Source: Streptomyces sp. 840.1 (GTDB lineage: Bacteria; Actinomycetota; Actinomycetes; Streptomycetales; Streptomycetaceae). From it: a stretch of DNA of 64,000 bases. A model generated the notes under the pieces. It worked only from the letters and a program-made list of their open reading frames with translations, did not search any database and was not told where the DNA came from. The stretch lies in NCBI RefSeq assembly GCF_003751445.1, contig NZ_RJUU01000001.1:253001-317000 (forward strand). Reading direction: 5' to 3'. Position 1 is the stretch's first letter, and each line of letters begins with the position of its first letter. Shown in pieces: positions 1-64,000 of this stretch. The translations under genes and the position numbers were made by a program.

Positions 1-816
1 CGTCAGGAGCGAGTCGCGGGTGATACCGGCGAGCAGCGAGCCGGTCAGGGACGGGGTGACGATCTTGTTCCCGTACACGAAGTACAGGTTCATCCCGCCG
101 AGCTCCTCGACCCACTTGTGCTCGACGGCGTCGAGGTAGGCGACCTGGTCGCAGCCCTTGGCGGCGGCCTCGGCCTGGGCGAGCAGGGACGCGGCGTAGT
201 TGCCGCCGGTCTTGGCGTCGCCCATGCCGCCGGGGACGGCGCGGACGCGGTCCTCCGAGAGCCAGATGGAGACGGGCTTCACGCCGCCGGGGAAGTACGC
301 GCCGGCGGGCGAGGCGATGACCAGGAACAGGTACTCGTTGGACGGCCGCACGCCGAGGCCGACCTCGGTCGCGATCATGAACGGGCGCAGGTACAGCGAC
401 TCCTCGCCGCCGTGGGCCGGGACCCAGGCCGCGTCCTGCTGGACCAGCGCGTCGCAGGCCGCGACGAAGGTCTCGACGGGCAGCTCCGGCATCGCGAGCC
501 GGCGGGCGGAGGACTGGAAGCGCGCGGCGTTGGCCTCGGGGCGGAAGGTGGCGACCGTGCCGTCGGGCTGGCGGTAGGCCTTGAGGCCCTCGAAGATCTC
601 CTGGCCGTAGTGGAGCGTCATGTTGGCCGGGTCGATCGACAGCGGCGCGTACGGGACGAGCTGGCCGTCGTGCCAGCCGCGGCCTTCGGTCCACTTGATC
701 GTCACCATGTGGTCGGTGAAGTAGCGGCCGAATCCGGGCTCGGTCATGTTCGCCTCGCGCTCCGCGTCGGACAGCGGGTTCGAGGAGGGCTTGAGCTCGA
801 TCGTGGGCGTCGTCAT
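1..816 (-). CDS. ilvE: Branched-chain amino acid aminotransferase (C-terminus cut by window edge)
   Basis: PLP enzyme performing the last transamination of Leu, Ile and Val synthesis, cytoplasmic. The visible 272 N-terminal residues start [12 protein letters not shown] and contain the family motifs for fold-type IV aminotransferases: [15 protein letters not shown] near residues 68-82, an ARRL segment, and [17 protein letters not shown]. The usual full length is about 362 residues, so roughly 90 residues lie beyond the left edge. The ATG at 814-816 is preceded on the coding strand by GAAGGAC eight bases upstream, a good ribosome binding site. It lies downstream of leuB on the same strand with a 241-base gap, so it probably has its own promoter. 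The identification is very secure; only the C-terminus is unseen. Confidence 0.95.
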
Positions 817-1057
817 GAGTACGTGTCCTTCACCGTTTTGTGTGTGTAGGACCGCACTCACGCCCACTCCCGCCGGACAGGTCGTAGGACGTCCGAGCTT
901 CATGGCGAGCCACGGCCCCGTTCGATTATCTCTCGCGGGAGGCCGTGCACGAAATGACGTGTGCGCGGTCCAGGATTCGATGGTGACACCCGGGGCCGCA
1001 CAGGAGAAGCCGCCGGGTGCGTGTGCGACCCGGCGGCTTCGTGGTGGAGTCGTCGGA
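817..1057. promoter_or_regulatory. leuB-ilvE intergenic region
   Basis: This 241-base gap between two co-oriented minus-strand genes contains the leuB terminator at its right end and must contain the ilvE promoter. An 8-bp palindrome GGACGTCC lies near 893. I found no convincing leader peptide here, unlike ilvB. Promoter placement is inferred from the gap only. Confidence 0.4.
1006..1040 (-). terminator. Stem-loop terminator after leuB
   Basis: A perfect 12-bp inverted repeat (GAAGCCGCCGGG at 1006-1017 and its complement at 1029-1040) with an 11-base loop starts 17 bases after the leuB stop. There is no long U-run after it, which is common for Streptomyces terminators. Confidence 0.75.
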
Positions 1058-2098
1058 TCAGCCCGCTACGCGTACCGCGAGCGCGTCGCCGATCTCGTCG
1101 GTGCTGCGGGCACTGCCGTCGCGCTCCGCGAGGTCGGCGGAGACGGCCTCCTCGATGCGCACGGCCTGGGCCTCGTGGCCGAGGTGGCGCAGCAGGAGGG
1201 CGACGGAGAGGATCGTGGCGGTCGGGTCGGCCTTGCCCTGGCCCGCGATGTCGGGGGCCGAGCCGTGGACCGGCTCGAACATCGACGGGAAGGCGCCCGT
1301 CGGGTTGATGTTGCCCGAGGCGGCCAGGCCGATGCCGCCGGAGACGGCTGCGGCGAGGTCGGTCAGGATGTCACCGAAGAGGTTGTCGGTGACGATGACG
1401 TCGAAGCGCTCCGGCTGGGTGACGAAGAAGATCGTCGCGGCGTCGACGTGCAGGTAGTCGGTGGTGACCTGGGGGTACTCGGCCGCGACCTTGTCGAAGG
1501 TGTTCTTCCACAGGTGGCCCGCGTAGACGAGGACGTTGTTCTTGTGGACCAGCGTCAGCTTCTTGCGCGGGCGGGCGGCGGCCCGCTCGAAGGCGTCACG
1601 GACGACGCGCTCGACACCGAAGGCGGTGTTGAGGCTGACCTCGGTGGCGACCTCGTGCTCGGTACCGGTGCGCAGCGAACCGCCGTTGCCGGTGTACGGG
1701 CCCTCGGTACCCTCGCGGACGACGACGAAGTCGATGTCCGGACGGCCGGCCAGCGGGGTCTCGGTGTTCGGGAACAGCTTCGACGGCCGCAGGTTGATGA
1801 AGTGGTCGAAGGCGAAGCGCAGCTTCAGCAGCAGCCCGCGCTCCAGGACGCCGGACGGCACCGAGGGGTCACCGATCGCGCCGAGCAGGATGGCGTCGTG
1901 GCCCTTGAGGGCCTCCAGCTCCGCGTCCGGGAGGGTTTCACCGGTGCGGTGCCAGCGCTGGGCGCCGAGGTCGTACTCCTTGGTCTCCAGCTTCACATCC
2001 TGCGGGAGAACAGCGTTGAGGACCTTGAGGCCCTGGGCCACGACCTCCCGGCCGATACCGTCACCGGGGATCACTGCGAGATTGATGCTGCGAGACAT
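1058..2098 (-). CDS. leuB: 3-isopropylmalate dehydrogenase
   Basis: Oxidative decarboxylation of 3-isopropylmalate with NAD in leucine synthesis. The protein (346 residues) begins [20 protein letters not shown], the typical start of the isocitrate/isopropylmalate dehydrogenase family, and keeps [26 protein letters not shown], the [16 protein letters not shown] segment around the catalytic Lys, the [10 protein letters not shown] metal/substrate motif, and [20 protein letters not shown] near the C-terminus. An in-frame extension to 2158 exists, but its 20 residues are not part of the family, so I use the ATG at 2096-2098. It is divergent from the phosphoesterase gene across a 130-base promoter region. 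Confidence 0.96.
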
Positions 2099-2228
2099 GC
2101 CCAGCACCCTACTGCGCGTCCCACCCCATGACACGTCCCGTCCACCATACGGACACATGGGATGTTGTACGTGTACCGTTCACCTACCCGACGGGAGCAC
2201 GTCAGCGAGTGGGTGGAGGTTGTCGCCC

Positions 2229-3800
2229 ATGGACATCCCCCGCTTCGGAATCCCCGAGAAGCTCGCCGACCGCATGAGCATGGCCGAGCAGCACGACTAC
2301 CTGCGCAGCCGGCTGACCCGTCGCGGTGTGCTGCGCACGAGCGTGGCGACCGCCGCGGTCGCCGGTGCCGGTCTCGGCACCTCGCTGACCACCTCCCCCG
2401 CGTACGCCGCACCGACGGTGCTCACCTCGCACAGCACCACCCGGGTGGACGGCTCGCTGGTCGCCCCGTTCGGCCGCCACCTGGCCTACGGCGCCGACCC
2501 GAGGACGCAGATGGCGGTCTCCTGGCAGGTCCCGTTCGCCGTGCGCCGCCCGTACATCCGGATCGGCCTCAAGCCGTGGGCACTGAGCCGGAAGATCGAC
2601 GCCGAGGTGCGCCACCTCACCACGCCGCGGCTGAACGACGGCAAGATCGCGGCCGCCGAGCAGTTCTACGTACACGCGGGCCTGGAGCGGCTGAAGCCCG
2701 GCACGACGTACTACTACGGCGTCGGCCACGACGGCTTCGACCCGGCCGACACCCGCAACCTGGGCACCCTCGGCACCTTCACCACCGCGCCCTCGCGCGC
2801 CGGGAACTTCACCTTCACCGCCTTCGGCGACCAGGGCGTCAGCTACCACGCACTCGGCAACGACCAGCTGATCCTGGGCCAGAACCCCGCCTTCCACCTG
2901 CACGCGGGTGACATCTGCTACGCCGACCCCTCGGGCTCCGGGCAGACCAGCGACACCTACGACGCCCGCACCTGGGACCAGTTCCTGGCGCAGACGGAGA
3001 CCGTGTCGAAGACCGTGCCGTGGATGGTGACCACCGGCAACCACGACATGGAGGCCTGGTACTCGCCCGACGGATACGGCGGCCAGAACGCCCGCTGGAC
3101 GCTGCCCGACAACGGCCCGGACCCGGTGAACCAGCCCGGCGCCTACTCGTTCGTGCACGGGAACGTGGGCGTGATCGCGCTCGACGCCAACGACGTCTCC
3201 TACGAGATCCCCGCCAACTTCGGCATCAGCGGCGGCCGGCAGACACGCTGGCTGGACCGGCGCCTGGGCGAGCTGCGCGCCCGCCACGACATCGACTTCC
3301 TGGTGGTCTTCTTCCACCACTGCGCCTTCTCCACGACCAACGCACACGCCTCGGACGGCGGCGTGCGGGACGCCTGGGTGCCGCTCTTCGAGAAGCACCA
3401 GGTGGACCTGGTCATCAACGGCCACAACCACGTCTACGAGCGCACCGACGCGATCCTCAGGAACAGCGTCCAGCGCAAGGTGCCGATCGGCGAGCGCACC
3501 AACCCGAAGCGCGACGGCATCGTGTACGTCACCGCGGGCGGCGCGGGCAAGGCGCTCTACGACTTCCCGGCACCGGACAGCTACGAGGGACACGTCACGG
3601 ACCTGGAGAGCGTGAACACCTACCACGCGGTCAAGGGCGGCGGAAAGGCCGCCGAGACCGTCGAGTGGTCCCGGGTGCGCTACACCGGCTTCTCGTTCCT
3701 CGCGGTGGAGGTGGAGGCCGGGCGGCACGCCCGGATGAAGGTCACCGCGCTCGCCGAGTCCGGCGAGCGCATCGACCACTTCGAGATCAGCAGGGGCTGA
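2229..3800 (+). CDS. Tat-exported purple acid phosphatase-like metallophosphoesterase
   Basis: A 523-residue secreted phosphoesterase. The N-terminus holds a twin-arginine motif (TRRGVLR, about residues 30-36), a hydrophobic stretch and a signal peptidase site after AYA near residue 60. A fibronectin-like N-terminal domain is followed by all five calcineurin/PAP blocks: FGDQG, HAGDICYAD, TTGNHD, FFHHCAF and INGHNHVYERT, which supply the dimetal ligands. The likely role is release of phosphate from organic esters outside the cell; the substrate is unknown. The reading frame is open far upstream, but the ATG at 2229 puts the Tat motif at a normal distance. The small gene at 3835 is convergent. 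No PHO box was recognised. Confidence 0.88.
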   Translation: MDIPRFGIPEKLADRMSMAEQHDYLRSRLTRRGVLRTSVATAAVAGAGLGTSLTTSPAYAAPTVLTSHSTTRVDGSLVAPFGRHLAYGADPRTQMAVSWQVPFAVRRPYIRIGLKPWALSRKIDAEVRHLTTPRLNDGKIAAAEQFYVHAGLERLKPGTTYYYGVGHDGFDPADTRNLGTLGTFTTAPSRAGNFTFTAFGDQGVSYHALGNDQLILGQNPAFHLHAGDICYADPSGSGQTSDTYDARTWDQFLAQTETVSKTVPWMVTTGNHDMEAWYSPDGYGGQNARWTLPDNGPDPVNQPGAYSFVHGNVGVIALDANDVSYEIPANFGISGGRQTRWLDRRLGELRARHDIDFLVVFFHHCAFSTTNAHASDGGVRDAWVPLFEKHQVDLVINGHNHVYERTDAILRNSVQRKVPIGERTNPKRDGIVYVTAGGAGKALYDFPAPDSYEGHVTDLESVNTYHAVKGGGKAAETVEWSRVRYTGFSFLAVEVEAGRHARMKVTALAESGERIDHFEISRG

Positions 3801-3814
3801 TCAGCGGGTCACGG

Positions 3815-3834
3815 CCGGGCCGGGGCGGGCCCGG
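3815..3834. terminator. Short stem-loop between convergent genes
   Basis: CCGGGCC at 3815-3821 pairs with its complement at 3828-3834 around a 6-base loop. It lies in the 34-base space between the convergent phosphoesterase and 42-residue genes, so it could terminate both transcripts. Confidence 0.4.
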
Positions 3835-3963
3835 TCAGTGACCGGTGGAGCCGCCGTTGTCCCGGCGGTCGAGTGCGCGCTGCAGGGCGGCGGCGGCGTT
3901 CTGGCGCTCCGACTCGGTCGGGCGGTGGGCGTGACGGACGCGGCGGACAGTGGTCTCGGCCAT
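3835..3963 (-). CDS. Conserved 42-residue Streptomyces protein
   Basis: A very small, basic, soluble protein beginning MAETTVRRVRHAHRPTESER and ending RRDNGGSTGH. The start is fixed by an excellent ribosome binding site, AAGGAG, about nine bases before the ATG at 3961-3963. The middle (ESERQNAAAALQRALDRR) should form one amphipathic helix. I recall similar small proteins at this place in other Streptomyces, but no function is known. Three copies of GATTTCGAG lie upstream in its presumed promoter. It has no membrane segment or signal peptide. Confidence 0.75.
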   Translation of the reverse strand: MAETTVRRVRHAHRPTESERQNAAAALQRALDRRDNGGSTGH

Positions 3964-3990
3964 GGTGGATCGACTCCTTGAGATCGCGAG

Positions 3991-4042
3991 GATTTCGAGA
4001 TCGAACATCGTGAACGGTGATTTCGAGATCGGTGATTTCGAG
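3991..4042. repeat. Three direct repeats upstream of the 42-residue gene
   Basis: The 9-mer GATTTCGAG occurs at 3991-3999, 4019-4027 and 4034-4042. The last two lie inside a longer 12-bp repeat (4016-4027 and 4031-4042) with a 15-base period. They lie 28-80 bases upstream of the start of the minus-strand small gene, where an activator or repressor could bind. The number and placement are seen; the regulatory role is inferred. Confidence 0.55.
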
Positions 4043-4146
4043 GCGCCGGAAGGGGCGGGAGCGGATGCCGCAGGGGTTACCTGCATCGGGGCACGCACTC
4101 ACAACGCCAGTCGCTGGTTCCAGCGAGACGTTCGGCTTCTACAAAG

Positions 4147-4530
4147 CTAGGGCAGCCGCGCCGTTCTGTCTCCACAATTACTCGGACTTCCTACTATCTG
4201 AGACGGGGCCTCGGCCCAGCCGGCCCGCAGCTCCCGGATGAGGGCCCGCGCGGCGAGCGATCGTGCCGGCTCAGGGGTGGTGACACAGCCCACCGACCGC
4301 GTCGGGCGCTCCGGTCCGAGAGCGGTGATCGCCACCGTGTCCGGTGCTCCTTCGAGGGACAGTCCGGGCATGACGGCCGTGCCGAGACCGCGGGACACCA
4401 TCGAGAGCACCGCTCCGTCGTCCTCCGCCTCCGTCGTCGCGCGCGGGATCCGGTCGGCCGGCCGCCCGCAGCCCCGTACCGCATCTGCGCGGCGAGAACA
4501 CCGGCAGGACGCTGATCCGCCTGCCGGACG
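4147..4530 (-). pseudogene. Remnant of a LysR-family regulator (C-terminal part)
   Basis: The minus-strand frame ending at 4147 encodes TEAEDDGAVLSMVSRGLGTAVMP, followed by TVAITALGPERPTRSVG and ARSLAARALIRELRAG. This is the pattern of the end of a LysR substrate-binding domain. Upstream of about 4450 the matching sequence moves into another frame and no helix-turn-helix domain is found; a tandem repeat (4532-4585) occupies the place where the gene should continue. I interpret this as a truncated, frameshifted regulator. It abuts the phospholipid operon divergently and may once have controlled it. Confidence 0.55.
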
Positions 4531-4531
4531 C

Positions 4532-4585
4532 GTCCGGCAGCTGAGGCGGGTCCGGCAGCTGAGGCGGGTCCGGCAGCTGAGGCGG
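4532..4585. repeat. 18-bp tandem repeat, three copies
   Basis: The unit GTCCGGCAGCTGAGGCGG is repeated perfectly at 4532-4549, 4550-4567 and 4568-4585, followed by a partial fourth copy. Each unit contains CAGCTG. It lies between the LysR remnant and the start of the CDP-alcohol transferase gene. Confidence 0.9.
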
Positions 4586-4681
4586 GTCCCCGGGCGCACC
4601 CGGGCACCCACCACGTACTCATCCCGCACTTGAGTACGCACCCCGTGTCGAAGCGCCGCACGGCGCACGACAGTTGGACCC

Positions 4682-5254
4682 ATGAACGGCCTCTACGCTC
4701 TGAAGCCCTGGTACGCGAACCGGCTCTCCGGTGTGCGTGCCTCGCTGGTCCGCCACGAGGTGTCGCCCGACACCGTCACCGCGGCCGGCGTGCTCGCCGC
4801 GGCCTGCGCCGCCGCCGCACTGGCCTGGCTGCCCGCCGGCCCCGCCGCCCTGCCGGTCGCCCTGCTGCTCGCGGTCCGGCTCGCCTTCGCCAACCTGGAC
4901 GGGGCGCTGGCCCGCGACACCGGCCGCACGACGCGGCGTGGCGCGATCCTGAACGAACTGGGCGACCGGGTGGCGGACCTCCTCGTGCTGGCCGGCTTCC
5001 TCACGCTCGCCCCGCTGTGGCTGGTGGCGCTCGCCGGGCTCGCGGCCACCCTGCCGTCCTGGGTCTCGCTGGCCGGGGCCTCGGCCGGAGCGCCCCGGCG
5101 CAACGGCGGCCCGGTCGGCAAGACCGAACGCTGCCTGCTGGCCGTGGTCGCGGCGGCGAGCGGCTGGGCCGTACCCGTACTGGCCGTGATCGCCGCCGGT
5201 TCGCTGCTCACCGCCGCGCTCCGGCTGGCCGGCCTGTGGCGGGAGACGGCATGA
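4682..5254 (+). CDS. CDP-alcohol phosphatidyltransferase family membrane protein
   Basis: A 190-residue integral membrane protein expected to join a CDP-activated lipid and an alcohol. The signature is present but altered: DGALAR at 73-78, then G87, then N91 and D95 where the family normally has two Asp, and A70 where the first Asp of the D-x2-DG core is usual. From memory, the Asn in ILNELGD also occurs in the YnbA-type subgroup of E. coli, which is encoded beside a CdsA homologue just as here. About four to five hydrophobic segments are visible. The stop overlaps the start of the next gene (ATGA), so the two are translationally coupled. The substrate is unknown. Confidence 0.82.
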   Translation: MNGLYALKPWYANRLSGVRASLVRHEVSPDTVTAAGVLAAACAAAALAWLPAGPAALPVALLLAVRLAFANLDGALARDTGRTTRRGAILNELGDRVADLLVLAGFLTLAPLWLVALAGLAATLPSWVSLAGASAGAPRRNGGPVGKTERCLLAVVAAASGWAVPVLAVIAAGSLLTAALRLAGLWRETA

Positions 5255-6111
5255 GCGCCCTGCTGATCGCCGAGGAGGCCGCCACGCGCGCCGTGCCGCT
5301 GGTCGCGGGCGTGCTGGGCGCGGGCGGCGCGGCCGTCGCCGTCCTCCCCTCGAAGGTGCGGATGCGGGCCGAGCTGCGCAGGCGGTGGCGGACCTGGGCG
5401 CTGGTGGCTCCCGTCTTCCTCGGGTCCTTCCTGCTGGGCGGCGGCGGTACGTTCGCGCTGGCCGCCGGGCTCGGAGTGGTCGCGGCGGGCGAGTTCGTCC
5501 GGATGGCGGGGCTGCGGCGCGGTGACCACGCGGTGCTGGTGGCGGCCGCGCTCGTGCTGCCCGCGCTGGCCTGGCTCGCGCCCCACCTGCTGGACCTGCG
5601 CGCCGCGGCGCTGCTGCCGGTCGCCGCCGCGCTGCCCCCGGTGCTGGGCGGCGACGACCGGACCGGCTTCACCCGCAGCGCCCGGACCGCCTTCGGGCTG
5701 CTGTGGATCCCGGTCGCGCTGACCGGTCTGGTGACCCTCGGCGCGGCCGCGGTCGCCGTGGGCCTCGCGGTGGCGCTGGGCGATGTCGGCGCCTGGTGCG
5801 GCGGTACGGCACTGGGCCGGCGCGGTCCGCTCGCCCGGCCGCTGTCGCCGCTCTCCCCCAGCAAGACCTGGGCGGGCGCGCTCGGCGCGGCCGCCGCGAC
5901 GGCCGGACTCCTGCTGGTACTGGGCGAGTTCAGCCTGCCGCTGTGGGCGGCGGTGACCGGCGGCTGCGTCCTGGGCGACCTGGTCGAATCGATGGTCAAG
6001 CGCGAGTCGGGGGTGAAGGACGCGGGCAGCTGGCTGCCCGGTTTCGGCGGTCTCCTCGACCGGATCGACTCCCTGCTCGTGGCCCTTCTCCTGGCGATGG
6101 TGCTGACCTGA
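5251..6111 (+). CDS. Phosphatidate cytidylyltransferase (CdsA-like)
   Basis: A membrane enzyme of 286 residues predicted to make CDP-diacylglycerol from CTP and phosphatidate. The C-terminal signature is clear: LSPSKTWAGALG, then SMVKRESGVKDAGSWLPGFG and LLDRID; the usual PGHGG is PGFGG here. About seven to eight hydrophobic segments precede and include it. The ATG at 5251 overlaps the previous stop and its own stop overlaps the next start (TGATG), so all three genes form one coupled operon. This is probably a second, operon-specific copy, because the housekeeping cdsA of Streptomyces lies elsewhere (from memory). Confidence 0.88.
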   Translation: MSALLIAEEAATRAVPLVAGVLGAGGAAVAVLPSKVRMRAELRRRWRTWALVAPVFLGSFLLGGGGTFALAAGLGVVAAGEFVRMAGLRRGDHAVLVAAALVLPALAWLAPHLLDLRAAALLPVAAALPPVLGGDDRTGFTRSARTAFGLLWIPVALTGLVTLGAAAVAVGLAVALGDVGAWCGGTALGRRGPLARPLSPLSPSKTWAGALGAAAATAGLLLVLGEFSLPLWAAVTGGCVLGDLVESMVKRESGVKDAGSWLPGFGGLLDRIDSLLVALLLAMVLT

Positions 6112-7316
6112 TGAACACCCTCACGCGCACGCCCGGACGGGCCCTGCTCCCGGTACGGTCCCGCTTCGCCGCCTCGCTGAGGCGCGCCCTGTGGTGGACC
6201 GCCCTCAGCCTCACCGGCGGGGTCGAGCGGCGCGGCCGGCTGCCCCGGGGCGGCTGTGTGGTGGTCGCCAACCACTCCTCGCACGCCGATACGGCCGCGC
6301 TCCTCGCGGCCCTCGACGCCCGGCACAGCCCGGCGATCGGGGCGGCGGCCGACTACTGGTTCGCCTCCCCCTGGCGGCGCCGGATCTGCCGCAGGCTCGC
6401 GGCCGGGTTCCCGGTGCGGCGGGGCGGCGGCGGGATGGACGACCTGCTCTCGATGGCCGGCGAACTGCGCGCGGGCCGGGCGGTCGTGCTGTTCCCCGAG
6501 GGCACCCGGGGCAGGGACGGCGAACTGGGCTCCTTCCACCGGGGCGCCCTGGTGCTGGCCGAGGAGGCGGGGGTGCCGGTCGTGCCGGTGGGCATCGCCG
6601 GGACGGACCGGCTGCTGCCCAAGCACGGCCGGCTGCGGTCCGCCCCGGTACGGGTGACGGTCGGTGAACCGCTGCCGCCGGCGGCCACTCCCGGCCAGGC
6701 CCGTGACGCGGTGCGGGCGCTGCACGACCGGACGGCGGCCGAGCCGCTGCGGGACTCGGCGACCCGGCGTCGGGTGGCGGCCGTCGTGACCTCGCGGTGG
6801 GGGCTGCCGCTGGCGTTCTGCTGGGCGTTCGCGGAGGCGCTGAGCTGGCCGCTGATGCCGGAGCTGCTGCTGGGCGCCGTGTGCGTGGCGGCGCCCCGGG
6901 CGGCGCTGCGGATGTCGCTGGGCGCGCTCGCGGGGAGCCTGGCCGGCGGACTGCTCGCCCTGCAGCTCGCCTCGGCCGGGGTCCAGTTGCCCGCGCCACT
7001 GACCACGGACCGGATGCGCGCGGAGGTCCGGCACGAACTGGCGCTGGAGGGCGCGTCCGCAGTGCGCCACCAGCCGTGGAACGGCGTCCCGTTCAAGGTG
7101 TACGGCGCGGAGGCCGGGCGCGCCGGGGTCCCGGCGGCCGACTGGATCGGCGCGTCGGCGGCGGCCCGCGGCTCGCGCACACTCACCGTCGGTCTCGGCC
7201 TCGCCGGGTTCGGGCTGCTGATGCGCCGCCACCGCCGCCACTACGGCCGCTACCTCGCGGCTCTGGGCGGCGGCTTCGCGGTGGGACTCTCGCTGATCGT
7301 GCACGGCTGGAGCTGA
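6111..7316 (+). CDS. PlsC-type lysophospholipid acyltransferase fused to a YqaA/DedA-like membrane domain
   Basis: 401 residues. The N-terminal half is a 1-acylglycerol-3-phosphate acyltransferase domain with NHSSHAD (residues 54-60, giving the catalytic HX4D) and FPEGTRG (128-134) for phosphate binding. From about residue 225 a second, membrane-embedded domain follows, with PLMPELLLG, GASAVRHQPWNGVPFKVYG and two C-terminal hydrophobic helices. It resembles the YqaA branch of the DedA/VTT proteins, proposed to move lipids across membranes. The fusion suggests acylation and transbilayer handling of the same lipid. It is the last gene of the coupled phospholipid operon. Confidence 0.82.
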   Translation: MNTLTRTPGRALLPVRSRFAASLRRALWWTALSLTGGVERRGRLPRGGCVVVANHSSHADTAALLAALDARHSPAIGAAADYWFASPWRRRICRRLAAGFPVRRGGGGMDDLLSMAGELRAGRAVVLFPEGTRGRDGELGSFHRGALVLAEEAGVPVVPVGIAGTDRLLPKHGRLRSAPVRVTVGEPLPPAATPGQARDAVRALHDRTAAEPLRDSATRRRVAAVVTSRWGLPLAFCWAFAEALSWPLMPELLLGAVCVAAPRAALRMSLGALAGSLAGGLLALQLASAGVQLPAPLTTDRMRAEVRHELALEGASAVRHQPWNGVPFKVYGAEAGRAGVPAADWIGASAAARGSRTLTVGLGLAGFGLLMRRHRRHYGRYLAALGGGFAVGLSLIVHGWS

Positions 7317-7413
7317 CCCGGCCGCGCTGCGACGGCCCCGCCGGACCGGTCCGCCGGAATGGAAACCGCCCCCCGGCCGGCAGGGGAACCGGTCGGGAGG
7401 CGGGATTCGTGGC

Positions 7414-7437
7414 GGGGCGCCGGGAGGGCGGCGCCCC
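7414..7437. terminator. Bidirectional terminator candidate
   Basis: GGGGCGCCG at 7414-7422 pairs with its complement at 7429-7437 around a 6-base loop, in the 145-base gap between the convergent phospholipid operon and the proline operon. Confidence 0.55.
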
Positions 7438-7461
7438 GGAGGGGGTGAGCCCCGGTGAGGG

Positions 7462-9093
7462 TCAGCCCTGGTGGGGGTAGGTGTACTCGGTCGGCGGGAC
7501 CAGCGTCTCCTTGATGGCCCGGGTCAGGGTCCAGCGCTGGAGGTTCTGCGGGGCGCCGGCCTTGTCGTTCGTACCCGAGGCACGGCCGCCACCGAAGGGC
7601 TGCTGGCCGACGACGGCACCGGTCGACTTGTCGTTGATGTAGAAGTTGCCCGCGGCGTACCGCAGCTTCTCCATCGTGTACGCGGCCGCGGCGCGGTCGT
7701 TCGAGATGACGGCACCGGTCAGGGCGTAGTCGGAGACCGACTCCATCTGCTCCAGCATGGCGTCGTACTTCTCGTCCTCGTAGACGTGGACGGCGAGGAT
7801 CGGGCCGAAGTACTCGGTCGTGAAGACCTCGTTCGCCGGGTCGCTGCACTCGATGACGGTCGGACGCACGAAGTAGCCCACCGAGTCGTCGTACGTGCCG
7901 CCGGCGATGATCGTGCACGCCGGGTCGGCCGCGGCGCGGTCGATGGCCGCCTTGTTCTTCGCGAAGGAACGGTCGTCGATGACGGCGCCCATGAAGTGCG
8001 ACAGCTCGGTGACGTCGCCCATGGTGATGGCGTCGACCTCGGCCGCGAACTTCTCCTTGAAACCGGAGTTCCAGATGGAGGCGGGGACGTAGGCACGCGA
8101 GGAGGCCGAGCACTTCTGGCCCTGGTACTCGAAGGAGCCCCGGGTCAGCGCGGTCTTCAGTACGGCCTGGTCGGCCGACGGGTGGGCGACGACGAAGTCC
8201 TTGCCACCGGTCTCACCGACGAGCCGCGGGTAGGTGCGGTAGTTGGCGATGTTGTTGCCGACCGTCTTCCACAGGTGCTGGAAGGTGGGGGTCGAGCCCG
8301 TGAAGTGGATACCGGCCAGGTCGCGGTGGTTCAGGGCCACCTCGGAGACGGCGATGCCGTCGCCGGTCACCAGGTTGATGACGCCCTTGGGGAGACCGGC
8401 CTCCTCCAGGAGCTGCATCAGCAGCACGGCGGCGTGGGTCTGCGTCGGGGACGGCTTCCACACCACGACGTTGCCCATCAGGGCGGGCGCGGTGGGCAGG
8501 TTGGCCGCGATGGCCGAGAAGTTGAACGGCGTGATCGCGTAGACGAAGCCCTCCAGCGGGCGGTGGTCCATGCGGTTCCACACGCCGGCGGAGTTGGCCG
8601 GGGGCTGCTCGGCCAGGATCTGGCGCGCGTAGTGCACGTTGAAGCGCCAGAAGTCGACGAGCTCGCAGGGGCAGTCGATCTCGGCCTGCTGGGCGGTCTT
8701 GCCCTGGCCGAGCATCGTGGAGGCGGCCAGCGTCTCGCGCCAGGGGCCGGAGAGCAGCTCGGCGGCGCGCAGGATGATGGCGGCGCGGTCGTCGAAGGAC
8801 ATCGCGCGCCAGGCCGGAGCAGCGGCGAGGGCGGCGTCGACCGCGTCCTTCGCGTCCTGCTCGGTGGCGCCCGCGAAGGTGCCGATGACGGCCTTGTGGT
8901 TGTGGGGCTGTACGACGTCGAAGCGCTCGCCGCCGCCCATCCGCTTCTCGCCGCCGATGGTCATCGGCAGGTCGATCGGGTTCTCGCTGAGCTCCTTGAG
9001 CTTCGCCTCCAGGCGGGCGCGCTCCGGGGAGCCCGGGGCGTAGGAGTGGACCGGCTCGTTGACCGGCGCGGGGACCTGGGTCACAGCGTCCAT
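7462..9093 (-). CDS. pruA: L-glutamate gamma-semialdehyde (P5C) dehydrogenase
   Basis: 543 residues; oxidises glutamate semialdehyde to glutamate with NAD, the second step of proline breakdown. It belongs to the PruA branch of aldehyde dehydrogenases: YAITPFNFSAIAANL, WKPSPTQTHAAVLLM, the glutamate motif RLVGETGGKDFVVA, and the catalytic cysteine in FEYQGQKCSASSRAYVP. The start MDAVTQVPAPVNEP at 9091-9093 is preceded by GAAGGAGC on the coding strand. It lies 41 bases after the proline dehydrogenase stop, so the two are cotranscribed. Confidence 0.95.
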   Translation of the reverse strand: MDAVTQVPAPVNEPVHSYAPGSPERARLEAKLKELSENPIDLPMTIGGEKRMGGGERFDVVQPHNHKAVIGTFAGATEQDAKDAVDAALAAAPAWRAMSFDDRAAIILRAAELLSGPWRETLAASTMLGQGKTAQQAEIDCPCELVDFWRFNVHYARQILAEQPPANSAGVWNRMDHRPLEGFVYAITPFNFSAIAANLPTAPALMGNVVVWKPSPTQTHAAVLLMQLLEEAGLPKGVINLVTGDGIAVSEVALNHRDLAGIHFTGSTPTFQHLWKTVGNNIANYRTYPRLVGETGGKDFVVAHPSADQAVLKTALTRGSFEYQGQKCSASSRAYVPASIWNSGFKEKFAAEVDAITMGDVTELSHFMGAVIDDRSFAKNKAAIDRAAADPACTIIAGGTYDDSVGYFVRPTVIECSDPANEVFTTEYFGPILAVHVYEDEKYDAMLEQMESVSDYALTGAVISNDRAAAAYTMEKLRYAAGNFYINDKSTGAVVGQQPFGGGRASGTNDKAGAPQNLQRWTLTRAIKETLVPPTEYTYPHQG

Positions 9094-9134
9094 GGGTTCC
9101 GTTGCTCCTTCAGTAGAGGGGAGGGGGAGGGGGC

Positions 9135-10061
9135 TCAGCCCTTGGTGAGGATGGAGCGGCCGAAGAACAGCAGGTTGGCCGGCTTCTCCGCGAGGCGGCG
9201 CATGAAGTAGCCGTACCAGTCGGTGCCGTAGGCGGTGTAGACGCGCATGCGGTGACCCTCGGCCGCGAGCCGGATGTGCTCGTCGCTGCGGATGCCGTAC
9301 AGCATCTGGAACTCGTACTCGTCGAGCTTGCGGCCGGCCTTGCGGCCCAGCTCCTGGGCGATGGCTATCAGACGCGGGTCGTGGGACCCGATCATCGGGT
9401 AGCCGTCGCCGTCCATCAGCGTCCGCAGGATGCGGACGTACGCCTTGTCGATCTCGGCCTTGACCTGGTACGCGACGGAGGCGGGCTCCTTGTAGGCGCC
9501 CTTCACGATACGGACGCGGCTGCCGGCGTCGGCCAGGCGGCGCGCGTCGTCCTCGGTGCGGAAGAGGTAGGCCTGGATGACGCATCCGGTCTGCGGGTGG
9601 TCCTTCCGCAGCTCCTCGTGGATGGCGAACATCGAGTCGAGGGTGGTGTGGTCCTCGGCGTCCAGCGTCACCGTGGTGCCGATCGCGGCGGCGGCCTCGA
9701 CGACCGGGCGGACGTTGGCGAGGGCCAGCTCGTGCCCCCCGTCCAGCGCTTGGCCGAACATGGAGAGCTTCACGGACATCTCGGCCCGCGTGCCCAGACC
9801 GAGGTCCTTCAGGCGGCCGACGAGCTCCAGGTACGCGTCGCGCGCGGCGGCGGCCTGCGCGGGCGTGGTGATGTCCTCACCGACCACGTCCATGGTGACT
9901 TCGAGGCCCTTGCCGGCGGCGTCCTCGATGATCGGGACGACCTGCTCGACCGTCTCACCGGCGATGAACCGGCCGACGACCTGCTTGGTGCCCGGGGCTG
10001 CCGAGATGAAGCGGCGCATCTTGTCGCTGCGGGACGCGGCGAGAATCACGGGACCCAGCAC
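9135..10061 (-). CDS. Proline dehydrogenase (monofunctional, FAD)
   Basis: 308 residues. Oxidises L-proline to P5C, passing electrons through FAD to the membrane quinone pool. Motifs of the PRODH barrel are clear: [53 protein letters not shown] and [10 protein letters not shown]. The GTG start at 10059-10061 has a strong GGAGGTG four bases upstream; the frame stays open to 10196, but that stretch is not family-like. First gene of the proline operon, separated by 189 bases from a divergently transcribed PucR regulator with a palindrome between them. Confidence 0.94.
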
Positions 10062-10214
10062 GGGGCACCTCCACGGAAAGTACGGACGAAGGCCGTACCG
10101 CAACGGCCGAACGCGAGGTTCGGAAAGCGGTACAACACGGAGAACCACCGTGAAATCTATGGATCTCTCCGATCCTGGGCCATCGACAGCTGTCACGCAT
10201 CCGTGCCCTGGATC

Positions 10215-10230
10215 TCAGACATATGTCTGA
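10215..10230. promoter_or_regulatory. 16-bp perfect palindrome, candidate operator
   Basis: TCAGACATATGTCTGA is fully self-complementary. It is in the divergent promoter region of the proline operon and the PucR-type regulator gene, 20 bases before the regulator start. Binding by the adjacent regulator is inferred. Confidence 0.6.
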
Positions 10231-10250
10231 AGGGGTGCGAGAATGGCCGG

Positions 10251-11393
10251 GTGAAGGGCGATTACCAGGAGCTGGTCGACGAGATCTCCGGACTGCTCGG
10301 CGCTCCCGCGACGCTGGAGAACCGGGACTTCGGCCTGGTCGCCTTCGGCGCCCACGACAGCGACGACGACACGGCGATGGACCCGGTCCGCACCCGCTCG
10401 ATCCTGACCCGCCGCTCGACCCCCGCGGTCCGCGCCTGGTTCGAGAACTTCGGCATCACCCGCGCCACCGGCCCCGTCCGCATCCCGGCCGCCCCGGAGG
10501 CGGGCGTCAACCGGGACCGGATCTGTCTTCCGGTACGCCATCGGGGTGTGGTGCTCGGCTACGTATGGCTGCTGGACGCCGACCCCGGGCCGACCGACCA
10601 GCAGCTGGACGCGGCGATGGAGGTGGCGGCCCGGATCGGGGCGCTGCTCTCCGACGAGGCGCGGGCGGGCACCGACCTGTCCCGGGAGTTCGGCGCGGTC
10701 ATCACGGCGGCGCGCGGCTGGCAGCGCGACATGGCGGTGGCCGCGCTCAGCGAGGCGCTCGGCCCGGACGCGGAGGGGCTGCACACCGTGGTGTGCGTGA
10801 CCCCGTGGCGGGACGACCCGCCCTCGGTGCGCACCCTGCCCTCGGCGGCCGCCCTGTCGCCGGCCCTGTCCGCGGACACGGCGGGCACCCCCGCCCTGGC
10901 CGCGCTGGTCCGGCTCCGCTCACCCGAGGTCCTGGACCCGGCGCTCACCGCCGCCGACCGGCTGCGCGCCACCGCGGGCGCCGCCGCCACCGCCGGGATC
11001 GCGGTGCCGCGCCGGGGTCTGGCGGAGCTGGCCGACGCCTGGCACGAGGCGTCCGCCGCGAACCGGGCGGCAGCGGCGGAGACCAGGTTCGGCCCCGTAG
11101 CCCAGTGGTCGGCCATCGGCCCGTACCGCCTGCTGACCGCCCTCGCCCCGGACACGCCGCCCGATCACACGGTCCGCCCGCTGCTCACCCCGGCGCACCG
11201 GGACCTGGCCCGTACGGCCGAGGTGTTCCTCGACTGCGCGGGCCAGGCGTCCCGGACCGCGGGTGAGCTGGGCATCCACCGCCAGACGCTCTACTACCGG
11301 CTCTCCCGGGTCCAGCAGCTCACCGGCCTCGACCTGAACGACGGCGAGGACCGGCTGCTGCTGCACATGGCGCTGAAGGCGTCCCGGCTCTGA
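10251..11393 (+). CDS. PucR-family transcriptional regulator of the proline operon
   Basis: 380 residues. The C-terminus has the PucR helix-turn-helix ([20 protein letters not shown], then [12 protein letters not shown]), and the middle resembles the GGDEF-like linker of CdaR/PucR proteins. The N-terminal domain (GTG start, then [12 protein letters not shown]) probably senses proline or a breakdown product. It is divergent from the proline dehydrogenase operon, as for the proline activator PutR described in actinobacteria, so activation of that operon is the likely role. The GTG at 10251 was chosen because the upstream frame overlaps the divergent gene. Confidence 0.85.
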
Positions 11394-11424
11394 AGGCGGC
11401 CCGGCCCCGGGCCTACGCGGGAGC

Positions 11425-12045
11425 CTATGCCGCACCGTCCTGGGCCGCACCGTCCTGCGGCGCCCGGCCCTCCAGTACGGCCTTCAGCCCGTCCGTCAGG
11501 TCCTGTGCGGAGGGCGCGGAGTCACTGTCCATCAGCCACTGGACCATGACGCCGGCGAGCAGCGCCTGGCAGAAGAGACCGGCCACGCGCGCCTTCTCGG
11601 GCTCGGTCTCCGGGTCGATGCCCAGCATGTTCTCGGCGAGCCCGTCGCGGCCCTCGCGCTGGGGGCCGGCGAGGGACTTCTGCAGCTCGGGGTCGGAGTC
11701 GATGCGCGAGACGACCTCCATCTGGAGCTGCCAGATGGCCCGGGTCTGCTCGTAGCTTCCGATCACCCGCTCCCAGGTCTCGCGGAACTGGTCGAGCGGT
11801 GCGGCCGGCACCTCGGGCCGGGCCTCCTGCTCAGCCTGTCCCTCCTTGGTCAGCACGTCGCCCCACTCCTCGGTCACCTTGAGGAAGGCGAGGTTGAGCA
11901 GGGCCTCCTTGGAGCCGTAGTGGTAGCCGATGGAGGCGAGGTTCGTCCCCGAGGCGGCCACGATGTCGCGGGCCGTCGTCCGGGCGTACCCCTTCTCCAG
12001 CAGGCAGCGCTTGGCGCCTTCGAGCAGATCCTCACGATGTCCCAT
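11425..12045 (-). CDS. TetR/AcrR-family repressor
   Basis: 206 residues. The N-terminal helix-turn-helix is textbook: YARTTARDIVAASGTNLASIGYHYGSKEALL. The C-terminal ligand domain is unassigned. The protein ends in a 5-residue duplication (QDGAAQDGAA) reflecting a short DNA repeat. A large dyad (12055-12105) begins 10 bases before the ATG, well placed for autoregulation. It is convergent with the PucR gene and downstream of serA on the same strand. No target gene can be named from the neighbourhood. Confidence 0.88.
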   Translation of the reverse strand: MGHREDLLEGAKRCLLEKGYARTTARDIVAASGTNLASIGYHYGSKEALLNLAFLKVTEEWGDVLTKEGQAEQEARPEVPAAPLDQFRETWERVIGSYEQTRAIWQLQMEVVSRIDSDPELQKSLAGPQREGRDGLAENMLGIDPETEPEKARVAGLFCQALLAGVMVQWLMDSDSAPSAQDLTDGLKAVLEGRAPQDGAAQDGAA

Positions 12046-12054
12046 GACAGCAGC

Positions 12055-12105
12055 GTACCCGGCATGCAGACGTTTGTGTAAGACGCACGTCTAGATGCCG
12101 GGTAC
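12055..12105. promoter_or_regulatory. 51-bp imperfect palindrome upstream of the TetR gene
   Basis: Arms GTACCCGGCAT (12055-12065) and its exact complement (12095-12105) share their centre at 12080 with an inner pair AGACGT (12068-12073) and ACGTCT (12087-12092). The double dyad sits directly before the TetR start, so an operator is the natural reading; a hairpin in the mRNA leader is the alternative. Confidence 0.65.
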
Positions 12106-12109
12106 GAGG

Positions 12110-12153
12110 GTTGCGGGACCGCTCAGTCGGTGTTGCGGGACCGCTCAGTCGGT
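12110..12153. repeat. 22-bp tandem duplication covering the serA stop
   Basis: GTTGCGGGACCGCTCAGTCGGT occurs at 12110-12131 and again at 12132-12153, with no mismatch. The right copy contains the last Asp codon and the stop of serA; the left copy is a downstream duplicate. Confidence 0.9.
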
Positions 12154-13737
12154 GAGGTTGACCGAACGGGCCGAGGCCGCGCCGATCTCGGCCGAGATCT
12201 CGGCGAGCACCGACGGCGGGACGTCGTCGTCGACGGTGAGGACGACCAGCGCCTCGCCGCCCACGTCGGCCCGCGAGACCTGCATGCCGGCGATGTTCAG
12301 CCCGGCCTCACCGAGGATCTTGCCGACCGCGCCGACGACACCGGGGCGGTCGTCGTACCGCAGGACGACCATGTGGTCGGCCAGCGCCAGGTCCACGTCG
12401 TGGTCCCCGATCGCGACGATCTTCTGGTGGTGCTTGGGACCGGCCAGCGTGCCGGAGACCGCGATCTCCTCGCCACTGGCGAGGGTGCCGCGGACGGTGA
12501 CCACGTTGCGGTGGTCGGGCGACTCGGAGCTGGTGGTGAGGCGGACCTCGACACCGCGCTCCTGCGCGAACAGCGGGGCGTTGACATAGCTGACGGTCTC
12601 GGCGACGACGTCCTCGAAGACGCCCTTGAGCGCGGAGAGTTCGAGCACCTTGACGTCGTGCTGGGTGATCTCGCCGTAGACCTCGACGTCGAGACGGGCC
12701 GCGACCTCGCCCGCGAGGGCGGTGAAGATCCGGCCGAGCTTCTCGGCGAGCGGCAGTCCGGGACGGACGTCCTCGGCGATGACGCCGCCCTGGACGTTGA
12801 CCGCGTCGGGCACGAGCTCACCGGCGAGGGCCAGGCGGACGGACTTGGCGACGGCCACACCGGCCTTCTCCTGGGCCTCGTCGGTGGAGGCGCCGAGGTG
12901 CGGGGTGCAGACGACCTGGTCGAACTGGAACAGCGGGGAGTCCGTGCAGGGCTCCTTGGTGTACACGTCGAGCCCGGCGCCGGCGACGCGGCCCTCCTTG
13001 AGGGCGGAGGCGAGCGCCTCCTCGTCGACGATGCCACCGCGTGCGGCGTTGACGATCCGCACCGAGGGCTTCACCTTGTGCAGCGCCTCGTCACCGATCA
13101 GGCCGAGCGTCTCCGGGGTCTTGGGGAGGTGCACGGTGATGAAGTCGGAGACCTCGAGCAGCTCGTCCAGCGAGAGGAGCTTGACGCCCATCTGCGCGGC
13201 GCGCGCGGGCTGCACGTAGGGGTCGAACGCGACGATCTTCATGCCGAAGGCCGACATGCGCTGGGCGACCAGGACGCCGATGCGGCCGAGGCCGACGACA
13301 CCGAGGGTCTTCTCGCTCAGCTCGACGCCGGTGTACTTGGAGCGCTTCCACTCGCCGTTCTTGAGGGCGGTGTTGGCCTGGGGGATGTTGCGCGCGGTGG
13401 CGACCAGCAGACCGCAGGCCAGCTCGGCGGCGGTGACGATGTTGGAGGTCGGCGCGTTCACGACCATCACACCGGCCTTGGTGGCCGAGGAAACATCGAC
13501 GTTGTCCAGACCGACACCCGCGCGGGCGACGACCTTCAGCTTCTTCGCGGCGGCGATGGCCTCGGCGTCGACCTTGGTGGCGGAGCGCACCAGGATGGCG
13601 TCGACATCGACGATCGCGGGGAGGAGCTCGGCGCGGTCCGCGCCGTTGCAGTGCCGGATCTCGAAGTCCGGGCCCAGGGCGTCCACCGTGGCGGGCGACA
13701 GCTCTTCAGCGATGAGTACGACAGGTTTCGAGCTCAC
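12145..13737 (-). CDS. serA: D-3-phosphoglycerate dehydrogenase
   Basis: First step of serine synthesis, oxidising 3-phosphoglycerate with NAD. 530 residues of the long (type I) form: N-terminal substrate domain with RSATKVDAEAI, Rossmann motif GVVGLGRIGVLVAQR, catalytic blocks ARGGIVDEEAL and CTPHLGASTDEA, then an intervening ASB domain and a C-terminal ACT domain (LRYDDRPGVVGAVGKILGEAGLNIAG) that binds serine. GTG at 13735-13737 is preferred over a GTG four codons upstream because GAGGA lies at the proper distance. A 22-bp duplication overlaps the stop. It is transcribed alone. Confidence 0.96.
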   Translation of the reverse strand: MSSKPVVLIAEELSPATVDALGPDFEIRHCNGADRAELLPAIVDVDAILVRSATKVDAEAIAAAKKLKVVARAGVGLDNVDVSSATKAGVMVVNAPTSNIVTAAELACGLLVATARNIPQANTALKNGEWKRSKYTGVELSEKTLGVVGLGRIGVLVAQRMSAFGMKIVAFDPYVQPARAAQMGVKLLSLDELLEVSDFITVHLPKTPETLGLIGDEALHKVKPSVRIVNAARGGIVDEEALASALKEGRVAGAGLDVYTKEPCTDSPLFQFDQVVCTPHLGASTDEAQEKAGVAVAKSVRLALAGELVPDAVNVQGGVIAEDVRPGLPLAEKLGRIFTALAGEVAARLDVEVYGEITQHDVKVLELSALKGVFEDVVAETVSYVNAPLFAQERGVEVRLTTSSESPDHRNVVTVRGTLASGEEIAVSGTLAGPKHHQKIVAIGDHDVDLALADHMVVLRYDDRPGVVGAVGKILGEAGLNIAGMQVSRADVGGEALVVLTVDDDVPPSVLAEISAEIGAASARSVNLTD

Positions 13738-13966
13738 GTGAGTCCTCACAGGTCCAGTGCGGACGGCCGTCCCGACGGCCGCAGGCGGTGGAGGGGCTTG
13801 CCGCGTGGAAGACGCACGACACTGTGGGCCTGACGCGTGTATGTGTGGAGCAGTGTAGTCATGCGCGAGGACGCATACCGCGCCCCGTTGGAAGGATCAC
13901 CCGCATGAGGCTGGACGACTTGTACACACGTACGACGCCGCCTCTTCCAGCGGTGAAGCGGGGCAC

Positions 13967-14007
13967 AAGCCCGAAGGGGCGGACCCGGGGCCCGCCCCTT
14001 CGGGCTT
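13967..14007 (-). terminator. Strong stem-loop terminator after ilvC
   Basis: AAGCCCGAAGGGGCGG at 13967-13982 pairs perfectly over 16 bp with 13992-14007; the 9-base loop can pair further. It begins 5 bases after the ilvC stop on the minus strand. Confidence 0.8.
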
Positions 14008-14012
14008 CGGTG

Positions 14013-15071
<1,059 letters not shown>

Positions 15072-15112
15072 TTACGTTTTCGGGTCTCGCCATACGAGCG
15101 GCGAGGCGGCGG

Positions 15113-15640
15113 CTACGCCGTGCGGTCGAGGGCGCGCAGGGAACGGTCGGTGATCGAGCGCGCGCCACGTCCTATGGCGATGGTGCCGGACTGGACGAGC
15201 TCCTTGATGCCGTACTGCTCCAGCATCTTGAGCATCGCCTCCAGCTTGTCGGCTCCGCCGGTCGCCTCGATCGTGACGGCCTCCGGGGAGACGTCCACGG
15301 TCTTGGCGCGGAACAGCTGGACGATCTCGACGATCTGGGAACGGGTCTCGCTGTCGGCGCGGACCTTCACCAGGACGAGCTCGCGCTGGATCGCAGCGGC
15401 GGGCTCGAGTTCGACGATCTTCAGGACGTTGACCAGCTTGTTGAGCTGCTTGGTCACCTGCTCCAGGGGCAGGCCCTCGACATTGACCACAATGGTGATG
15501 CGGGAGATGTCGGGATGTTCGGTGGTACCGACCGCGAGCGAGTCGATGTTGAAGCCGCGGCGGGAGAACAGGGCGGTGATCCGGGCGAGGACACCGGGCT
15601 TGTTCTCGACCAGGACGGAGAGCGTGTGCTTGGTGGACAT
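15113..15640 (-). CDS. ilvN: Acetolactate synthase small (regulatory) subunit
   Basis: 175 residues. The N-terminal ACT domain (MSTKHTLSVLVENKPGVLAR, then GFNIDSLAVGTTEHPDISR) gives valine feedback inhibition; the C-terminal half activates the catalytic subunit. Length and order match IlvN/IlvH. The start follows AGAGAGACC and lies 23 bases after the ilvB stop, so they are cotranscribed under the ilvB attenuator. Confidence 0.95.
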   Translation of the reverse strand: MSTKHTLSVLVENKPGVLARITALFSRRGFNIDSLAVGTTEHPDISRITIVVNVEGLPLEQVTKQLNKLVNVLKIVELEPAAAIQRELVLVKVRADSETRSQIVEIVQLFRAKTVDVSPEAVTIEATGGADKLEAMLKMLEQYGIKELVQSGTIAIGRGARSITDRSLRALDRTA

Positions 15641-15663
15641 GGAAGTCGGTCTCTCTCTGTCTC

Positions 15664-17514
15664 TCAGTCGTCTTCGTTGTCGCCGAAGTCGGGGCGGACG
15701 CCCCGGGCGGCCATGACCTCGTCGTTGGAGGTGCCTGCGGCGACCATCGGCCACACCATGGCGTCCTCGTGGACGATGAAGTCGATGACGACCGGGCGGT
15801 CGTTGATCGAGTTGGCCTCGGCGATGACCTTGTCCAGGTCGGCCGGGTCCTCGCAGCGGATCGCGTAGCAGCCCATGGCCTCGGACAGCTTGACGAAGTC
15901 GGGCACCCGGGTGCCCTTCGCCGGAACGCCGTCCGTGTCGGTGCCGGAGTGCAGCACGGTGTTGGAGTAGCGCTGGTTGTAGAACAGGGTCTGCCACTGG
16001 CGGACCATCCCGAGCGCACCGTTGTTGATGATCGCGACCTTGATCGGGATGTTGTTGAGCGCGCAGGTGGTGAGTTCCTGATTGGTCATCTGGAAGCAGC
16101 CGTCGCCGTCAATCGCCCAGACCGTGCGGTCCGGCATGCCGGCCTTGGCACCCATCGCCGCCGGGACCGCGTACCCCATCGTCCCGGCGCCGCCGGAGTT
16201 CAGCCAGGTGGCGGGCTGCTCGTACTTGATGAAGTGCGAGGCCCACATCTGGTGCTGGCCGACGCCCGCCGCGAAGATCGTGTCCGGCGGGGCGAGCTCG
16301 CCCACGCGCTGGATGACCTGCTGCGGCGAGAGGCTGCCGTCCTCCGGCAGGTCGTAGCCGACCGGGTAGGTATCACGCCACCGGTTGAGGTCCTTCCACC
16401 AGGCTTCGTAGTCCCCGGTGTTGCCCTCGGTGTGCTCGGCCTGGACCGCCTGCACGAGATCGGCGATCACCTCGCGGGCGTCACCGACGATCGGCACGTC
16501 GGCGGCGCGGTTCTTGCCGATCTCCGCCGGGTCGATGTCGGCGTGCACGACCTTGGCGTACGGGGCGAAGCTGTCCAGCTTGCCGGTGACCCGGTCGTCG
16601 AACCGGGCACCGAGCGCGATGAGCAGATCGGCCTTCTGCAGCGCGGTGACGGCGGTGACCGCACCGTGCATACCGGGCATTCCCACGTGCAGCGGGTGGC
16701 TGTCGGGGAAGGAGCCGAGCGCCATCAGCGTGGTGGTGACGGGCGCTCCGGTCAGCTCGGCCAGCACCTTGAGTTCGGCGGTGGCCCCGGCCTTCATGAC
16801 GCCGCCGCCGACATACAGCACGGGGCGCTTGGCCTGGACGATGAGCTTGGCGGCCTCGCGGATCTGCTTGGCGTGCGGCTTGGTGACGGGCCGGTAGCCG
16901 GGCAGGTCCTGGGTGGGCGGCCAGCTGAAGGTGGTCTTCGCCTGGAGCGCGTCCTTGGCGATGTCGACCAGGACCGGTCCCGGACGGCCGCTGGAGGCGA
17001 TGTGGAAGGCCTCGGCGATCGTGTGCGGGATGTCCTCGGCCTTGGTGACCAGGAAGTTGTGCTTGGTGACCGGCATCGTGATGCCGACGATGTCCGCCTC
17101 CTGGAAGGCGTCGGTCCCGATGGCGGCGGAGGCCACCTGCCCGGTGATCGCGACGATCGGCACCGAGTCGAGGTAGGCGTCGGCGATCGGCGTGACCAGG
17201 TTGGTCGCGCCGGGGCCGCTCGTCGCCATGCAGACGCCGACCTTGCCGGTGGCCTGCGCGTAACCGGTGGCCGCGTGGCCGGCGCCCTGCTCGTGACGGA
17301 CCAGCACGTGGCGGACCCGGGAGGAGTCCATCATCGGGTCGTACGCCGGAAGAATGGCGCCGCCGGGAATGCCGAATACCGTGTCGGCCCCCACCTCCTC
17401 GAGGGAGCGGATGAGGGACTGAGCGCCCGTGACGTGCTCAACGGTGGCGGACGACGATCCGCCGTTACGGGCGCGCGGCTGGGGATGGTGGGCCCCGGTG
17501 GCCTGCTCGGTCAT
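15664..17514 (-). CDS. ilvB: Acetolactate synthase large (catalytic) subunit
   Basis: 616 residues; ThDP- and FAD-dependent condensation of pyruvate with pyruvate or 2-oxobutyrate, first common step for valine, leucine and isoleucine. The N-terminal PYR domain has [17 protein letters not shown] with the catalytic Glu in [11 protein letters not shown]; the central domain carries [13 protein letters not shown]; the ThDP motif is [15 protein letters not shown]. Two in-frame ATGs exist (17518-17520 and 17512-17514); the second has AGAAGAG at the better distance. Expression is probably controlled by the upstream leader peptide and terminator. Confidence 0.96.
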
Positions 17515-17581
17515 CGGCATTCTCTTCTCGAAGCTGAGGGTTTTTGCGAGTGTTTTACGACGTTTTGCGTAGTACCGGTGC

Positions 17582-17618
17582 AACAAAAAACCCCTCGTGC
17601 CGTGAGGCAAGCGAGGGG
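17582..17618 (-). terminator. Intrinsic terminator of the ilvB attenuator
   Basis: On the minus strand CCCCTCG (17618-17612) and TGCC (17609-17606) pair with GGCA and CGAGGGG, followed at once by TTTTTTG. It lies 45 bases after the leader-peptide stop and 67 bases before the ilvB start, the geometry of transcription attenuation. Confidence 0.88.
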
Positions 17619-17662
17619 AGCGCGCCGGTGCGGTCTGCAGAGTGTCAGTGAGGGACTCTGCT

Positions 17663-17704
17663 TCAGCCGACGCGCTTTCCAAGTACGAGAATTCGGGTGC
17701 GCAT
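17663..17704 (-). CDS. ilvB operon leader peptide
   Basis: A 13-residue peptide, [13 protein letters not shown], with a run of Ile, Leu, Val and Leu codons (positions 5-8), the amino acids made by this operon. Followed by a hairpin with a U-tract before ilvB. Stalling at the branched-chain codons when charged tRNAs are scarce should prevent the terminator from forming. I recall this same peptide before ilvB in other Streptomyces. A TTGACA (17741-17736) with AGGGT about 18 bases later would put transcription start within a few bases of the ATG, so the peptide may be translated from a leaderless mRNA; that is inference. Confidence 0.85.
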
Positions 17705-17737
17705 GGCATTGACCCTCTCTCCGACGCACTCGGCGTG

Positions 17738-20677
17738 TCAAGTGGGTGGGACGGGCGTCTCAGCATGTGAGCCGGTGAGGAGCGGGATCGAGCCGCCCGC
17801 CAGGACCGGCTGCGCGGGGCCGCCACCGGGCACCGGGAACTCGCCGCGGACCAGGGCGCGGCGCAGCCGGTACTCGTCCAGAGGCCCGGAGAAGGCCATT
17901 CCCTGGCCGTGCGTACAGCCCATGGCGCGCAGCGCGAGGACCTGCTCCGGTACGTCGACGCCGTCGGCCACGGACTGCATGCCGAGGTCGCACGCGATAC
18001 GCAGCAGCCCGCTGGTGATCTTGTGCAGCCGGGCGGACTCGACGACGCCCTCGACCAGGCCCCGGTCCAGTTTCAGTACGTCGATGGGGAGCCGGCGCAG
18101 GGCGTTGATCGCGGCGTAGCCGCTGCCGAAGCCGTCGAGTGCGATGCGCACGCCGAGCCGGCGCAGGGCGACAAGCCGTTGTTCGAGTTCGTCGAAGGAG
18201 ACTCTCGGGTCGCTGTCGGAGACCTCGATCATCAGCGCCCCCGACGGCAGCCCGTAGCGAGTGAGCAGTGCCTCGACGGAGCCGAAGGGCAGGCCCTTGT
18301 CGAGCAGCCTGCGGGCGGAGAGCCGGACGGCTACGGAGACCTGGTGTCCGGCGCGGGCCCGGTCGGCGGCCTGCTCGACGGCCTCTTCGAGGAGCCAGCG
18401 GCCCAGCTCGGCGGTGCGGTCGCTGTCCTCGGCGACGCGGAGGAACTCGGCGGGGGTGAAGAGGATGCCCTGGGCGGAGCGCCAGCGGGCCTGTGCGGCG
18501 ACGGCGGCGACCGTACCGCTGGTCAGATGCACCACGGGCTGGTGGAGGAGCGCGAACTCGCCGTCGCGCAGGGCGGTGCGCAGCCGGGCTGCCAGTTCGG
18601 AGCGGCGTACCACCTCGGCCTGCATCTGCGGGGCGTACAGCTCGACGCGGTCCTTGCCGCCGGCCTTGGCGCGGTACATGGCGAGGTCGGCGTTGCGCAT
18701 GAGGTCGTTGGGGGTGATGGCGGGCTCCGCGAAGGCGACGCCGATGGAGGCGGTGACCCGGACCTCGCCCGCGCCGATCCGGTAGGGCCGGGAGAGGGTG
18801 AGGCGCAGCCGGTCGGCGATCTCGTGGACCTGGTACTCGCGGGCGGTCTGCTCGCGGCTGCCGTCCCCCACGATGAGGGCGGCGAACTCGTCACCGCCGA
18901 GCCTGGCCGCGGTGTCCCCGGCGCGCACGGAGTCCTGGAGGCGGCGGGCGGCCTGGATGAGGAGCTCGTCGCCCGCCTGGTGGCCGAGCCGGTCGTTGGC
19001 GGCCTTGAAGCCGTCGAGGTCGATGAAGAGCACGGCGGTGCCCGCGTCGCCGGACCGGCGGCCGCTCAGGGTGCGGCGGACCCGGTCGGTGAACAGGGCG
19101 CGGTTCGGCAGGTCGGTGAGCGGGTCGTGCTCCGCGTTGTGCTGCAACTGGGCCTGCAGCCTGACCCGTTCGGTGACGTCGCGGCTGTTGAGGATCAGCC
19201 CGCCCTGGTGGCGGTTGACGGTGGACTCGACGTTCAGCCATTCGCCGCTGCCGGACCTGAAGCGGCACTCGATACGGGTGGTGGGCTCCTCGGCCGGCGG
19301 GGCGGCGAGGAAGCGGCGCACCTCGTGCACCACCGCGCCCAGGTCGTCGGGGTGGATGATCGAGGAGAGCTCGGCGCCGATCAGGTCGTCGGCCTCACGC
19401 CCGTAGACGCCGGAGGCGGCGGGGCTGACGTAGCGGAGTATGCCGGTGGGGGCGGCGATCATGATGACGTCGCTGGAGCCCTGCACCAGGGAGCGGAAGT
19501 GGTTCTCCTTCTGGGCCAGTTCCTGGGTGAGGGCGATGTTGTCGACGAGCATGATGCCCTGCCGGACGACCAGCGCCAGCACCACCGTGCACCCGGTGAA
19601 GACCACCACCCGGTCCACCCTGCGGCCCTCGATGACGTTGTAGAGGATGCCCAGGGTGCACACGGCGGCGGCGAGATAGGGCGTGAGCGCGGCCAGCGAT
19701 CCGGCGATGGGGCGGCTGGTGGTACGGGGCGGTGCGGCCCGCTCCTGGACAGCGTTGTCCTCCTCGCGGCCGGCGCCCCAGGGCGCGTAGGCCAGGAGCA
19801 GCGAACCGGCGAACCAGCCCGCGTCGAGCAACTGGCCCGAGTGGTACGTCTGGCGCAGCAGCGGCGAGGTGAACAGGGCGTCGCACAGGACGGTCAGGGC
19901 GAGGGCGGCGATGGCGGTGTTCACCGCGGCGCGGTTGACGCTGGAGCGCCGGAAGTGCAGCGCCAGGACCATGGAGACCAGCACGATGTCCAGCAGCGGG
20001 TAGGCCAGCGAGAGCGCCGCCCGCGCCACGCTGGCGCCCTCGACGTCCGCCAGATGCGCTGTGTGGGCGAGGGCGAGGCTCCAGGAGAGTGTGAGGAGCG
20101 ATCCGCCGATCAGCCAGGAGTCGAGTGCCAGGCAGACCCAGCCGGCCCGGGTGACGGGGCGCTTGGCGAGGACGAGCAGCCCGACGATCGCGGGCGGCGC
20201 GAAGCAGAGGTAGAAGAGATCCGCGAGGGAGGGGCTCGGCACGGGGAGCCCGCGCACGAACTCGTACCACCCCCAGACCGCGTTGCCCCCTGCGGCCATC
20301 AGCGAGGAGAGCGAGAACAGCAGCCAGGCGGGCCGGAAGCGGTTGTCCGCCGCGCGGGCGAACAGGAAGCAGGAGACGGCGGCCGCCAGGGCGGCGGTGC
20401 TGAGGCCGAAGTCGCCCATGAAGAGCGCCATCCGCGCCGAGCCCCAGCCCAGCCCGGCACCCACCGCGTATCCGGCGCAGGCGAGGCCGAGGAGGAGCTG
20501 GGGCAGGAGCGCGGGCGTCCTGCCGACGGCCGACCGCCGGGCCGGCAGGGCTCCGCGGGTGCTCGCCGGCGCGCTCACCGGGGTGCCCCCGCGGTCGCCG
20601 GGCGGAGGCGGCGCCGGCGCACCGGACGCGCCGCCGTCCGTCCGTGGCCACCCCGCCGTGTCGGATCGTTCGCCCAT
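17738..20677 (-). CDS. Membrane PAS-GGDEF-EAL protein with intact GGDEF and degenerate EAL (CdgC-like)
   Basis: 979 residues. About ten hydrophobic segments between residues 55 and 375, a PAS domain (about 390-505), a GGDEF domain with LGGDEF at 593-598, and an EAL domain from about 700. The diguanylate cyclase site is intact. The EAL signature reads VAAQARW at 726-732 instead of E-A-L-x-R-W, and the later DDFGTGYS is LDGFGSGYA, so c-di-GMP hydrolysis is unlikely. Its place beside ilvB corresponds, from memory, to SCO5511 (CdgC), which acts in development. It probably makes c-di-GMP at the membrane and uses the EAL domain as a sensor or scaffold. Confidence 0.9.
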
Positions 20678-20862
20678 CGGCCGTACATCGCCCGTCGCCC
20701 CCTCGCGTGTGGCTTCCTCCCCGGCGCCGTCCCTTCCACGGCGCAGCCTCCCTTTCGGGACGATACACCAGACTCGTCACGCAGGGACATAGTTCCTCTA
20801 CTCTCCGTGACGACCTGGGGAGTTGTCGCCCGCGAGGACCGCGGAGAGCGCCTGCGGCGCGG

Positions 20863-21825
20863 TCAGCCGGTGGTGCGCACGACGTTGTGGAGCGGCTCTC
20901 CGGCGGCGAACCGGCTGAGCTGTCCGGCGATCAGCCGCTCGGCCCGGGGCAGGAACGCCGAAGTGCTGCCGCCCACATGCGGAGTGATCAGGACGTTCGG
21001 AGCATGCCAGAGGGGATGGCCGGAAGGCAGTGGTTCCGGGTCGGTGACGTCGAGTGCGGCGTGCAGCCGGCCGGACTCGAGTTCGGAGAGCAGGGCCTTG
21101 GTGTCGACGACGCCGCCCCGGGCGACGTTCACCAGCAGTGCTCCGTCCCGCATCGCCGCGAGGAAGTCCGCGCTCACCAGCCCCTGTGTGGAGGGGTTCA
21201 GCGGGGTGGACAGAATCACGATGTCGGCCTCGGGCAGCAACGCGGGCAGGTCGTCGAGCGTATGTACGGGCCCGCGTGCGGTTGTCCGCGCAGAGCGTGC
21301 GACGCGCGCCACCCGCGCGCACTCGAAGGGTGCGAGCCGGTCCTCTATCGCGGAGCCGATCGATCCGTACCCCACGATCAGCACCGACTTGTCGGCCAGC
21401 GCCGGGTAGAACCCGGCCCGCCACTCCTCCTTGTCCTGGCCGCGCACGAACCCGGGGAAGCCGCGCAGGGAGGCGAGGATCAGGGCGAGGGTCAGTTCGG
21501 CGGTGGACGCCTCGTGAACCCCCTTGGCGTTGCACAGCCGTACACCGGCGGGCAGCAGGCCGAGCCCCGGCTCGACGTGGTCGATGCCCGCGGAGAGGGT
21601 CTGCACGACCTGTACCGAGCTCATCCCGGCGAGCGGACGGACCGCGACCTGGGGGCCCTTCATGTACGGAACGACGTAGAACGCGCAGTGCGCGGGATCG
21701 GCCGGGTAGTCCTGCTCACCGTTCCAGAAACGGTAGTTGAGACCCTCGGGGAGCCCCTCGATCCCGTCGGCCTCGATCGGCAGCCACACTTCGGGGGCGG
21801 CGGTGGAATTCGTGGTGGAAGTCAT
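20863..21825 (-). CDS. D-isomer-specific 2-hydroxyacid dehydrogenase
   Basis: 320 residues, NAD-dependent, cytoplasmic. The Rossmann motif is VLIVGYGSIGSAIEDR and the catalytic trio is visible as Arg in VNVARGGVVD, Glu in VTDPEPLP and His in ITPHVGG. Substrate cannot be assigned; the family includes glyoxylate/hydroxypyruvate and D-lactate enzymes. Start ATG at 21823-21825. It is divergent from the aldo/keto reductase gene with a gap of about 100 bases. Confidence 0.9.
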   Translation of the reverse strand: MTSTTNSTAAPEVWLPIEADGIEGLPEGLNYRFWNGEQDYPADPAHCAFYVVPYMKGPQVAVRPLAGMSSVQVVQTLSAGIDHVEPGLGLLPAGVRLCNAKGVHEASTAELTLALILASLRGFPGFVRGQDKEEWRAGFYPALADKSVLIVGYGSIGSAIEDRLAPFECARVARVARSARTTARGPVHTLDDLPALLPEADIVILSTPLNPSTQGLVSADFLAAMRDGALLVNVARGGVVDTKALLSELESGRLHAALDVTDPEPLPSGHPLWHAPNVLITPHVGGSTSAFLPRAERLIAGQLSRFAAGEPLHNVVRTTG

Positions 21826-21923
21826 GGTCAGGAGGCTATGCGACGGCGCGCGGGGAGCAGAGGTTAGTTTGTGGGTGCGGAGTGTGGCCCCGTGCCGGCG
21901 GGGCCGAGGAAGGGTTCGGGGAG

Positions 21924-22916
21924 TTGGAGCGCAGGAGTCTGGGCGCGGCGGCGCTCGCCGTGGGCGCGGTCGGTCTCGGCTGCATGCCGATGAGCTGGGC
22001 CTACGGCGCCTCGCAGCAGCGGGGCGACGGCGCGTTGCGCACGGTGCACGCGGCGCTCGACGCGGGCGTCCAATTGCTCGACACGGCCGACATGTACGGC
22101 CCGTTCACCAATGAACTGCTGTTGGGGCGGGCGCTGAAGGGGCGCCGTTCGGAGGCCTTCGTCTCCACCAAGTGCGGGCTGCTGGTGGGTGATCAGCACA
22201 TCGTGGCCGACGGCCGGCCCGGCTATGTGCGGCGGGCGTGCGACGCCTCGTTGCGCCGTCTGCAGACCGATGTGATCGATCTGTACCAACTGCACCGGGC
22301 CGACCCGGATGTGCCGGTCGAGGAGACCTGGGGCGCGATGGCGGAGCTGGTGGCGGCGGGGAAGGTCCGGGCGCTGGGGCTGTGCGCGGTGGGGGCGCGG
22401 GCCTCGCGCCGGCCGGGGGCGCGGATGCACGACGGAACGATCCGCCAGCTGGAACGAGTCCAGCAGGTCTTCCCGGTCAGCGCGGTGCAGGCGGAGCTCT
22501 CGGTGTGGTCGCCGCAGGCGCTGGACTCGCTGCTGCCGTGGTGTGCGGCACGGGGTGTGGGGTTCCTGGCGGCGATGCCGCTGGGGAACGGGTACCTGAC
22601 GGGGACGCTCACGCCGGGGCAGGGCTTCGAGCCGGAGGATCTGCGGGCCAGGCATCCACGGTTCACCGCCGAGATGATGGCGGCGAACCAGCCGGTGCTG
22701 GTGGGCCTGCGGCGGGTGGCCGGCCGGCACGGGGCGACGCCCGCGCAGGTGGCGCTGGCCTGGGCGCTGCGGCAGGGCCCGCAGGTGGTTCCGGTGCCCG
22801 GGACCAGGCGGGAGCGCTGGGCGGTGGAGAACGCGGGGGCGGCCGGTCTGACGCTGACGGAGCGGGACCTGGCTGAGATGGACCGGCTGCCGCCGGCACG
22901 GGAGTCGTGGGACTGA
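21924..22916 (+). CDS. Aldo/keto reductase
   Basis: About 330 residues, NADPH-dependent TIM-barrel oxidoreductase. Catalytic tetrad: Asp in LLDTADMYGP with Tyr four residues after it, Lys in VSTKCGLL and His in YQLHRAD. The C-terminal cofactor segment is VPVPGTRRERWAVENAGAA. I place the start at a TTG (21924) because MERRSLGAAALAVGAVGLGCM is the usual beginning; a GTG at 21882 would add 14 unrelated residues. Substrate unknown. Upstream divergent gene is the hydroxyacid dehydrogenase. Confidence 0.85.
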   Translation: MERRSLGAAALAVGAVGLGCMPMSWAYGASQQRGDGALRTVHAALDAGVQLLDTADMYGPFTNELLLGRALKGRRSEAFVSTKCGLLVGDQHIVADGRPGYVRRACDASLRRLQTDVIDLYQLHRADPDVPVEETWGAMAELVAAGKVRALGLCAVGARASRRPGARMHDGTIRQLERVQQVFPVSAVQAELSVWSPQALDSLLPWCAARGVGFLAAMPLGNGYLTGTLTPGQGFEPEDLRARHPRFTAEMMAANQPVLVGLRRVAGRHGATPAQVALAWALRQGPQVVPVPGTRRERWAVENAGAAGLTLTERDLAEMDRLPPARESWD

Positions 22917-22962
22917 GCGGGAGGCCCGTGGCCCCGGCCCCGGTCCCCGACCTCTCGTCCCC

Positions 22963-22987
22963 GATCTCTGATCTCTGATCTCTGATC
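22963..22987. repeat. 7-bp tandem repeat
   Basis: GATCTCT repeated three times followed by GATC, in the 155-base gap after the aldo/keto reductase. Low complexity, with no evident function. Confidence 0.8.
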
Positions 22988-23071
22988 GAGAAAGTCGGCC
23001 GTCATCGGGCACCTGGGGCCGGGCTGCGGTGTAAGAACAGTAGGCAGGCGGCCGTCGAAGGGATCGGTGCG

Positions 23072-24373
23072 GTGTTCGGATCTGAGCAGGACCCGGTGGG
23101 GCGTGACACGGCGTCTCACGGGAGTGGTCGCCTCACGCGGCTGAGTACGGCACGGCGGAGTACGGGGGCGGGAGTGCGGCGGGGTGCGGTCGCCCTGCTG
23201 GCGAGCGGTGCCCTGCTGCTGGCCGCGGGATGTTCGTCGCAAGAGGGGGCGGAGAGCACGGCGGGCCAGGGAGCGAGCTCACCGACCGGGTCGCCGAAGG
23301 CCGGATCGAGCAAGCCGGCCCCGCCCTCGCCGTCCGCCTCACGTCCTGCGGCCGATCTGCCGCCCGCGAAGGGCTCGGTGAAGGTGGTCTCGACCCTCAC
23401 GAAGGGACTGGACTCCCCTTGGGGCCTCACGGCCCTGCCGGACGGTGACCTGCTGGTGTCCTCGCGCGACAAGGGGACGATCACCAGGGTGGACGCGAAG
23501 AGCGGGAAGAAGACGTTGCTGGGCACCGTGCCCGGGGTGGCCCCCGACGGGGAGGGCGGGCTCCTGGGTATCGCGGTCTCCCCCACCTTCGGCACGGACC
23601 ACCTGGTGTACGCGTACTTCACCACAGCGTCGGACAACCGCATCGCCCGCATGCTCTACGACGAGAAGGGCACGACACCCGGTCAGCTGCTGGGCGCCCC
23701 CGACACGATTCTGCGGGGCATCCCGAAAGGCTCCATCCACAACGGGGGGCGGATCGCCTTCGGCCCGGACCACATGCTGTACGCGGGGACGGGCGAGACG
23801 GGGGACCACGGCTACGCGCAGGACAAGAACTCGCTTGCCGGCAAGATCCTCCGGATGACGCCGGACGGCGAGCCGCTGCACGGCAATCCGCAGGCCGACT
23901 CCGTGGTGTATTCCTACGGTCACCGCAATGTGCAGGGCCTCGCCTGGGACAGCCACAAGCAGCTGTGGGCCTCCGAATTCGGCCAGGACACCTGGGACGA
24001 GCTGAACCGGATCGTGCCAGGTGGGAACTACGGCTGGCCGGACGCCGAGGGCAAGACGGGCGAGAAGGGTTTCATCGACCCCGTGGCACAGTGGAAGACG
24101 TCCGAGGCGTCCCCGAGCGGTATCGCCTTCGCCAAGGGTTCCATCTGGATGGCCGGTCTGCGAGGTGAGCGGCTCTGGCGGATTCCGCTCTCCGGGGACG
24201 AGAGCAAGGAACCTCTGGCGGCCCCGCAGTCGTTCCTGAAGGGGAAGTACGGCCGTCTGCGCACAGTGCTGGCGGCGGGCGGAAACAAGCTCTATCTCGT
24301 CACGAGCGAGACGGACACCCGTGGCACCCCGAAGCCGGAAGACGACAGGATCCTGGTGCTGGAGGTGCGGTAG
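23072..24373 (+). CDS. Lipoprotein glucose/sorbosone (PQQ-type) dehydrogenase
   Basis: 433 residues. A lipobox LLLAAGC (Cys about residue 54) follows a positively charged and hydrophobic N-terminus, then a Ser/Pro/Ala-rich linker, then a six-bladed beta-propeller of the soluble glucose dehydrogenase/GSDH family: LDSPWGLTALPDGDLLVSSR, GEGGLLGIAVSPTFGTD, GSIHNGGRIAFGPDHMLYAGTGE, YSYGHRNVQGLAWD and PGGNYGWPDAEG. Expected at the outer face of the membrane, oxidising an aldose with PQQ or a related cofactor. Streptomyces PQQ supply is uncertain, so another role is possible. GTG start; a later GTG before the signal peptide cannot be excluded. Confidence 0.88.
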   Translation: MFGSEQDPVGRDTASHGSGRLTRLSTARRSTGAGVRRGAVALLASGALLLAAGCSSQEGAESTAGQGASSPTGSPKAGSSKPAPPSPSASRPAADLPPAKGSVKVVSTLTKGLDSPWGLTALPDGDLLVSSRDKGTITRVDAKSGKKTLLGTVPGVAPDGEGGLLGIAVSPTFGTDHLVYAYFTTASDNRIARMLYDEKGTTPGQLLGAPDTILRGIPKGSIHNGGRIAFGPDHMLYAGTGETGDHGYAQDKNSLAGKILRMTPDGEPLHGNPQADSVVYSYGHRNVQGLAWDSHKQLWASEFGQDTWDELNRIVPGGNYGWPDAEGKTGEKGFIDPVAQWKTSEASPSGIAFAKGSIWMAGLRGERLWRIPLSGDESKEPLAAPQSFLKGKYGRLRTVLAAGGNKLYLVTSETDTRGTPKPEDDRILVLEVR

Positions 24374-24404
24374 CGGCTACAGCAGGCGGAAGGGTGCGCG
24401 GCCC

Positions 24405-24653
24405 GTGTTCAACTTCTTCGAGGAACTCTTCGCACCCGGCCGCAAGCACGCTGCCGAGGAACAGCGGCGGCTGGAGCTGAGCCGGGTGGATCTCGGCATC
24501 GGTGACCCGGCGCGCGGCCCGATAGACCTCACCTCGGGCAAGGTGGTGGTCCGCCGGCCCGACACCGGGGACGCGGATGCCGACGCTGACGCCGATGGCG
24601 ATGCCGATGCAGGGGGTGCGGCGGCGCCCCGGGGCGCCGGGGCCGGGGACTGA
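24405..24653 (+). CDS. Small DUF6191-like protein with acidic repeat tail
   Basis: 82 residues beginning (GTG) with FNFFEELFAPGRKHAAEEQR, followed by SRVDLGIGDPARGPIDLTSGKVVV. This pattern is common in small Streptomyces proteins that I believe carry the name DUF6191. The C-terminus is an Asp-Ala repeat (about residues 56-70) encoded by alternating GAC/GAT-GCC codons, typical of slippage. No ribosome binding site is evident; the start follows the family N-terminus. Function unknown. Confidence 0.65.
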   Translation: MFNFFEELFAPGRKHAAEEQRRLELSRVDLGIGDPARGPIDLTSGKVVVRRPDTGDADADADADGDADAGGAAAPRGAGAGD

Positions 24654-24746
24654 TCGGGCGGCGCACGGTCCCCCGCAATCAGCCTCGCCCTCCGCTGCCC
24701 CCGCCGTTCAGTCCCCCGTTTCCGTACAACAGAAGGAGGTCAGCGC

Positions 24747-25250
24747 GTGTCCGCGCTGGAGTTCTACGCCCGGGTCGCGATCAGCTGCGACGTGCTCGGG
24801 GCAGGGGTCGGCGACAGCCCCGACAGCTGGGAAGCCGCTCTGGGGGACGATTGCCTCAACGTCCCCGGCCGGGGCATGCTGCGGCGGGACCACGGCCTGG
24901 TGGAGATCAACTTCGCACCGGACCAACTGGGCCGAATGTCCTGCGTGGGCTTCGGGGTAAAGACGCATCGGCTGCTGCGCGACCATTCCCCGCAGACCGT
25001 ACCGGCACCGCTCTCGCAGAGGTACGGGACCTTCGCCCGCCGCCTCCGGTACGAGGAGCTCGAGGCGGCCGTCCTGGCCGCGGGGCGCGTGTTCGAGCTG
25101 GAGGACGAGTCCCGTGACGTGCGCCGGTACCGCGTGCCGGAGTCCCGTGCCCGCGTCACCGTCATCGTCGACCCCGATCCGTACGGCACGGGCGACCCCG
25201 ATCCGCACAGTCATCGGGCGGGCGATGTCTGGTCCGTCGACGTGTGGTGA
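24747..25250 (+). CDS. Hypothetical protein, 167 residues
   Basis: A soluble protein starting MSALEFYARVAISCDVLG with an ideal ribosome binding site (AGAAGGAGG, 6 bases before the GTG). It has features of small Streptomyces proteins related to SMI1/immunity-like folds (a tryptophan in DSWEAALGDDC, LVEINFAPD, and an acidic C-terminal half with VTVIVDPDP), but the match is too weak to name. No signal peptide or membrane helix. It lies after two co-oriented genes and converges on the LuxR gene across a 68-base gap that has a GCGAAGCCG repeat. Confidence 0.7.
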   Translation: MSALEFYARVAISCDVLGAGVGDSPDSWEAALGDDCLNVPGRGMLRRDHGLVEINFAPDQLGRMSCVGFGVKTHRLLRDHSPQTVPAPLSQRYGTFARRLRYEELEAAVLAAGRVFELEDESRDVRRYRVPESRARVTVIVDPDPYGTGDPDPHSHRAGDVWSVDVW

Positions 25251-25318
25251 CCGGCCCGGCCGCGAAGCCGGGAAGCGACGAATCCGCGAAGCCGCGAAGC
25301 CACGCGCCGCAAGAGCGT

Positions 25319-28300
25319 CTAGGAGCCCGTCGGTGTGCGGTAGAGGCGCAGGCGGTGGGCGAGCGCCGCTGCCTCGCCCCGGCTGGCCACCCCGAGCTTG
25401 GCCAGGATGTTGGAGACGTGCACGCTCGCGGTCTTGGGCGAGATGTACAGCTCCTCGGCGATCCTGCGGTTGGTGTGGCCGTCCGCGACGAGCCGGTGCA
25501 CGTCCTGCTCGCGCCGGGTCAGCCCGAAGGACTCCACCGCGGCGGCGGCCGCGGCCCTGAGCTGCTCCTCGGAGTGGTCCCTGCCGGTGGTCTGCTCGCC
25601 GGCGCCGCCGTCCGGGACCGTGACGGCCTCCACGATCTCCGCCCCGGAGCCTGAGCGGAAGCCGGTGCCGTGGGGTCCGTCGGGGGCCACGAGCGTGATG
25701 CGGGCACGGCCGGCCAGCAGCTCGATGGTCTCGGTCAGCGGGCGCGCGCCCAGGCGCAGGGACGTGCCGTGGGCCTCGCGCAGCAGGGCGGTGGCCGTGG
25801 CGCGGTCGGCGGAGGCCACGAGGAGCGCCTCGGCCCAGCGGTGACGGACCTGGGCCAGTTCGTACGGGCGGTCCAGCGGCGCGAAGGCCTTGGCCGCGAG
25901 CGACCAGTGGTCAGGGGTGTCGAGGCCCTCGGCTCGGGCCAGTTCGGCATCGACGAGCACACCGTAGGCCGCCCATACCGGGACGAGCATCGGCAGCCGC
26001 TTGAGGTGGGTGCGGATCAGCGCGAGGTTCGCCGGCCGGCCCGGCTCGGTGGCGGGCAGGCCTCGGGCGTCGGCCTCGGCCGCCGCGACGACGTGCAGCA
26101 GGGGCAGCGCGTACCGCTGGGTGCCGGTGGGGAAGCCGGCCTCCGCCTGTGCCTCGAAGGCCGTCCGGGCCTCGCTGAGGCGGCCCTGCTGCACGGCGAG
26201 GGTGATGGTGTGGCGCACGGCGTTGATGAAGTGCTGGGGCTGCGGGTCGCGGGAGCCGAAGCTTCGCTTGTTCAGCGCGAGTTGCCGTTCGGCCTCGTCG
26301 AAGTCTCCGCGTGCCAGGGCCACTTCGGTGCGGCGGGCGGCGACCAGGCCCTGGGCCTTGCGGGACTGCGCGACCCGGGCGGCGGCCTCGGTCGTGGCCA
26401 GGGCCTCGTCCCAGTGGCCGAGCGAGTACAGGGACATCGCCTGGTTGGTGCGGACCCAGGCCTCCGTGTCGGCTATGCCGTGGCTGTGGCAGATCTCGAT
26501 CCCGTGGTCGGCGGCGGCCACCGCTTCCAGGGAACGGCCCACGGCTTCGAGGGTCGAGGGGAGGTTGATGCTCGCGCGGCCCATGATGCCGACGAGGCAC
26601 AGCTCGTCGGCCCGGTCACGGACGGCGTACATCTCCGCGATGCTGCCGTCGACGTCTCCGGCTTCGGCGGTCAGCCAGCCCCGGGTGAGCCGGGCGTGCA
26701 GCTCGATGTACTCGTCACCGACCAGCCGGGCGTACTCCACGGCCCGGTCCGCGGCGACCAGCGTGTCGGCGCCGGGGCGGTGCAGAGCGCCCCAGCCGGC
26801 CACCATCATCAGCACGTCGGCGTGCACGGCCGACGGGGGCAGCCCGCGGACGAGCTCCTCGGCGGTGGCCAGTTCCTCCCAGCCGTCGCCGCGGGCGAGA
26901 TCCTGGACGAGCCGGGAGCGCTGGACCCAGAACCAGGCGGCGCGCAGCGCGTCGTTCTCGCCCTCCAGGATGCGCAGGGCCTTCTTGCAGAGGGTGAGGG
27001 CCCGTTCGCGGTCGCTGCCGAAGCGGGCGGCGACCGTGGCCTCCGCCATCAGGTCGATGTACCTCAGCGGGGTGGCGCTGTCGCAGCCGCAGGCCGGGTA
27101 GACCTCGGCGTAGTCGATGGGGCGCAGCGTGCCGCGTACCTCTTCGGGGGCGTCGTCCCACAGCTCCATGGCCCGTTCCAGCAGGCGCAGCTGCTCGGAG
27201 AAGGCGTTGCGGTGGCGGGCTTCGACCGAGGCCCTCAGTACGGCCGGCAGGGCCTTGGCCGCATCGTGTGCGCCGTACCAGTAGCTGGCCAGGCGGGTGG
27301 CGCGTTCCCCGTCGCGGACGAGGGTGGGGTCGGCCTCCAGGGCCTCGGCGTAACGGCGGTTGATGCGGGAGCGTTCGCCCGGCAGCAGGTCGTCGCTGAC
27401 GGCCTCGCGGACCAGGGAGTGCCGGAAGCGGTAGCCGTTGCCCTCCGGGGTGGTGAGCAGCAGGTTGGCGCCGACCGCTCCGCGCAGGGCTTCGATGAGG
27501 TCGTCCTCGGTGAGGCCGGCGACGGCGGCCAGCAGCTCGTACTCGACGGTGGAACCGCCTTCGGCCACGACCCGCGCGACCCGTTGCGCGTCGTCGGTGA
27601 GCGTTTCGACCCGGACCAGGAGGAGGTCGCGCAGCGAGTCGGGGACTCCGGCGCCGTCACCGCACTCCAGGCTGCAGGCGAGCTCCTCGACGAAGAAGGC
27701 GTTGCCGTCGGATCGCTCGAACACCTCGTCCACCAGGGTGGGTTCGGGGGCGTCGGCGAGGATTCCGGCGAGCTGGCGGCGGACCTCGGCCCGGTTGAAG
27801 CGGGCGAGCTCGATGCGGCGGACGGTACGGAGGCGGTCCAGCTCGGCCAGGAGCGGGCGCAGCGGGTGGCGGCGGTGGATGTCGTCGGCCCGGTAGGTGC
27901 CGACGACGACGAGGCGGCCGGTGCGCAGCGTACGGAACAGGTAGGCGAGGAGGTGCCGGGTGGAGGCGTCGGACCAGTGCAGGTCCTCCAGGACCAGGAC
28001 GACGGTCCGCTGCGCCGAGATGCGCTCCAGCAGCCGGCCGGTGAGCTCGAAGAGCCGGGCGGTGCCGTGCTCGTCGGCCGAGTCCAGGCCCGGTTCGCCG
28101 AGTTCGGGAAGGAGCCGGGCCAGTTCGCTCTCCTGACCGGCGCAGGCGGCGGCCATCTCGTCCGGGAGCGTGCGGCGCAGGGCGCGCAGGGCGGCGGAGA
28201 ACGGGGCGTAGGGCAGGCCGTCCGCGCCGATCTCCACACAGCCGCCCACGGCGACGACGGCCCCGCGGCGGGCCGCCACGGCGAGGAACTCCTCGACCAG

Positions 28301-28528
28301 ACGGGTCTTGCCGACGCCCGCCTCGCCGCCGACGAGCAACGCCTGCGGTTCCCCGCAGACGCAGCCGTCCGGGCCTGCGCCCCCGGCGGTGGCGCGGGCG
28401 AGCGCGTCGGTGAGTGAGGTGAGTTCACTTGCGCGGCCGACGAACACGGGACTGACTGACCTGGTCTCCACGGAGCCGAGCATCGCATACACGTCTGACA
28501 ACTCGGATCCGGGAAGCCGCCTGGACAT
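25319..28528 (-). CDS. Large ATP-binding LuxR-family regulator (LAL/MalT type)
   Basis: 1069 residues. An N-terminal AAA/STAND ATPase has the P-loop GGEAGVGKT (67-75), Walker B VVLVLEDLHW and a winged-helix region; a long TPR-like helical region spans about 400-900; the C-terminal 65 residues form a LuxR helix-turn-helix (LTRREQDVHRLVADGHTNR, then EELYISPKTASVHVSNILAKLG). Such regulators bind a signal and ATP, oligomerise and activate transcription. The start at 28526-28528 is reasonable, but an ATG 15 codons later is also possible. Neighbours do not reveal the target. From memory the S. coelicolor counterpart is near SCO5506. Confidence 0.9.
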   Translation of the reverse strand: MSRRLPGSELSDVYAMLGSVETRSVSPVFVGRASELTSLTDALARATAGGAGPDGCVCGEPQALLVGGEAGVGKTRLVEEFLAVAARRGAVVAVGGCVEIGADGLPYAPFSAALRALRRTLPDEMAAACAGQESELARLLPELGEPGLDSADEHGTARLFELTGRLLERISAQRTVVLVLEDLHWSDASTRHLLAYLFRTLRTGRLVVVGTYRADDIHRRHPLRPLLAELDRLRTVRRIELARFNRAEVRRQLAGILADAPEPTLVDEVFERSDGNAFFVEELACSLECGDGAGVPDSLRDLLLVRVETLTDDAQRVARVVAEGGSTVEYELLAAVAGLTEDDLIEALRGAVGANLLLTTPEGNGYRFRHSLVREAVSDDLLPGERSRINRRYAEALEADPTLVRDGERATRLASYWYGAHDAAKALPAVLRASVEARHRNAFSEQLRLLERAMELWDDAPEEVRGTLRPIDYAEVYPACGCDSATPLRYIDLMAEATVAARFGSDRERALTLCKKALRILEGENDALRAAWFWVQRSRLVQDLARGDGWEELATAEELVRGLPPSAVHADVLMMVAGWGALHRPGADTLVAADRAVEYARLVGDEYIELHARLTRGWLTAEAGDVDGSIAEMYAVRDRADELCLVGIMGRASINLPSTLEAVGRSLEAVAAADHGIEICHSHGIADTEAWVRTNQAMSLYSLGHWDEALATTEAAARVAQSRKAQGLVAARRTEVALARGDFDEAERQLALNKRSFGSRDPQPQHFINAVRHTITLAVQQGRLSEARTAFEAQAEAGFPTGTQRYALPLLHVVAAAEADARGLPATEPGRPANLALIRTHLKRLPMLVPVWAAYGVLVDAELARAEGLDTPDHWSLAAKAFAPLDRPYELAQVRHRWAEALLVASADRATATALLREAHGTSLRLGARPLTETIELLAGRARITLVAPDGPHGTGFRSGSGAEIVEAVTVPDGGAGEQTTGRDHSEEQLRAAAAAAVESFGLTRREQDVHRLVADGHTNRRIAEELYISPKTASVHVSNILAKLGVASRGEAAALAHRLRLYRTPTGS

Positions 28529-28540
28529 CGGTTTCGGCCC

Positions 28541-28720
28541 TTACGCGGCGTGCGCGAACCGTTGACGATCGCCCTCCGCACTCACCGTCCTCTCGCGCTC
28601 CTTGCGTGCCGAACTGCGGGCGGCCCGGTCGGCGCGACGTGCTTCGCGGGCGAGCCGCTCGGCGTCGGCGCGGCGGATCAGTTCGGCCTGCATGATCTTG
28701 TGGAGCTCGAACTCGTACAT
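28541..28720 (-). CDS. Small basic helical protein, 59 residues
   Basis: Begins MYEFELHKIMQAELIRRADA and continues as one Arg/Ala-rich helix. The ATG at 28718-28720 has AGGGGA five bases upstream, which fixes the start. It lies 12 bases before the LuxR-family gene on the same strand, so it is probably cotranscribed with it. Short proteins with this YEFELHK start are frequent in Streptomyces; function unknown. Confidence 0.7.
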   Translation of the reverse strand: MYEFELHKIMQAELIRRADAERLAREARRADRAARSSARKERERTVSAEGDRQRFAHAA

Positions 28721-28954
28721 GTGATTCCCCTGGTGACGTGGGCCGTTGGGCCCGGTGGCGGCAGTTCGTCTGCCGTGCCTCCACTCTCGTCCCCCAGGGG
28801 GTGGTGCCGCATCGGGCGAGTTCCGCATCTCCGGCGGCCCGGTGCCTTAGGCGCGTGCCCTGCGCGCCGCACCCGGACGCCGAACGCCCCCGCGGATGCC
28901 TTAGGAGGCTCCGGGGGGCGCCGTACGCGCGGGTGTGAGTGCCTGTGCGCCGGG

Positions 28955-29641
28955 TCAGCTTCCCGCTGCGGGCGCCGCCGCCGTGGGCAGGGCGACGATG
29001 AGGTCGAAGTACATGCCCACGGCGACCAGCACGCCGATCACACCGAGTGCGATGCCGCCCTTGGCCACCGCGCGGACCCAGCCGGCCTGCGGGTGCGCGG
29101 ACGGGGTGCCGAACGCGGGCCGGACCAGGACGTAGCAGCCGACCAGCAGGGCGACGACGCCGAAGATCCCGTTGACCAGGGCGGTGGCGTGCCAGGCGTC
29201 GCCGTAGATCTCGGAGATCTGCTGGGCGGCCGAGCCACCGGACGACGTCTTGATCTGCCCGATCAGGGTCTCGCGCTCGGCGGCGACCCGGCCGCTCCAG
29301 GCCCCGGTGAGCGAGACGATGCCGAGGCCGACGGAGACGACGGCCGCGGCGGCGGTGCCGAGACCGGCGGACTGCTTGTCGGTGTCGTCGTCCAGGTCGA
29401 GGTCCAGGTCGAGGTCGTGCTCCGCCGCGTCCGGGTCCGCGTCCGCCCCGTCGCCGTGGTCCGCGGGCTCCGCGGACTGCGTGGACTCCGTGGGTGCCTT
29501 GTCGAGCCGCCCCGCCGTCTCGGACCGGTCCGCCGCGTCCTTGGCGCCGGCGGTGTCGGTGACGGCGTTCTCGGCCGTCTTCTTCTCTCCGTCGCCCTCG
29601 GCGACGGGAGCTGTGGGAGTAGTGGGAGTGGTGGGGTTCAT
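28955..29641 (-). CDS. Membrane protein with acidic N-terminal tail
   Basis: 228 residues. Residues 1-90 are disordered and acidic, with Thr/Pro repeats (MNPTTPTTPTAPV) and a Leu-Asp alternation (EHDLDLDLDLDDD). Three transmembrane segments follow: GLGTAAAAVVSVGLGIVSLTG, LVNGIFGVVALLVGCYVLV and KGGIALGVIGVLVAVGMYF, with an extracytoplasmic loop (SGRVAAERETLIGQIKTS) between the first two. Start at 29639-29641 lacks a strong ribosome binding site. A 10-bp palindrome AGAACGTTCT lies 27 bases upstream. Function unknown. Confidence 0.75.
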   Translation of the reverse strand: MNPTTPTTPTAPVAEGDGEKKTAENAVTDTAGAKDAADRSETAGRLDKAPTESTQSAEPADHGDGADADPDAAEHDLDLDLDLDDDTDKQSAGLGTAAAAVVSVGLGIVSLTGAWSGRVAAERETLIGQIKTSSGGSAAQQISEIYGDAWHATALVNGIFGVVALLVGCYVLVRPAFGTPSAHPQAGWVRAVAKGGIALGVIGVLVAVGMYFDLIVALPTAAAPAAGS

Positions 29642-29667
29642 TTCCCGCACGCTAGGCGTCCCGGATG

Positions 29668-29677
29668 AGAACGTTCT
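29668..29677. promoter_or_regulatory. 10-bp palindrome AGAACGTTCT
   Basis: Perfect self-complementary decamer 27 bases before the start of the three-TM membrane protein gene, in the core promoter position. No known regulator assigned. Confidence 0.35.
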
Positions 29678-29696
29678 TAACGTCCTGAGGCCCTGA

Positions 29697-29753
29697 CGTC
29701 TCGCGGCGGCCGGCACGGCCTCGTCAGCGTCTCGCGGCGGCCGGCACGGCCTC
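29697..29753. repeat. 31-bp period tandem duplication around the MMPL stop codon
   Basis: A 26-base segment beginning CGTCTCGCGGCGGCCGGC occurs at 29697-29722 and 29728-29753. The right copy encodes the last residues of the MMPL transporter (AVPAAARR); the left copy lies after its stop. Each copy also contains the GC-rich near-palindrome GGCCGGCACGGCC, so the pair may act in termination. Confidence 0.85.
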
Positions 29754-32015
29754 CTCGTCCGGGCTCGCGCCCGCCGCCGGGATCCGCGCACGCGGCGTCC
29801 GGCATCCGGGCGGCTCGATGCTGAGGCGCGGCAGCCTGCGGTCCAGCCAGCCCGGCAGCCACCAGTTCGCCCCGCCCAGCAGGTGCATCAGCGCGGGAAC
29901 CAGCAGCGTGCGCAGGACGAAGGCGTCCAGGGCGACGGCTGCGGCGAGCGCGATGCCGAACATCGCGATCACCCGGTCGCCGCTGAGCACGAAGGCGAGG
30001 AAGACCGAGATCATGATCACAGCGGCCGAGTTGATCACCCGGCTGGTCTCGGCGAGGCCGACCCGGACCGCCCGCCGGTTGTCGCCGGTCTCCAGCCACT
30101 CCTCGTACATCCGGCCGACCAGGAACACCTGGTAGTCCATGGAGAGGCCGAACAGCACGGACACCATGATGACCGGCAGGAAGGGTTCGATCGGGCCCGG
30201 ACTGCCCAGACCCAGCAGCTCGCTCCCCCACCCCCACTGGAAGATCGCGACGACCACGCCGAACGAGGAGGCGACCGCCGCCACGTTCATCGCCGCCGCC
30301 TTCAACGGGATGCCGACCGACCGGAAGGCCATCAGCAGGAGCAGGCAGCCGAGCCCTATGACGACACCGATGAAGAGCGGGAGTTTCCCGATGATGATCT
30401 GCGCGAAGTCGTCGTAGCTGGCCGTCACGCCGCCCACATGGGTCTGGAGCGAGGTGTTGTCGGCCGCCTTCGGCAGTACGTCTGTGCGCAGCCGGTCGAC
30501 GAGCGCGCTGGTCTGCCGGGACTGCGGCGCCGAATCGGGGACGACGGTGACGAACGCGGTGTCGCCGCTGGAGTTGTACGTGACGGGGTAGGCCCACGCG
30601 ACTCCGTCGGTATGCCGCAGCGTCGCGGGCAGCGCGTCCATCGCCAGCCGGTCGTCCGCGCCGTCCAGCCGCGCGGCGATCGTCAGCGGGCCGTTGACGC
30701 CGGGGCCGAATCCGTCTCCCAGCAGGTCGTAGGCCTGCCGGGTGGTCGAGGACTTCGCGTTGTTGCCCTGGTCGGAGCTGCCCAGGTGCAGCGAGAAGGT
30801 GGGGAGCGCGAGGACGAGCATCACCGCCACCGCGATCCCGCCGAGCAGTTTGGGGTGCCGCTCCACGAAGGCGGACCAGCGCGCGGCGAAGCCGGTGGGC
30901 GGCTCCGGCTGCGGGCCGTACCGGGCGAGCCGGCCGCGCTCGCGTCTGCTCAGCGCCCGCATGCCGATGAGGGACAGCAGGGCGGGCAGCAGGGTCACCG
31001 CGGCCGCCACGGTCAGCACGACGGTGAGCGAGGCGGCGACGGCGACACCGTTGAGGAAGCTCAGCCGCAGGATCAGCATGCCCAGCAGCGCGATGCAGAC
31101 CGTGGCCCCGGCGAAGACGACGGCGCGTCCGGTCGTGGCGACCGCGTACTGGGCCGCCTCGGGCACGGTCATGCCGCGCCTGAGCCCTCTGCGGTGCCGG
31201 GTGACGATGAAGAGCGCGTAGTCGATGCCGACGCCGAGCCCGACGAGCATGCCGAGCATGGGGGCGAAGTCGGCGACGGTCATCACGTGCCCGAGCAGCA
31301 CGATGCCCGCGTACGCCGTTCCGACCGAGACGAGGGCGGTGGCGATGGGGAGCATGCTGGCGGCGAGCGAGCCGAAGGCGAGGAAGAGCACGACGGCCGC
31401 GACGACGACCCCGATGGCCTCGCTGAGGTGCACGGCGGGTGCCTCGGTGAGGGCTATGGCCGAGCCGCCCAGCTCGACCCGCAGGTGGTCGCCGGAGGCG
31501 GCCTTCGCGGTGTGGACGACCGCCTCGGCCTGCTCCGGCGGTACGTCGTCGGCCTGCCGGTCGAAGGTGACCGTGGCGTAGGCGGTACGCCCGTCCGAGC
31601 TGATCTGCCCGGCACCTGCCTGGCTGTAGGGCCCGCCGACGGCTCCGACGCCGGGCAGTTGTTCGACCGCGTGCAGGGTCCGGGTCATCACCTGCTCGAC
31701 GTCGGCCGCCCGCACGGTGGAGTCGTCGGTGTGCCAGACGATGGTGTCGGTGTCCCCGCCGAGATTCGTGAAGCCGCTCTTCAGCAGCGCGGCGGCCTGA
31801 CCGGATTCGGTGCCGGGTGCCTCGTAGTCGTTCGTGTAGGAACTGCCCGCGACGGCCGCGCCGGCGGCCGTGCCGCCGAGGGCGAGCAGCCAGATCAGGA
31901 CGGCGACGAGGCGGTGTGCGATGCACCAGCGGGCGATGGCAGCCAAGGGACGAGCTCCCTGCGGGTTCGTGGTCTCTGCGGACGGCTCGACAGAACCGTC
32001 CGCAGGAGAACGCAT
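29724..32015 (-). CDS. MMPL-family membrane transporter
   Basis: 763 residues, RND superfamily, two repeats each with one large extracytoplasmic loop and six helices (first helix VLIWLLALGGTAAGAAVAG). The hallmark proton-relay region is seen as GLGVGIDYALFIVTRHR in the first half and VLFGLSMDYQVFLVGRMYE in the second. Such proteins export lipids, siderophores or antibiotics by proton antiport. The ATG at 32013-32015 is chosen; a TTG ten codons upstream is possible and ribosome binding sites are weak for both. Probably transcribed alone or after the methyltransferase gene (153-base gap). Confidence 0.9.
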   Translation of the reverse strand: MRSPADGSVEPSAETTNPQGARPLAAIARWCIAHRLVAVLIWLLALGGTAAGAAVAGSSYTNDYEAPGTESGQAAALLKSGFTNLGGDTDTIVWHTDDSTVRAADVEQVMTRTLHAVEQLPGVGAVGGPYSQAGAGQISSDGRTAYATVTFDRQADDVPPEQAEAVVHTAKAASGDHLRVELGGSAIALTEAPAVHLSEAIGVVVAAVVLFLAFGSLAASMLPIATALVSVGTAYAGIVLLGHVMTVADFAPMLGMLVGLGVGIDYALFIVTRHRRGLRRGMTVPEAAQYAVATTGRAVVFAGATVCIALLGMLILRLSFLNGVAVAASLTVVLTVAAAVTLLPALLSLIGMRALSRRERGRLARYGPQPEPPTGFAARWSAFVERHPKLLGGIAVAVMLVLALPTFSLHLGSSDQGNNAKSSTTRQAYDLLGDGFGPGVNGPLTIAARLDGADDRLAMDALPATLRHTDGVAWAYPVTYNSSGDTAFVTVVPDSAPQSRQTSALVDRLRTDVLPKAADNTSLQTHVGGVTASYDDFAQIIIGKLPLFIGVVIGLGCLLLLMAFRSVGIPLKAAAMNVAAVASSFGVVVAIFQWGWGSELLGLGSPGPIEPFLPVIMVSVLFGLSMDYQVFLVGRMYEEWLETGDNRRAVRVGLAETSRVINSAAVIMISVFLAFVLSGDRVIAMFGIALAAAVALDAFVLRTLLVPALMHLLGGANWWLPGWLDRRLPRLSIEPPGCRTPRARIPAAGASPDEEAVPAAARR

Positions 32016-32168
32016 GACCTTGAGAACCGTCACTCTGACAGCCAACTGTGATCTTTTGCCCGATTCGTGGCCTTACTCACAGGCGTCGGATCCGCATATG
32101 GGCGACATGGCTTCGGCCATCCGGGCTCGCCGCAGTGTGTGGAGGCGGGCCCGGTCACCCTGGCCGGG

Positions 32169-32960
32169 TCAGCCCGGCTTGACCGCCCGCGTCGCGAAGT
32201 AGTGCGACAGGTATGCGGCGGATGCGTCGGACTGGTGCGGCGCCTCCACGAAGCCGGTGAGGACGAATCCCGCAGCGAGTTGCCCGCCGATCTGGCCGGT
32301 GAGGGTGTGGCTGTACTCAAGAGCGGCATCCGCGCCGAACTTCGCGGCGCGCTCCTCGGCGGAGTACTGCGTGACATCGCTGTAGGGCAGCTTGTGCACG
32401 ACGATCAGCTCGCCGCGCTCGTCGAGCGCCTCGTGGTCGAACAGGTACACATCAGGGTTGAGGAAGCCCACGAGGAGCGTTCCACCCGGTCGCAGGACGC
32501 GGAAGGACTCACGCCACACCGCTGCCAGGTCCGGTACGAACTGGTTGGAGACGGGATGGAACACGACGTCGAACTCGGCGTCGCCGAAGGCGCCGAGGTC
32601 GCGCATGTCGCCCAGGACGGTGCGCAGCTCCAGTCCGTCGCGCGCCGCGACCGCCCGGTCCTGGCCGAGCTGGCGGGGTGAGTTGTCGAACACGGTGACG
32701 CGCGCCCCCGCAGCGGCGAGGACCGGCCCCTGCTGGCCGCCGCCGGAGGCCAGGCACAGCACGTCCTTGCCGGTCAGGTCCGCCGGCAGCCAGGAGCGGT
32801 CGACCGGCTCGTGCCCGATGAGAACGATCGACCAGTCGCCCGTGCGGGCACGCTCGACCTCCTCGGTACTCACCGGCCTCGACCACTCGTTGCCCTCGTG
32901 CACGTACTTGTCCCAGGCGGCCCGGTTGTGGGCAACCGGGTCGACAACACTGTCCTGCAC
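32169..32960 (-). CDS. Class I SAM-dependent methyltransferase
   Basis: 263 residues. Motif I is DVLCLASGGGQQGPVLAAAG, followed by VTVFDNSPRQL (ribose-binding acid), GDMRDL and FDVVFHPVSNQFV, then FRVLRPGGTLLVGF. The C-terminal part (DVYLFDHEALDERGEL, SHTLTGQIGGQLAAGF) matches a group of uncharacterised bacterial methyltransferases. Substrate unknown. ATG at 32958-32960. No clear operon partner. Confidence 0.9.
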   Translation of the reverse strand: MQDSVVDPVAHNRAAWDKYVHEGNEWSRPVSTEEVERARTGDWSIVLIGHEPVDRSWLPADLTGKDVLCLASGGGQQGPVLAAAGARVTVFDNSPRQLGQDRAVAARDGLELRTVLGDMRDLGAFGDAEFDVVFHPVSNQFVPDLAAVWRESFRVLRPGGTLLVGFLNPDVYLFDHEALDERGELIVVHKLPYSDVTQYSAEERAAKFGADAALEYSHTLTGQIGGQLAAGFVLTGFVEAPHQSDASAAYLSHYFATRAVKPG

Positions 32961-33135
32961 GTCTGACTCCCTGCTACGGGCGGGCGGTCACCTGCGTACT
33001 GCCGGTTCGGTGCCGCCAGGGGCTGTCCCGTAGCCAACACGATCGCGGGTGCGGGCTCAACGGGATTCGCCCCGGGCCGGCGGCCGGTGGTCCCGGTGCG
33101 CGGGCACGCAAGGCACTCCGGACACCGGGCAGGTG

Positions 33136-34347
33136 TCAGACCCCGATGACCCGCAGCGCCCCCCAGAGCGCGACCGTCGACACCGCCAGCGTCGCCGGTA
33201 CGGTCAGCAGCCCGAGCCTGGTGAAGTGGCCGAGCTCCGGCGGCTCGTCGTGCGTGTGCAGGATGCGGCGCCACAGCAGGGTGGCGAGCGAGCCGACGTA
33301 GGTGAGGTTCGGCCCGAGGTTCACCCCGATCAGCGCGGCCAGCAGCGGCCCCGGACCGGCCGCCGCGACGACCGGGAGGAGGGCGAGGATCGCCGGCAGG
33401 TTGTTGATCAGGTTGGCGAGCACCGCCGCGACGGCGGCCACCGCCAGCAGCGCGCCCAGCGAGGAGCCCGCCGGCAGGAGCCGGGCGATACCGGTGCCCA
33501 GGCCGTGGTCGACGACCGCCTTGACGACGACGCCCAGCGCCAGCACGAACAGGCAGAACGGCACGTTGGCGGAGTGCACCAGGCGCTTCGCGGTGGTCTC
33601 CCGCCTCACCAGCGCCCGGACCGCAAGCACGACGGCGCCCGCCAGCGCCGCCCACAGCGGCTCCGCGCCCGCGAACGAGGTCACGACGAATCCGCACAGG
33701 GTCAGCACCAGGACGACCAGGGTGAAGACGGGCAGCCCCGGCCGGTCCTCGTCGGGATCCGGCGGGTGCGCGCCAGCCGCCAGGTCCGCCGCGAAGAACC
33801 GGCGCAGGATGACGTACTCGACGGCGATCGCCGCCAGCCACGGCAGCGCCATCAGGGCGGCGAAGCGGGTGAAGGAGAGGCCGCTGGCCGTGAACGCCAG
33901 GAGGTTGGTCAGATTGGAGACGGGGAGCAGCAGCGACGCGGAGTTGGCGAGGTGCGCGCAGGCGTACACGTACGGGCGCGGGCGGGCGCCGACGCGGGCG
34001 GCGGTCGCGAGGACGACGGGGGTCAGCAGGACCACGGTGGCGTCCAGGCTGAGCACCGCCGTGATCACCGACGCGACGACGAAGACGCCCGCGAGCAGTG
34101 GCCCGGTCCGCCCGCCGCAGGCGCGGGCGACCAGGTCGCCCGCCGCCGTGAAGAGCCCTTCGTCGGCGCAGAGCTGAGCCAGCACCAGGATCGCGGCGAG
34201 GAATCCGACGACCGGCAGCAGGTCGCCCACCTGGGCGCGGGCCTGCGGCCAGGAGACCGCGCCGAGCGCGATCACGAGCACCGCGGCGGGCACGGCGACG
34301 GTCGCCTCCGGCAGACCCCTGGGTCGTACGACGGCGAACGCCAGCAC
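33136..34347 (-). CDS. ArsB/NhaD-superfamily permease
   Basis: At least 403 residues with ten to eleven hydrophobic helices: LLPVVGFLAAILVLAQLCADEG, VITAVLSLDATVVLLTPVVL, LLPVSNLTNLLAF, then a central cytoplasmic loop (HPPDPDEDRPG) and a second half with VLANLINNLPAIL and GVNLGPNLTYVGSLATLLW. This is the ion transporter family of ArsB, SLC13 and NhaD; arsenite or another anion is possible. No ars genes are adjacent. The first GTG in frame (34345-34347) would cut the first helix; sixteen upstream codons from a CTG at 34395 (LNTVTAEIVSVALLLG) complete it, so a CTG start is plausible. Confidence 0.8.
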   Translation of the reverse strand: MLAFAVVRPRGLPEATVAVPAAVLVIALGAVSWPQARAQVGDLLPVVGFLAAILVLAQLCADEGLFTAAGDLVARACGGRTGPLLAGVFVVASVITAVLSLDATVVLLTPVVLATAARVGARPRPYVYACAHLANSASLLLPVSNLTNLLAFTASGLSFTRFAALMALPWLAAIAVEYVILRRFFAADLAAGAHPPDPDEDRPGLPVFTLVVLVLTLCGFVVTSFAGAEPLWAALAGAVVLAVRALVRRETTAKRLVHSANVPFCLFVLALGVVVKAVVDHGLGTGIARLLPAGSSLGALLAVAAVAAVLANLINNLPAILALLPVVAAAGPGPLLAALIGVNLGPNLTYVGSLATLLWRRILHTHDEPPELGHFTRLGLLTVPATLAVSTVALWGALRVIGV

Positions 34348-34419
34348 CCCCAGCAGGAGGGCGACGGAGACGATCTCGGCGGTGACGGTGTTCAGCGGAC
34401 TCTCTCCGGAGCGGTGAAA

Positions 34420-34456
34420 GGGGCGGTGCGCCGGGCAGGACCCGGCGCACCGCCCC
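34420..34456 (-). terminator. Very strong terminator after gatB
   Basis: Perfect 16-bp stem (GGGGCGGTGCGCCGGG at 34420-34435 with 34441-34456) and a 5-base loop, followed on the minus strand by TTTC. It starts 21 bases after the gatB stop and insulates the permease gene. Confidence 0.88.
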
Positions 34457-34477
34457 TTCGGGACGTACGGGAAGGAC

Positions 34478-35989
34478 TCAGCCCGTCACGCCGAGCTTCT
34501 CCAGGATCAGCTCGCGCACCCGGGCCGCGTCCGCCTGGCCGCGGGTGGCCTTCATGACGGCGCCGACGAGCGCACCGGCGGCGGCGACCTTGCCGCCGCG
34601 GATCTTGTCCGCGACGGCCGCGTTGGCCGCGATGGCCTCGTCGACCGCCGTGGACAGCGCACCCTCGTCGGAGACGACCTTCAGGCCGCGCTTCTCGACG
34701 ACGGTGTCCGGGTCGCCCTCGCCCGCGAGGACACCCTCCAGCACCTGACGGGCCAGCTTGTCGTTGAGGTCGCCCGATGCGACGAGCTCGGCCACCCGGG
34801 CGACCTGCACCGGGGTGACGGGCAGCTCGTCGAGGCCTCGGCCGGTCTCGTTGGCGTTACGGGCCAGCTCGCCCATCCACCACTTGCGGGCCTGGTCCGA
34901 GGGCGCGCCCGCCTCGGTCGTGGCGACGATCAGGTCGACCGCGCCCGCGTTGAGGATGGACTGCATGTCGTGCTCGGACGCGCCCCACTCCTCCTTGAGC
35001 CGGGCGCGGCGCAGCCGGGGCAGCTCGGGCAGCCCGCCCCGCAGCTCCTCGACCCATTCCCGGGCCGGGGCGACCGGCACCAGGTCGGGCTCGGGGAAGT
35101 AGCGGTAGTCCTCGGCGTTGTCCTTGATGCGGCCGGCCGTGGTGGAGCCGTCCTCCTCGTGGAAGTGCCGGGTCTCCTGCACGATCGTGCCGCCGGAGTT
35201 CAGCACCGCGGCGTGGCGCTGGATCTCGAAGCGGGCGGCCCGCTCGACGGAACGCAGCGAGTTCACGTTCTTCGTCTCGGAGCGGGTACCGAACGCCTCG
35301 CGGCCGTGCGGGCGCAGCGACAGGTTCACGTCGCAGCGCATCTGGCCCATCTCCATGCGGGCCTCCGAGACGCCGAGCGCCTTGATGAGCTCGCGGAGCT
35401 CGGCGACGTACGCCTTGGCGACCTCGGGTGCCCGTGCGCCCGCTCCCTCGATCGGCTTGGTGACGATCTCGATGAGCGGGATGCCCGCGCGGTTGTAGTC
35501 GAGCAGGGAGTGGGACGCGCCGTGGATACGGCCGGTGGCGCCGCCGACGTGGGTCGACTTGCCGGTGTCCTCCTCCATGTGGGCGCGCTCGATCTGCACC
35601 CGGAAGATCTCCCCGTCCTCCAGCTGGACGTCCAGATAGCCGTCGAAGGCGATCGGCTCGTCGTACTGGGAGGTCTGGAAGTTCTTCGGCATGTCCGGAT
35701 AGAAGTAGTTCTTCCGGGCGAAGCGGCACCATTCGGCGATCTCGCAGTTCAGCGCGAGACCGATCTTGATGGCCGACTCGACGCCGATCTCGTTGACGAC
35801 CGGCAGCGCGCCGGGCAGACCGAGGCAGACCGGGCAGGTCTGCGAGTTGGCGTCCTGCTTGAGCTCGGTGGAGCAGCCGCAGAACATCTTGGTCTTGGTG
35901 CCGAGCTCGACATGGACCTCGAGGCCCATGACGGGGTCGTACGTCGCGAGGGCGTCCTCGTACGACTCCAGGTCAATGACAGCAGTCAC
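34478..35989 (-). CDS. gatB: Asp/Glu-tRNA amidotransferase subunit B
   Basis: 503 residues. Kinase and tRNA-binding subunit of GatCAB, which converts Glu-tRNA(Gln) and Asp-tRNA(Asn) to the amidated forms. Diagnostic segments are [20 protein letters not shown] with [13 protein letters not shown] (zinc cysteines), [33 protein letters not shown] and [16 protein letters not shown], with a C-terminal YqeY-like domain ending LILEKLGV. It is the last of the gatC-gatA-small-gatB cluster and is closed by a strong terminator. Confidence 0.97.
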
Positions 35990-36006
35990 GGTGAAAACTT
36001 TCCCTC

Positions 36007-36249
36007 TCAGCCCAGCAGGACGTCATCGTCGCCGAGACGCTTCAGTTCGCGATAGAGGATCGCGAGGCCGGTGACGATGGCGGCGGCGGACACCGTCGCG
36101 TCGATGAGACGCAGGGTGTCGTTGTCGTTGCGCGCGAGCCTGATCTGCTTGGCAACACTGATCGCGCCGAACGCGGTGCTGCCGAGCGATACGTAGAGCC
36201 CGGTCTTGGACTTCTTGAAGTTCGTGGCCTTCTTTGCCATGGCACTCAC
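36007..36249 (-). CDS. Small membrane protein inside the gat operon
   Basis: 77-80 residues. Begins [20 protein letters not shown]; one helix is [20 protein letters not shown] and a second is [19 protein letters not shown], ending [15 protein letters not shown] at 36247-36249 overlaps the gatA stop (GTGA) with GAGGAGG ten bases upstream; an ATG three codons later (36238-36240) is the alternative. It sits between gatA and gatB, an unusual interruption of an amidotransferase operon that I recall in other Streptomyces too. Function unknown. Confidence 0.75.
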
Positions 36250-37748
36250 AGCGACGGAGCCTCCTCAAGCAGTGGGTGTCCCCACTTTTCCACGAAGGCG
36301 GCCTCTACGGCAGCTCCGACCTTGTACAACCGGTCGTCCTTCATGGCGGGGGCGATGATCTGCAGCCCGACCGGCAGGCCGTCCTCCGGCGCCAGGCCGC
36401 AGGGCAGCGACATGGCGGCGTTGCCGGCCAGGTTGGTCGGAATGGTGCACAGGTCCGCGAGGTACATCGCCATCGGGTCGTCGGCGCGCTCGCCGATCGG
36501 GAAGGCGGTGGTGGGCGTCGTCGGGGAGACGATGACGTCGACCTGCTCGAAGGCCTTCTCGAAGTCCCGCGTGATCAGCGTGCGGACCTTCTGGGCGGAG
36601 CCGTAGTACGCGTCGTAGTAGCCGGAGCTGAGCGCGTACGTACCGAGGATGATGCGGCGCTTGACCTCGTCGCCGAAGCCGGCCTCACGGGTGAGCGCGG
36701 TGACGTCCTCGGCGGACTTCGTGCCGTCGTCCCCGACCCGCAGGCCGTAGCGCATGGCGTCGAAGCGGGCGAGGTTCGAGGAGCACTCGGACGGCGCGAT
36801 CAGGTAGTACGCCGAAAGGCCGAGGTCGAAGGACGGGCAGTCCAGCTCGACGACCGTGGCGCCGAGCGACTTCAGCAGCTCGACCGACTCGTTGAAGCGC
36901 TGGACGACACCGGCCTGGTAGCCCTCGCCGGAGAACTGCTTGACGACTCCGACGCGCATGCCCTGTACGGAGCCGTTGCGCGCGGCCTCGACGACCGGCG
37001 GGACCGGGGCGTCGATGGAGGTCGAGTCGAGCGGGTCGTGTCCGGCGATCGCCTCGTGCAGCAGCGCCGCGTCCAGGACCGTGCGGGCGCAGGGGCCGCC
37101 CTGGTCGAGGGAGGAGGAGAAGGCCACCATGCCGTAGCGGGAGACGCCGCCGTAGGTGGGCTTGACGCCGACGGTGCCGGTGACGGCGGCGGGCTGGCGG
37201 ATCGAGCCGCCGGTGTCCGTGCCGATCGCGAGCGGGGCCTCGAAGGAGGCGAGCGCGGCCGAGGAGCCGCCGCCGGAGCCGCCCGGGATGCGGGTGAGGT
37301 CCCACGGGTTGCCGGTCGGGCCGTAGGCGCTGTTCTCGGTGGAGGACCCCATGGCGAACTCGTCCATGTTGGTCTTGCCGAGGATGACGACGTCGGCGGC
37401 CTTGAGCCGCTTGGTGACGGTCGCGTCGTAGGGCGGGACCCAGCCTTCGAGGATCTTCGAGCCGACGGTGGTCGGCATGTCCTGCGTGGTGAAGATGTCC
37501 TTGAGCGCGAGCGGGACGCCGGCCAGCGGGCCGAGCTTCTCGCCCGCGGCCCGCTTCGCGTCGACGGCACGGGCCTGCGCGAGGGCGCCCTCGCGGTCGA
37601 CGTGCAGGAAGGCGTGGACCTTCTCGTCGACGGCCTCGATCCGGGCCAGGTGGGCCTCGGTGACCTCGACGGCCGTGAGCTCCCCGGAAGCGATCTTCGC
37701 GGCGGTCTCGGCGGCGGTGAGCTTGATGATGGTGCTGATGTCCGTCAT
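36246..37748 (-). CDS. gatA: Asp/Glu-tRNA amidotransferase subunit A
   Basis: 500 residues, amidase-signature family; hydrolyses glutamine to give ammonia to GatB. The Ser-cisSer-Lys triad is visible as Lys in VPLALKDIF, Ser in [16 protein letters not shown] and Ser in [13 protein letters not shown]. The C-terminal [17 protein letters not shown] and [13 protein letters not shown] segments are typical. It follows gatC after 6 bases and overlaps the small membrane gene by 4, so it is in the gat operon. Confidence 0.97.
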
Positions 37749-37754
37749 GGCTTT

Positions 37755-38051
37755 TTAGTCCTCCCCCAGGATCTGCGGCACCTTGAAACGCTGCTGCTCC
37801 TGGGCCGGGGCGCCGGAGAGCGCCTGCGCGGGGGTGAGCGAGGGACGGACCTCGTCCGCCCGCATGACGTTGGTCAGCGGCAGCGGATGGGAGGTCGGCG
37901 GTACGTCTTGGTCGGCGACCTCGGAGACGCGGGCGACCGCGCCGATGATGTCGTCGAGCTGACCGGCGAAGTGATCGAGCTCTTCGCCCTTCAGCTCCAG
38001 ACGCGCCAGCCGGGCGAGGTGGGCGACCTCCTCGCGCGTGATGCCAGGCAT
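37755..38051 (-). CDS. gatC: Asp/Glu-tRNA amidotransferase subunit C
   Basis: 98 residues, [20 protein letters not shown], the linker subunit that wraps GatA and GatB. C-terminal LRADEVRP-like segment ([14 protein letters not shown]) and FKVPQIL are family-typical. First gene of the gat operon; the 250-base upstream region contains its promoter and a REP-like repeat. Confidence 0.95.
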
Positions 38052-38224
38052 GCAGCGATCCTCAGGGGTTGGTGTGCGGTTTTGGCTGGGCCGGCGGAAC
38101 ATTTCCACCGTCCGTCCGAAGGACGGGCCGCGCGGCGTCCGGTGCGTGCGATCGCAAGGCGTCGCGCGGCAGGTGCAAATGTGCCGTCGGCCCCCAATCC
38201 TATGGGGTCCACGGGTGGGCCAAA

Positions 38225-38249
38225 TCAAGCCCGTCCGGCGATTGAGGAC
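38225..38249. repeat. Streptomyces REP-like intergenic repeat
   Basis: The 25-base sequence starting TCAAGCCCGTCCGGCG and ending ATTGAGGAC is, from memory, one of the most frequent dispersed intergenic repeats of Streptomyces chromosomes. Only one copy is seen in this window, between gatC and the GGDEF-EAL gene. Confidence 0.5.
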
Positions 38250-38302
38250 AAAGCGGCCGCCGGACGCCTCCGGCTCACGTCACCGAAGCGCCGCGCCGCG
38301 CC

Positions 38303-40477
38303 CTATGTCGTCGCGGGCCGCGAGCCCGCCGTCCGCCCGGACGGCAGCTGCTCCGGCTCGGGCGCCGCCGCGGCGGCGGCGACACTCGCTGCGGCTGCCG
38401 CGGCCGCAGCAGCCGCCGCCAGCTCTGCGGGCCGCCGCCACCCGTGCTCGCTGCGCGCCCGCAGCCAGGCAGTCGTCTCCTGCGGCGGCATCGCGGCCGC
38501 CACCAGCCAGCCCTGCACCGCGTCGCAGCGCAGGTCCCGCAGCCGCTCCCAGGTCTCGTCGTCCTCGACGCCCTCCGCGACGACCAGCAGACCGAGGGAA
38601 TGCGCCAGGTCGATCGTGCAGCGGACGATCTCCGCGTCCTCGTGGTCGATGGCGAGCCGGGCCACGAAGGACCGGTCGATCTTGAGCTCGCTGACCGGCA
38701 GCCGGCGCAGGTGGACGAGGGAGGAGTATCCGGTGCCGAAGTCGTCCAGGGACATCTTCACGCCGTGCCCGGTCAGCCCGGCGAGCGTGTCCGCGGCGCG
38801 CTGCGGGTCCTCCAGCAGGACGTGTTCCGTTATCTCCAGCTGGAGGGCGCCGGCCGGGACGCCGTGCCGGGCCAGCCGGGCGGCGACGCCGCCGGCGAAC
38901 CCGGGGGTGTGCACATCGCGCGGGGAGACGTTGACGGCGACCGGGACGAACAGCCCCTGCGCCCGCCATCTGGCGACCTGGGCGAGCGCCGTCTCCAGTA
39001 CGTACTCCGTGAGGTGCGGCATCAGGCCGGACGACTCCGCGATGGCGATGAACTCGTCCGGAGGGACCCGGCCCCGCTCGGGGTGCACCCAGCGGACCAG
39101 CGCTTCGAGGCCGGCCACCTGTCCGTCGAAGCGGACCTTGGGCTGGTAGTGCAGCTCGACCTCGCCCGCGTCCAGCGCGCGCCGCAGGTCACCGAGGAGC
39201 CCGAGCCGGTCCGGGGTGTTGCTGTCGCGCTTCGACTCGTACACCTCGACGCCCGTGCGGTCGCGCTTGGCCTGGTACATGGCCACGTCCGCCCGGCGCA
39301 GCAGCCCCTCGGCATCCAGCGCGTGGTCGGGGTGGACGGCGACACCGGCGCTGGCCTCCAGCACCAGGGTGAGCCCGTCGAGGTCCAGCGGGGAGGAGAG
39401 CGCGGCGACCAGATGGCGGGCGACGCGCATCGCGCTGGTGGTGGAGTCGGCGGTCGGCAGCAGGACGGCGAACTCGTCGCCGCCGAGCCTGGCCGCCTCC
39501 GCCCCGCGCGGCAGGGCGAGGCGCAGCCGGTCCGCTATCTGCAGCAGCAGCCGGTCCCCGGCCAGGTGGCCGAGGGTGTCGTTGACCGCCCGGAAGCGGT
39601 CGAGGTCGATCAGCACCAGGCCCACCCGGCTGCCGACGCTCTCGGCCTCCTCCAGGGCCGTCCAGGTGCGTTCCAGCAGCCACTGGCGGTTCGGCAGTCC
39701 GGTCAGTGGGTCCCGCAGCTGCTCCTCGGCCCTGGCACGGGCGATCCAGAGCGTCGAGTCGAGCGCGATGAGCGGGACCGCGAAGAGCGGCAGCAGCACC
39801 GGCATGGCCATGGCGACGACGCAGATCAGCGGCGCGATGCCGAGCAGCGCGACCGCGACGAGGCCCTGGCGCAGCAGTGCCGTGCGGGCGGCCGTCGGCA
39901 GCCCGCCGCCCTGGGGCGAGCGGGCGTACCAGAGCAGTACCCGGGTGACGAGCAGATAGGTGGAGGCGGCGAGGAGGACTTCCGGGATGACGTCGATGCC
40001 CCAGTCGAGTGGCTGCCACGGCGACTCGACGGTCTGCACCTCACCGAACGCGGCCATGACCAGTGCCGCCGCGCCCACCCCCAGGATGTCCACCGCGCCG
40101 TGCAGCAGCCCCTGCCACCAGCGGTGCCTGCGGGCCATCCCGACGAGTACGACCACGACCAGGCTGACCAGTCCGGCGGGCACCCAGCCGTAGAGCAGCA
40201 GCACGGCGAGCGTGAGGGCGGCCCCGGAGCCGGTGCCGCCCCACCAGCGGTCGCGGCCGAGCGCGACGAGGTGGCCGACGACGATCCCGGTGAGCACGGC
40301 GAGCGACCAGCCGGCCTTCCCGTCGGGGAAGAGCGCGTGCCCGTTGCTCACCGTCCGGTAGAAGCCGGTCGCGAGCTGGACGGTGGCGAGGGCCACGACG
40401 ACAGCGCCCACCTTGGGCGTGAGTCCGGCGAAACCCTGCAGCCGCGACACCGGTGCGGCGTTCTCGGTCGGTTTCAT
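38303..40477 (-). CDS. rmdB: Membrane GGDEF-EAL protein with intact EAL site (RmdB-like)
   Basis: 724 residues. Six to seven transmembrane helices in the first 245 residues, then GGDEF (LGGDEF at 331-336) and EAL (LEALVRW at 457-463; LDDFGTGYSS later) with an Ala-rich tail of more than twenty alanines and a Pro/Glu end. Unlike the protein at 17738 both active sites look complete. From memory, the gene beside ligA in S. coelicolor is SCO5495, RmdB, shown to be a c-di-GMP phosphodiesterase acting in aerial mycelium formation. The ATG at 40475-40477 is chosen over an upstream extension without family similarity. Confidence 0.88.
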   Translation of the reverse strand: MKPTENAAPVSRLQGFAGLTPKVGAVVVALATVQLATGFYRTVSNGHALFPDGKAGWSLAVLTGIVVGHLVALGRDRWWGGTGSGAALTLAVLLLYGWVPAGLVSLVVVVLVGMARRHRWWQGLLHGAVDILGVGAAALVMAAFGEVQTVESPWQPLDWGIDVIPEVLLAASTYLLVTRVLLWYARSPQGGGLPTAARTALLRQGLVAVALLGIAPLICVVAMAMPVLLPLFAVPLIALDSTLWIARARAEEQLRDPLTGLPNRQWLLERTWTALEEAESVGSRVGLVLIDLDRFRAVNDTLGHLAGDRLLLQIADRLRLALPRGAEAARLGGDEFAVLLPTADSTTSAMRVARHLVAALSSPLDLDGLTLVLEASAGVAVHPDHALDAEGLLRRADVAMYQAKRDRTGVEVYESKRDSNTPDRLGLLGDLRRALDAGEVELHYQPKVRFDGQVAGLEALVRWVHPERGRVPPDEFIAIAESSGLMPHLTEYVLETALAQVARWRAQGLFVPVAVNVSPRDVHTPGFAGGVAARLARHGVPAGALQLEITEHVLLEDPQRAADTLAGLTGHGVKMSLDDFGTGYSSLVHLRRLPVSELKIDRSFVARLAIDHEDAEIVRCTIDLAHSLGLLVVAEGVEDDETWERLRDLRCDAVQGWLVAAAMPPQETTAWLRARSEHGWRRPAELAAAAAAAAAAASVAAAAAAPEPEQLPSGRTAGSRPATT

Positions 40478-40734
40478 TCCGTCCCTCTCACAGCCGGCGG
40501 TGCCGATGTCACCTGATGGTTCCGTTCCCTGCCACCACGCGCTCGACACCCGGTGGCCGGGCGCCGCGGGCGCATCCCTCAACAGTAGGCCGCAGAGGGC
40601 TTCCAGGGGCAGCGGTCTACATCTCTTGCCCGAATGCGAACCGACCGTCCGTCAGCATCTGCTATGCGCCGACCGGGTGAATCCGGGCGTACGCCCACAC
40701 TCCCCGCACCGGGCCCCGGCCCCGCTCCCCGCCG

Positions 40735-43017
<2,283 letters not shown>

Positions 43018-43032
43018 TTACCCAGTGCCCCG

Positions 43033-44058
43033 TTACTCAGGGTTGTCTGCGAGCGATCTCGCCGCCCGGCCGCAGTGGGCGAGCGCGGCCCGTGCGTACG
43101 CGGGCGACGCACCCGCGAGGCCGCACGAGGGAGTGATCACCACGGACTCGGTCAGAGTCCCCGGATTCAGCCCCAGCCTGCGCCACAGCGTCCTGACACC
43201 CATGACGCTACCGCCCGGGTCCGACAATCCGTCCGAGGCCGGGTCGGTGCCCGGCACCACCCCGAGGAACAGCTGCGTACCGCCCTCGACGGCCTCCCCG
43301 ATCGCCTCCTCCTCACGCTCGGTGAGCAGGGCGAAATCGAACGAGATGCCGTCCGCGCCGGCCCGGCGCAGCAGGGCGAACGGGACCTCGGGCGCGCAGG
43401 TGTGGACGAGCGTCGCATCCTCGCCGGCCGCGCCCAGCACCTCGCGCAGGGTGGATTCGACGAGCTGGCGGTCCACCGCCCGGTAGGTGCGGTAGCCGCT
43501 CGCCGTCCTGACCCGCCCGCGCAGGACGCCGGTCAGGGACGGTTCGTCGAGCTGGAGGAGCACCCTGGCTCCGGGCATCCGCCGCCGTACCTCGGCGAGG
43601 TGGTCGCGCAGCCCCTCCGTCAGCGATCCGGCCAGGTCGCGGCAGGCACCGGGGTCACCGAGCACGGCCTCGCCGCCCCGGCGCTCCAGGGCGGCGGCCA
43701 GCGTCCAGGGCCCGACGGCCTGGACCTTGAGCGGGCCCTCGTAGCCCTGGGTGAACTCCTCCAGCGCGTCGAGGTCCTCGCCCAGCCAGGAGCGGGCCCG
43801 GCGGGTGTCGCGCCCCGGCCGGTCGCTGATCCGCCAGCCGCTGGGCTCGACGTGCCCGTACATCTCGACGAGCAGCCCGATGGTCCGCCCGATCATGTCC
43901 GCGCCCGGCCCGCGTGCCGGCAGTTCCGCCAGGTAGGGCACGCCCTGGCCGTCCCCGAAGGAGCCGGTGACGGTCTTCGCCGCCTCCCGGGCGTCCCCTC
44001 CGGGCATCGAACCGATTCCGGTGGCCTGGCAGTCCCTGAACTTGCTCTTCTCGCTCAC
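43033..44058 (-). CDS. MetE-like (cobalamin-independent methionine synthase catalytic domain) protein
   Basis: 341 residues, about half the size of MetE, corresponding to its C-terminal barrel only. GIGSMPGGDAREAAKTV opens the fold; zinc-site candidates are His and Cys in LVHTCAPEVP and Cys in ITPSCGLAGASP, with Glu in LLQLDEPSL. The methyl donor and acceptor are unknown; core-MetE proteins of this type can use donors other than folate. It lies immediately upstream of ligA, as in other actinobacteria. GTG/ATG start at 44056-44058 is supported by the family N-terminus. Confidence 0.82.
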   Translation of the reverse strand: MSEKSKFRDCQATGIGSMPGGDAREAAKTVTGSFGDGQGVPYLAELPARGPGADMIGRTIGLLVEMYGHVEPSGWRISDRPGRDTRRARSWLGEDLDALEEFTQGYEGPLKVQAVGPWTLAAALERRGGEAVLGDPGACRDLAGSLTEGLRDHLAEVRRRMPGARVLLQLDEPSLTGVLRGRVRTASGYRTYRAVDRQLVESTLREVLGAAGEDATLVHTCAPEVPFALLRRAGADGISFDFALLTEREEEAIGEAVEGGTQLFLGVVPGTDPASDGLSDPGGSVMGVRTLWRRLGLNPGTLTESVVITPSCGLAGASPAYARAALAHCGRAARSLADNPE

Positions 44059-44092
44059 GCGGGAAGCCTACGGCCGTTCCCGGCCCGTGCCG

Positions 44093-44782
44093 TCAGCGGC
44101 CGGGGCGCACCGTGAGGTCGTTGACCTCGGCGTCGCGCGGCAGGTCGATCGCCATCAGGATCGTGGTGGCGATGGACTCCGGGTCGATCCAGCGCTCGGC
44201 GTCGTACTCCTTGCCCTCCTGCTGGTGGACCTTGGCCTGCATGGGGCTCGCGGTTCGCCCGGGGTAGACGGTGGTCACCCGGACCCCGTTGCCGTGCTCC
44301 TCGTGGCGCAGCGAGTCGGCGAGCGCCTTCAGGCCGTGCTTGCTCGCCGCGTAGGCGCTCCACTCGGCGTGGGCGGCGAGGCCGGCGCCGGAGTTGACGA
44401 AGAGGACGTGGCCCTCGGCGACGCGCAGCTGCGGCAGGAAGAGCCGGGTCAGCTCGGCCGGGGCGACCAGGTTGGCGTTGAGCTGCACGTGCCAGGCCTT
44501 GGGCGTGAGCTCCCCGACCCGGCCGAGCTCGACGACGCCAGCGATGTGCATCAGCGAGTCGAGCCGCTCCGGCACCTGCTGCTGGGCGAAGGCCCAGGAG
44601 AGCCGGTCCGGGTTGGAGAGGTCGCCGACGATCGTGCGGGCGCCGGGGTGCATCGCGGCGAGTTCCCTGGCGCGGCCCGCGTCCCGGGCCAGGAGTACGA
44701 GATCGTCGCCGCGCTCGGTGAGACGGCGGGCGACTGCTGCGCCGATGCCGGAACCGGCGCCGGTGATGAGGTGAGTGGACAT
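44093..44782 (-). CDS. Short-chain dehydrogenase/reductase
   Basis: 229 residues, classical SDR. TGAGSGIG (residues 7-14) binds NADP(H); NSGAGLAAHAEWSAYAASKHG gives the catalytic Ser, Tyr and Lys, and VYPGRTASPM the PG motif. The Asn-Ala-Gly motif is degenerate (MHIAGVVE). Substrate unknown. It ends 35 bases before the MetE-like gene, so it may be cotranscribed with it. Confidence 0.9.
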   Translation of the reverse strand: MSTHLITGAGSGIGAAVARRLTERGDDLVLLARDAGRARELAAMHPGARTIVGDLSNPDRLSWAFAQQQVPERLDSLMHIAGVVELGRVGELTPKAWHVQLNANLVAPAELTRLFLPQLRVAEGHVLFVNSGAGLAAHAEWSAYAASKHGLKALADSLRHEEHGNGVRVTTVYPGRTASPMQAKVHQQEGKEYDAERWIDPESIATTILMAIDLPRDAEVNDLTVRPGR

Positions 44783-44834
44783 GCCCCCATCGTCGCACCC
44801 GTCACATCACGCACTGCACGTCACCACCGGCACA

Positions 44835-45374
44835 TCACTGCAGGCCGGACCACTCCTCCAGGTAGGCCAGCGCGCCCACGCCGTCCTTCGCGAAGAACAC
44901 CAGGTCGGTAAGCGGGAGGGGCAGGAAGCCCTCGTCCTCCATGCGCTGGAACTGCTGGCGCAGGCCGTCGTAGAAGCCTGCGGTGTTGAGCAGCACGACC
45001 GGCTTGGTGTGCTTGCCGTGCTTCTTGAGCTCCAGGATCTCGGTGGCCTCGTCGAGCGTCCCGGTGCCACCCACCATGATCACGACGGCGTCGGACTTCT
45101 CCAGGAGGAGGGCCTTGCGCTCCGCGAGGTCGCCCGCGATCACCATCTCGTCGGCGTTGGTGCGGGCCTTGGCGGCCAGGAAGTCCACCGAGACCCCGAC
45201 CAGCTTCCCGCCGGCCTCCTGCACCCCGTCGGCCACGACCTTCATCAGCCCGCTCTCGGAGCCGCCCCAGACCAGGGTGTGTCCGCCCCGGCCGATCAGT
45301 TCGGCGAACTCGCGGGCGGGACGGGTGTAGCGCTCGTCGAGGTCGGCGGCGGAGAGGAATACGCAGATCTTCAT
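44835..45374 (-). CDS. LOG-family (TIGR00730-type) nucleotide phosphoribohydrolase homologue
   Basis: 179 residues, Rossmann fold. LVWGGSESGLMKVVADG matches the first LOG motif. The second motif normally reads PGGxGTxxE; here it is VGGTGTLDE (101-109), lacking the Pro but keeping the GG, T and Glu. Members release adenine-type bases from nucleoside monophosphates (cytokinin activation in plants, nucleotide salvage in bacteria). The start MKICVFLSAADL at 45372-45374 fits the fold; the open frame upstream does not. Confidence 0.85.
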   Translation of the reverse strand: MKICVFLSAADLDERYTRPAREFAELIGRGGHTLVWGGSESGLMKVVADGVQEAGGKLVGVSVDFLAAKARTNADEMVIAGDLAERKALLLEKSDAVVIMVGGTGTLDEATEILELKKHGKHTKPVVLLNTAGFYDGLRQQFQRMEDEGFLPLPLTDLVFFAKDGVGALAYLEEWSGLQ

Positions 45375-45451
45375 GGCCTCCACGGTAGAACCCGCCCCCG
45401 GCAGCCGTGCCGCCGGGGAAGAAACGGGCGTGCCGTACCGCTGAACCACAC

Positions 45452-45787
45452 ATGACTGCCACCCGAGGACACCTCATCACCGTGGAGCCCGCCGCCGAGC
45501 ATGTTCGCGTGGTCCGCGACGGCGTACTGCTCGCGGAGAGCCGGCGCCCCCTCGTCCTGCGCGAGACGGGCTGTCCGGTGCGGTACTACCTGCCCCCCGA
45601 GGACGTCCGCACCGAGCTGCTGACGGCGTCGGACACCCGTACCCACTGCCCGTTCAAGGGGGACGCCTCCTACTGGTCGCTGCCGGGCGCGGCGGATCTC
45701 GTCTGGGCGTACCCGGAGCCGAAGGAGGAAGTCGCCGCGATCAAGGACCACTTCTGCTTCTACGACACCGAGGCCGTCCCGTCCTGA
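45452..45787 (+). CDS. DUF427-domain protein
   Basis: 111 residues with the single-domain DUF427 pattern: HVRVVRDGVLLAESRRPLVL, YYLPPEDVR, THCPFKGDASYWSL and WAYPEPKEEVAAIKDHFCFYD. A small mostly beta, presumably soluble protein; function not established. ATG at 45452 precedes the first domain strand directly. It is divergent from the LOG gene across 77 bases. Confidence 0.9.
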   Translation: MTATRGHLITVEPAAEHVRVVRDGVLLAESRRPLVLRETGCPVRYYLPPEDVRTELLTASDTRTHCPFKGDASYWSLPGAADLVWAYPEPKEEVAAIKDHFCFYDTEAVPS

Positions 45788-45893
45788 GCGCTGACCAGCC
45801 GTCAGCACCCGCTGTGAGCTGCGGTGAAGAGAAAGTTCAAAAGTTCTTCGCGTCCGGCGATGAGTTTCCGGGCGCCCCGCAGTCCACCTTCAC

Positions 45894-46694
45894 ATGGACA
45901 AGACTCTCTCCCGCGACGGCACCCTGATCGCGTACCGGTGCCGGGGTGAAGGACCGCCGGTGATCCTGGTGGGCGGGGCCCTGGCCACGGCCGCGACCGA
46001 GGCCCCGCTGGCGCGCCTGCTGGCGCCGCGCTTCCACGTCGTCACCTACGACAGGCGCGGCCGGGGCGACAGCGGGGACAGCGGGCCGTACGCGGTGGAG
46101 CGCGAGATCGAGGACCTGGGCGCGGTCGTCGCGGCGGTGGGCGGCCGCCCCTCGGTGTTCGGCGCCGGGGCCGGCGGCGCGCTGGCCCTGGAGGCGCAGG
46201 CGGCCGGGCTCCCCGTCGGCCTGCTCGCGGTCTACGAGCCGCCGTACACCCCCGGCCCGGCCGGGCTGCTGTTCAAGGCGGGCTGCACGGAGCGGCTGCA
46301 CCGGCTGCTGTCCGCCGGGGACCGGGACGGGGCGGTGGAGCTCTTCCTGGCCACGACGGGCGTCCCGGCCGATCTGATCGCCAGGATGCGGAGTGCGCCG
46401 CTGTGGCGGAACCTTGAGTCGATGGCGCACACTCTGGCGTACGACGACGCGCTGCTCGGCGACGGCTCGGTGCCCGAGGAGCGGTTCGCCTCCGTCACGG
46501 CACGGACCCTCGTGGTCGTCGGCGGGTTCAGCACGGCCTCCGCGAGGGCGGCGACCCGGCTACTGGCGGACGCCCTCCCCCGGGGCCGCCACCGCACGCT
46601 GACGGGCCAGACCCGCGAGCTGGCCCCGCAGGTGGTCGCGCCGGTGCTGGCGGAGTTCTTCACCCGGAACGTGTACGCGGGCCGGGCGTTCTGA
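45894..46694 (+). CDS. Alpha/beta-hydrolase-fold protein lacking nucleophile and catalytic His
   Basis: 266 residues. The fold is clear (PPVILVGGALATAATEAP, YDRRGRGDSGDSGPYAVEREIEDL), and it resembles a common actinobacterial hydrolase group. In that group the elbow reads G-x-S-x-G; here it is GAGAG (90-94), so the serine is glycine. The usual GQxH near the C-terminus reads GQTR (Arg 241). Both changes remove catalysis, so the protein is probably a non-enzymatic binder or is drifting. The gene is otherwise intact with normal codon use. It is the last core gene before the low-GC island. Confidence 0.85.
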   Translation: MDKTLSRDGTLIAYRCRGEGPPVILVGGALATAATEAPLARLLAPRFHVVTYDRRGRGDSGDSGPYAVEREIEDLGAVVAAVGGRPSVFGAGAGGALALEAQAAGLPVGLLAVYEPPYTPGPAGLLFKAGCTERLHRLLSAGDRDGAVELFLATTGVPADLIARMRSAPLWRNLESMAHTLAYDDALLGDGSVPEERFASVTARTLVVVGGFSTASARAATRLLADALPRGRHRTLTGQTRELAPQVVAPVLAEFFTRNVYAGRAF

Positions 46695-46755
46695 TGGATA
46701 CTGGACCGCCAGCCAGGGTCGCTGCAAGGCTGTGCAGCCATACGGGAGAGTATTC

Positions 46756-47342
46756 ATGGCCCCACGGAGCAAACCCACTGGACGCCAGCGCCGCTTGGCC
46801 ACCGAAGTCCGTCGCAGACGCGAGCGAGTTGGCATCTCGTTTTAGGAGGCCGCCGCCCGCTACTCGGATCAGACCGCACGATGATCTCCGATATCGAGGC
46901 CGGGCGCACCGGCCTCAGTGAGGCCAGCGTGCGGCAGATCGCCGGCCACCACGAATGCGACGACCCGGCACTGCTAGCCGCCCTCGTGGCGATGGCGGGC
47001 GGCCGCCGCGCCCGGCACTGGTGGGACGAGTACCGGGGCAAGGACCCCGACGGCCACCCAGACGTCTCCGAGATGCGGACGCGCCGAAAGCGCCCATGCG
47101 ACCCGGCTGGTCACCCCGCTTCGCGCGGGCCCTACATGGCGCAGGCCAGTCGGATCCTTTACGCCGAGGGGCCGGTCGCCCAGCACCACGCCGTCCAGCT
47201 CGACACATCGTTCGGGGCTCATTTCATTGACGCGCCGACACCGTCGGGGATCTATCGTTCCCTTCTCAACCTGATGGAGGGTTCCGCGCTTCCTCCCGGC
47301 GAGTCCCGTGAGCTCATCCGGTAGATCGCCCGCAAGCCGTGA
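46756..47342 (+). pseudogene. Decayed XRE/DUF5753 helix-turn-helix regulator
   Basis: Starts MAPRSKPTGRQRRLATEVRR and VGISF, then an in-frame TAG, then EAAARYSDQTAR, then a one-base frameshift into MISDIEAGRTGLSEASVRQI, completing the XRE helix-turn-helix. After WWDEYRG about 120-150 residues of the usual DUF5753 domain are missing; the end resumes with QLDTSFGAHFIDAPTPSGIYRS and NLMEGSALPPGESRELIR, another TAG, and IARKP before a TGA. Two stops, a frameshift and an internal deletion make it non-functional. The intact family (WhiJ-like) pairs with a DUF397 gene, as here. Confidence 0.8.
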
Positions 47343-47352
47343 GGGCCCCAAC

Positions 47353-47560
47353 GTGCCCGAACTTGGCTGGCAACGCTCGCCCTTCTGCGGAGGGGGAGGC
47401 AACAACTGTGTCGAGATCACCGCATCGACCGAGGACGGCCTCATCGCCCTGCGCAAGAGCGAGCCCGGCAGCCCTCCTGGTCACCGGAAGGAACGCCCTG
47501 TGCGCGCTGCTTGTCGTCGTGAAAGCTGGTCAGGTCCATGAACCGCCTCGCGCGATGTAG
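47353..47560 (+). pseudogene. Frameshifted DUF397 partner gene
   Basis: From a GTG at 47353 the frame encodes PELGWQRSPFCGGGGNNCVE, the DUF397 hallmark, and ends usefully at LIALRKSEPGS. The conserved C-terminus (AALLVTGRNALCALLVVVKAG) continues in a second frame, so a single-base shift lies near 47460-47475. DUF397 proteins are small partners of XRE/DUF5753 regulators in Streptomyces development and toxin-like pairs. Both members of the pair are broken. Confidence 0.75.
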
Positions 47561-47625
47561 AGATCTCAGATCGTGGTGACGACCGAGGGTTCACCTCGGT
47601 CAGTAGTGAGTCCTTTCCATCTTGG

Positions 47626-47860
47626 TCAAGTGGCGAGTTGGTGGGCGCCGGCTCGGACGACGGCTGTGATCCGGGTAGTGCCCCAGCGGAGCTTCCGCAG
47701 GAGCCGCCAGGACTTGAGAATGGCCATGGCACATTCACCGAGGCTGCCGATCTTGGCGTGATCGCCGTTATGACGTCGGCGCCATCCGCGCAGGCGCTTG
47801 CTCCGGATCGGGACACGGATCGCGAGGTCAGCACCCTGGAGTTGGTATCAATGCGTCGTG
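47626..47860 (-). mobile_element. C-terminal remnant of an IS transposase (IS5/HARBI-like DDE type)
   Basis: Reading the minus strand from about 47860 to the stop at 47626 gives YQLQGADLAIRVPIRSKR, then HAKIGSLGECAMAILKSWRL and LRKLRWGTTRITAVVRAG, then HQLAT. This matches the end of DDE transposases that finish AILKSWRLLRKLRCSTTRIT in actinobacterial IS elements (from memory). An upstream stop (after codon for His) and the missing catalytic domain show it is a fragment. It probably marks one junction of the island. Confidence 0.65.
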
Positions 47861-47901
47861 CCCTTTCAGCTATTCATCGTGAGCGCGTTCCCATACCAAC
47901 T
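47840..47901. repeat. 9-bp inverted repeat beside the IS remnant
   Basis: AGTTGGTAT (47840-47848) and its exact complement (47893-47901) are separated by 44 bases. It could be a rearranged IS fragment or a hairpin; no function assigned. Confidence 0.4.
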
Positions 47902-48006
47902 GATCTCCACACTGGTCCCGAGCCAGTCGCGCCATGGTCCGCCTGCCCTGGCCGCCGACCGCCAGCGGAAGGGGCTGGACGCACCAGCCTGATGCGTATG
48001 AGTAGG
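47861..48006. other. Non-coding stretch between IS remnant and ATPase stop
   Basis: No open frame with coding character or family similarity on either strand. It belongs to the decayed left part of the island and contains half of the 9-bp inverted repeat. Confidence 0.5.
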
Positions 48007-50646
48007 TTAAGCCTGGCCCTTGCGCGTCATGTTGAGCGCCTTGCGGTACATCTCTGGAACGCGGTAGCGCTCCACCTTTTCTCGCGGGCCGGGCACTTCC
48101 TCCAACAATCCAACGTCGCGGGCAAGCTTGACGAGGTCGGGGGAGGTCTCCTCGAGTTGCTCGGTGGCAAAGGGCGTGGAACCGATCTGGCGCAGTCTGC
48201 GTAGCAGTGGATCGAGCTCGGGGAATTCGTCACGCTGAAGCGCGTCCAGGGCCGATTCGCTGACCTCGTCCAGGGACTCCACCAGTGCGCGGGGACGGAT
48301 GATGGACCGAGAATAAGAATTTCCGGCCTCGAAGCCCCGCTCCAATCCGACTGCGGCTGTCATCATCTGGGCAAGCGCCCGGGGGGCATGGTCGCCGTTA
48401 GCGTCGGCGAGCCGTGACCAAACCCAGTTGTCGGTGTAGGCCGTGCGCCCGCCGGACACCCGCTCGCTCGCCAGGATCACCCAGGCATTGCGCACGAACT
48501 CCTCTGGCCAGTACTCGACCGGAGTCTTCTCCAACCTGAAGTCGGGCTTGTTCAGGCGTGCGGTAACCAACTGCCTGAACGGCTGGGACCGCCACGCCTG
48601 CTTGATCACGATGCGGAGGTAGTCCGTCTTGTTGGACCAACTCAAACGTGCCGAACGAGCACTCAGATGCGACTTGTTGGGCACCTTTGACTCACGCCAG
48701 ATGTCCTCGCGCAACAGAATCTTGAAGTGCAGCTTGCGCAGCTGCGGCCCAAGCGAACCCACCGCTGTGAGTAGACCGGCCACCCCGTCGTTGCGGCGCC
48801 TGCGATCGTTGTCGCTGTTGCCGAAGCCGGTATCCAGGGCATCGAACAGCAGCACGTGGTCCCCGTCGAGACTACGGTCGATTTCCTGAAGCCATTCGCC
48901 GACCAGCAAAGGCGCTTGCGAGTCCGACAACAGGGCCCTTACGTCGTTGAGCAGGTCTGTCTTGAGATAGTCGCCACCTGCCGCGGGGACGCCGATGGGC
49001 GCCGACGCCCAGTTGGGCTGCGGCACGTTGGACAGGTATTGACGGATAGCGAGGCCGACAAGCACCGGCCACGCCTGACGCCACTCCAACCCCCGCTCCC
49101 GCAGGTCCGCCTCGAGCGTCCCATACACGTCCGCGTCCGGCGTCCAGCTCCGATGAGTGTCGAGTCCTGGCGGGCCGGTGACGACAACGGCCGTCGGCGT
49201 CTCGGCGAGCCTGCGGAACACGGCCGTCTTGCCGGTGCCTTTGCGCCCGATCACGACCACGGTGTCCAAGTCGAGCGCACGGCCCACGTCGGCGGTGCTC
49301 AGGAAGGTGCCGTTCAGTTCTTCCAGATCCTGATTTTCGGCTGTCTCTCCGGCAAATTGCAGCGAAGTCAGCACTTCCGCTTTGCTCGGTTCCGGGACCT
49401 CATGCTCACGCTCTCCGAGCGCGTCACGCGGTTCCACAAGCCCGGTGATCCAGTCCGCGACTACGGTGAAGTCTTCCGCACCCTGGACACGCATCACGGA
49501 GTCCGAGACGGCCAGCGTCTCCTGGTAGCCGATGACCTGAGTGATCTCTTCCAGCGCCTCGAAAGCCGGGCCGCCTGCGGTGTTTCGTGCTACGGACAAC
49601 CAATCCTTGATCCACTCCTGGGCGCGCTCCGCATACAGAGCGCGAACCTCAGGGGTGGCTGGCACCGGGGACACCAGGAAGCGAATCTCCGGAGTGCACG
49701 GCTTTCCCTCCACCGAGCGACGGGAATTCGCTGCGAGCAGAGCACGGGTGAGCGCCCGAGTGCCAGCCTTGGCCTGTGGGTGCGGGTAGAAGGCAATCAC
49801 GTTGATGTCGGAGACGTCGAACAGCAGGGGAGCCGCCAACGGACTGATGCCGGTTCGAGAATCGATAAGGACCACGTCCGGCTGCTCAGCGAGGCCAGAC
49901 ACTGCCTCCACCAACAATCGCAGGGGGTTAATTTCGTCTTCCCCGTACCAGGCCGAAGGATCGAGGTGGGAAAGCAGTCGGGCGTACTCCGCGCCGGGGC
50001 ACCCCGCCGGAAGCAGAAACAGGCCAGCATCCTCGGTGACCTGTAGGACGTGTTCGTCCAGCCCGTAGATTTCACCGTTGACCTCAGCCGCTGCCAGCAA
50101 CGGCACCACGCCCATGCCTTCGGTTACACGATCCTCGACATCGAAGAGCGACGCTAGACCGGGGGCTTCCAAGTCCATATCGATGCAAAGCACCTTGAGA
50201 CCCTGCGCCGCAATAATGCGCGCCGCGTGCGCCAGGGCCGTGGATCGGCCGACGCCGCCACGCAGCGAGTAAAACGTCGAGACCACAGGGGACGGGAGCG
50301 TGCCGTAATCCTCGGACGGAAAACGCACTGTGATCTCGTCCGCTCGACCGTTCGCCAACGCCTCGGGCCACAGCGGCAATTCCGCGAGCACAGGCGGGAT
50401 ACCCAGTTCGTCCTTTTCTGCGAACCTCGCCTCATCCGGGGTCAGCAACTCAAAACGGACGACTTCCGCGCCCGGCACCAGGGCCTGGACGCGCTCGCGC
50501 CGAGCCCGCGGCGTCATCCTGGTGAACGCCTCCGAGACCACCGCAACCCGAATGCCAACGAAGGGATCTGCGGTGACCCGCACCTGCTCCCCAAAGGACT
50601 GTCGCAGGATTTCTTCGATACGACTGATTTCGTCCGGCTGTGTCAC
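48007..50646 (-). CDS. Double P-loop ATPase (BolA-like N-terminus, KGGVGR-variant ParA/MinD domain, Sll1717-like ATPase)
   Basis: 879 residues from the GTG at 50644-50646, which overlaps the HEPN stop (GTGA) and has GAGGAGGA eight bases upstream. Residues 1-75 resemble BolA (ISRIEEILRQSFGEQVRV, VVSEAFTRMTPRARRERVQALV, LLTPDEA). Residues 120-400 form a ParA/MinD domain with the deviant Walker A SLRGGVGRST (127-136; Arg replaces both usual Lys), CIDMDLEAPGL (154-164) and VVLIDSRTG (258-266). Residues 455-700 contain a second P-loop GRKGTGKTA (467-475), Walker B HVLLFDALD and the KILLREDIW segment of Sll1717-type ATPases. The C-terminus is helical. I read it as the ATP-dependent sensor or effector of a two-gene defence-like module; the role is inferred. 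Confidence 0.8.
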   Translation of the reverse strand: MTQPDEISRIEEILRQSFGEQVRVTADPFVGIRVAVVSEAFTRMTPRARRERVQALVPGAEVVRFELLTPDEARFAEKDELGIPPVLAELPLWPEALANGRADEITVRFPSEDYGTLPSPVVSTFYSLRGGVGRSTALAHAARIIAAQGLKVLCIDMDLEAPGLASLFDVEDRVTEGMGVVPLLAAAEVNGEIYGLDEHVLQVTEDAGLFLLPAGCPGAEYARLLSHLDPSAWYGEDEINPLRLLVEAVSGLAEQPDVVLIDSRTGISPLAAPLLFDVSDINVIAFYPHPQAKAGTRALTRALLAANSRRSVEGKPCTPEIRFLVSPVPATPEVRALYAERAQEWIKDWLSVARNTAGGPAFEALEEITQVIGYQETLAVSDSVMRVQGAEDFTVVADWITGLVEPRDALGEREHEVPEPSKAEVLTSLQFAGETAENQDLEELNGTFLSTADVGRALDLDTVVVIGRKGTGKTAVFRRLAETPTAVVVTGPPGLDTHRSWTPDADVYGTLEADLRERGLEWRQAWPVLVGLAIRQYLSNVPQPNWASAPIGVPAAGGDYLKTDLLNDVRALLSDSQAPLLVGEWLQEIDRSLDGDHVLLFDALDTGFGNSDNDRRRRNDGVAGLLTAVGSLGPQLRKLHFKILLREDIWRESKVPNKSHLSARSARLSWSNKTDYLRIVIKQAWRSQPFRQLVTARLNKPDFRLEKTPVEYWPEEFVRNAWVILASERVSGGRTAYTDNWVWSRLADANGDHAPRALAQMMTAAVGLERGFEAGNSYSRSIIRPRALVESLDEVSESALDALQRDEFPELDPLLRRLRQIGSTPFATEQLEETSPDLVKLARDVGLLEEVPGPREKVERYRVPEMYRKALNMTRKGQA

Positions 50647-51173
50647 AGCGCGTTCCTCCTCTGAGCTTTCGTACCGTGCACTCCTGGCCGACGCCGCAAC
50701 TGTCTGATGCACCAACTCACGAAGCGATTGGCCGCCACGATCTCGTCCTCGATCTCTACATCCTCTGGCAGCACGAGTTGATAGCGCAGACTGACGTCAC
50801 GATCCGCTAGGAAGCTCCGCACCTCCTGTGGCAGCACCTGCGGGCTGAACCCCGCGTGCTCCAGGATCGCGAGTACGTCGTGCCCGCTGCGGTTCCGTGG
50901 CACGGGGCGGCCCCGAGCGACGCACAGAGCCTTGGCGAAGCACTCAGCAGTGAATCCTAGGTAGTAGACGCAGGCCACGTGACGTCCGGCTCGATGCAAC
51001 TCAGCTGCGTCCGAGCGACGCTCCAGAGCCACGTCCTCCCACTCCTGTGACGTGCGCGGATCTTCGTACAAGCCCGTTGTCCCCCCTGCGGTGCCATCTG
51101 CTGCCACTCTAGGCTTCTTGTGGCCGCCGAGTGCTAACGAGTCCGCGTACGTGAGTGATGCTCGCTGGGTCAC
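50643..51173 (-). CDS. HEPN-like domain protein, partner of the double ATPase
   Basis: Up to 176 residues. The core (about 42-162) has the HEPN arrangement: helix EWEDVALERRSDAAELHRAG, helix YYLGFTAECFAKALCVARG, the segment PRNRSGHDVLAILEHAGF, then DVSLRYQLVLPED and EDEIVAANRFVSWCIRQLR. R93 and H98 are spaced as R-x4-H, the form of HEPN ribonuclease motifs, but in this subgroup the GHD histidine is common even in non-catalytic members. The start is uncertain: GTG 51171-51173 or an internal GTG near codon 23. The stop overlaps the ATPase start by 4 nt, so the pair is one unit. Confidence 0.65.
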   Translation of the reverse strand: MTQRASLTYADSLALGGHKKPRVAADGTAGGTTGLYEDPRTSQEWEDVALERRSDAAELHRAGRHVACVYYLGFTAECFAKALCVARGRPVPRNRSGHDVLAILEHAGFSPQVLPQEVRSFLADRDVSLRYQLVLPEDVEIEDEIVAANRFVSWCIRQLRRRPGVHGTKAQRRNAL

Positions 51174-51509
51174 TCTTCATTTCCCCGCCAGAATTAACGC
51201 CTGGCTTGGACTGAATTGCAGGTGGAAGCGTCAACCCTGCGGCGTGCCGGCCTTCCGAATCTCGGCCATGCGGCCCACACGAATGCTGCCGCTCTCCGTC
51301 TCTGGGCGTCCCGCTGCGGTCGAACCAAACCTCGCGCTTCGCTTGGGACTAGGTGTCTACCTGACCTCCTTCAGACTCGCCGCCGCCCTCTGCTTCTACA
51401 AATGACTCGTCTGTCTCACCACATAGGACACAGTCCTTGCCCCGTTTTACGCACACCTCGTGCTGCCAGTCCGCTGGCGGGGCTAATATGACCCCGGTCG
51501 CATCAGCGG
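51174..51509. other. 336-base region between mnmA stop and the HEPN gene
   Basis: Must contain the promoter of the HEPN-ATPase pair. A minus-strand frame continues from mnmA DNA through WQHEVCVKRGKDCVLCGETD to a stop at 51349, but it has no clear start or homologues I know, so I do not call it a gene. No RNA gene or strong hairpin is seen. Base composition is lower in G+C than mnmA. Confidence 0.5.
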
Positions 51510-52646
51510 TCAGCAGGAAGTGGCCGCGGCCGTCTCGCGGCGCACCGTCGTCGCGATCGTCGCGGAGCCGACCACCCGGGTGCCGTCGTACAGCACGACC
51601 GCCTGGCCGGGCGCCACGCCGCGCACCGGCTCGGTGAACGAGACGTGGAGCGTGCCGTCGGTCAGCTCGGCGCTCACCTCCGTCTCGCCGCCGTGGGCGC
51701 GCAGCTGGGCGGTGTACGTGCCGGGACCGGACGGCGGGGTGCCGCACCAGCGGGGCTTGATCGCGGTCAGGGCGGTCACGTCGAGGGCCTCGACGGGGCC
51801 GACGGTCACCGTGTTGTTCACCGGGGAGATGTCCAGGACGTAGCGCGGCTTGCCGTCGGCCGCGGGGTGGCCGATGCGCAGGCCCTTGCGCTGGCCGATG
51901 GTGAAGCCGAAGGCGCCCTCGTGGGTGCCGAGCTTGGTGCCGGACTCGTCGAGGATGTCGCCCTGCGCCGTGCCGCCGAGGCGGTCGGCCAGGAAGCCCT
52001 GGGTGTCGCCGTCGGCGATGAAGCAGATGTCGTGGCTGTCGGGCTTCTTGGCGACGGCCAGGCCCCGGCGCTCGGCCTCGGCGCGGATCTCGTCCTTGGT
52101 GGTGAGGGTGTCGCCGAGCGGGAACATGGCGTGGGCGAGCTGGCGCTCGTCCAGGACGCCCAGCACATAGCTCTGGTCCTTGGCCATGTCGGAGGCGCGG
52201 TGCAGCTCACGGCTGCCGTCCGAGGCGAGCACGACCGTGGCGTAGTGGCCGGTGCAGACCGCGTCGAAGCCCAGCGCGAGCGCCTTGTCGAGCAGCGCCG
52301 CGAACTTGATCTTCTCGTTGCAGCGGAGGCACGGGTTGGGCGTGCGCCCGGCCTCGTACTCGGCGACGAAGTCCTCCACGACGTCCTCGCGGAAGCGTTC
52401 CGCCAGGTCCCAGACGTAGAAGGGGATGCCGATGACGTCCGCGGCGCGGCGGGCGTCGCGGGAGTCCTCGATCGTGCAACAGCCCCGGGCCCCGGTCCGG
52501 AAGGACTGCGGGTTCGCGGAGAGGGCGAGGTGCACGCCGGTCACGTCGTGGCCCGCCTCGGCGGCGCGGGCCGCGGCGACGGCGGAGTCGACACCGCCCG
52601 ACATGGCGGCGAGGACACGGAGGGGGCGCTGGGAAGTCTGAGTCAT
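51510..52646 (-). CDS. mnmA: tRNA-specific 2-thiouridylase
   Basis: 378 residues. PP-loop ATPase motif [14 protein letters not shown], catalytic cysteines in [14 protein letters not shown] and [14 protein letters not shown] (Cys about 100 residues later), and [23 protein letters not shown] of the C-terminal domains. It thiolates U34 of Lys, Glu and Gln tRNAs using persulfide from the cysteine desulfurase encoded at 53387. The start [15 protein letters not shown] at 52644-52646 is family-typical; the frame open to 52802 is not used because it overlaps the divergent amidase gene. Confidence 0.96.
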
Positions 52647-52707
52647 AGCTCCACCAGGGTACGGGGCGACGGGAACCGAACGCTCCTGGATATGCGTTGT
52701 CGAACAC

Positions 52708-53370
52708 ATGGGGACCAAGGCCACGAATGGCACCGAGGGCTCGGGCACCGGCATCAGCCGCCGCTCGGTGCTGATCGGTGGCGTCGTCACGGCGGCCGGC
52801 ACGGCGGCGCTCGCCCGCGATCAGCTGAAACGTGCCTGGTGGCGGCTGCCGGGCGTGGAGAAGCCCCGCACGCCGGGCGCGGTGGACTACGCGCGGGCCG
52901 AGTGGACGGCGGCGTCCCCGTCGAACTGGCGGCGGGCGGACCGCCCGGACGACTACGGCGTCGACCGGGTCGTCATCCATGTCACGCAGGGCAGTTTCCA
53001 GAGCGCCGTCAGGGTCTTCCAGGACCCCCGGCACGGGGCCGCGGCGCACTACGTGGTGCGCAAGGACGGCCATGTGACGCAGATGATCCGCGAGCTGGAC
53101 GTGGCCTTCCACGCGGGCAACCGCTCCTACAACGAGCGCAGTGTCGGTATCGAGCACGAGGGCTTCGTGGACCGCCCGCAGGACTTCACGGCGGCGATGT
53201 ACACGTCGTCCGCCCGGCTGACCGCCGCGATATGCGCGCGGTACGGGATACCGGTGGACCGGAAGCACATCATCGGGCACGTGGAGGTGCCGGGCACCGA
53301 TCACACGGACCCCGGGAAGCACTGGGACTGGGACCGCTACCTGAAGCTGGTGCGGGCGGCGCGGCGCTGA
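52708..53370 (+). CDS. Tat-exported N-acetylmuramoyl-L-alanine amidase (Amidase_2/PGRP fold)
   Basis: 220 residues. A twin-arginine signal ([20 protein letters not shown], residues 17-36) is followed by the zinc amidase domain: [20 protein letters not shown] (first His ligand), [27 protein letters not shown], and [20 protein letters not shown] containing the remaining His and Asp/His ligands. It cleaves the MurNAc-L-Ala bond of peptidoglycan outside the membrane, for recycling or remodelling. Nested between mnmA and the cysteine desulfurase in the opposite direction; converges on the latter with a 16-base gap. Confidence 0.92.
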
Positions 53371-53386
53371 GGCGCGCCGCCGGCGT

Positions 53387-54556
53387 TCAGCTGAGCCCGG
53401 CCGTCCTGGCCCGTTCCACCGCGGGTCCGATGGCCCGCGCCACCTCGTCGATGTCCTGCTTGGTCGTGGTGTGGCCGAGCGAGAAGCGCAGGGTGCCGCG
53501 TGCCAGGTCCGGGTCGGTGCCGGTGGCGAGCAGCACGTGGCTGGGCTGGGCGATCCCCGCCGTGCAGGCGGAGCCGGTCGAGCACTCGATGCCCTGGGCG
53601 TCCAGCAGCAGGAGGAGTGAGTCGCCCTCGCAGCCGGGGAACGTGAAGTGCGCGTTGGCCGGGAGCCGCCCGCCGGGGGCCGGGTCGCCGCCGAGTACGG
53701 CGTCCGGGACCCGCGCCAGCACGGCCGCCACCAGCTCGTCGCGCAGGCCGCCGATCTCCCGGGCGAAGTCCTCGCGCCCGTCGGCGGCGAGCCGTCCCGC
53801 GACGGCGAACGCCGCGACGCCGGGCACATCGAGGGTGCCGGAGCGCACATGGCGCTCCTGACCACCGCCGTGCAGTACGGGTACGGGGGTGAAGTCGCGG
53901 CCCAGCAGCAGTGCGCCGACCCCGAACGGGCCGCCGATCTTGTGTGCGCTGACGGTCATCGCGGCCAGTCCGGACCGGGCGAAGTCGACCTCCAGCTGGC
54001 CGAAGGCCTGCACCGCGTCGGCGTGCATCGGAACGTCGAACTCACGCGCCACGGAGGCCAGTTCACGGATCGGCATGATGGTGCCGATCTCGTTGTTGGC
54101 CCACATCACGGTGATCATCGCGACGTCGTCGGGGTTACGGACCAGGGCCTCGCGCAGCACGTCCGGGTGGACGCGCCCGTAGCGGTCGACGGGGAGGTAC
54201 TCGACGGTCGCGCCCTCGTGCTCGGCCAGCCAGTCCACGGCGTCGAGCACCGCGTGGTGCTCGACGGGGCTGGCCAGCACCCGGGTACGGCGGGGGTCGG
54301 CGTCGCGGCGGGCCCAGTACAGGCCCTTCACCGCGAGGTTGTCCGCTTCGGTGCCGCCGGAGGTGAGGACCACCTCGCTGGGGCGTGCGCCGAGGGCGTC
54401 GGCGAGGGTCTCTCTGGACTCCTCGACGGTACGGCGGGCCCGGCGCCCGGCGGCGTGCAGGGAGGACGCGTTGCCGGTGACAGCGAGCTGGGCGGTCATC
54501 GCCGCGATCGCTTCCGGAAGCATCGGGGTGGTCGCGGCGTGGTCGAGGTAAGCCAT
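53387..54556 (-). CDS. Cysteine desulfurase (IscS/NifS type)
   Basis: 389 residues, fold-type I PLP enzyme. [20 protein letters not shown] opens the protein; the PLP lysine is in [15 protein letters not shown] and the catalytic cysteine loop is [10 protein letters not shown]. His in [10 protein letters not shown] stacks on PLP. The short Cys loop places it in group I (IscS-like). It supplies persulfide to MnmA, whose gene follows 740 bases further on, and perhaps to Fe-S assembly. ATG at 54554-54556; the 23 upstream codons in frame are not family-like. Confidence 0.95.
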
Positions 54557-54708
54557 GGTGGGCTCGATTCTACGAGCCTGCGGCGGGGCACAGAGCGGGC
54601 GCATGGCGCCTTCGTACCCGCGCACCGCGAAATCAGTGCCGCATGCACCGCGGAACCGGTGCCGGTTACACCGTGATTCCGGTGCCCGCGCACCGCGATC
54701 GCGCCCGG

Positions 54709-55071
54709 TCAGCCGCCGAAGCTCCAGCCGACGGCGCCGTCCCCGGTGACGAGGAGGGCCAGAACCACCAGGTCCGCGACGCCGAGCGCGAGTCCCAGCA
54801 GGGCGCGGCCGCGACGGGCGGTGGAGCGGGCCAGGGCGATGACCGCCATCACGATGGCCGCCGGGCCCAGCAGGACGTTCATCACCAGCAGTCCGACGAG
54901 GCCGAGGACGAACGAGGCGACCGCGAGGGCGTCGGCCTCCCGCGTCGACCGGCCCCGCGTGGACCGGCCGGAGCGGTCGGCGGCGGAGGCTTCGGTGTGG
55001 GCTTCGGTGTGGGCGTCCGGCCCGGCGCCGTCCGTCGTACCGGAGCGGCGGCCGAGTGTGGTGAGCGTCAT
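54709..55071 (-). CDS. DUF4190-type small membrane protein
   Basis: 120 residues. Residues 1-50 are polar with short repeats ([19 protein letters not shown]), then two to three hydrophobic helices: [33 protein letters not shown] and [18 protein letters not shown], the DUF4190 layout. AAGGAG eight bases before the ATG at 55069-55071 sets the start. Same strand and 62 bases after the 53-residue membrane gene, so probably cotranscribed. Function unknown. Confidence 0.78.
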
Positions 55072-55133
55072 GGTGCGGACTCCTTCGGGGTGGATACGGG
55101 CGACTGCGACAGGGCGGCGGGCGGCGGCGTCCG

Positions 55134-55295
55134 TCACCTGGAGCGGCGCTGCGCGCCCAGCCGCTCGCGTACGGCGAAGACCAGCAGCCAGCAGCCGATG
55201 AGGGCGCCGAGGACGAGCGTCAGCGGCAGCGGCAGGTGGGTCACCGCTCCCAGCACGATCCCCAGCAGGAGCAGGGCGACGACGAGGACGATCAT
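55134..55295 (-). CDS. Small membrane protein, 53 residues
   Basis: [20 protein letters not shown], then a second helix [18 protein letters not shown] and a basic C-terminus [11 protein letters not shown], so two transmembrane helices with the tail in the cytoplasm. GGAAAGG six bases before the ATG at 55293-55295 favours this start over a GTG 12 codons upstream. It is the first gene divergent from the FabR-like regulator and may be its target. Function unknown. Confidence 0.7.
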
Positions 55296-55329
55296 GGCCG
55301 GCCTTTCCAAGTTGAGAGCACGAGTGTTC

Positions 55330-55390
55330 ACTGACTTGTCAGTCTAGACCCGCACACCACTTCCCCGCCCCGGAGAACAGTTGTTTACTG
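55330..55390. promoter_or_regulatory. Two dyads in the divergent promoter of the FabR-like regulator
   Basis: ACTGAC-TT-GTCAGT at 55330-55343 and CAGT-N5-ACTG at 55378-55390 share the ACTG/CAGT core. They flank the 101-base divergent region between the small membrane protein genes and the TetR-type gene, one near each promoter. Binding by the regulator is inferred. Confidence 0.55.
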
Positions 55391-55396
55391 AATGGC

Positions 55397-56038
55397 ATGA
55401 GTCACACCGCCGGTATCCGCCAGGCCCAGAAACTGAAGACGCGTCAGGCGCTGCTCGACGCCGCCCTCGGGCTGCTGGAGGAGCAGAGCCTGAGCAGCCT
55501 GGGGCTGCGTGAGGTGACCCGCGCGGGCGGTGTCACGCCGACGGCCTTCTACCGGCACTTCGACGGCATCGCCGCGCTCGGGGTGGCCCTCGTCGAGCAG
55601 ACGCTGGGCAGCCTGCACGGAATGATCGGCGCGATCCTGGCCGAGACCGGCGACAGCGAGGTACGGCTGGACCGCAGCGTCGGCCTGATAGCGCGCCACG
55701 TCCGTGAGCAGCCCGCGCACTTCCGGTTCATCGCCCGCGAGCAGCACGGCGGGGTCGGCCCGGTCCGCGAGGCCATCGCGGCCCAGCTGCGGCGGTTCAC
55801 CGAGGAGGTGGCGGCGGCCCTCGCCGGGGAGCCGGAGTCGCGGGGCTGGAGCGAGGAGGACCTGCTGATGCTGGGCGGCCTCTACGTCGACCACATGGTC
55901 ATCACCGCCTCGGCGCTGCTGGACGCGGGTCCGGACGGCGGGCGTGCGGTGGCCGAGGTGGCCCGGCGCCGGCTCCGCCTGGTCACCCTCGGCCGGCTGC
56001 ACTGGCTGGACGGCAGTCCCTCCGCCGCCCGACCCTAG
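55397..56038 (+). CDS. TetR-family regulator, FabR/DesT-like
   Basis: 213 residues. Helix-turn-helix: LGLREVTRAGGVTPTAFYRHFDGIAALGVALVE. The ligand domain contains HFRFIAREQHGGVGPVREAI, very like the segment of E. coli FabR and Pseudomonas DesT that senses acyl-CoA and controls fatty acid desaturation. No desaturase gene is adjacent; the divergent small membrane proteins and the following hydrolase are the nearest candidates. ATG 55397 sits seven bases after the second dyad, so autoregulation is likely. Confidence 0.85.
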   Translation: MSHTAGIRQAQKLKTRQALLDAALGLLEEQSLSSLGLREVTRAGGVTPTAFYRHFDGIAALGVALVEQTLGSLHGMIGAILAETGDSEVRLDRSVGLIARHVREQPAHFRFIAREQHGGVGPVREAIAAQLRRFTEEVAAALAGEPESRGWSEEDLLMLGGLYVDHMVITASALLDAGPDGGRAVAEVARRRLRLVTLGRLHWLDGSPSAARP

Positions 56039-56048
56039 GCCGGCCCGC

Positions 56049-56912
56049 ATGAGCGACGACACCTGGGTCCTGGACCGCACGTTCCGCAGCTCCGCGGGGG
56101 AGGTCCGCTGGGCCGCCCTGGGCCGGGCCGGGGCACCGCCCGTCGTCCTGGTGCACGGGATGCCCTTCTCCTCGTACGTCGGGCGCGGGGTGGCCCGCGC
56201 ACTGGCCCAGGACCACCGGGTCTTCGTCTGGGACCTGCCCGGGTACGGCGCCTCCGCCCAGTACGAGGGCCAGGACGTCTCGCTCGGCTCCCAGGCCCGG
56301 GTGCTCACCGAGCTCCTCGGCCACTGGGAGCTCCCCGAACCCGCCGTGGCCGCCCACGACTTCGGCGGCTGCGTCGCCCTGCGCGCCCATCTGCTGCACG
56401 GCGCCCGCTACCGCCGGCTGGCCCTGGTGGACCCGGTGGCGCCGGCTCCCTGGGGCTCACCCGCCTACCGGCTGCTCGGCGGACACCCGGAGGTCTTCGG
56501 GCAGTTGCCCCCGGCGCTGCACCGTGCGCTGGTGCGCGAGTACGTGAGCTCCGCCAGTCACCCCGGTCTGCGGCCGGCGGTCCTGGACCGGCTGGTCGCG
56601 CCCTGGTGCACCGAGGCCGGACAGCCCGCCTTCTACCGGCAGATCAGCCAGAACGACCAGCGGTTCACCGATGAGATCCAGCACCGCTACGGCGAGATCG
56701 AGCCGCCGGTATTGATCTGCTGAGGCACCGAGGACACCTGGATCCCGGTCGGACGCGGCCATGAACTGGCCGCCCTCGTACCGGGCTCCGAGCTGCGGCT
56801 CATCGAGGGGGCCGGACACCTCGTGCAGGAGGACGCCCCGGCCGAGCTGACCGCCGCGCTCACCGGCTTCCTGCGGACGCCCCCGGCCCCGGCTCCCCGT
56901 ACAGCGCCGTGA
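56049..56912 (+). pseudogene. Alpha/beta hydrolase interrupted by one in-frame TGA
   Basis: 287 codons from ATG 56049 to the TGA at 56910. The fold and active site are intact: VVLVHGMPFSSYVGRG, WDLPGYGAS, and the nucleophile region VAAHDFGGCVALRAH, where the usual Ser is Asp as in haloalkane dehalogenases and epoxide hydrolases. At 56721-56723 a TGA stands exactly where Trp is expected (PVLIC-stop-GTEDTWIPVG); the frame then continues with IEGAGHLVQEDAPAELTAAL carrying the catalytic His. One base change (TGG to TGA) explains it, so it is a young pseudogene or a sequence error. It overlaps the YafY gene by 53 bases tail to tail. Confidence 0.8.
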
Positions 56913-57852
56913 CGGCGGCCGCGTGCGCGGCGACCACCGTGCGCGCGGCGGGCGGTGCGAGGACCTCGACGTTCGGGCCGAAGGAGAGCAGGGAGCGCGC
57001 CCACTCCACCGATTCCACGGCGAGTTCGGCCCGCAGCCACTCACCGTCCCGCTCCTCGGGCCGGGGCTCCCCGGTGAGCACGGCCGCGTTCAGCCGCAGG
57101 AACAGGTCCAGCCGGGAGCGGTGCACCCGTACCAGCAGGATCACCTCCCCCCGCCGTTCCTCGACCTGGCGGCGCAGCACCTCCCACACCTGGGCCAGTT
57201 CCACGCCGGGCCTGCGCACCACGGGCTCGTCGGTGAGGACGGCGCGCCGTACCCGGTCCGCGCGGAAGAGCCGGGGCTCCCCGTCCCGGTCCGCGACCAG
57301 GTACCAGACGCCCGCCTTCACCACCAGGCCGTACGGATCGACGGTGAGGGTGCGCGCGGCCCGCGTACCGCTGTGCCGGTAGCGCAGCCGCAGCCGCCGG
57401 TCGGTGAACACCGCGTCGTGCAGCTCGGCGATGTCGACGGGGCCGCGCGGACCGCTCATCCAGCGCACCGGGTCGACGAGGATCCGGCGGCTGGTCAGCT
57501 CGGCGGCGGGCCGGTGCGGGGCGGGCAGTGCCGCCATCACCTTGCGCAGCGCGGAGCCGATCGCCGCGTCGAGCCCGAGCGCCCGGTGGGTGCCGTCCGC
57601 CGCCGTGACGAACAGGGCGCGCGCCTCGTCGGCGGTCAGCCCGGTGACATCGGTGCGGAACCCGGGCAGCAGGGCGATACCGCCGTGCCTGCCGCGTTCC
57701 GCGTAGACGGGGACGCCGGACGCGGAGAGCGCCTCGGCGTCCCGGTAGATGGTGCGCACGGAGACGTCCAGGCGCTCCGCGAGCTCCGGCGCGGGGACCG
57801 GGCCACGGGTCTGGAGCAGCAGCAGGATGGAGAGCAACCGGTCGGCCTTCAC
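56860..57852 (-). CDS. YafY/DeoR-type regulator with WYL domain
   Basis: 330 residues. N-terminal winged helix-turn-helix (MKADRLLSILLLLQTRGPVP, then RLDVSVRTIYRDAEALSASG), a central WYL domain with LTVDPYGLVVKAGVWYLVADRDGEPRLFR in two parts, and a WCX C-terminal domain (SLLSFGPNVEVLAP). WYL domains bind nucleic acid or nucleotide ligands. GTG start at 57850-57852. Tail overlaps the hydrolase pseudogene. It may control the adjacent thioesterase, which lies upstream on the same strand. Confidence 0.9.
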   Translation of the reverse strand: MKADRLLSILLLLQTRGPVPAPELAERLDVSVRTIYRDAEALSASGVPVYAERGRHGGIALLPGFRTDVTGLTADEARALFVTAADGTHRALGLDAAIGSALRKVMAALPAPHRPAAELTSRRILVDPVRWMSGPRGPVDIAELHDAVFTDRRLRLRYRHSGTRAARTLTVDPYGLVVKAGVWYLVADRDGEPRLFRADRVRRAVLTDEPVVRRPGVELAQVWEVLRRQVEERRGEVILLVRVHRSRLDLFLRLNAAVLTGEPRPEERDGEWLRAELAVESVEWARSLLSFGPNVEVLAPPAARTVVAAHAAAVTALYGEPGPGASAGSR

Positions 57853-57889
57853 CGCACCAGCATCTCCCGGCTCCGGCCCGCGCGGGGTG

Positions 57890-58756
57890 TCAGCTGCGCG
57901 GCGCCCTGGCGAGCTGACGGGACTGGGCGACCAGCCGGTTGGCGCTGTCCCAGACCTCGGCGTCCTCCTCCAGGTAGCCGCCCGCGAGGTTGCGGGTGGT
58001 GATGGAGACGCGGAGCGGGCCGGGAGCCGGGCGGCAGCGGACATGGGTGGTGAGTTCGACGGTCGGGGTCCAGCCCTTGAGCCCCAGCTCGAACGAGGTC
58101 GGCGGCAGTGCGTCGACGGTGAGCAGCAGCGAGAGCGGGTCGGCGTCGCGGCCGTCCGCGAGCCCGAACCAGCCGCGCATCTCGCCCTTGCCGGACGGCT
58201 GGCCCACGGCCCAGCCGATGGTCGCCGGGTCCAGTTTGATGTCGAGCCGGTCGGTGATCGCGGAGCTGCCGGGGATCGCGGCGGGTCCGTCACTGGGGCC
58301 CAGGCAGTGCTCGCGGGGCGCGATGGCGGGCGGCGCGGCGGCGGTGCGGATGTCGTCGCTCAGCGCGCCCAGGTCGCCGTAGGTGGCGAGGACCCGGATG
58401 CGCTCGACCTCGGTGCCGTCGTCCGCGTACTGGAAGAGGGAGGCCTCGCCGGTGGAGAGGGTGCGCCCGGGCCGGACGACCTGGGTGCGGATCACCGCGG
58501 GGCCCGGGACGGACGCGGTGAGGTAGTGCGCGGAGACCGAGAAGGGGTCCGGGTGCGGGAGCGCCTCGCTGAGGGCGCGGCCGAGCATGGCGAGCAGGTA
58601 GCCGCCGTTGACGGCGTGGATGATCGTCCAGCCGGGCGAGAGCTCGGCGTCGTAGACGCCTTCCTCGCGAAGGGTGACGGCGGTGTCCCGGTCGAACTCG
58701 CTGTCGCCGATGGTCGCCTGCGCGGTCTCTGCCGCCTGCGCTGCTGCCTGTGCCAT
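57890..58756 (-). CDS. Acyl-CoA thioesterase family protein (double hotdog)
   Basis: 288 residues. MAQAAAQAAETAQATIGDSE start, then two hotdog repeats: GWTIIHAVNGGYLLAMLGRAL, SAHYLTASVPGPAVIRTQVVR and, in the second, RGWFGLADGRDADPLSLLL and TTHVRCRPAPGPLRV, ending with GYLEEDAEVWDSANRLVAQS. This is the thioesterase-like superfamily related to TesB. Likely releases free acids from acyl-CoA. 37 bases upstream of the YafY gene on the same strand, so they may share a transcript. Confidence 0.88.
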   Translation of the reverse strand: MAQAAAQAAETAQATIGDSEFDRDTAVTLREEGVYDAELSPGWTIIHAVNGGYLLAMLGRALSEALPHPDPFSVSAHYLTASVPGPAVIRTQVVRPGRTLSTGEASLFQYADDGTEVERIRVLATYGDLGALSDDIRTAAAPPAIAPREHCLGPSDGPAAIPGSSAITDRLDIKLDPATIGWAVGQPSGKGEMRGWFGLADGRDADPLSLLLTVDALPPTSFELGLKGWTPTVELTTHVRCRPAPGPLRVSITTRNLAGGYLEEDAEVWDSANRLVAQSRQLARAPRS

Positions 58757-58827
58757 GGACGCACCGTACCCCGATTGCATTACTGAGCGGTAGCTTTTCT
58801 CGGCCGGTGAGACGCCGGACACCTGGG

Positions 58828-59487
58828 CTATCCCTCGTCCGCAGCGGCCGAACGGCGGTTGTAGGCGCGCGGGGCCCGCCAGTGGAAGCGCAGCGCCAGC
58901 AGCCGGAGCACGAACGCCGTGATCACCGCCGCGCCGCTGGTGAAGGCGTTGAGCGCGTCGAAGCGGATGCAGAGCACGATCATCGCGGCCCCCACGATCG
59001 CGGGCACCGCGTACAGGTCGCGGTCCCAGCGCAGCAACGAGGGAACCTCGTTGGCGAGTACGTCCCGCAGCACACCACCGCCGACCGCGGTGGCCAGCCC
59101 GAGCGCCGCCGACGCGGTCAGCCCGAGGCCGTAGTCGTACGCCTTGACCGTGCCGGTGACGCAGAAGAGGCCGAGCCCGGCGGCGTCGAAGACGTTGATG
59201 CCGACCTGGATCCGTTCGACGTGCGGGTGCAGGAAGAAGACCAGACAGGCGGCGAGGAGCGGGGTGGTGAAGTACCCGAGGTCCGTGAACGCGGCGGGTG
59301 GCACCGCGCCGATGATCACGTCGCGGAACAGCCCCCCGCCCAGCGCGGTGACCTCGGCGAGTACCGCGATGCCGAAGACATCGAAGTTCTTGCGTACGGC
59401 GAGCAGAGCGCCGGAGATCGCGAAGACGAAGATCCCGACGATGTCGAGCGCATGCTGGACGGAGGGCGTGAACAGTTCGTTGAGCAC
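58828..59487 (-). CDS. TRIC/UPF0126-family cation channel
   Basis: 219 residues with seven transmembrane segments in two repeats. The glycine-rich kinks LGGGLFRDVIIGAVPP and VGGGVLRDVLANEVPSLL are the hallmark of the trimeric intracellular cation channel family. FAISGALLAVRKNFDVFG and FCVTGTVKAYDYGLGL are the paired first helices. The C-terminal tail RRSAAADEG is cytoplasmic. Expected to conduct K or Na passively in the plasma membrane. Confidence 0.93.
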   Translation of the reverse strand: MLNELFTPSVQHALDIVGIFVFAISGALLAVRKNFDVFGIAVLAEVTALGGGLFRDVIIGAVPPAAFTDLGYFTTPLLAACLVFFLHPHVERIQVGINVFDAAGLGLFCVTGTVKAYDYGLGLTASAALGLATAVGGGVLRDVLANEVPSLLRWDRDLYAVPAIVGAAMIVLCIRFDALNAFTSGAAVITAFVLRLLALRFHWRAPRAYNRRSAAADEG

Positions 59488-59505
59488 CGGGCAATTGTGC
59501 CGGTA

Positions 59506-60770
<1,265 letters not shown>

Positions 60771-60774
<4 letters not shown>

Positions 60775-61859
60775 AGCTTCGGCGCAATCTCTTCGGACCA
60801 GATCCGGGCCCGCTCCTGCGGTGACATGTGGCAGGCGGAGAAGTGCCCGTCACCGACCTGCTCCAGCTCGGGACGCGTCGTGCGGGTGAGGTTGTCCTTG
60901 GGGATGTCCGCGTACGGGCAGCGCGGGTTGAACGCGCAGCCGTCCGGGACGTTGATCAGCGACGGCGGCTGGCCCTTGACGGGGATCAGCCGGTCGGTCT
61001 CCTCGCGGTCGATGCGCGGCATCGAGGTGAGCAGTCCCCAGGTGTACGGGTGCTGGGGCTCGTAGAACACCTTCTCCGCGGAACCGCGCTCGATGCAACG
61101 GCCGCCGTACATCACCAGGAGCTCGTCGGCCATCTCCGCGACCACCCCGAGGTCATGGGTGATCATGATGACGGCGGAGCCGAACTCCTTCTGCAGGTCC
61201 CGGATCAGGTCCAGGATCTGCGCCTGGACGGTGACGTCCAGGGCGGTGGTCGGCTCGTCCGCGATGAGCAGTTCGGGGTTGTTGACCAGGGCCATCGCGA
61301 TCATGGCGCGCTGGCGCATGCCGCCGGAGAACTCGTGCGGGTGGGAGTCGACGCGCTTGTGCGGCTCGGGGATGCCGACCCGGTCGAGCATCTCGATGGC
61401 GCGGGTGCGGGCGACCTTCTTGGTGACCTTGTTGTGGACCCGGTACGCCTCCACGATCTGCCCGCCGACCGTGAAGTACGGGTGCATCGCGGAGAGCGGG
61501 TCCTGGAAGATCATGGCCATCTTGCGGCCGCGCAGCTCGCGCACCCGGGCGTCGGAGGCGCCGATCAGCTCCTCGCCGTCCAGCCAGACCTCGCCGGAGA
61601 TGCGGGCGTTGGGGGCCGTGCGGTGCAGGCCCAGCACGCCGAGCGAGGTGACGGACTTGCCGGAGCCGGACTCGCCCACGATGCCGAGGGTCTGTCCGGG
61701 CTTCACGTCAAAGCTCACGCCGTCGACCGACTTGACCAGGCCGTCGTCCGTCTTGAAGTGGATGCGCAGGTCCCGTACGGAGAGGAAGGCCTCGTCGCCG
61801 GCCCGCGCGGCGGCGGGCTTGCCGGCCGCCGCGGTCTGTGCCTTGGAAACCTCGGTCAC
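60771..61859 (-). CDS. Oligopeptide ABC transporter ATP-binding protein (OppD/DppD)
   Basis: 362 residues. Walker [15 protein letters not shown]-loop [17 protein letters not shown], signature [15 protein letters not shown], Walker [15 protein letters not shown], and the oligopeptide C-terminal region with [13 protein letters not shown] and [15 protein letters not shown] at 61857-61859 overlaps the permease stop (GTGA), so the three genes are coupled. Forms the nucleotide-binding heterodimer with the next gene product. Confidence 0.94.
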
Positions 61860-62866
61860 GAGTACCTCACCCTGGGGTCGATGGCGGCGTACACCAGGTC
61901 CACCAGCAGATTGCAGACGACGATGAAGAAGGCCGCGATGAGCGTCACGCCCATCACGATGGGCAGGTCGTTGCCCCTGACCCCGTCGATGGCGTAGAAG
62001 CCGAGGCCCTGGAACGAGAACACCTGCTCGGTGATGACCGCGCCGCCGACCAGCAGGCCGAAGTCCATGCCGAAGATGGTGACGATCGGGGTGAGCGCGG
62101 CCCGCAGACCGTGCTTTCCGATGATCACGCTCTCCTTCAGGCCCTTGGCGCGGGCCGTGCGGATGTAGTCCTCCCCCATGGTCTCCAGCATCCCGGCTCT
62201 GGTGATGCGGGCGTAGAGCGCGGAGTAGAGGAAGGCCAGCGAGCACCACGGGATCAGCAGGTTCCAGGCCCAGTCCAGCGGGTTCTCCGTGAACGGGACG
62301 TAGGTGATGTTCTCCCAGACGGGCCACTGCACGGTGAAGACGCCCAGCGCGAGCATGCCGGTGAAGAAGATCGGCAGCGAGACGCCGGCGAGGGCGACGG
62401 CCATGAAGAAGCGGTCCAGGATCGAGCCCCGCTTGAGCGCGGAGACGACACCGATGGCCACACCGCTGAGCAGCCAGATCACCGCGGCACCGATGGCCAG
62501 CGAGAACGTGACCGGGATACGCGCGGTCAGCTCGGGCCAGACCTCGACGTGGTTCTTGAAGGAGAAGCCGAAGCACGGGGCACCGCAGTGCGAGACCTCG
62601 GGGCCGAACGTGTAGTCCGCGCCGACGAAGATCTGCTTGATGAAGTGCCAGAACTGCTCGTACAGCGGCTGGTCGAGGCCGAGGTTCTGTTTGACCGCGA
62701 GGATGGACTGCGGATTGGCGTCCTTGCCCACGTACTGGGCCGCCAGTTGGTCCATCGTCTGCCCGGCGAGCCGGGGGACGAGGAAGAAGATCGCGAAGGT
62801 GACTGCGCTGACGATCAACAGCAGCAGTACCGCGCCGAAGACGCGTCGGATGATGTACGCAGCCAC
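61856..62866 (-). CDS. Oligopeptide ABC transporter permease (OppB/DppB)
   Basis: 336 residues, six transmembrane helices. N-terminal MAAYIIRRVFGAVLLLLIVS, a large external loop with GCAPCFGFSF-like cysteines (SHCGAPCFGFSFK), and the EAA loop YIRTARAKGLKESVIIGKHGLRAAL that contacts the ATPases. Only this one permease is in the window; its OppC partner is expected beyond the right edge, upstream of the binding-protein gene. GTG start at 62864-62866. Confidence 0.94.
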   Translation of the reverse strand: MAAYIIRRVFGAVLLLLIVSAVTFAIFFLVPRLAGQTMDQLAAQYVGKDANPQSILAVKQNLGLDQPLYEQFWHFIKQIFVGADYTFGPEVSHCGAPCFGFSFKNHVEVWPELTARIPVTFSLAIGAAVIWLLSGVAIGVVSALKRGSILDRFFMAVALAGVSLPIFFTGMLALGVFTVQWPVWENITYVPFTENPLDWAWNLLIPWCSLAFLYSALYARITRAGMLETMGEDYIRTARAKGLKESVIIGKHGLRAALTPIVTIFGMDFGLLVGGAVITEQVFSFQGLGFYAIDGVRGNDLPIVMGVTLIAAFFIVVCNLLVDLVYAAIDPRVRYS

Positions 62867-62966
62867 AGCTATCCGGCGCCGGTATCTGTCTGCCGGGGGT
62901 AACCCGTGCGGTCGGACACCGTGCCTTCACCTGCCTTTCAGGACAATTCTGGGGGCCCGGGGGGCC

Positions 62967-63005
62967 GTTCCCCGGGCCGCGCGGTGTGCGCGCGGCCCGG
63001 GGAAC
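62967..63005 (-). terminator. 17-bp stem-loop between binding protein and permease genes
   Basis: GTTCCCCGGGCCGCGCG (62967-62983) pairs perfectly with 62989-63005 around the loop GTGTG. It begins 10 bases after the binding-protein stop and precedes the permease by about 100 bases. No U-tract, so partial termination or 3' end protection fits best. Confidence 0.7.
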
Positions 63006-63015
63006 GGGGCCGTAC

Positions 63016-64000
63016 CTACTTGGCGGAACCCATCAGCACGTAGTCGTACATGCCGAGGTAGGCCTGGGTGACCGTGACGTTGGTCGCGGACTTCGGCCGG
63101 AGCAGCAGGTTCTTGCGGTAGATCAGCGGCACGGCGGTGGCGCCTTCGGCCACGGCCTTGTCGATGTCGCCCCACGCCTTCTCACGGGCGGCGGTGTCGG
63201 TGTTGGCGATGCCCTCGTTGAGCATCTTGTTGATCTTCGGGTCGTCCAGCTCCTGGACGTTGTTGCCACCGGACGGCTTGATGGCCGAGCCGTTGATGAT
63301 CTGGTCCAGGAAGCCGAAGCCGGTCGGCCAGTCGGCACCCCAGGCGCTCATGATCATGCCGAGCTTGTTCGCGTGCACGTAGCTCGGGTTGCCCGCGAAG
63401 TTCGAGAAGTACTTGCCGGCCGGGAAGCTCTTGATCTCGGCGTTGACGCCGATCTTCTTGAGCGAGGCCTGCACCGCGGTGACCATGGCCATCTCGGCGG
63501 GGCGGTCGGAGCGGGCCGAGATCTTGGTGTCGAAGCCCTTCGGCTTGCCGCACTGCTTCAGCTCGTCCTTGGCCTTGGCCTCGTCGCCCTTGTGGCCGGC
63601 GGACTCGTACAGGTCGAACTTGCTGTAGCCGTTGACGGTCGGCGGCAGCAGGGTCGTCGCGACGTCACCCTTGGGGTCGCCACCCTGGGCGGCCTGGACC
63701 GACGCCTTGTCGATGCCCCACTGAACGGCCTTGCGGCAGTGGATGTTGTCGAACGGGGCCACGTGGACGTTCAGACCGATGTACGAGGTGGCGCCCGCGT
63801 ACGAGTTGTCGGTCTGCTTCTTCAGGTCGGGCTTGGTGAGCACGTCCGGCTGGGTGGCCGGGGCGACACCGGTGCCGGCACCGTCGGCCGTGGTGTTGTC
63901 GGCGATCAGGTTGTTGTCGACCGTCTCCTGCTTGACCTTGAAGCGCACCGTCACCTTGTTCGGCAGGGCCGGGCGGTTCGGGTCGGTCTTCGGGTCCCAG
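63016..64000 (-). CDS. Oligopeptide-binding ABC lipoprotein (C-terminal part; N-terminus beyond window)
   Basis: The visible 327 residues are the C-terminal part of a family 5 substrate-binding protein: YIGLNVHVAPFDNIHCRKAV and QWGIDKASVQ (the R-x-A-hxxAID-type motif), GYSKFDLYESAG, and AEIKSFPAGKYFSNFAG. It captures peptides outside the membrane for the permease and ATPases encoded next. The frame is open to the right edge, so the signal sequence is not seen. A stop TAG at 63016-63018 is followed by a large hairpin. No cysteine-rich oddities. Confidence 0.93.
   Translation of the reverse strand, partial: WDPKTDPNRPALPNKVTVRFKVKQETVDNNLIADNTTADGAGTGVAPATQPDVLTKPDLKKQTDNSYAGATSYIGLNVHVAPFDNIHCRKAVQWGIDKASVQAAQGGDPKGDVATTLLPPTVNGYSKFDLYESAGHKGDEAKAKDELKQCGKPKGFDTKISARSDRPAEMAMVTAVQASLKKIGVNAEIKSFPAGKYFSNFAGNPSYVHANKLGMIMSAWGADWPTGFGFLDQIINGSAIKPSGGNNVQELDDPKINKMLNEGIANTDTAAREKAWGDIDKAVAEGATAVPLIYRKNLLLRPKSATNVTVTQAYLGMYDYVLMGSAK

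Follow-up and report, generated by a model that had tools for sequence, protein, structure and literature searches.

Here, we report that two overlapping minus-strand genes in a 64-kb stretch of Streptomyces DNA (the window, i.e., the whole stretch analyzed) form a foreign-looking accessory cassette, and that relatives of this pair sit inside BREX, Hma and type I restriction-modification (R-M) operons, a finding that is new here. A defence role is well supported by this context. The reading that we prefer, and to which we give an even chance, is a self-contained anti-invader module of two genes, gained by horizontal transfer, in which a large protein is the switch and an HEPN-T protein the effector, in a fused form of the candidate system PDC-M28. 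At best reading, it is a switchable backup defence unit whose mechanism we infer. Gene and motif coordinates below are on the minus strand.

The HEPN-T type gene (50643..51071; 142 amino acids from TTG 51071) was assigned by its Pfam PF05168 and PDC-M28A matches, a structural model and a fold search. The open reading frame extends over 50643-51173 (176 amino acids, upstream limit GTG 51173), and the earlier note had placed the end of the gene at 51173, about 100 bases too far. The true start is probably TTG 51071, since a probable ribosome-binding site, AGGGGGG, lies upstream (51081..51087), the database's predicted version of the protein (P0001) is 142 residues long, the extra 34 N-terminal residues are missing or dissimilar in the relatives compared, and residues 1-32 of the model have a pLDDT <50. 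By sequence, the HEPN assignment is weak (PF05168, E 4.5e-4, 20.8 bits versus a cut-off of 22; PADLOC PDC-M28A, E 6.1e-5, partial, 58 residues). The AlphaFold model has the helical HEPN fold, and its top PDB matches are HEPN proteins, among them that of sacsin and small ones from archaea. The HEPN likeness claimed from the letters alone therefore holds; structure prediction, proposed as the place where it might fail, did not break it.

The second gene (48007..50646) starts at GTG 50646 with a probable ribosome-binding site, AGGAGG, just upstream (50655..50660) and encodes an 879-residue double P-loop protein that joins PDC-M28B (E 3.7e-25) and PDC-M28C (E 7.3e-17); a homologue in another genome (G383) is 81% identical over 879 residues. 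Two different P-loop domains, as first noticed, are indeed present. Residues 118-408 (49423..50295) have a MinD/ParA fold with a KGGVGR-type family match at 121-303 (NF047398, 1e-43). The P-loop of this domain is degenerate (RGGVGRST, residues 129-136, 50239..50262): the Lys of the deviant Walker A motif is kept in none of 64 motif matches from 66 loci examined, with Arg in its place 62 times and Cys twice, and because of this replacement the domain probably lacks ATPase activity. Please note that the relatives came from a search for DMDLEAPG and TFYSL[RK]GGV (80 of 116 confirmed stretches were retained), which biases the conservation of letters within them; the Arg after GGVG lies outside the pattern. 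The Sll1717-type match covers residues 592-834 (48145..48873; NF047389, E 1e-31, 110.6 bits against a cut-off of 75). An intact P-loop, GRKGTGKT (residues 467-474, 49225..49248), is kept in 60/61 relatives, and a Walker-B-like LLFDALDTGFG (residues 598-608, 48823..48855) fits the strict pattern in 46/61. The Sll1717 half should be an active ATPase. The earlier description as a large double P-loop ATPase is supported, with the correction that the ParA-type P-loop lacks its Lys in all motif matches. As for a STAND or ORC-CDC6-like nature, the window protein is under every Pfam cut-off, and two relatives are just above (P0064, AAA_16; P0104, ORC-CDC6-like). A PDB sequence search with the ATPase gave MinD-like matches only, and the VIA and Foldseek lists were filled by the MinD-like part and are uninformative on the fold of the other half.

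The two genes overlap by GTGA (50643..50646), as had been described, where the HEPN stop meets the ATPase start, an arrangement of translational coupling; an in-frame start/stop overlap recurs in 44/61 relatives (35 ATGA, 6 GTGA, 3 TTGA). HEPN lies immediately upstream of the ATPase in 61/66 long-ATPase loci from nine phyla, two of these HEPN matches being weak (L024, E 0.19; L051, E 0.37). Among the five misses, two loci are cut by contig ends (L013, L043), one has an HEPN frame beside a broken ATPase frame (L073), and two have no HEPN beside the long ATPase (L025, L050). No HEPN was seen at L040, outside the 66, where the ATPase is cut by a contig end, nor beside any of 13 KGGVGR-only loci. 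In a mirror-tree comparison, HEPN and ATPase distances correlate with r 0.80 over 53 pairs, the best of 999 permutations reaching 0.235, and shared ancestry explains part of this correlation.

In 31/31 diverse HEPNs, the same five polar or aromatic residues (E, K, H, R and Y) are invariant: E77 and K81 of an Ex3K motif (176-residue numbering; 50931..50945; each in 58/59 relatives), H98 (50880..50882; 58/59), a candidate alternative catalytic His between the predicted helix 65-86 and later helices, and R130-Y131 (50781..50786; 60/61 and 61/61). The window protein has no His 5-7 residues beyond R130, so there is no Rx4-6H spacing there. One Rx4H can be read (R93..H98, RNRSGH); it is missing from 8/18 close relatives, and we rejected it as the active site for this lack of conservation. 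A conserved Rx4-6H of the kind seen in canonical HEPN RNases is thus absent. HEPN-T proteins, as characterized in passages of PMC3710099, have an alternative conserved His between helices 2 and 3, an Arg ending helix 3 and Ex3[KR] in helix 2; H98, R130 and E77/K81 agree with this AF0298 kind in residue and in position on the predicted helices. The same passages propose an alternative His/Arg catalytic site for HEPN-T and AbiV. For the suggestion that the protein may act as a nuclease, a standard HEPN RNase site is accordingly not supported, but an alternative HEPN-T/AbiV-like site is possible.

A rather doubtful alternative, though the strongest of the rivals, is that HEPN is non-enzymatic, a nucleotide- or peptide-binding adaptor that relays a cue, and that the effector is the large protein, acting through an oligomerized Sll1717 ATPase or the MinD-like domain. 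The missing Rx4-6H would fit this, as would the sacsin and archaeal proteins among the top fold matches and five cyanobacterial loci (three from one Hormoscilla group) that have HEPN with the MinD-like half alone. Some HEPN domains are described in part of PMC3710099 as possibly non-catalytic binders, and in passages of Kaur et al. 2020 (PMC7159879) the effector domains of conflict systems include inactive MinD/ParA-like domains. However, the five invariant residues make an active-site pattern, and AbiV, which shares the alternative His according to PMC3710099 passages, is named in the PDB title of 9bj6 as the RNase of an antiphage system with two components.

The defence context comes from relatives embedded in operons on one strand. 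Two are in BREX operons (BrxC..PglXI-HEPN-ATPase-BrxHI-PglZ, L038; BrxC..HEPN-ATPase-PglX-PglZ-BrxL, L059), one in an Hma operon (HmaC..HmaB-HEPN-ATPase-PLD helicase, L030) and one in a type I R-M operon (HsdR-HsdM-HsdS-HEPN-ATPase-OLD-like AAA, L019); two more (L015, L058) were assigned to defence operons by homology. The embedded relatives cover two BREX kinds (type 1 and type-3-like), Hma and type I R-M and are spread across five branches of the ATPase tree, and the embedded state requires a minimum of 5 changes for 6/64 rows, which may be gains or losses. This tree is a quick one that omits L067 and L056 (short or broken) and L073, places L030 on a long branch and scores rows with cut flanks as not embedded. 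Among neighbors, PADLOC families at E 1e-15 number 101 per 116 and 127 per 127 near proteins versus 50 per 148 far proteins; since one protein can match several families, the counts indicate enrichment only roughly. The test used 59 loci (7 near-duplicates of the 66 omitted), greedy ORF calls, 243/305 eligible near genes and 148/221 far genes, and dropped proteins of at least 1500 residues. The link to antiviral defence that the earlier note gave for such protein families is supported by these operons, and relatives inside them suggest an anti-phage unit, complete in itself, that serves as an alarm or backup.

An unlikely reading of the same pair is a toxin-antitoxin system kept for its own persistence, i.e., an HEPN toxin neutralized by the ATPase with no specific anti-phage role. 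The window pair stands alone with no other defence genes beside it, and there are precedents: in the known HEPN/MNT arrangement, as the abstract of PMC7641770 describes it, HEPN has a small upstream gene and a neutralizing partner, and passages of PMC3710099 predict a toxin-antitoxin pair in which a ParA/Soj ATPase accompanies an HEPN of another family. A partner of 879 residues with an intact second P-loop is far above antitoxin needs, however, and the relatives recur within restriction or BREX-type operons of four different kinds.

The pair lies in an insertion with approximate ends at 46690..51533, from alignment to a relative (G005) and blastn against 14 same-genus mnmA regions. In G005, the flanks are ~35 bp apart where the window has ~4.84 kb, and they are 30-106 bp apart in 7/14 of the mnmA regions; none of the 14 contains a match of at least 60 bp to the insertion. 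The placement inside syntenic core DNA claimed at first is therefore correct, and so is the low GC: the 1-kb bins at 48-51 kb have a GC of 0.628-0.650, the lowest three of the window's 64, and GC3 of the pair is 0.73-0.77 versus 0.92-0.97 in four neighboring genes. A relative of the pair was found in 5/392 genus and 1/396 phylum genomes (own included in each); with the site vacant in relatives, we rejected a fixed core locus in most Streptomyces, which the earlier note had named as a refuting condition. Of the IS and regulator remnants reported beside the pair, the regulator remnant has a DUF5753 match under its cut-off and is preceded by a short ORF ending in TAG; the IS remnant, 47607-47838, is repetitive, with partial copies elsewhere in the genome at 73-84% identity, but no transposase was identified there. 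A mobile-element end was rejected, there being no obvious target-site duplication or terminal repeat. The 64-kb window has no tRNA, Rfam had no match within 46500-51800, and relatives were absent from phage records and from viral contigs (14 pattern matches, 0 relatives); the sole plasmid match, from Nostoc, was partial and covered 34% of the query.

The IS-like and regulator remnants within the same insertion could also mean that an old mobile element left the pair behind as cargo, now silent or in decay, which we consider highly improbable with both frames intact, each with a probable ribosome-binding site, and the invariant HEPN residues and ATPase motifs retained. That the pair regulates metabolism or development in Streptomyces and other multicellular bacteria, with only a chance link to defence, would suit the many filamentous hosts (Streptomyces, Frankia, cyanobacteria) and the common housekeeping neighbors, yet this is highly improbable given the rarity of the pair, its vacant site and foreign GC3, and relatives in gammaproteobacteria, Magnetococcales and Bacillota.

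For the anti-invader module that we prefer, we infer the trigger, the activation, the RNA target and the cell arrest as follows. In a resting cell, the large protein would hold the small HEPN-T protein. Upon an infection cue, the intact P-loop of the C-terminal part, which is of Sll1717 type and has STAND/ORC-like motifs, would bind and hydrolyze NTP, and the MinD-like domain without its P-loop Lys may provide nucleotide binding, dimerization or docking instead of ATP turnover. HEPN would then be released or activated and the cell arrested; it would most likely cleave or block RNA through the alternative His/Arg site (H98 and R130, plus E77/K81). Where relatives belong to BREX, Hma or type I R-M operons, the module would be a backup against failure of the DNA-targeting layer; in Streptomyces it stands alone. 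A broader and tentative proposal, which we think possible rather than probable, is a general restriction-failure alarm: a transferable HEPN-T and pseudo-MinD/Sll1717 cassette, able to work alone but also built into operons of BREX (type 1 and type-3-like), Hma and type I R-M, whose ATPase would recognize inhibition of the DNA-targeting layer or a common cue and fire a non-canonical His/Arg RNase held by a nucleotide-locked, non-hydrolyzing MinD-like domain. If true, a bare database candidate becomes a testable system, and one cassette in different defence operons would mean that restriction and BREX-type systems can draw on interchangeable backup modules for cell arrest. The pair would bear on whether proteins of HEPN-T/AbiV type that lack Rx4-6H truly act as RNases and on the role of MinD/ParA-like domains without the P-loop Lys in conflict systems, and the Streptomyces version is a small self-contained unit for phage tests.

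Compared with known systems, the architecture, for which no characterized example had been known to the earlier note, is already catalogued as the PADLOC candidate PDC-M28, but no functional study of PDC-M28 or this gene pair was found among open-licence PMC papers. All three PDC-M28 models match in the identical order of HEPN, KGGVGR part and Sll1717 part. They differ in that B (438/327 positions) and C (480) are separate models, whereas the window has one fused protein and no separate B and C genes, a fusion shared by 60/66 long-form loci. PrrC is a backup module of restriction systems with an ATPase sensor and a nuclease partner; the likeness is of context and not of homology, its ATPase class (ABC) and nuclease being others. 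The PDC set itself comes from a preprint (Payne et al. 2024). HEPN/MNT (HepT/MntA) resembles the pair in having a small HEPN protein and a nucleotide-handling partner. The MAE_18760 HEPN with a ParA/Soj ATPase, a predicted toxin and regulator in passages of Anantharaman et al. 2013 (PMC3710099), likewise joins an HEPN gene to a ParA/MinD-fold partner, but that family keeps Rx4-6H, unlike the window HEPN, and those passages describe no Sll1717 half, which the window ATPase has. In VMAP-ternary and peptide-processing systems, as covered in passages of Kaur et al. 2020, a predicted-inactive MinD/ParA-like domain also takes part in conflict, with partners that differ from those of the window pair; these domains seemingly correspond to the NCBIfam KGGVGR family. 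PARIS, according to passages of PMC12839542, similarly places an ATPase sensor and a nuclease partner in or near restriction or BREX loci, but with an ABC-class ATPase and a TOPRIM nuclease, so that it too is alike in context rather than by homology.

The HEPN and ATPase genes lie on the minus strand and are joined by a GTGA overlap (50643-50646), as the earlier note described. The ATPase gene (48007-50646, 879 residues) starts at GTG 50646, preceded by AGGAGG. The earlier note had placed the pair at 48007-51173; the pair is real, but its HEPN end seems better drawn at a candidate start, TTG 51071, than at the opening of the ORF at 51173 (upstream member, minus strand), judging from the AGGGGGG before the TTG, the 142-aa database prediction (P0001), the relatives, and the pLDDT below 50 over model residues 1-32 (numbered from the ORF opening at 51173).

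The pair is horizontally acquired. In the window, about 4.84 kb separates the flanks of the insertion carrying it (roughly 46690-51533); in G005, whose mnmA is the most similar among the same-genus genomes (95%), the separation is about 35 bp. Both flanks are 30-106 bp apart in seven of the 14 fetched same-genus regions, and the remaining seven deviate, either carrying different cargo (about 0.5 to 6 kb) or lacking the hydrolase match; the insertion itself has no DNA match of at least 60 bp in any of the 14. GC3 is 0.73-0.77 in the pair, whereas four measured neighbours have 0.92-0.97. Relatives at E 1e-50 occur in 5/392 genus genomes and 1/396 genomes of a phylum-wide sample, own genome counted in each. 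The G383 copy is 1.7 Mb from that genome's mnmA, and the G007 copy (43% identical) about 7.7 Mb from its own, where the flanks are merely 38 bp apart. In further genomes of the genus, the mnmA-side spacer contains other cargo (L098, 1597-4613; L101, 1405-7517; L106, 1560-3153), so the spot tolerates insertions. An XRE-type regulator remnant with a DUF5753 tail is found at 46757-47324 (a short TAG-ended ORF, then a truncated DUF5753 ORF). A repeat at 47607-47838, of which the genome has further, partial copies at 73-84% identity, is probably an IS remnant; no transposase was identified in it.

The long ATPase N-half is present in 66 of 80 fetched loci. The earlier note proposed counting how often the two genes adjoin, and HEPN is directly upstream in 61 of these 66 (two matches weak), with an in-frame start/stop overlap in 44 of the 61, and at none of 13 KGGVGR-only loci. 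HEPN and ATPase distances are correlated (r 0.80, 53 pairs), and the ATPase tree covers nine phyla (taken from record titles). Five cyanobacterial loci (L062, L064-L066, L069) have HEPN and the MinD-like half without the Sll1717 half; L062 is nested in a full-length Moorena group, so at least there the missing half looks like a secondary loss. The own genome also encodes a second KGGVGR-type protein (G000:C2:74011-74625; L001, L115; open frame 1334 aa), 5' of which L001 has an ORF of 475 aa, TIR-like at its beginning, that resembles an FxSxx-type peptide system.

All three PADLOC models of candidate PDC-M28 (A, B, and C) match the pair, which is a catalogued, uncharacterised defence candidate in fused form. 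Such candidates come from guilt-by-embedding, mostly without experimental validation (excerpt of PMC12988326). PDC-M28 is not mentioned by name in the open-access PMC literature searched, and no functional paper on it was found; the statement that no characterised system has this architecture holds to that extent, but the architecture itself is already catalogued. What we add is that the pair is embedded in defence operons of several different kinds, and that an alternative-site HEPN is combined with a MinD-like partner lacking the P-loop lysine.

Gene maps combined with PADLOC matches gave four operons. L038 (uncultured Lamprocystis) reads, on one strand, BrxC, two unnamed genes, PglXI, HEPN, ATPase, BrxHI, and PglZ, with the HEPN ORF abutting that of PglXI at 9585; L059 (another contig of that assembly) reads BrxC, two minus-strand ORFs, a PDC-S04/Fic-like gene, HEPN, ATPase, PglX, PglZ, and BrxL. 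L030 (Halomonas sp. EAR18) has HmaC/DUF499 ATPase, a 210-aa gene, HmaB methyltransferase, HEPN, ATPase, and PLD-helicase, and L019 (deltaproteobacterial MAG) has HsdR, HsdM, HsdS, HEPN, ATPase, and OLD-like AAA. By homology, L015 repeats the L059 arrangement up to the contig end, in L058 the pair is flanked by a PglX piece and a PglZ relative, and L040 has weak upstream Hma-like matches. BREX type names beyond those of the PADLOC models are background nomenclature. With L015, L019, L030, L038, L058, and L059 coded as embedded, at least five changes are needed on the 64-row tree; L030 adjoins the actinobacterial group holding the window (99% SH-aLRT, but on a long branch). Directly adjoining the pair are also a PDC-S04/SoFic-like protein (L059, 8447-9529) and a protein matching MADS mad3/mad8 models (L053, 12640-15576). 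OLD-like AAA proteins lie just downstream in two distant hosts (L054, 12967-14391; L019, 12839-14221), the latter matching NsnB, HEC-03B, and AriA models.

A defence role is weakened by several observations: the majority of loci do not adjoin a restriction or BREX operon, housekeeping genes are frequent neighbours, 4/6 embedded rows are labelled Chromatiaceae, the pair was not found in phage records or viral contigs, and no defence neighbour was found at the window's own site, to which the PADLOC scan of the window was confined. Overall, we consider that the pair probably serves defence.

The MinD-like domain, predicted inactive in related settings by Kaur et al. (excerpt of PMC7159879), would more likely dock or dimerise. 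NTP hydrolysis would be expected solely at the second P-loop, the large double P-loop protein would be a natural sensor and switch, and HEPN is the likely effector, with RNA as its target by family precedent; for this full sensor-to-HEPN-RNase mechanism we see the chances as evenly balanced. PrrC is a further precedent, beside PARIS, for such sensor-effector logic. According to section 35 of PMC12839542 (excerpt), BREX loci can carry HEPN proteins, standalone or MNT-fused, as backup effectors; the excerpt names no ParA/MinD partner for them. The same section provides, in PARIS, the precedent for the sensor-effector logic that we propose for the pair.
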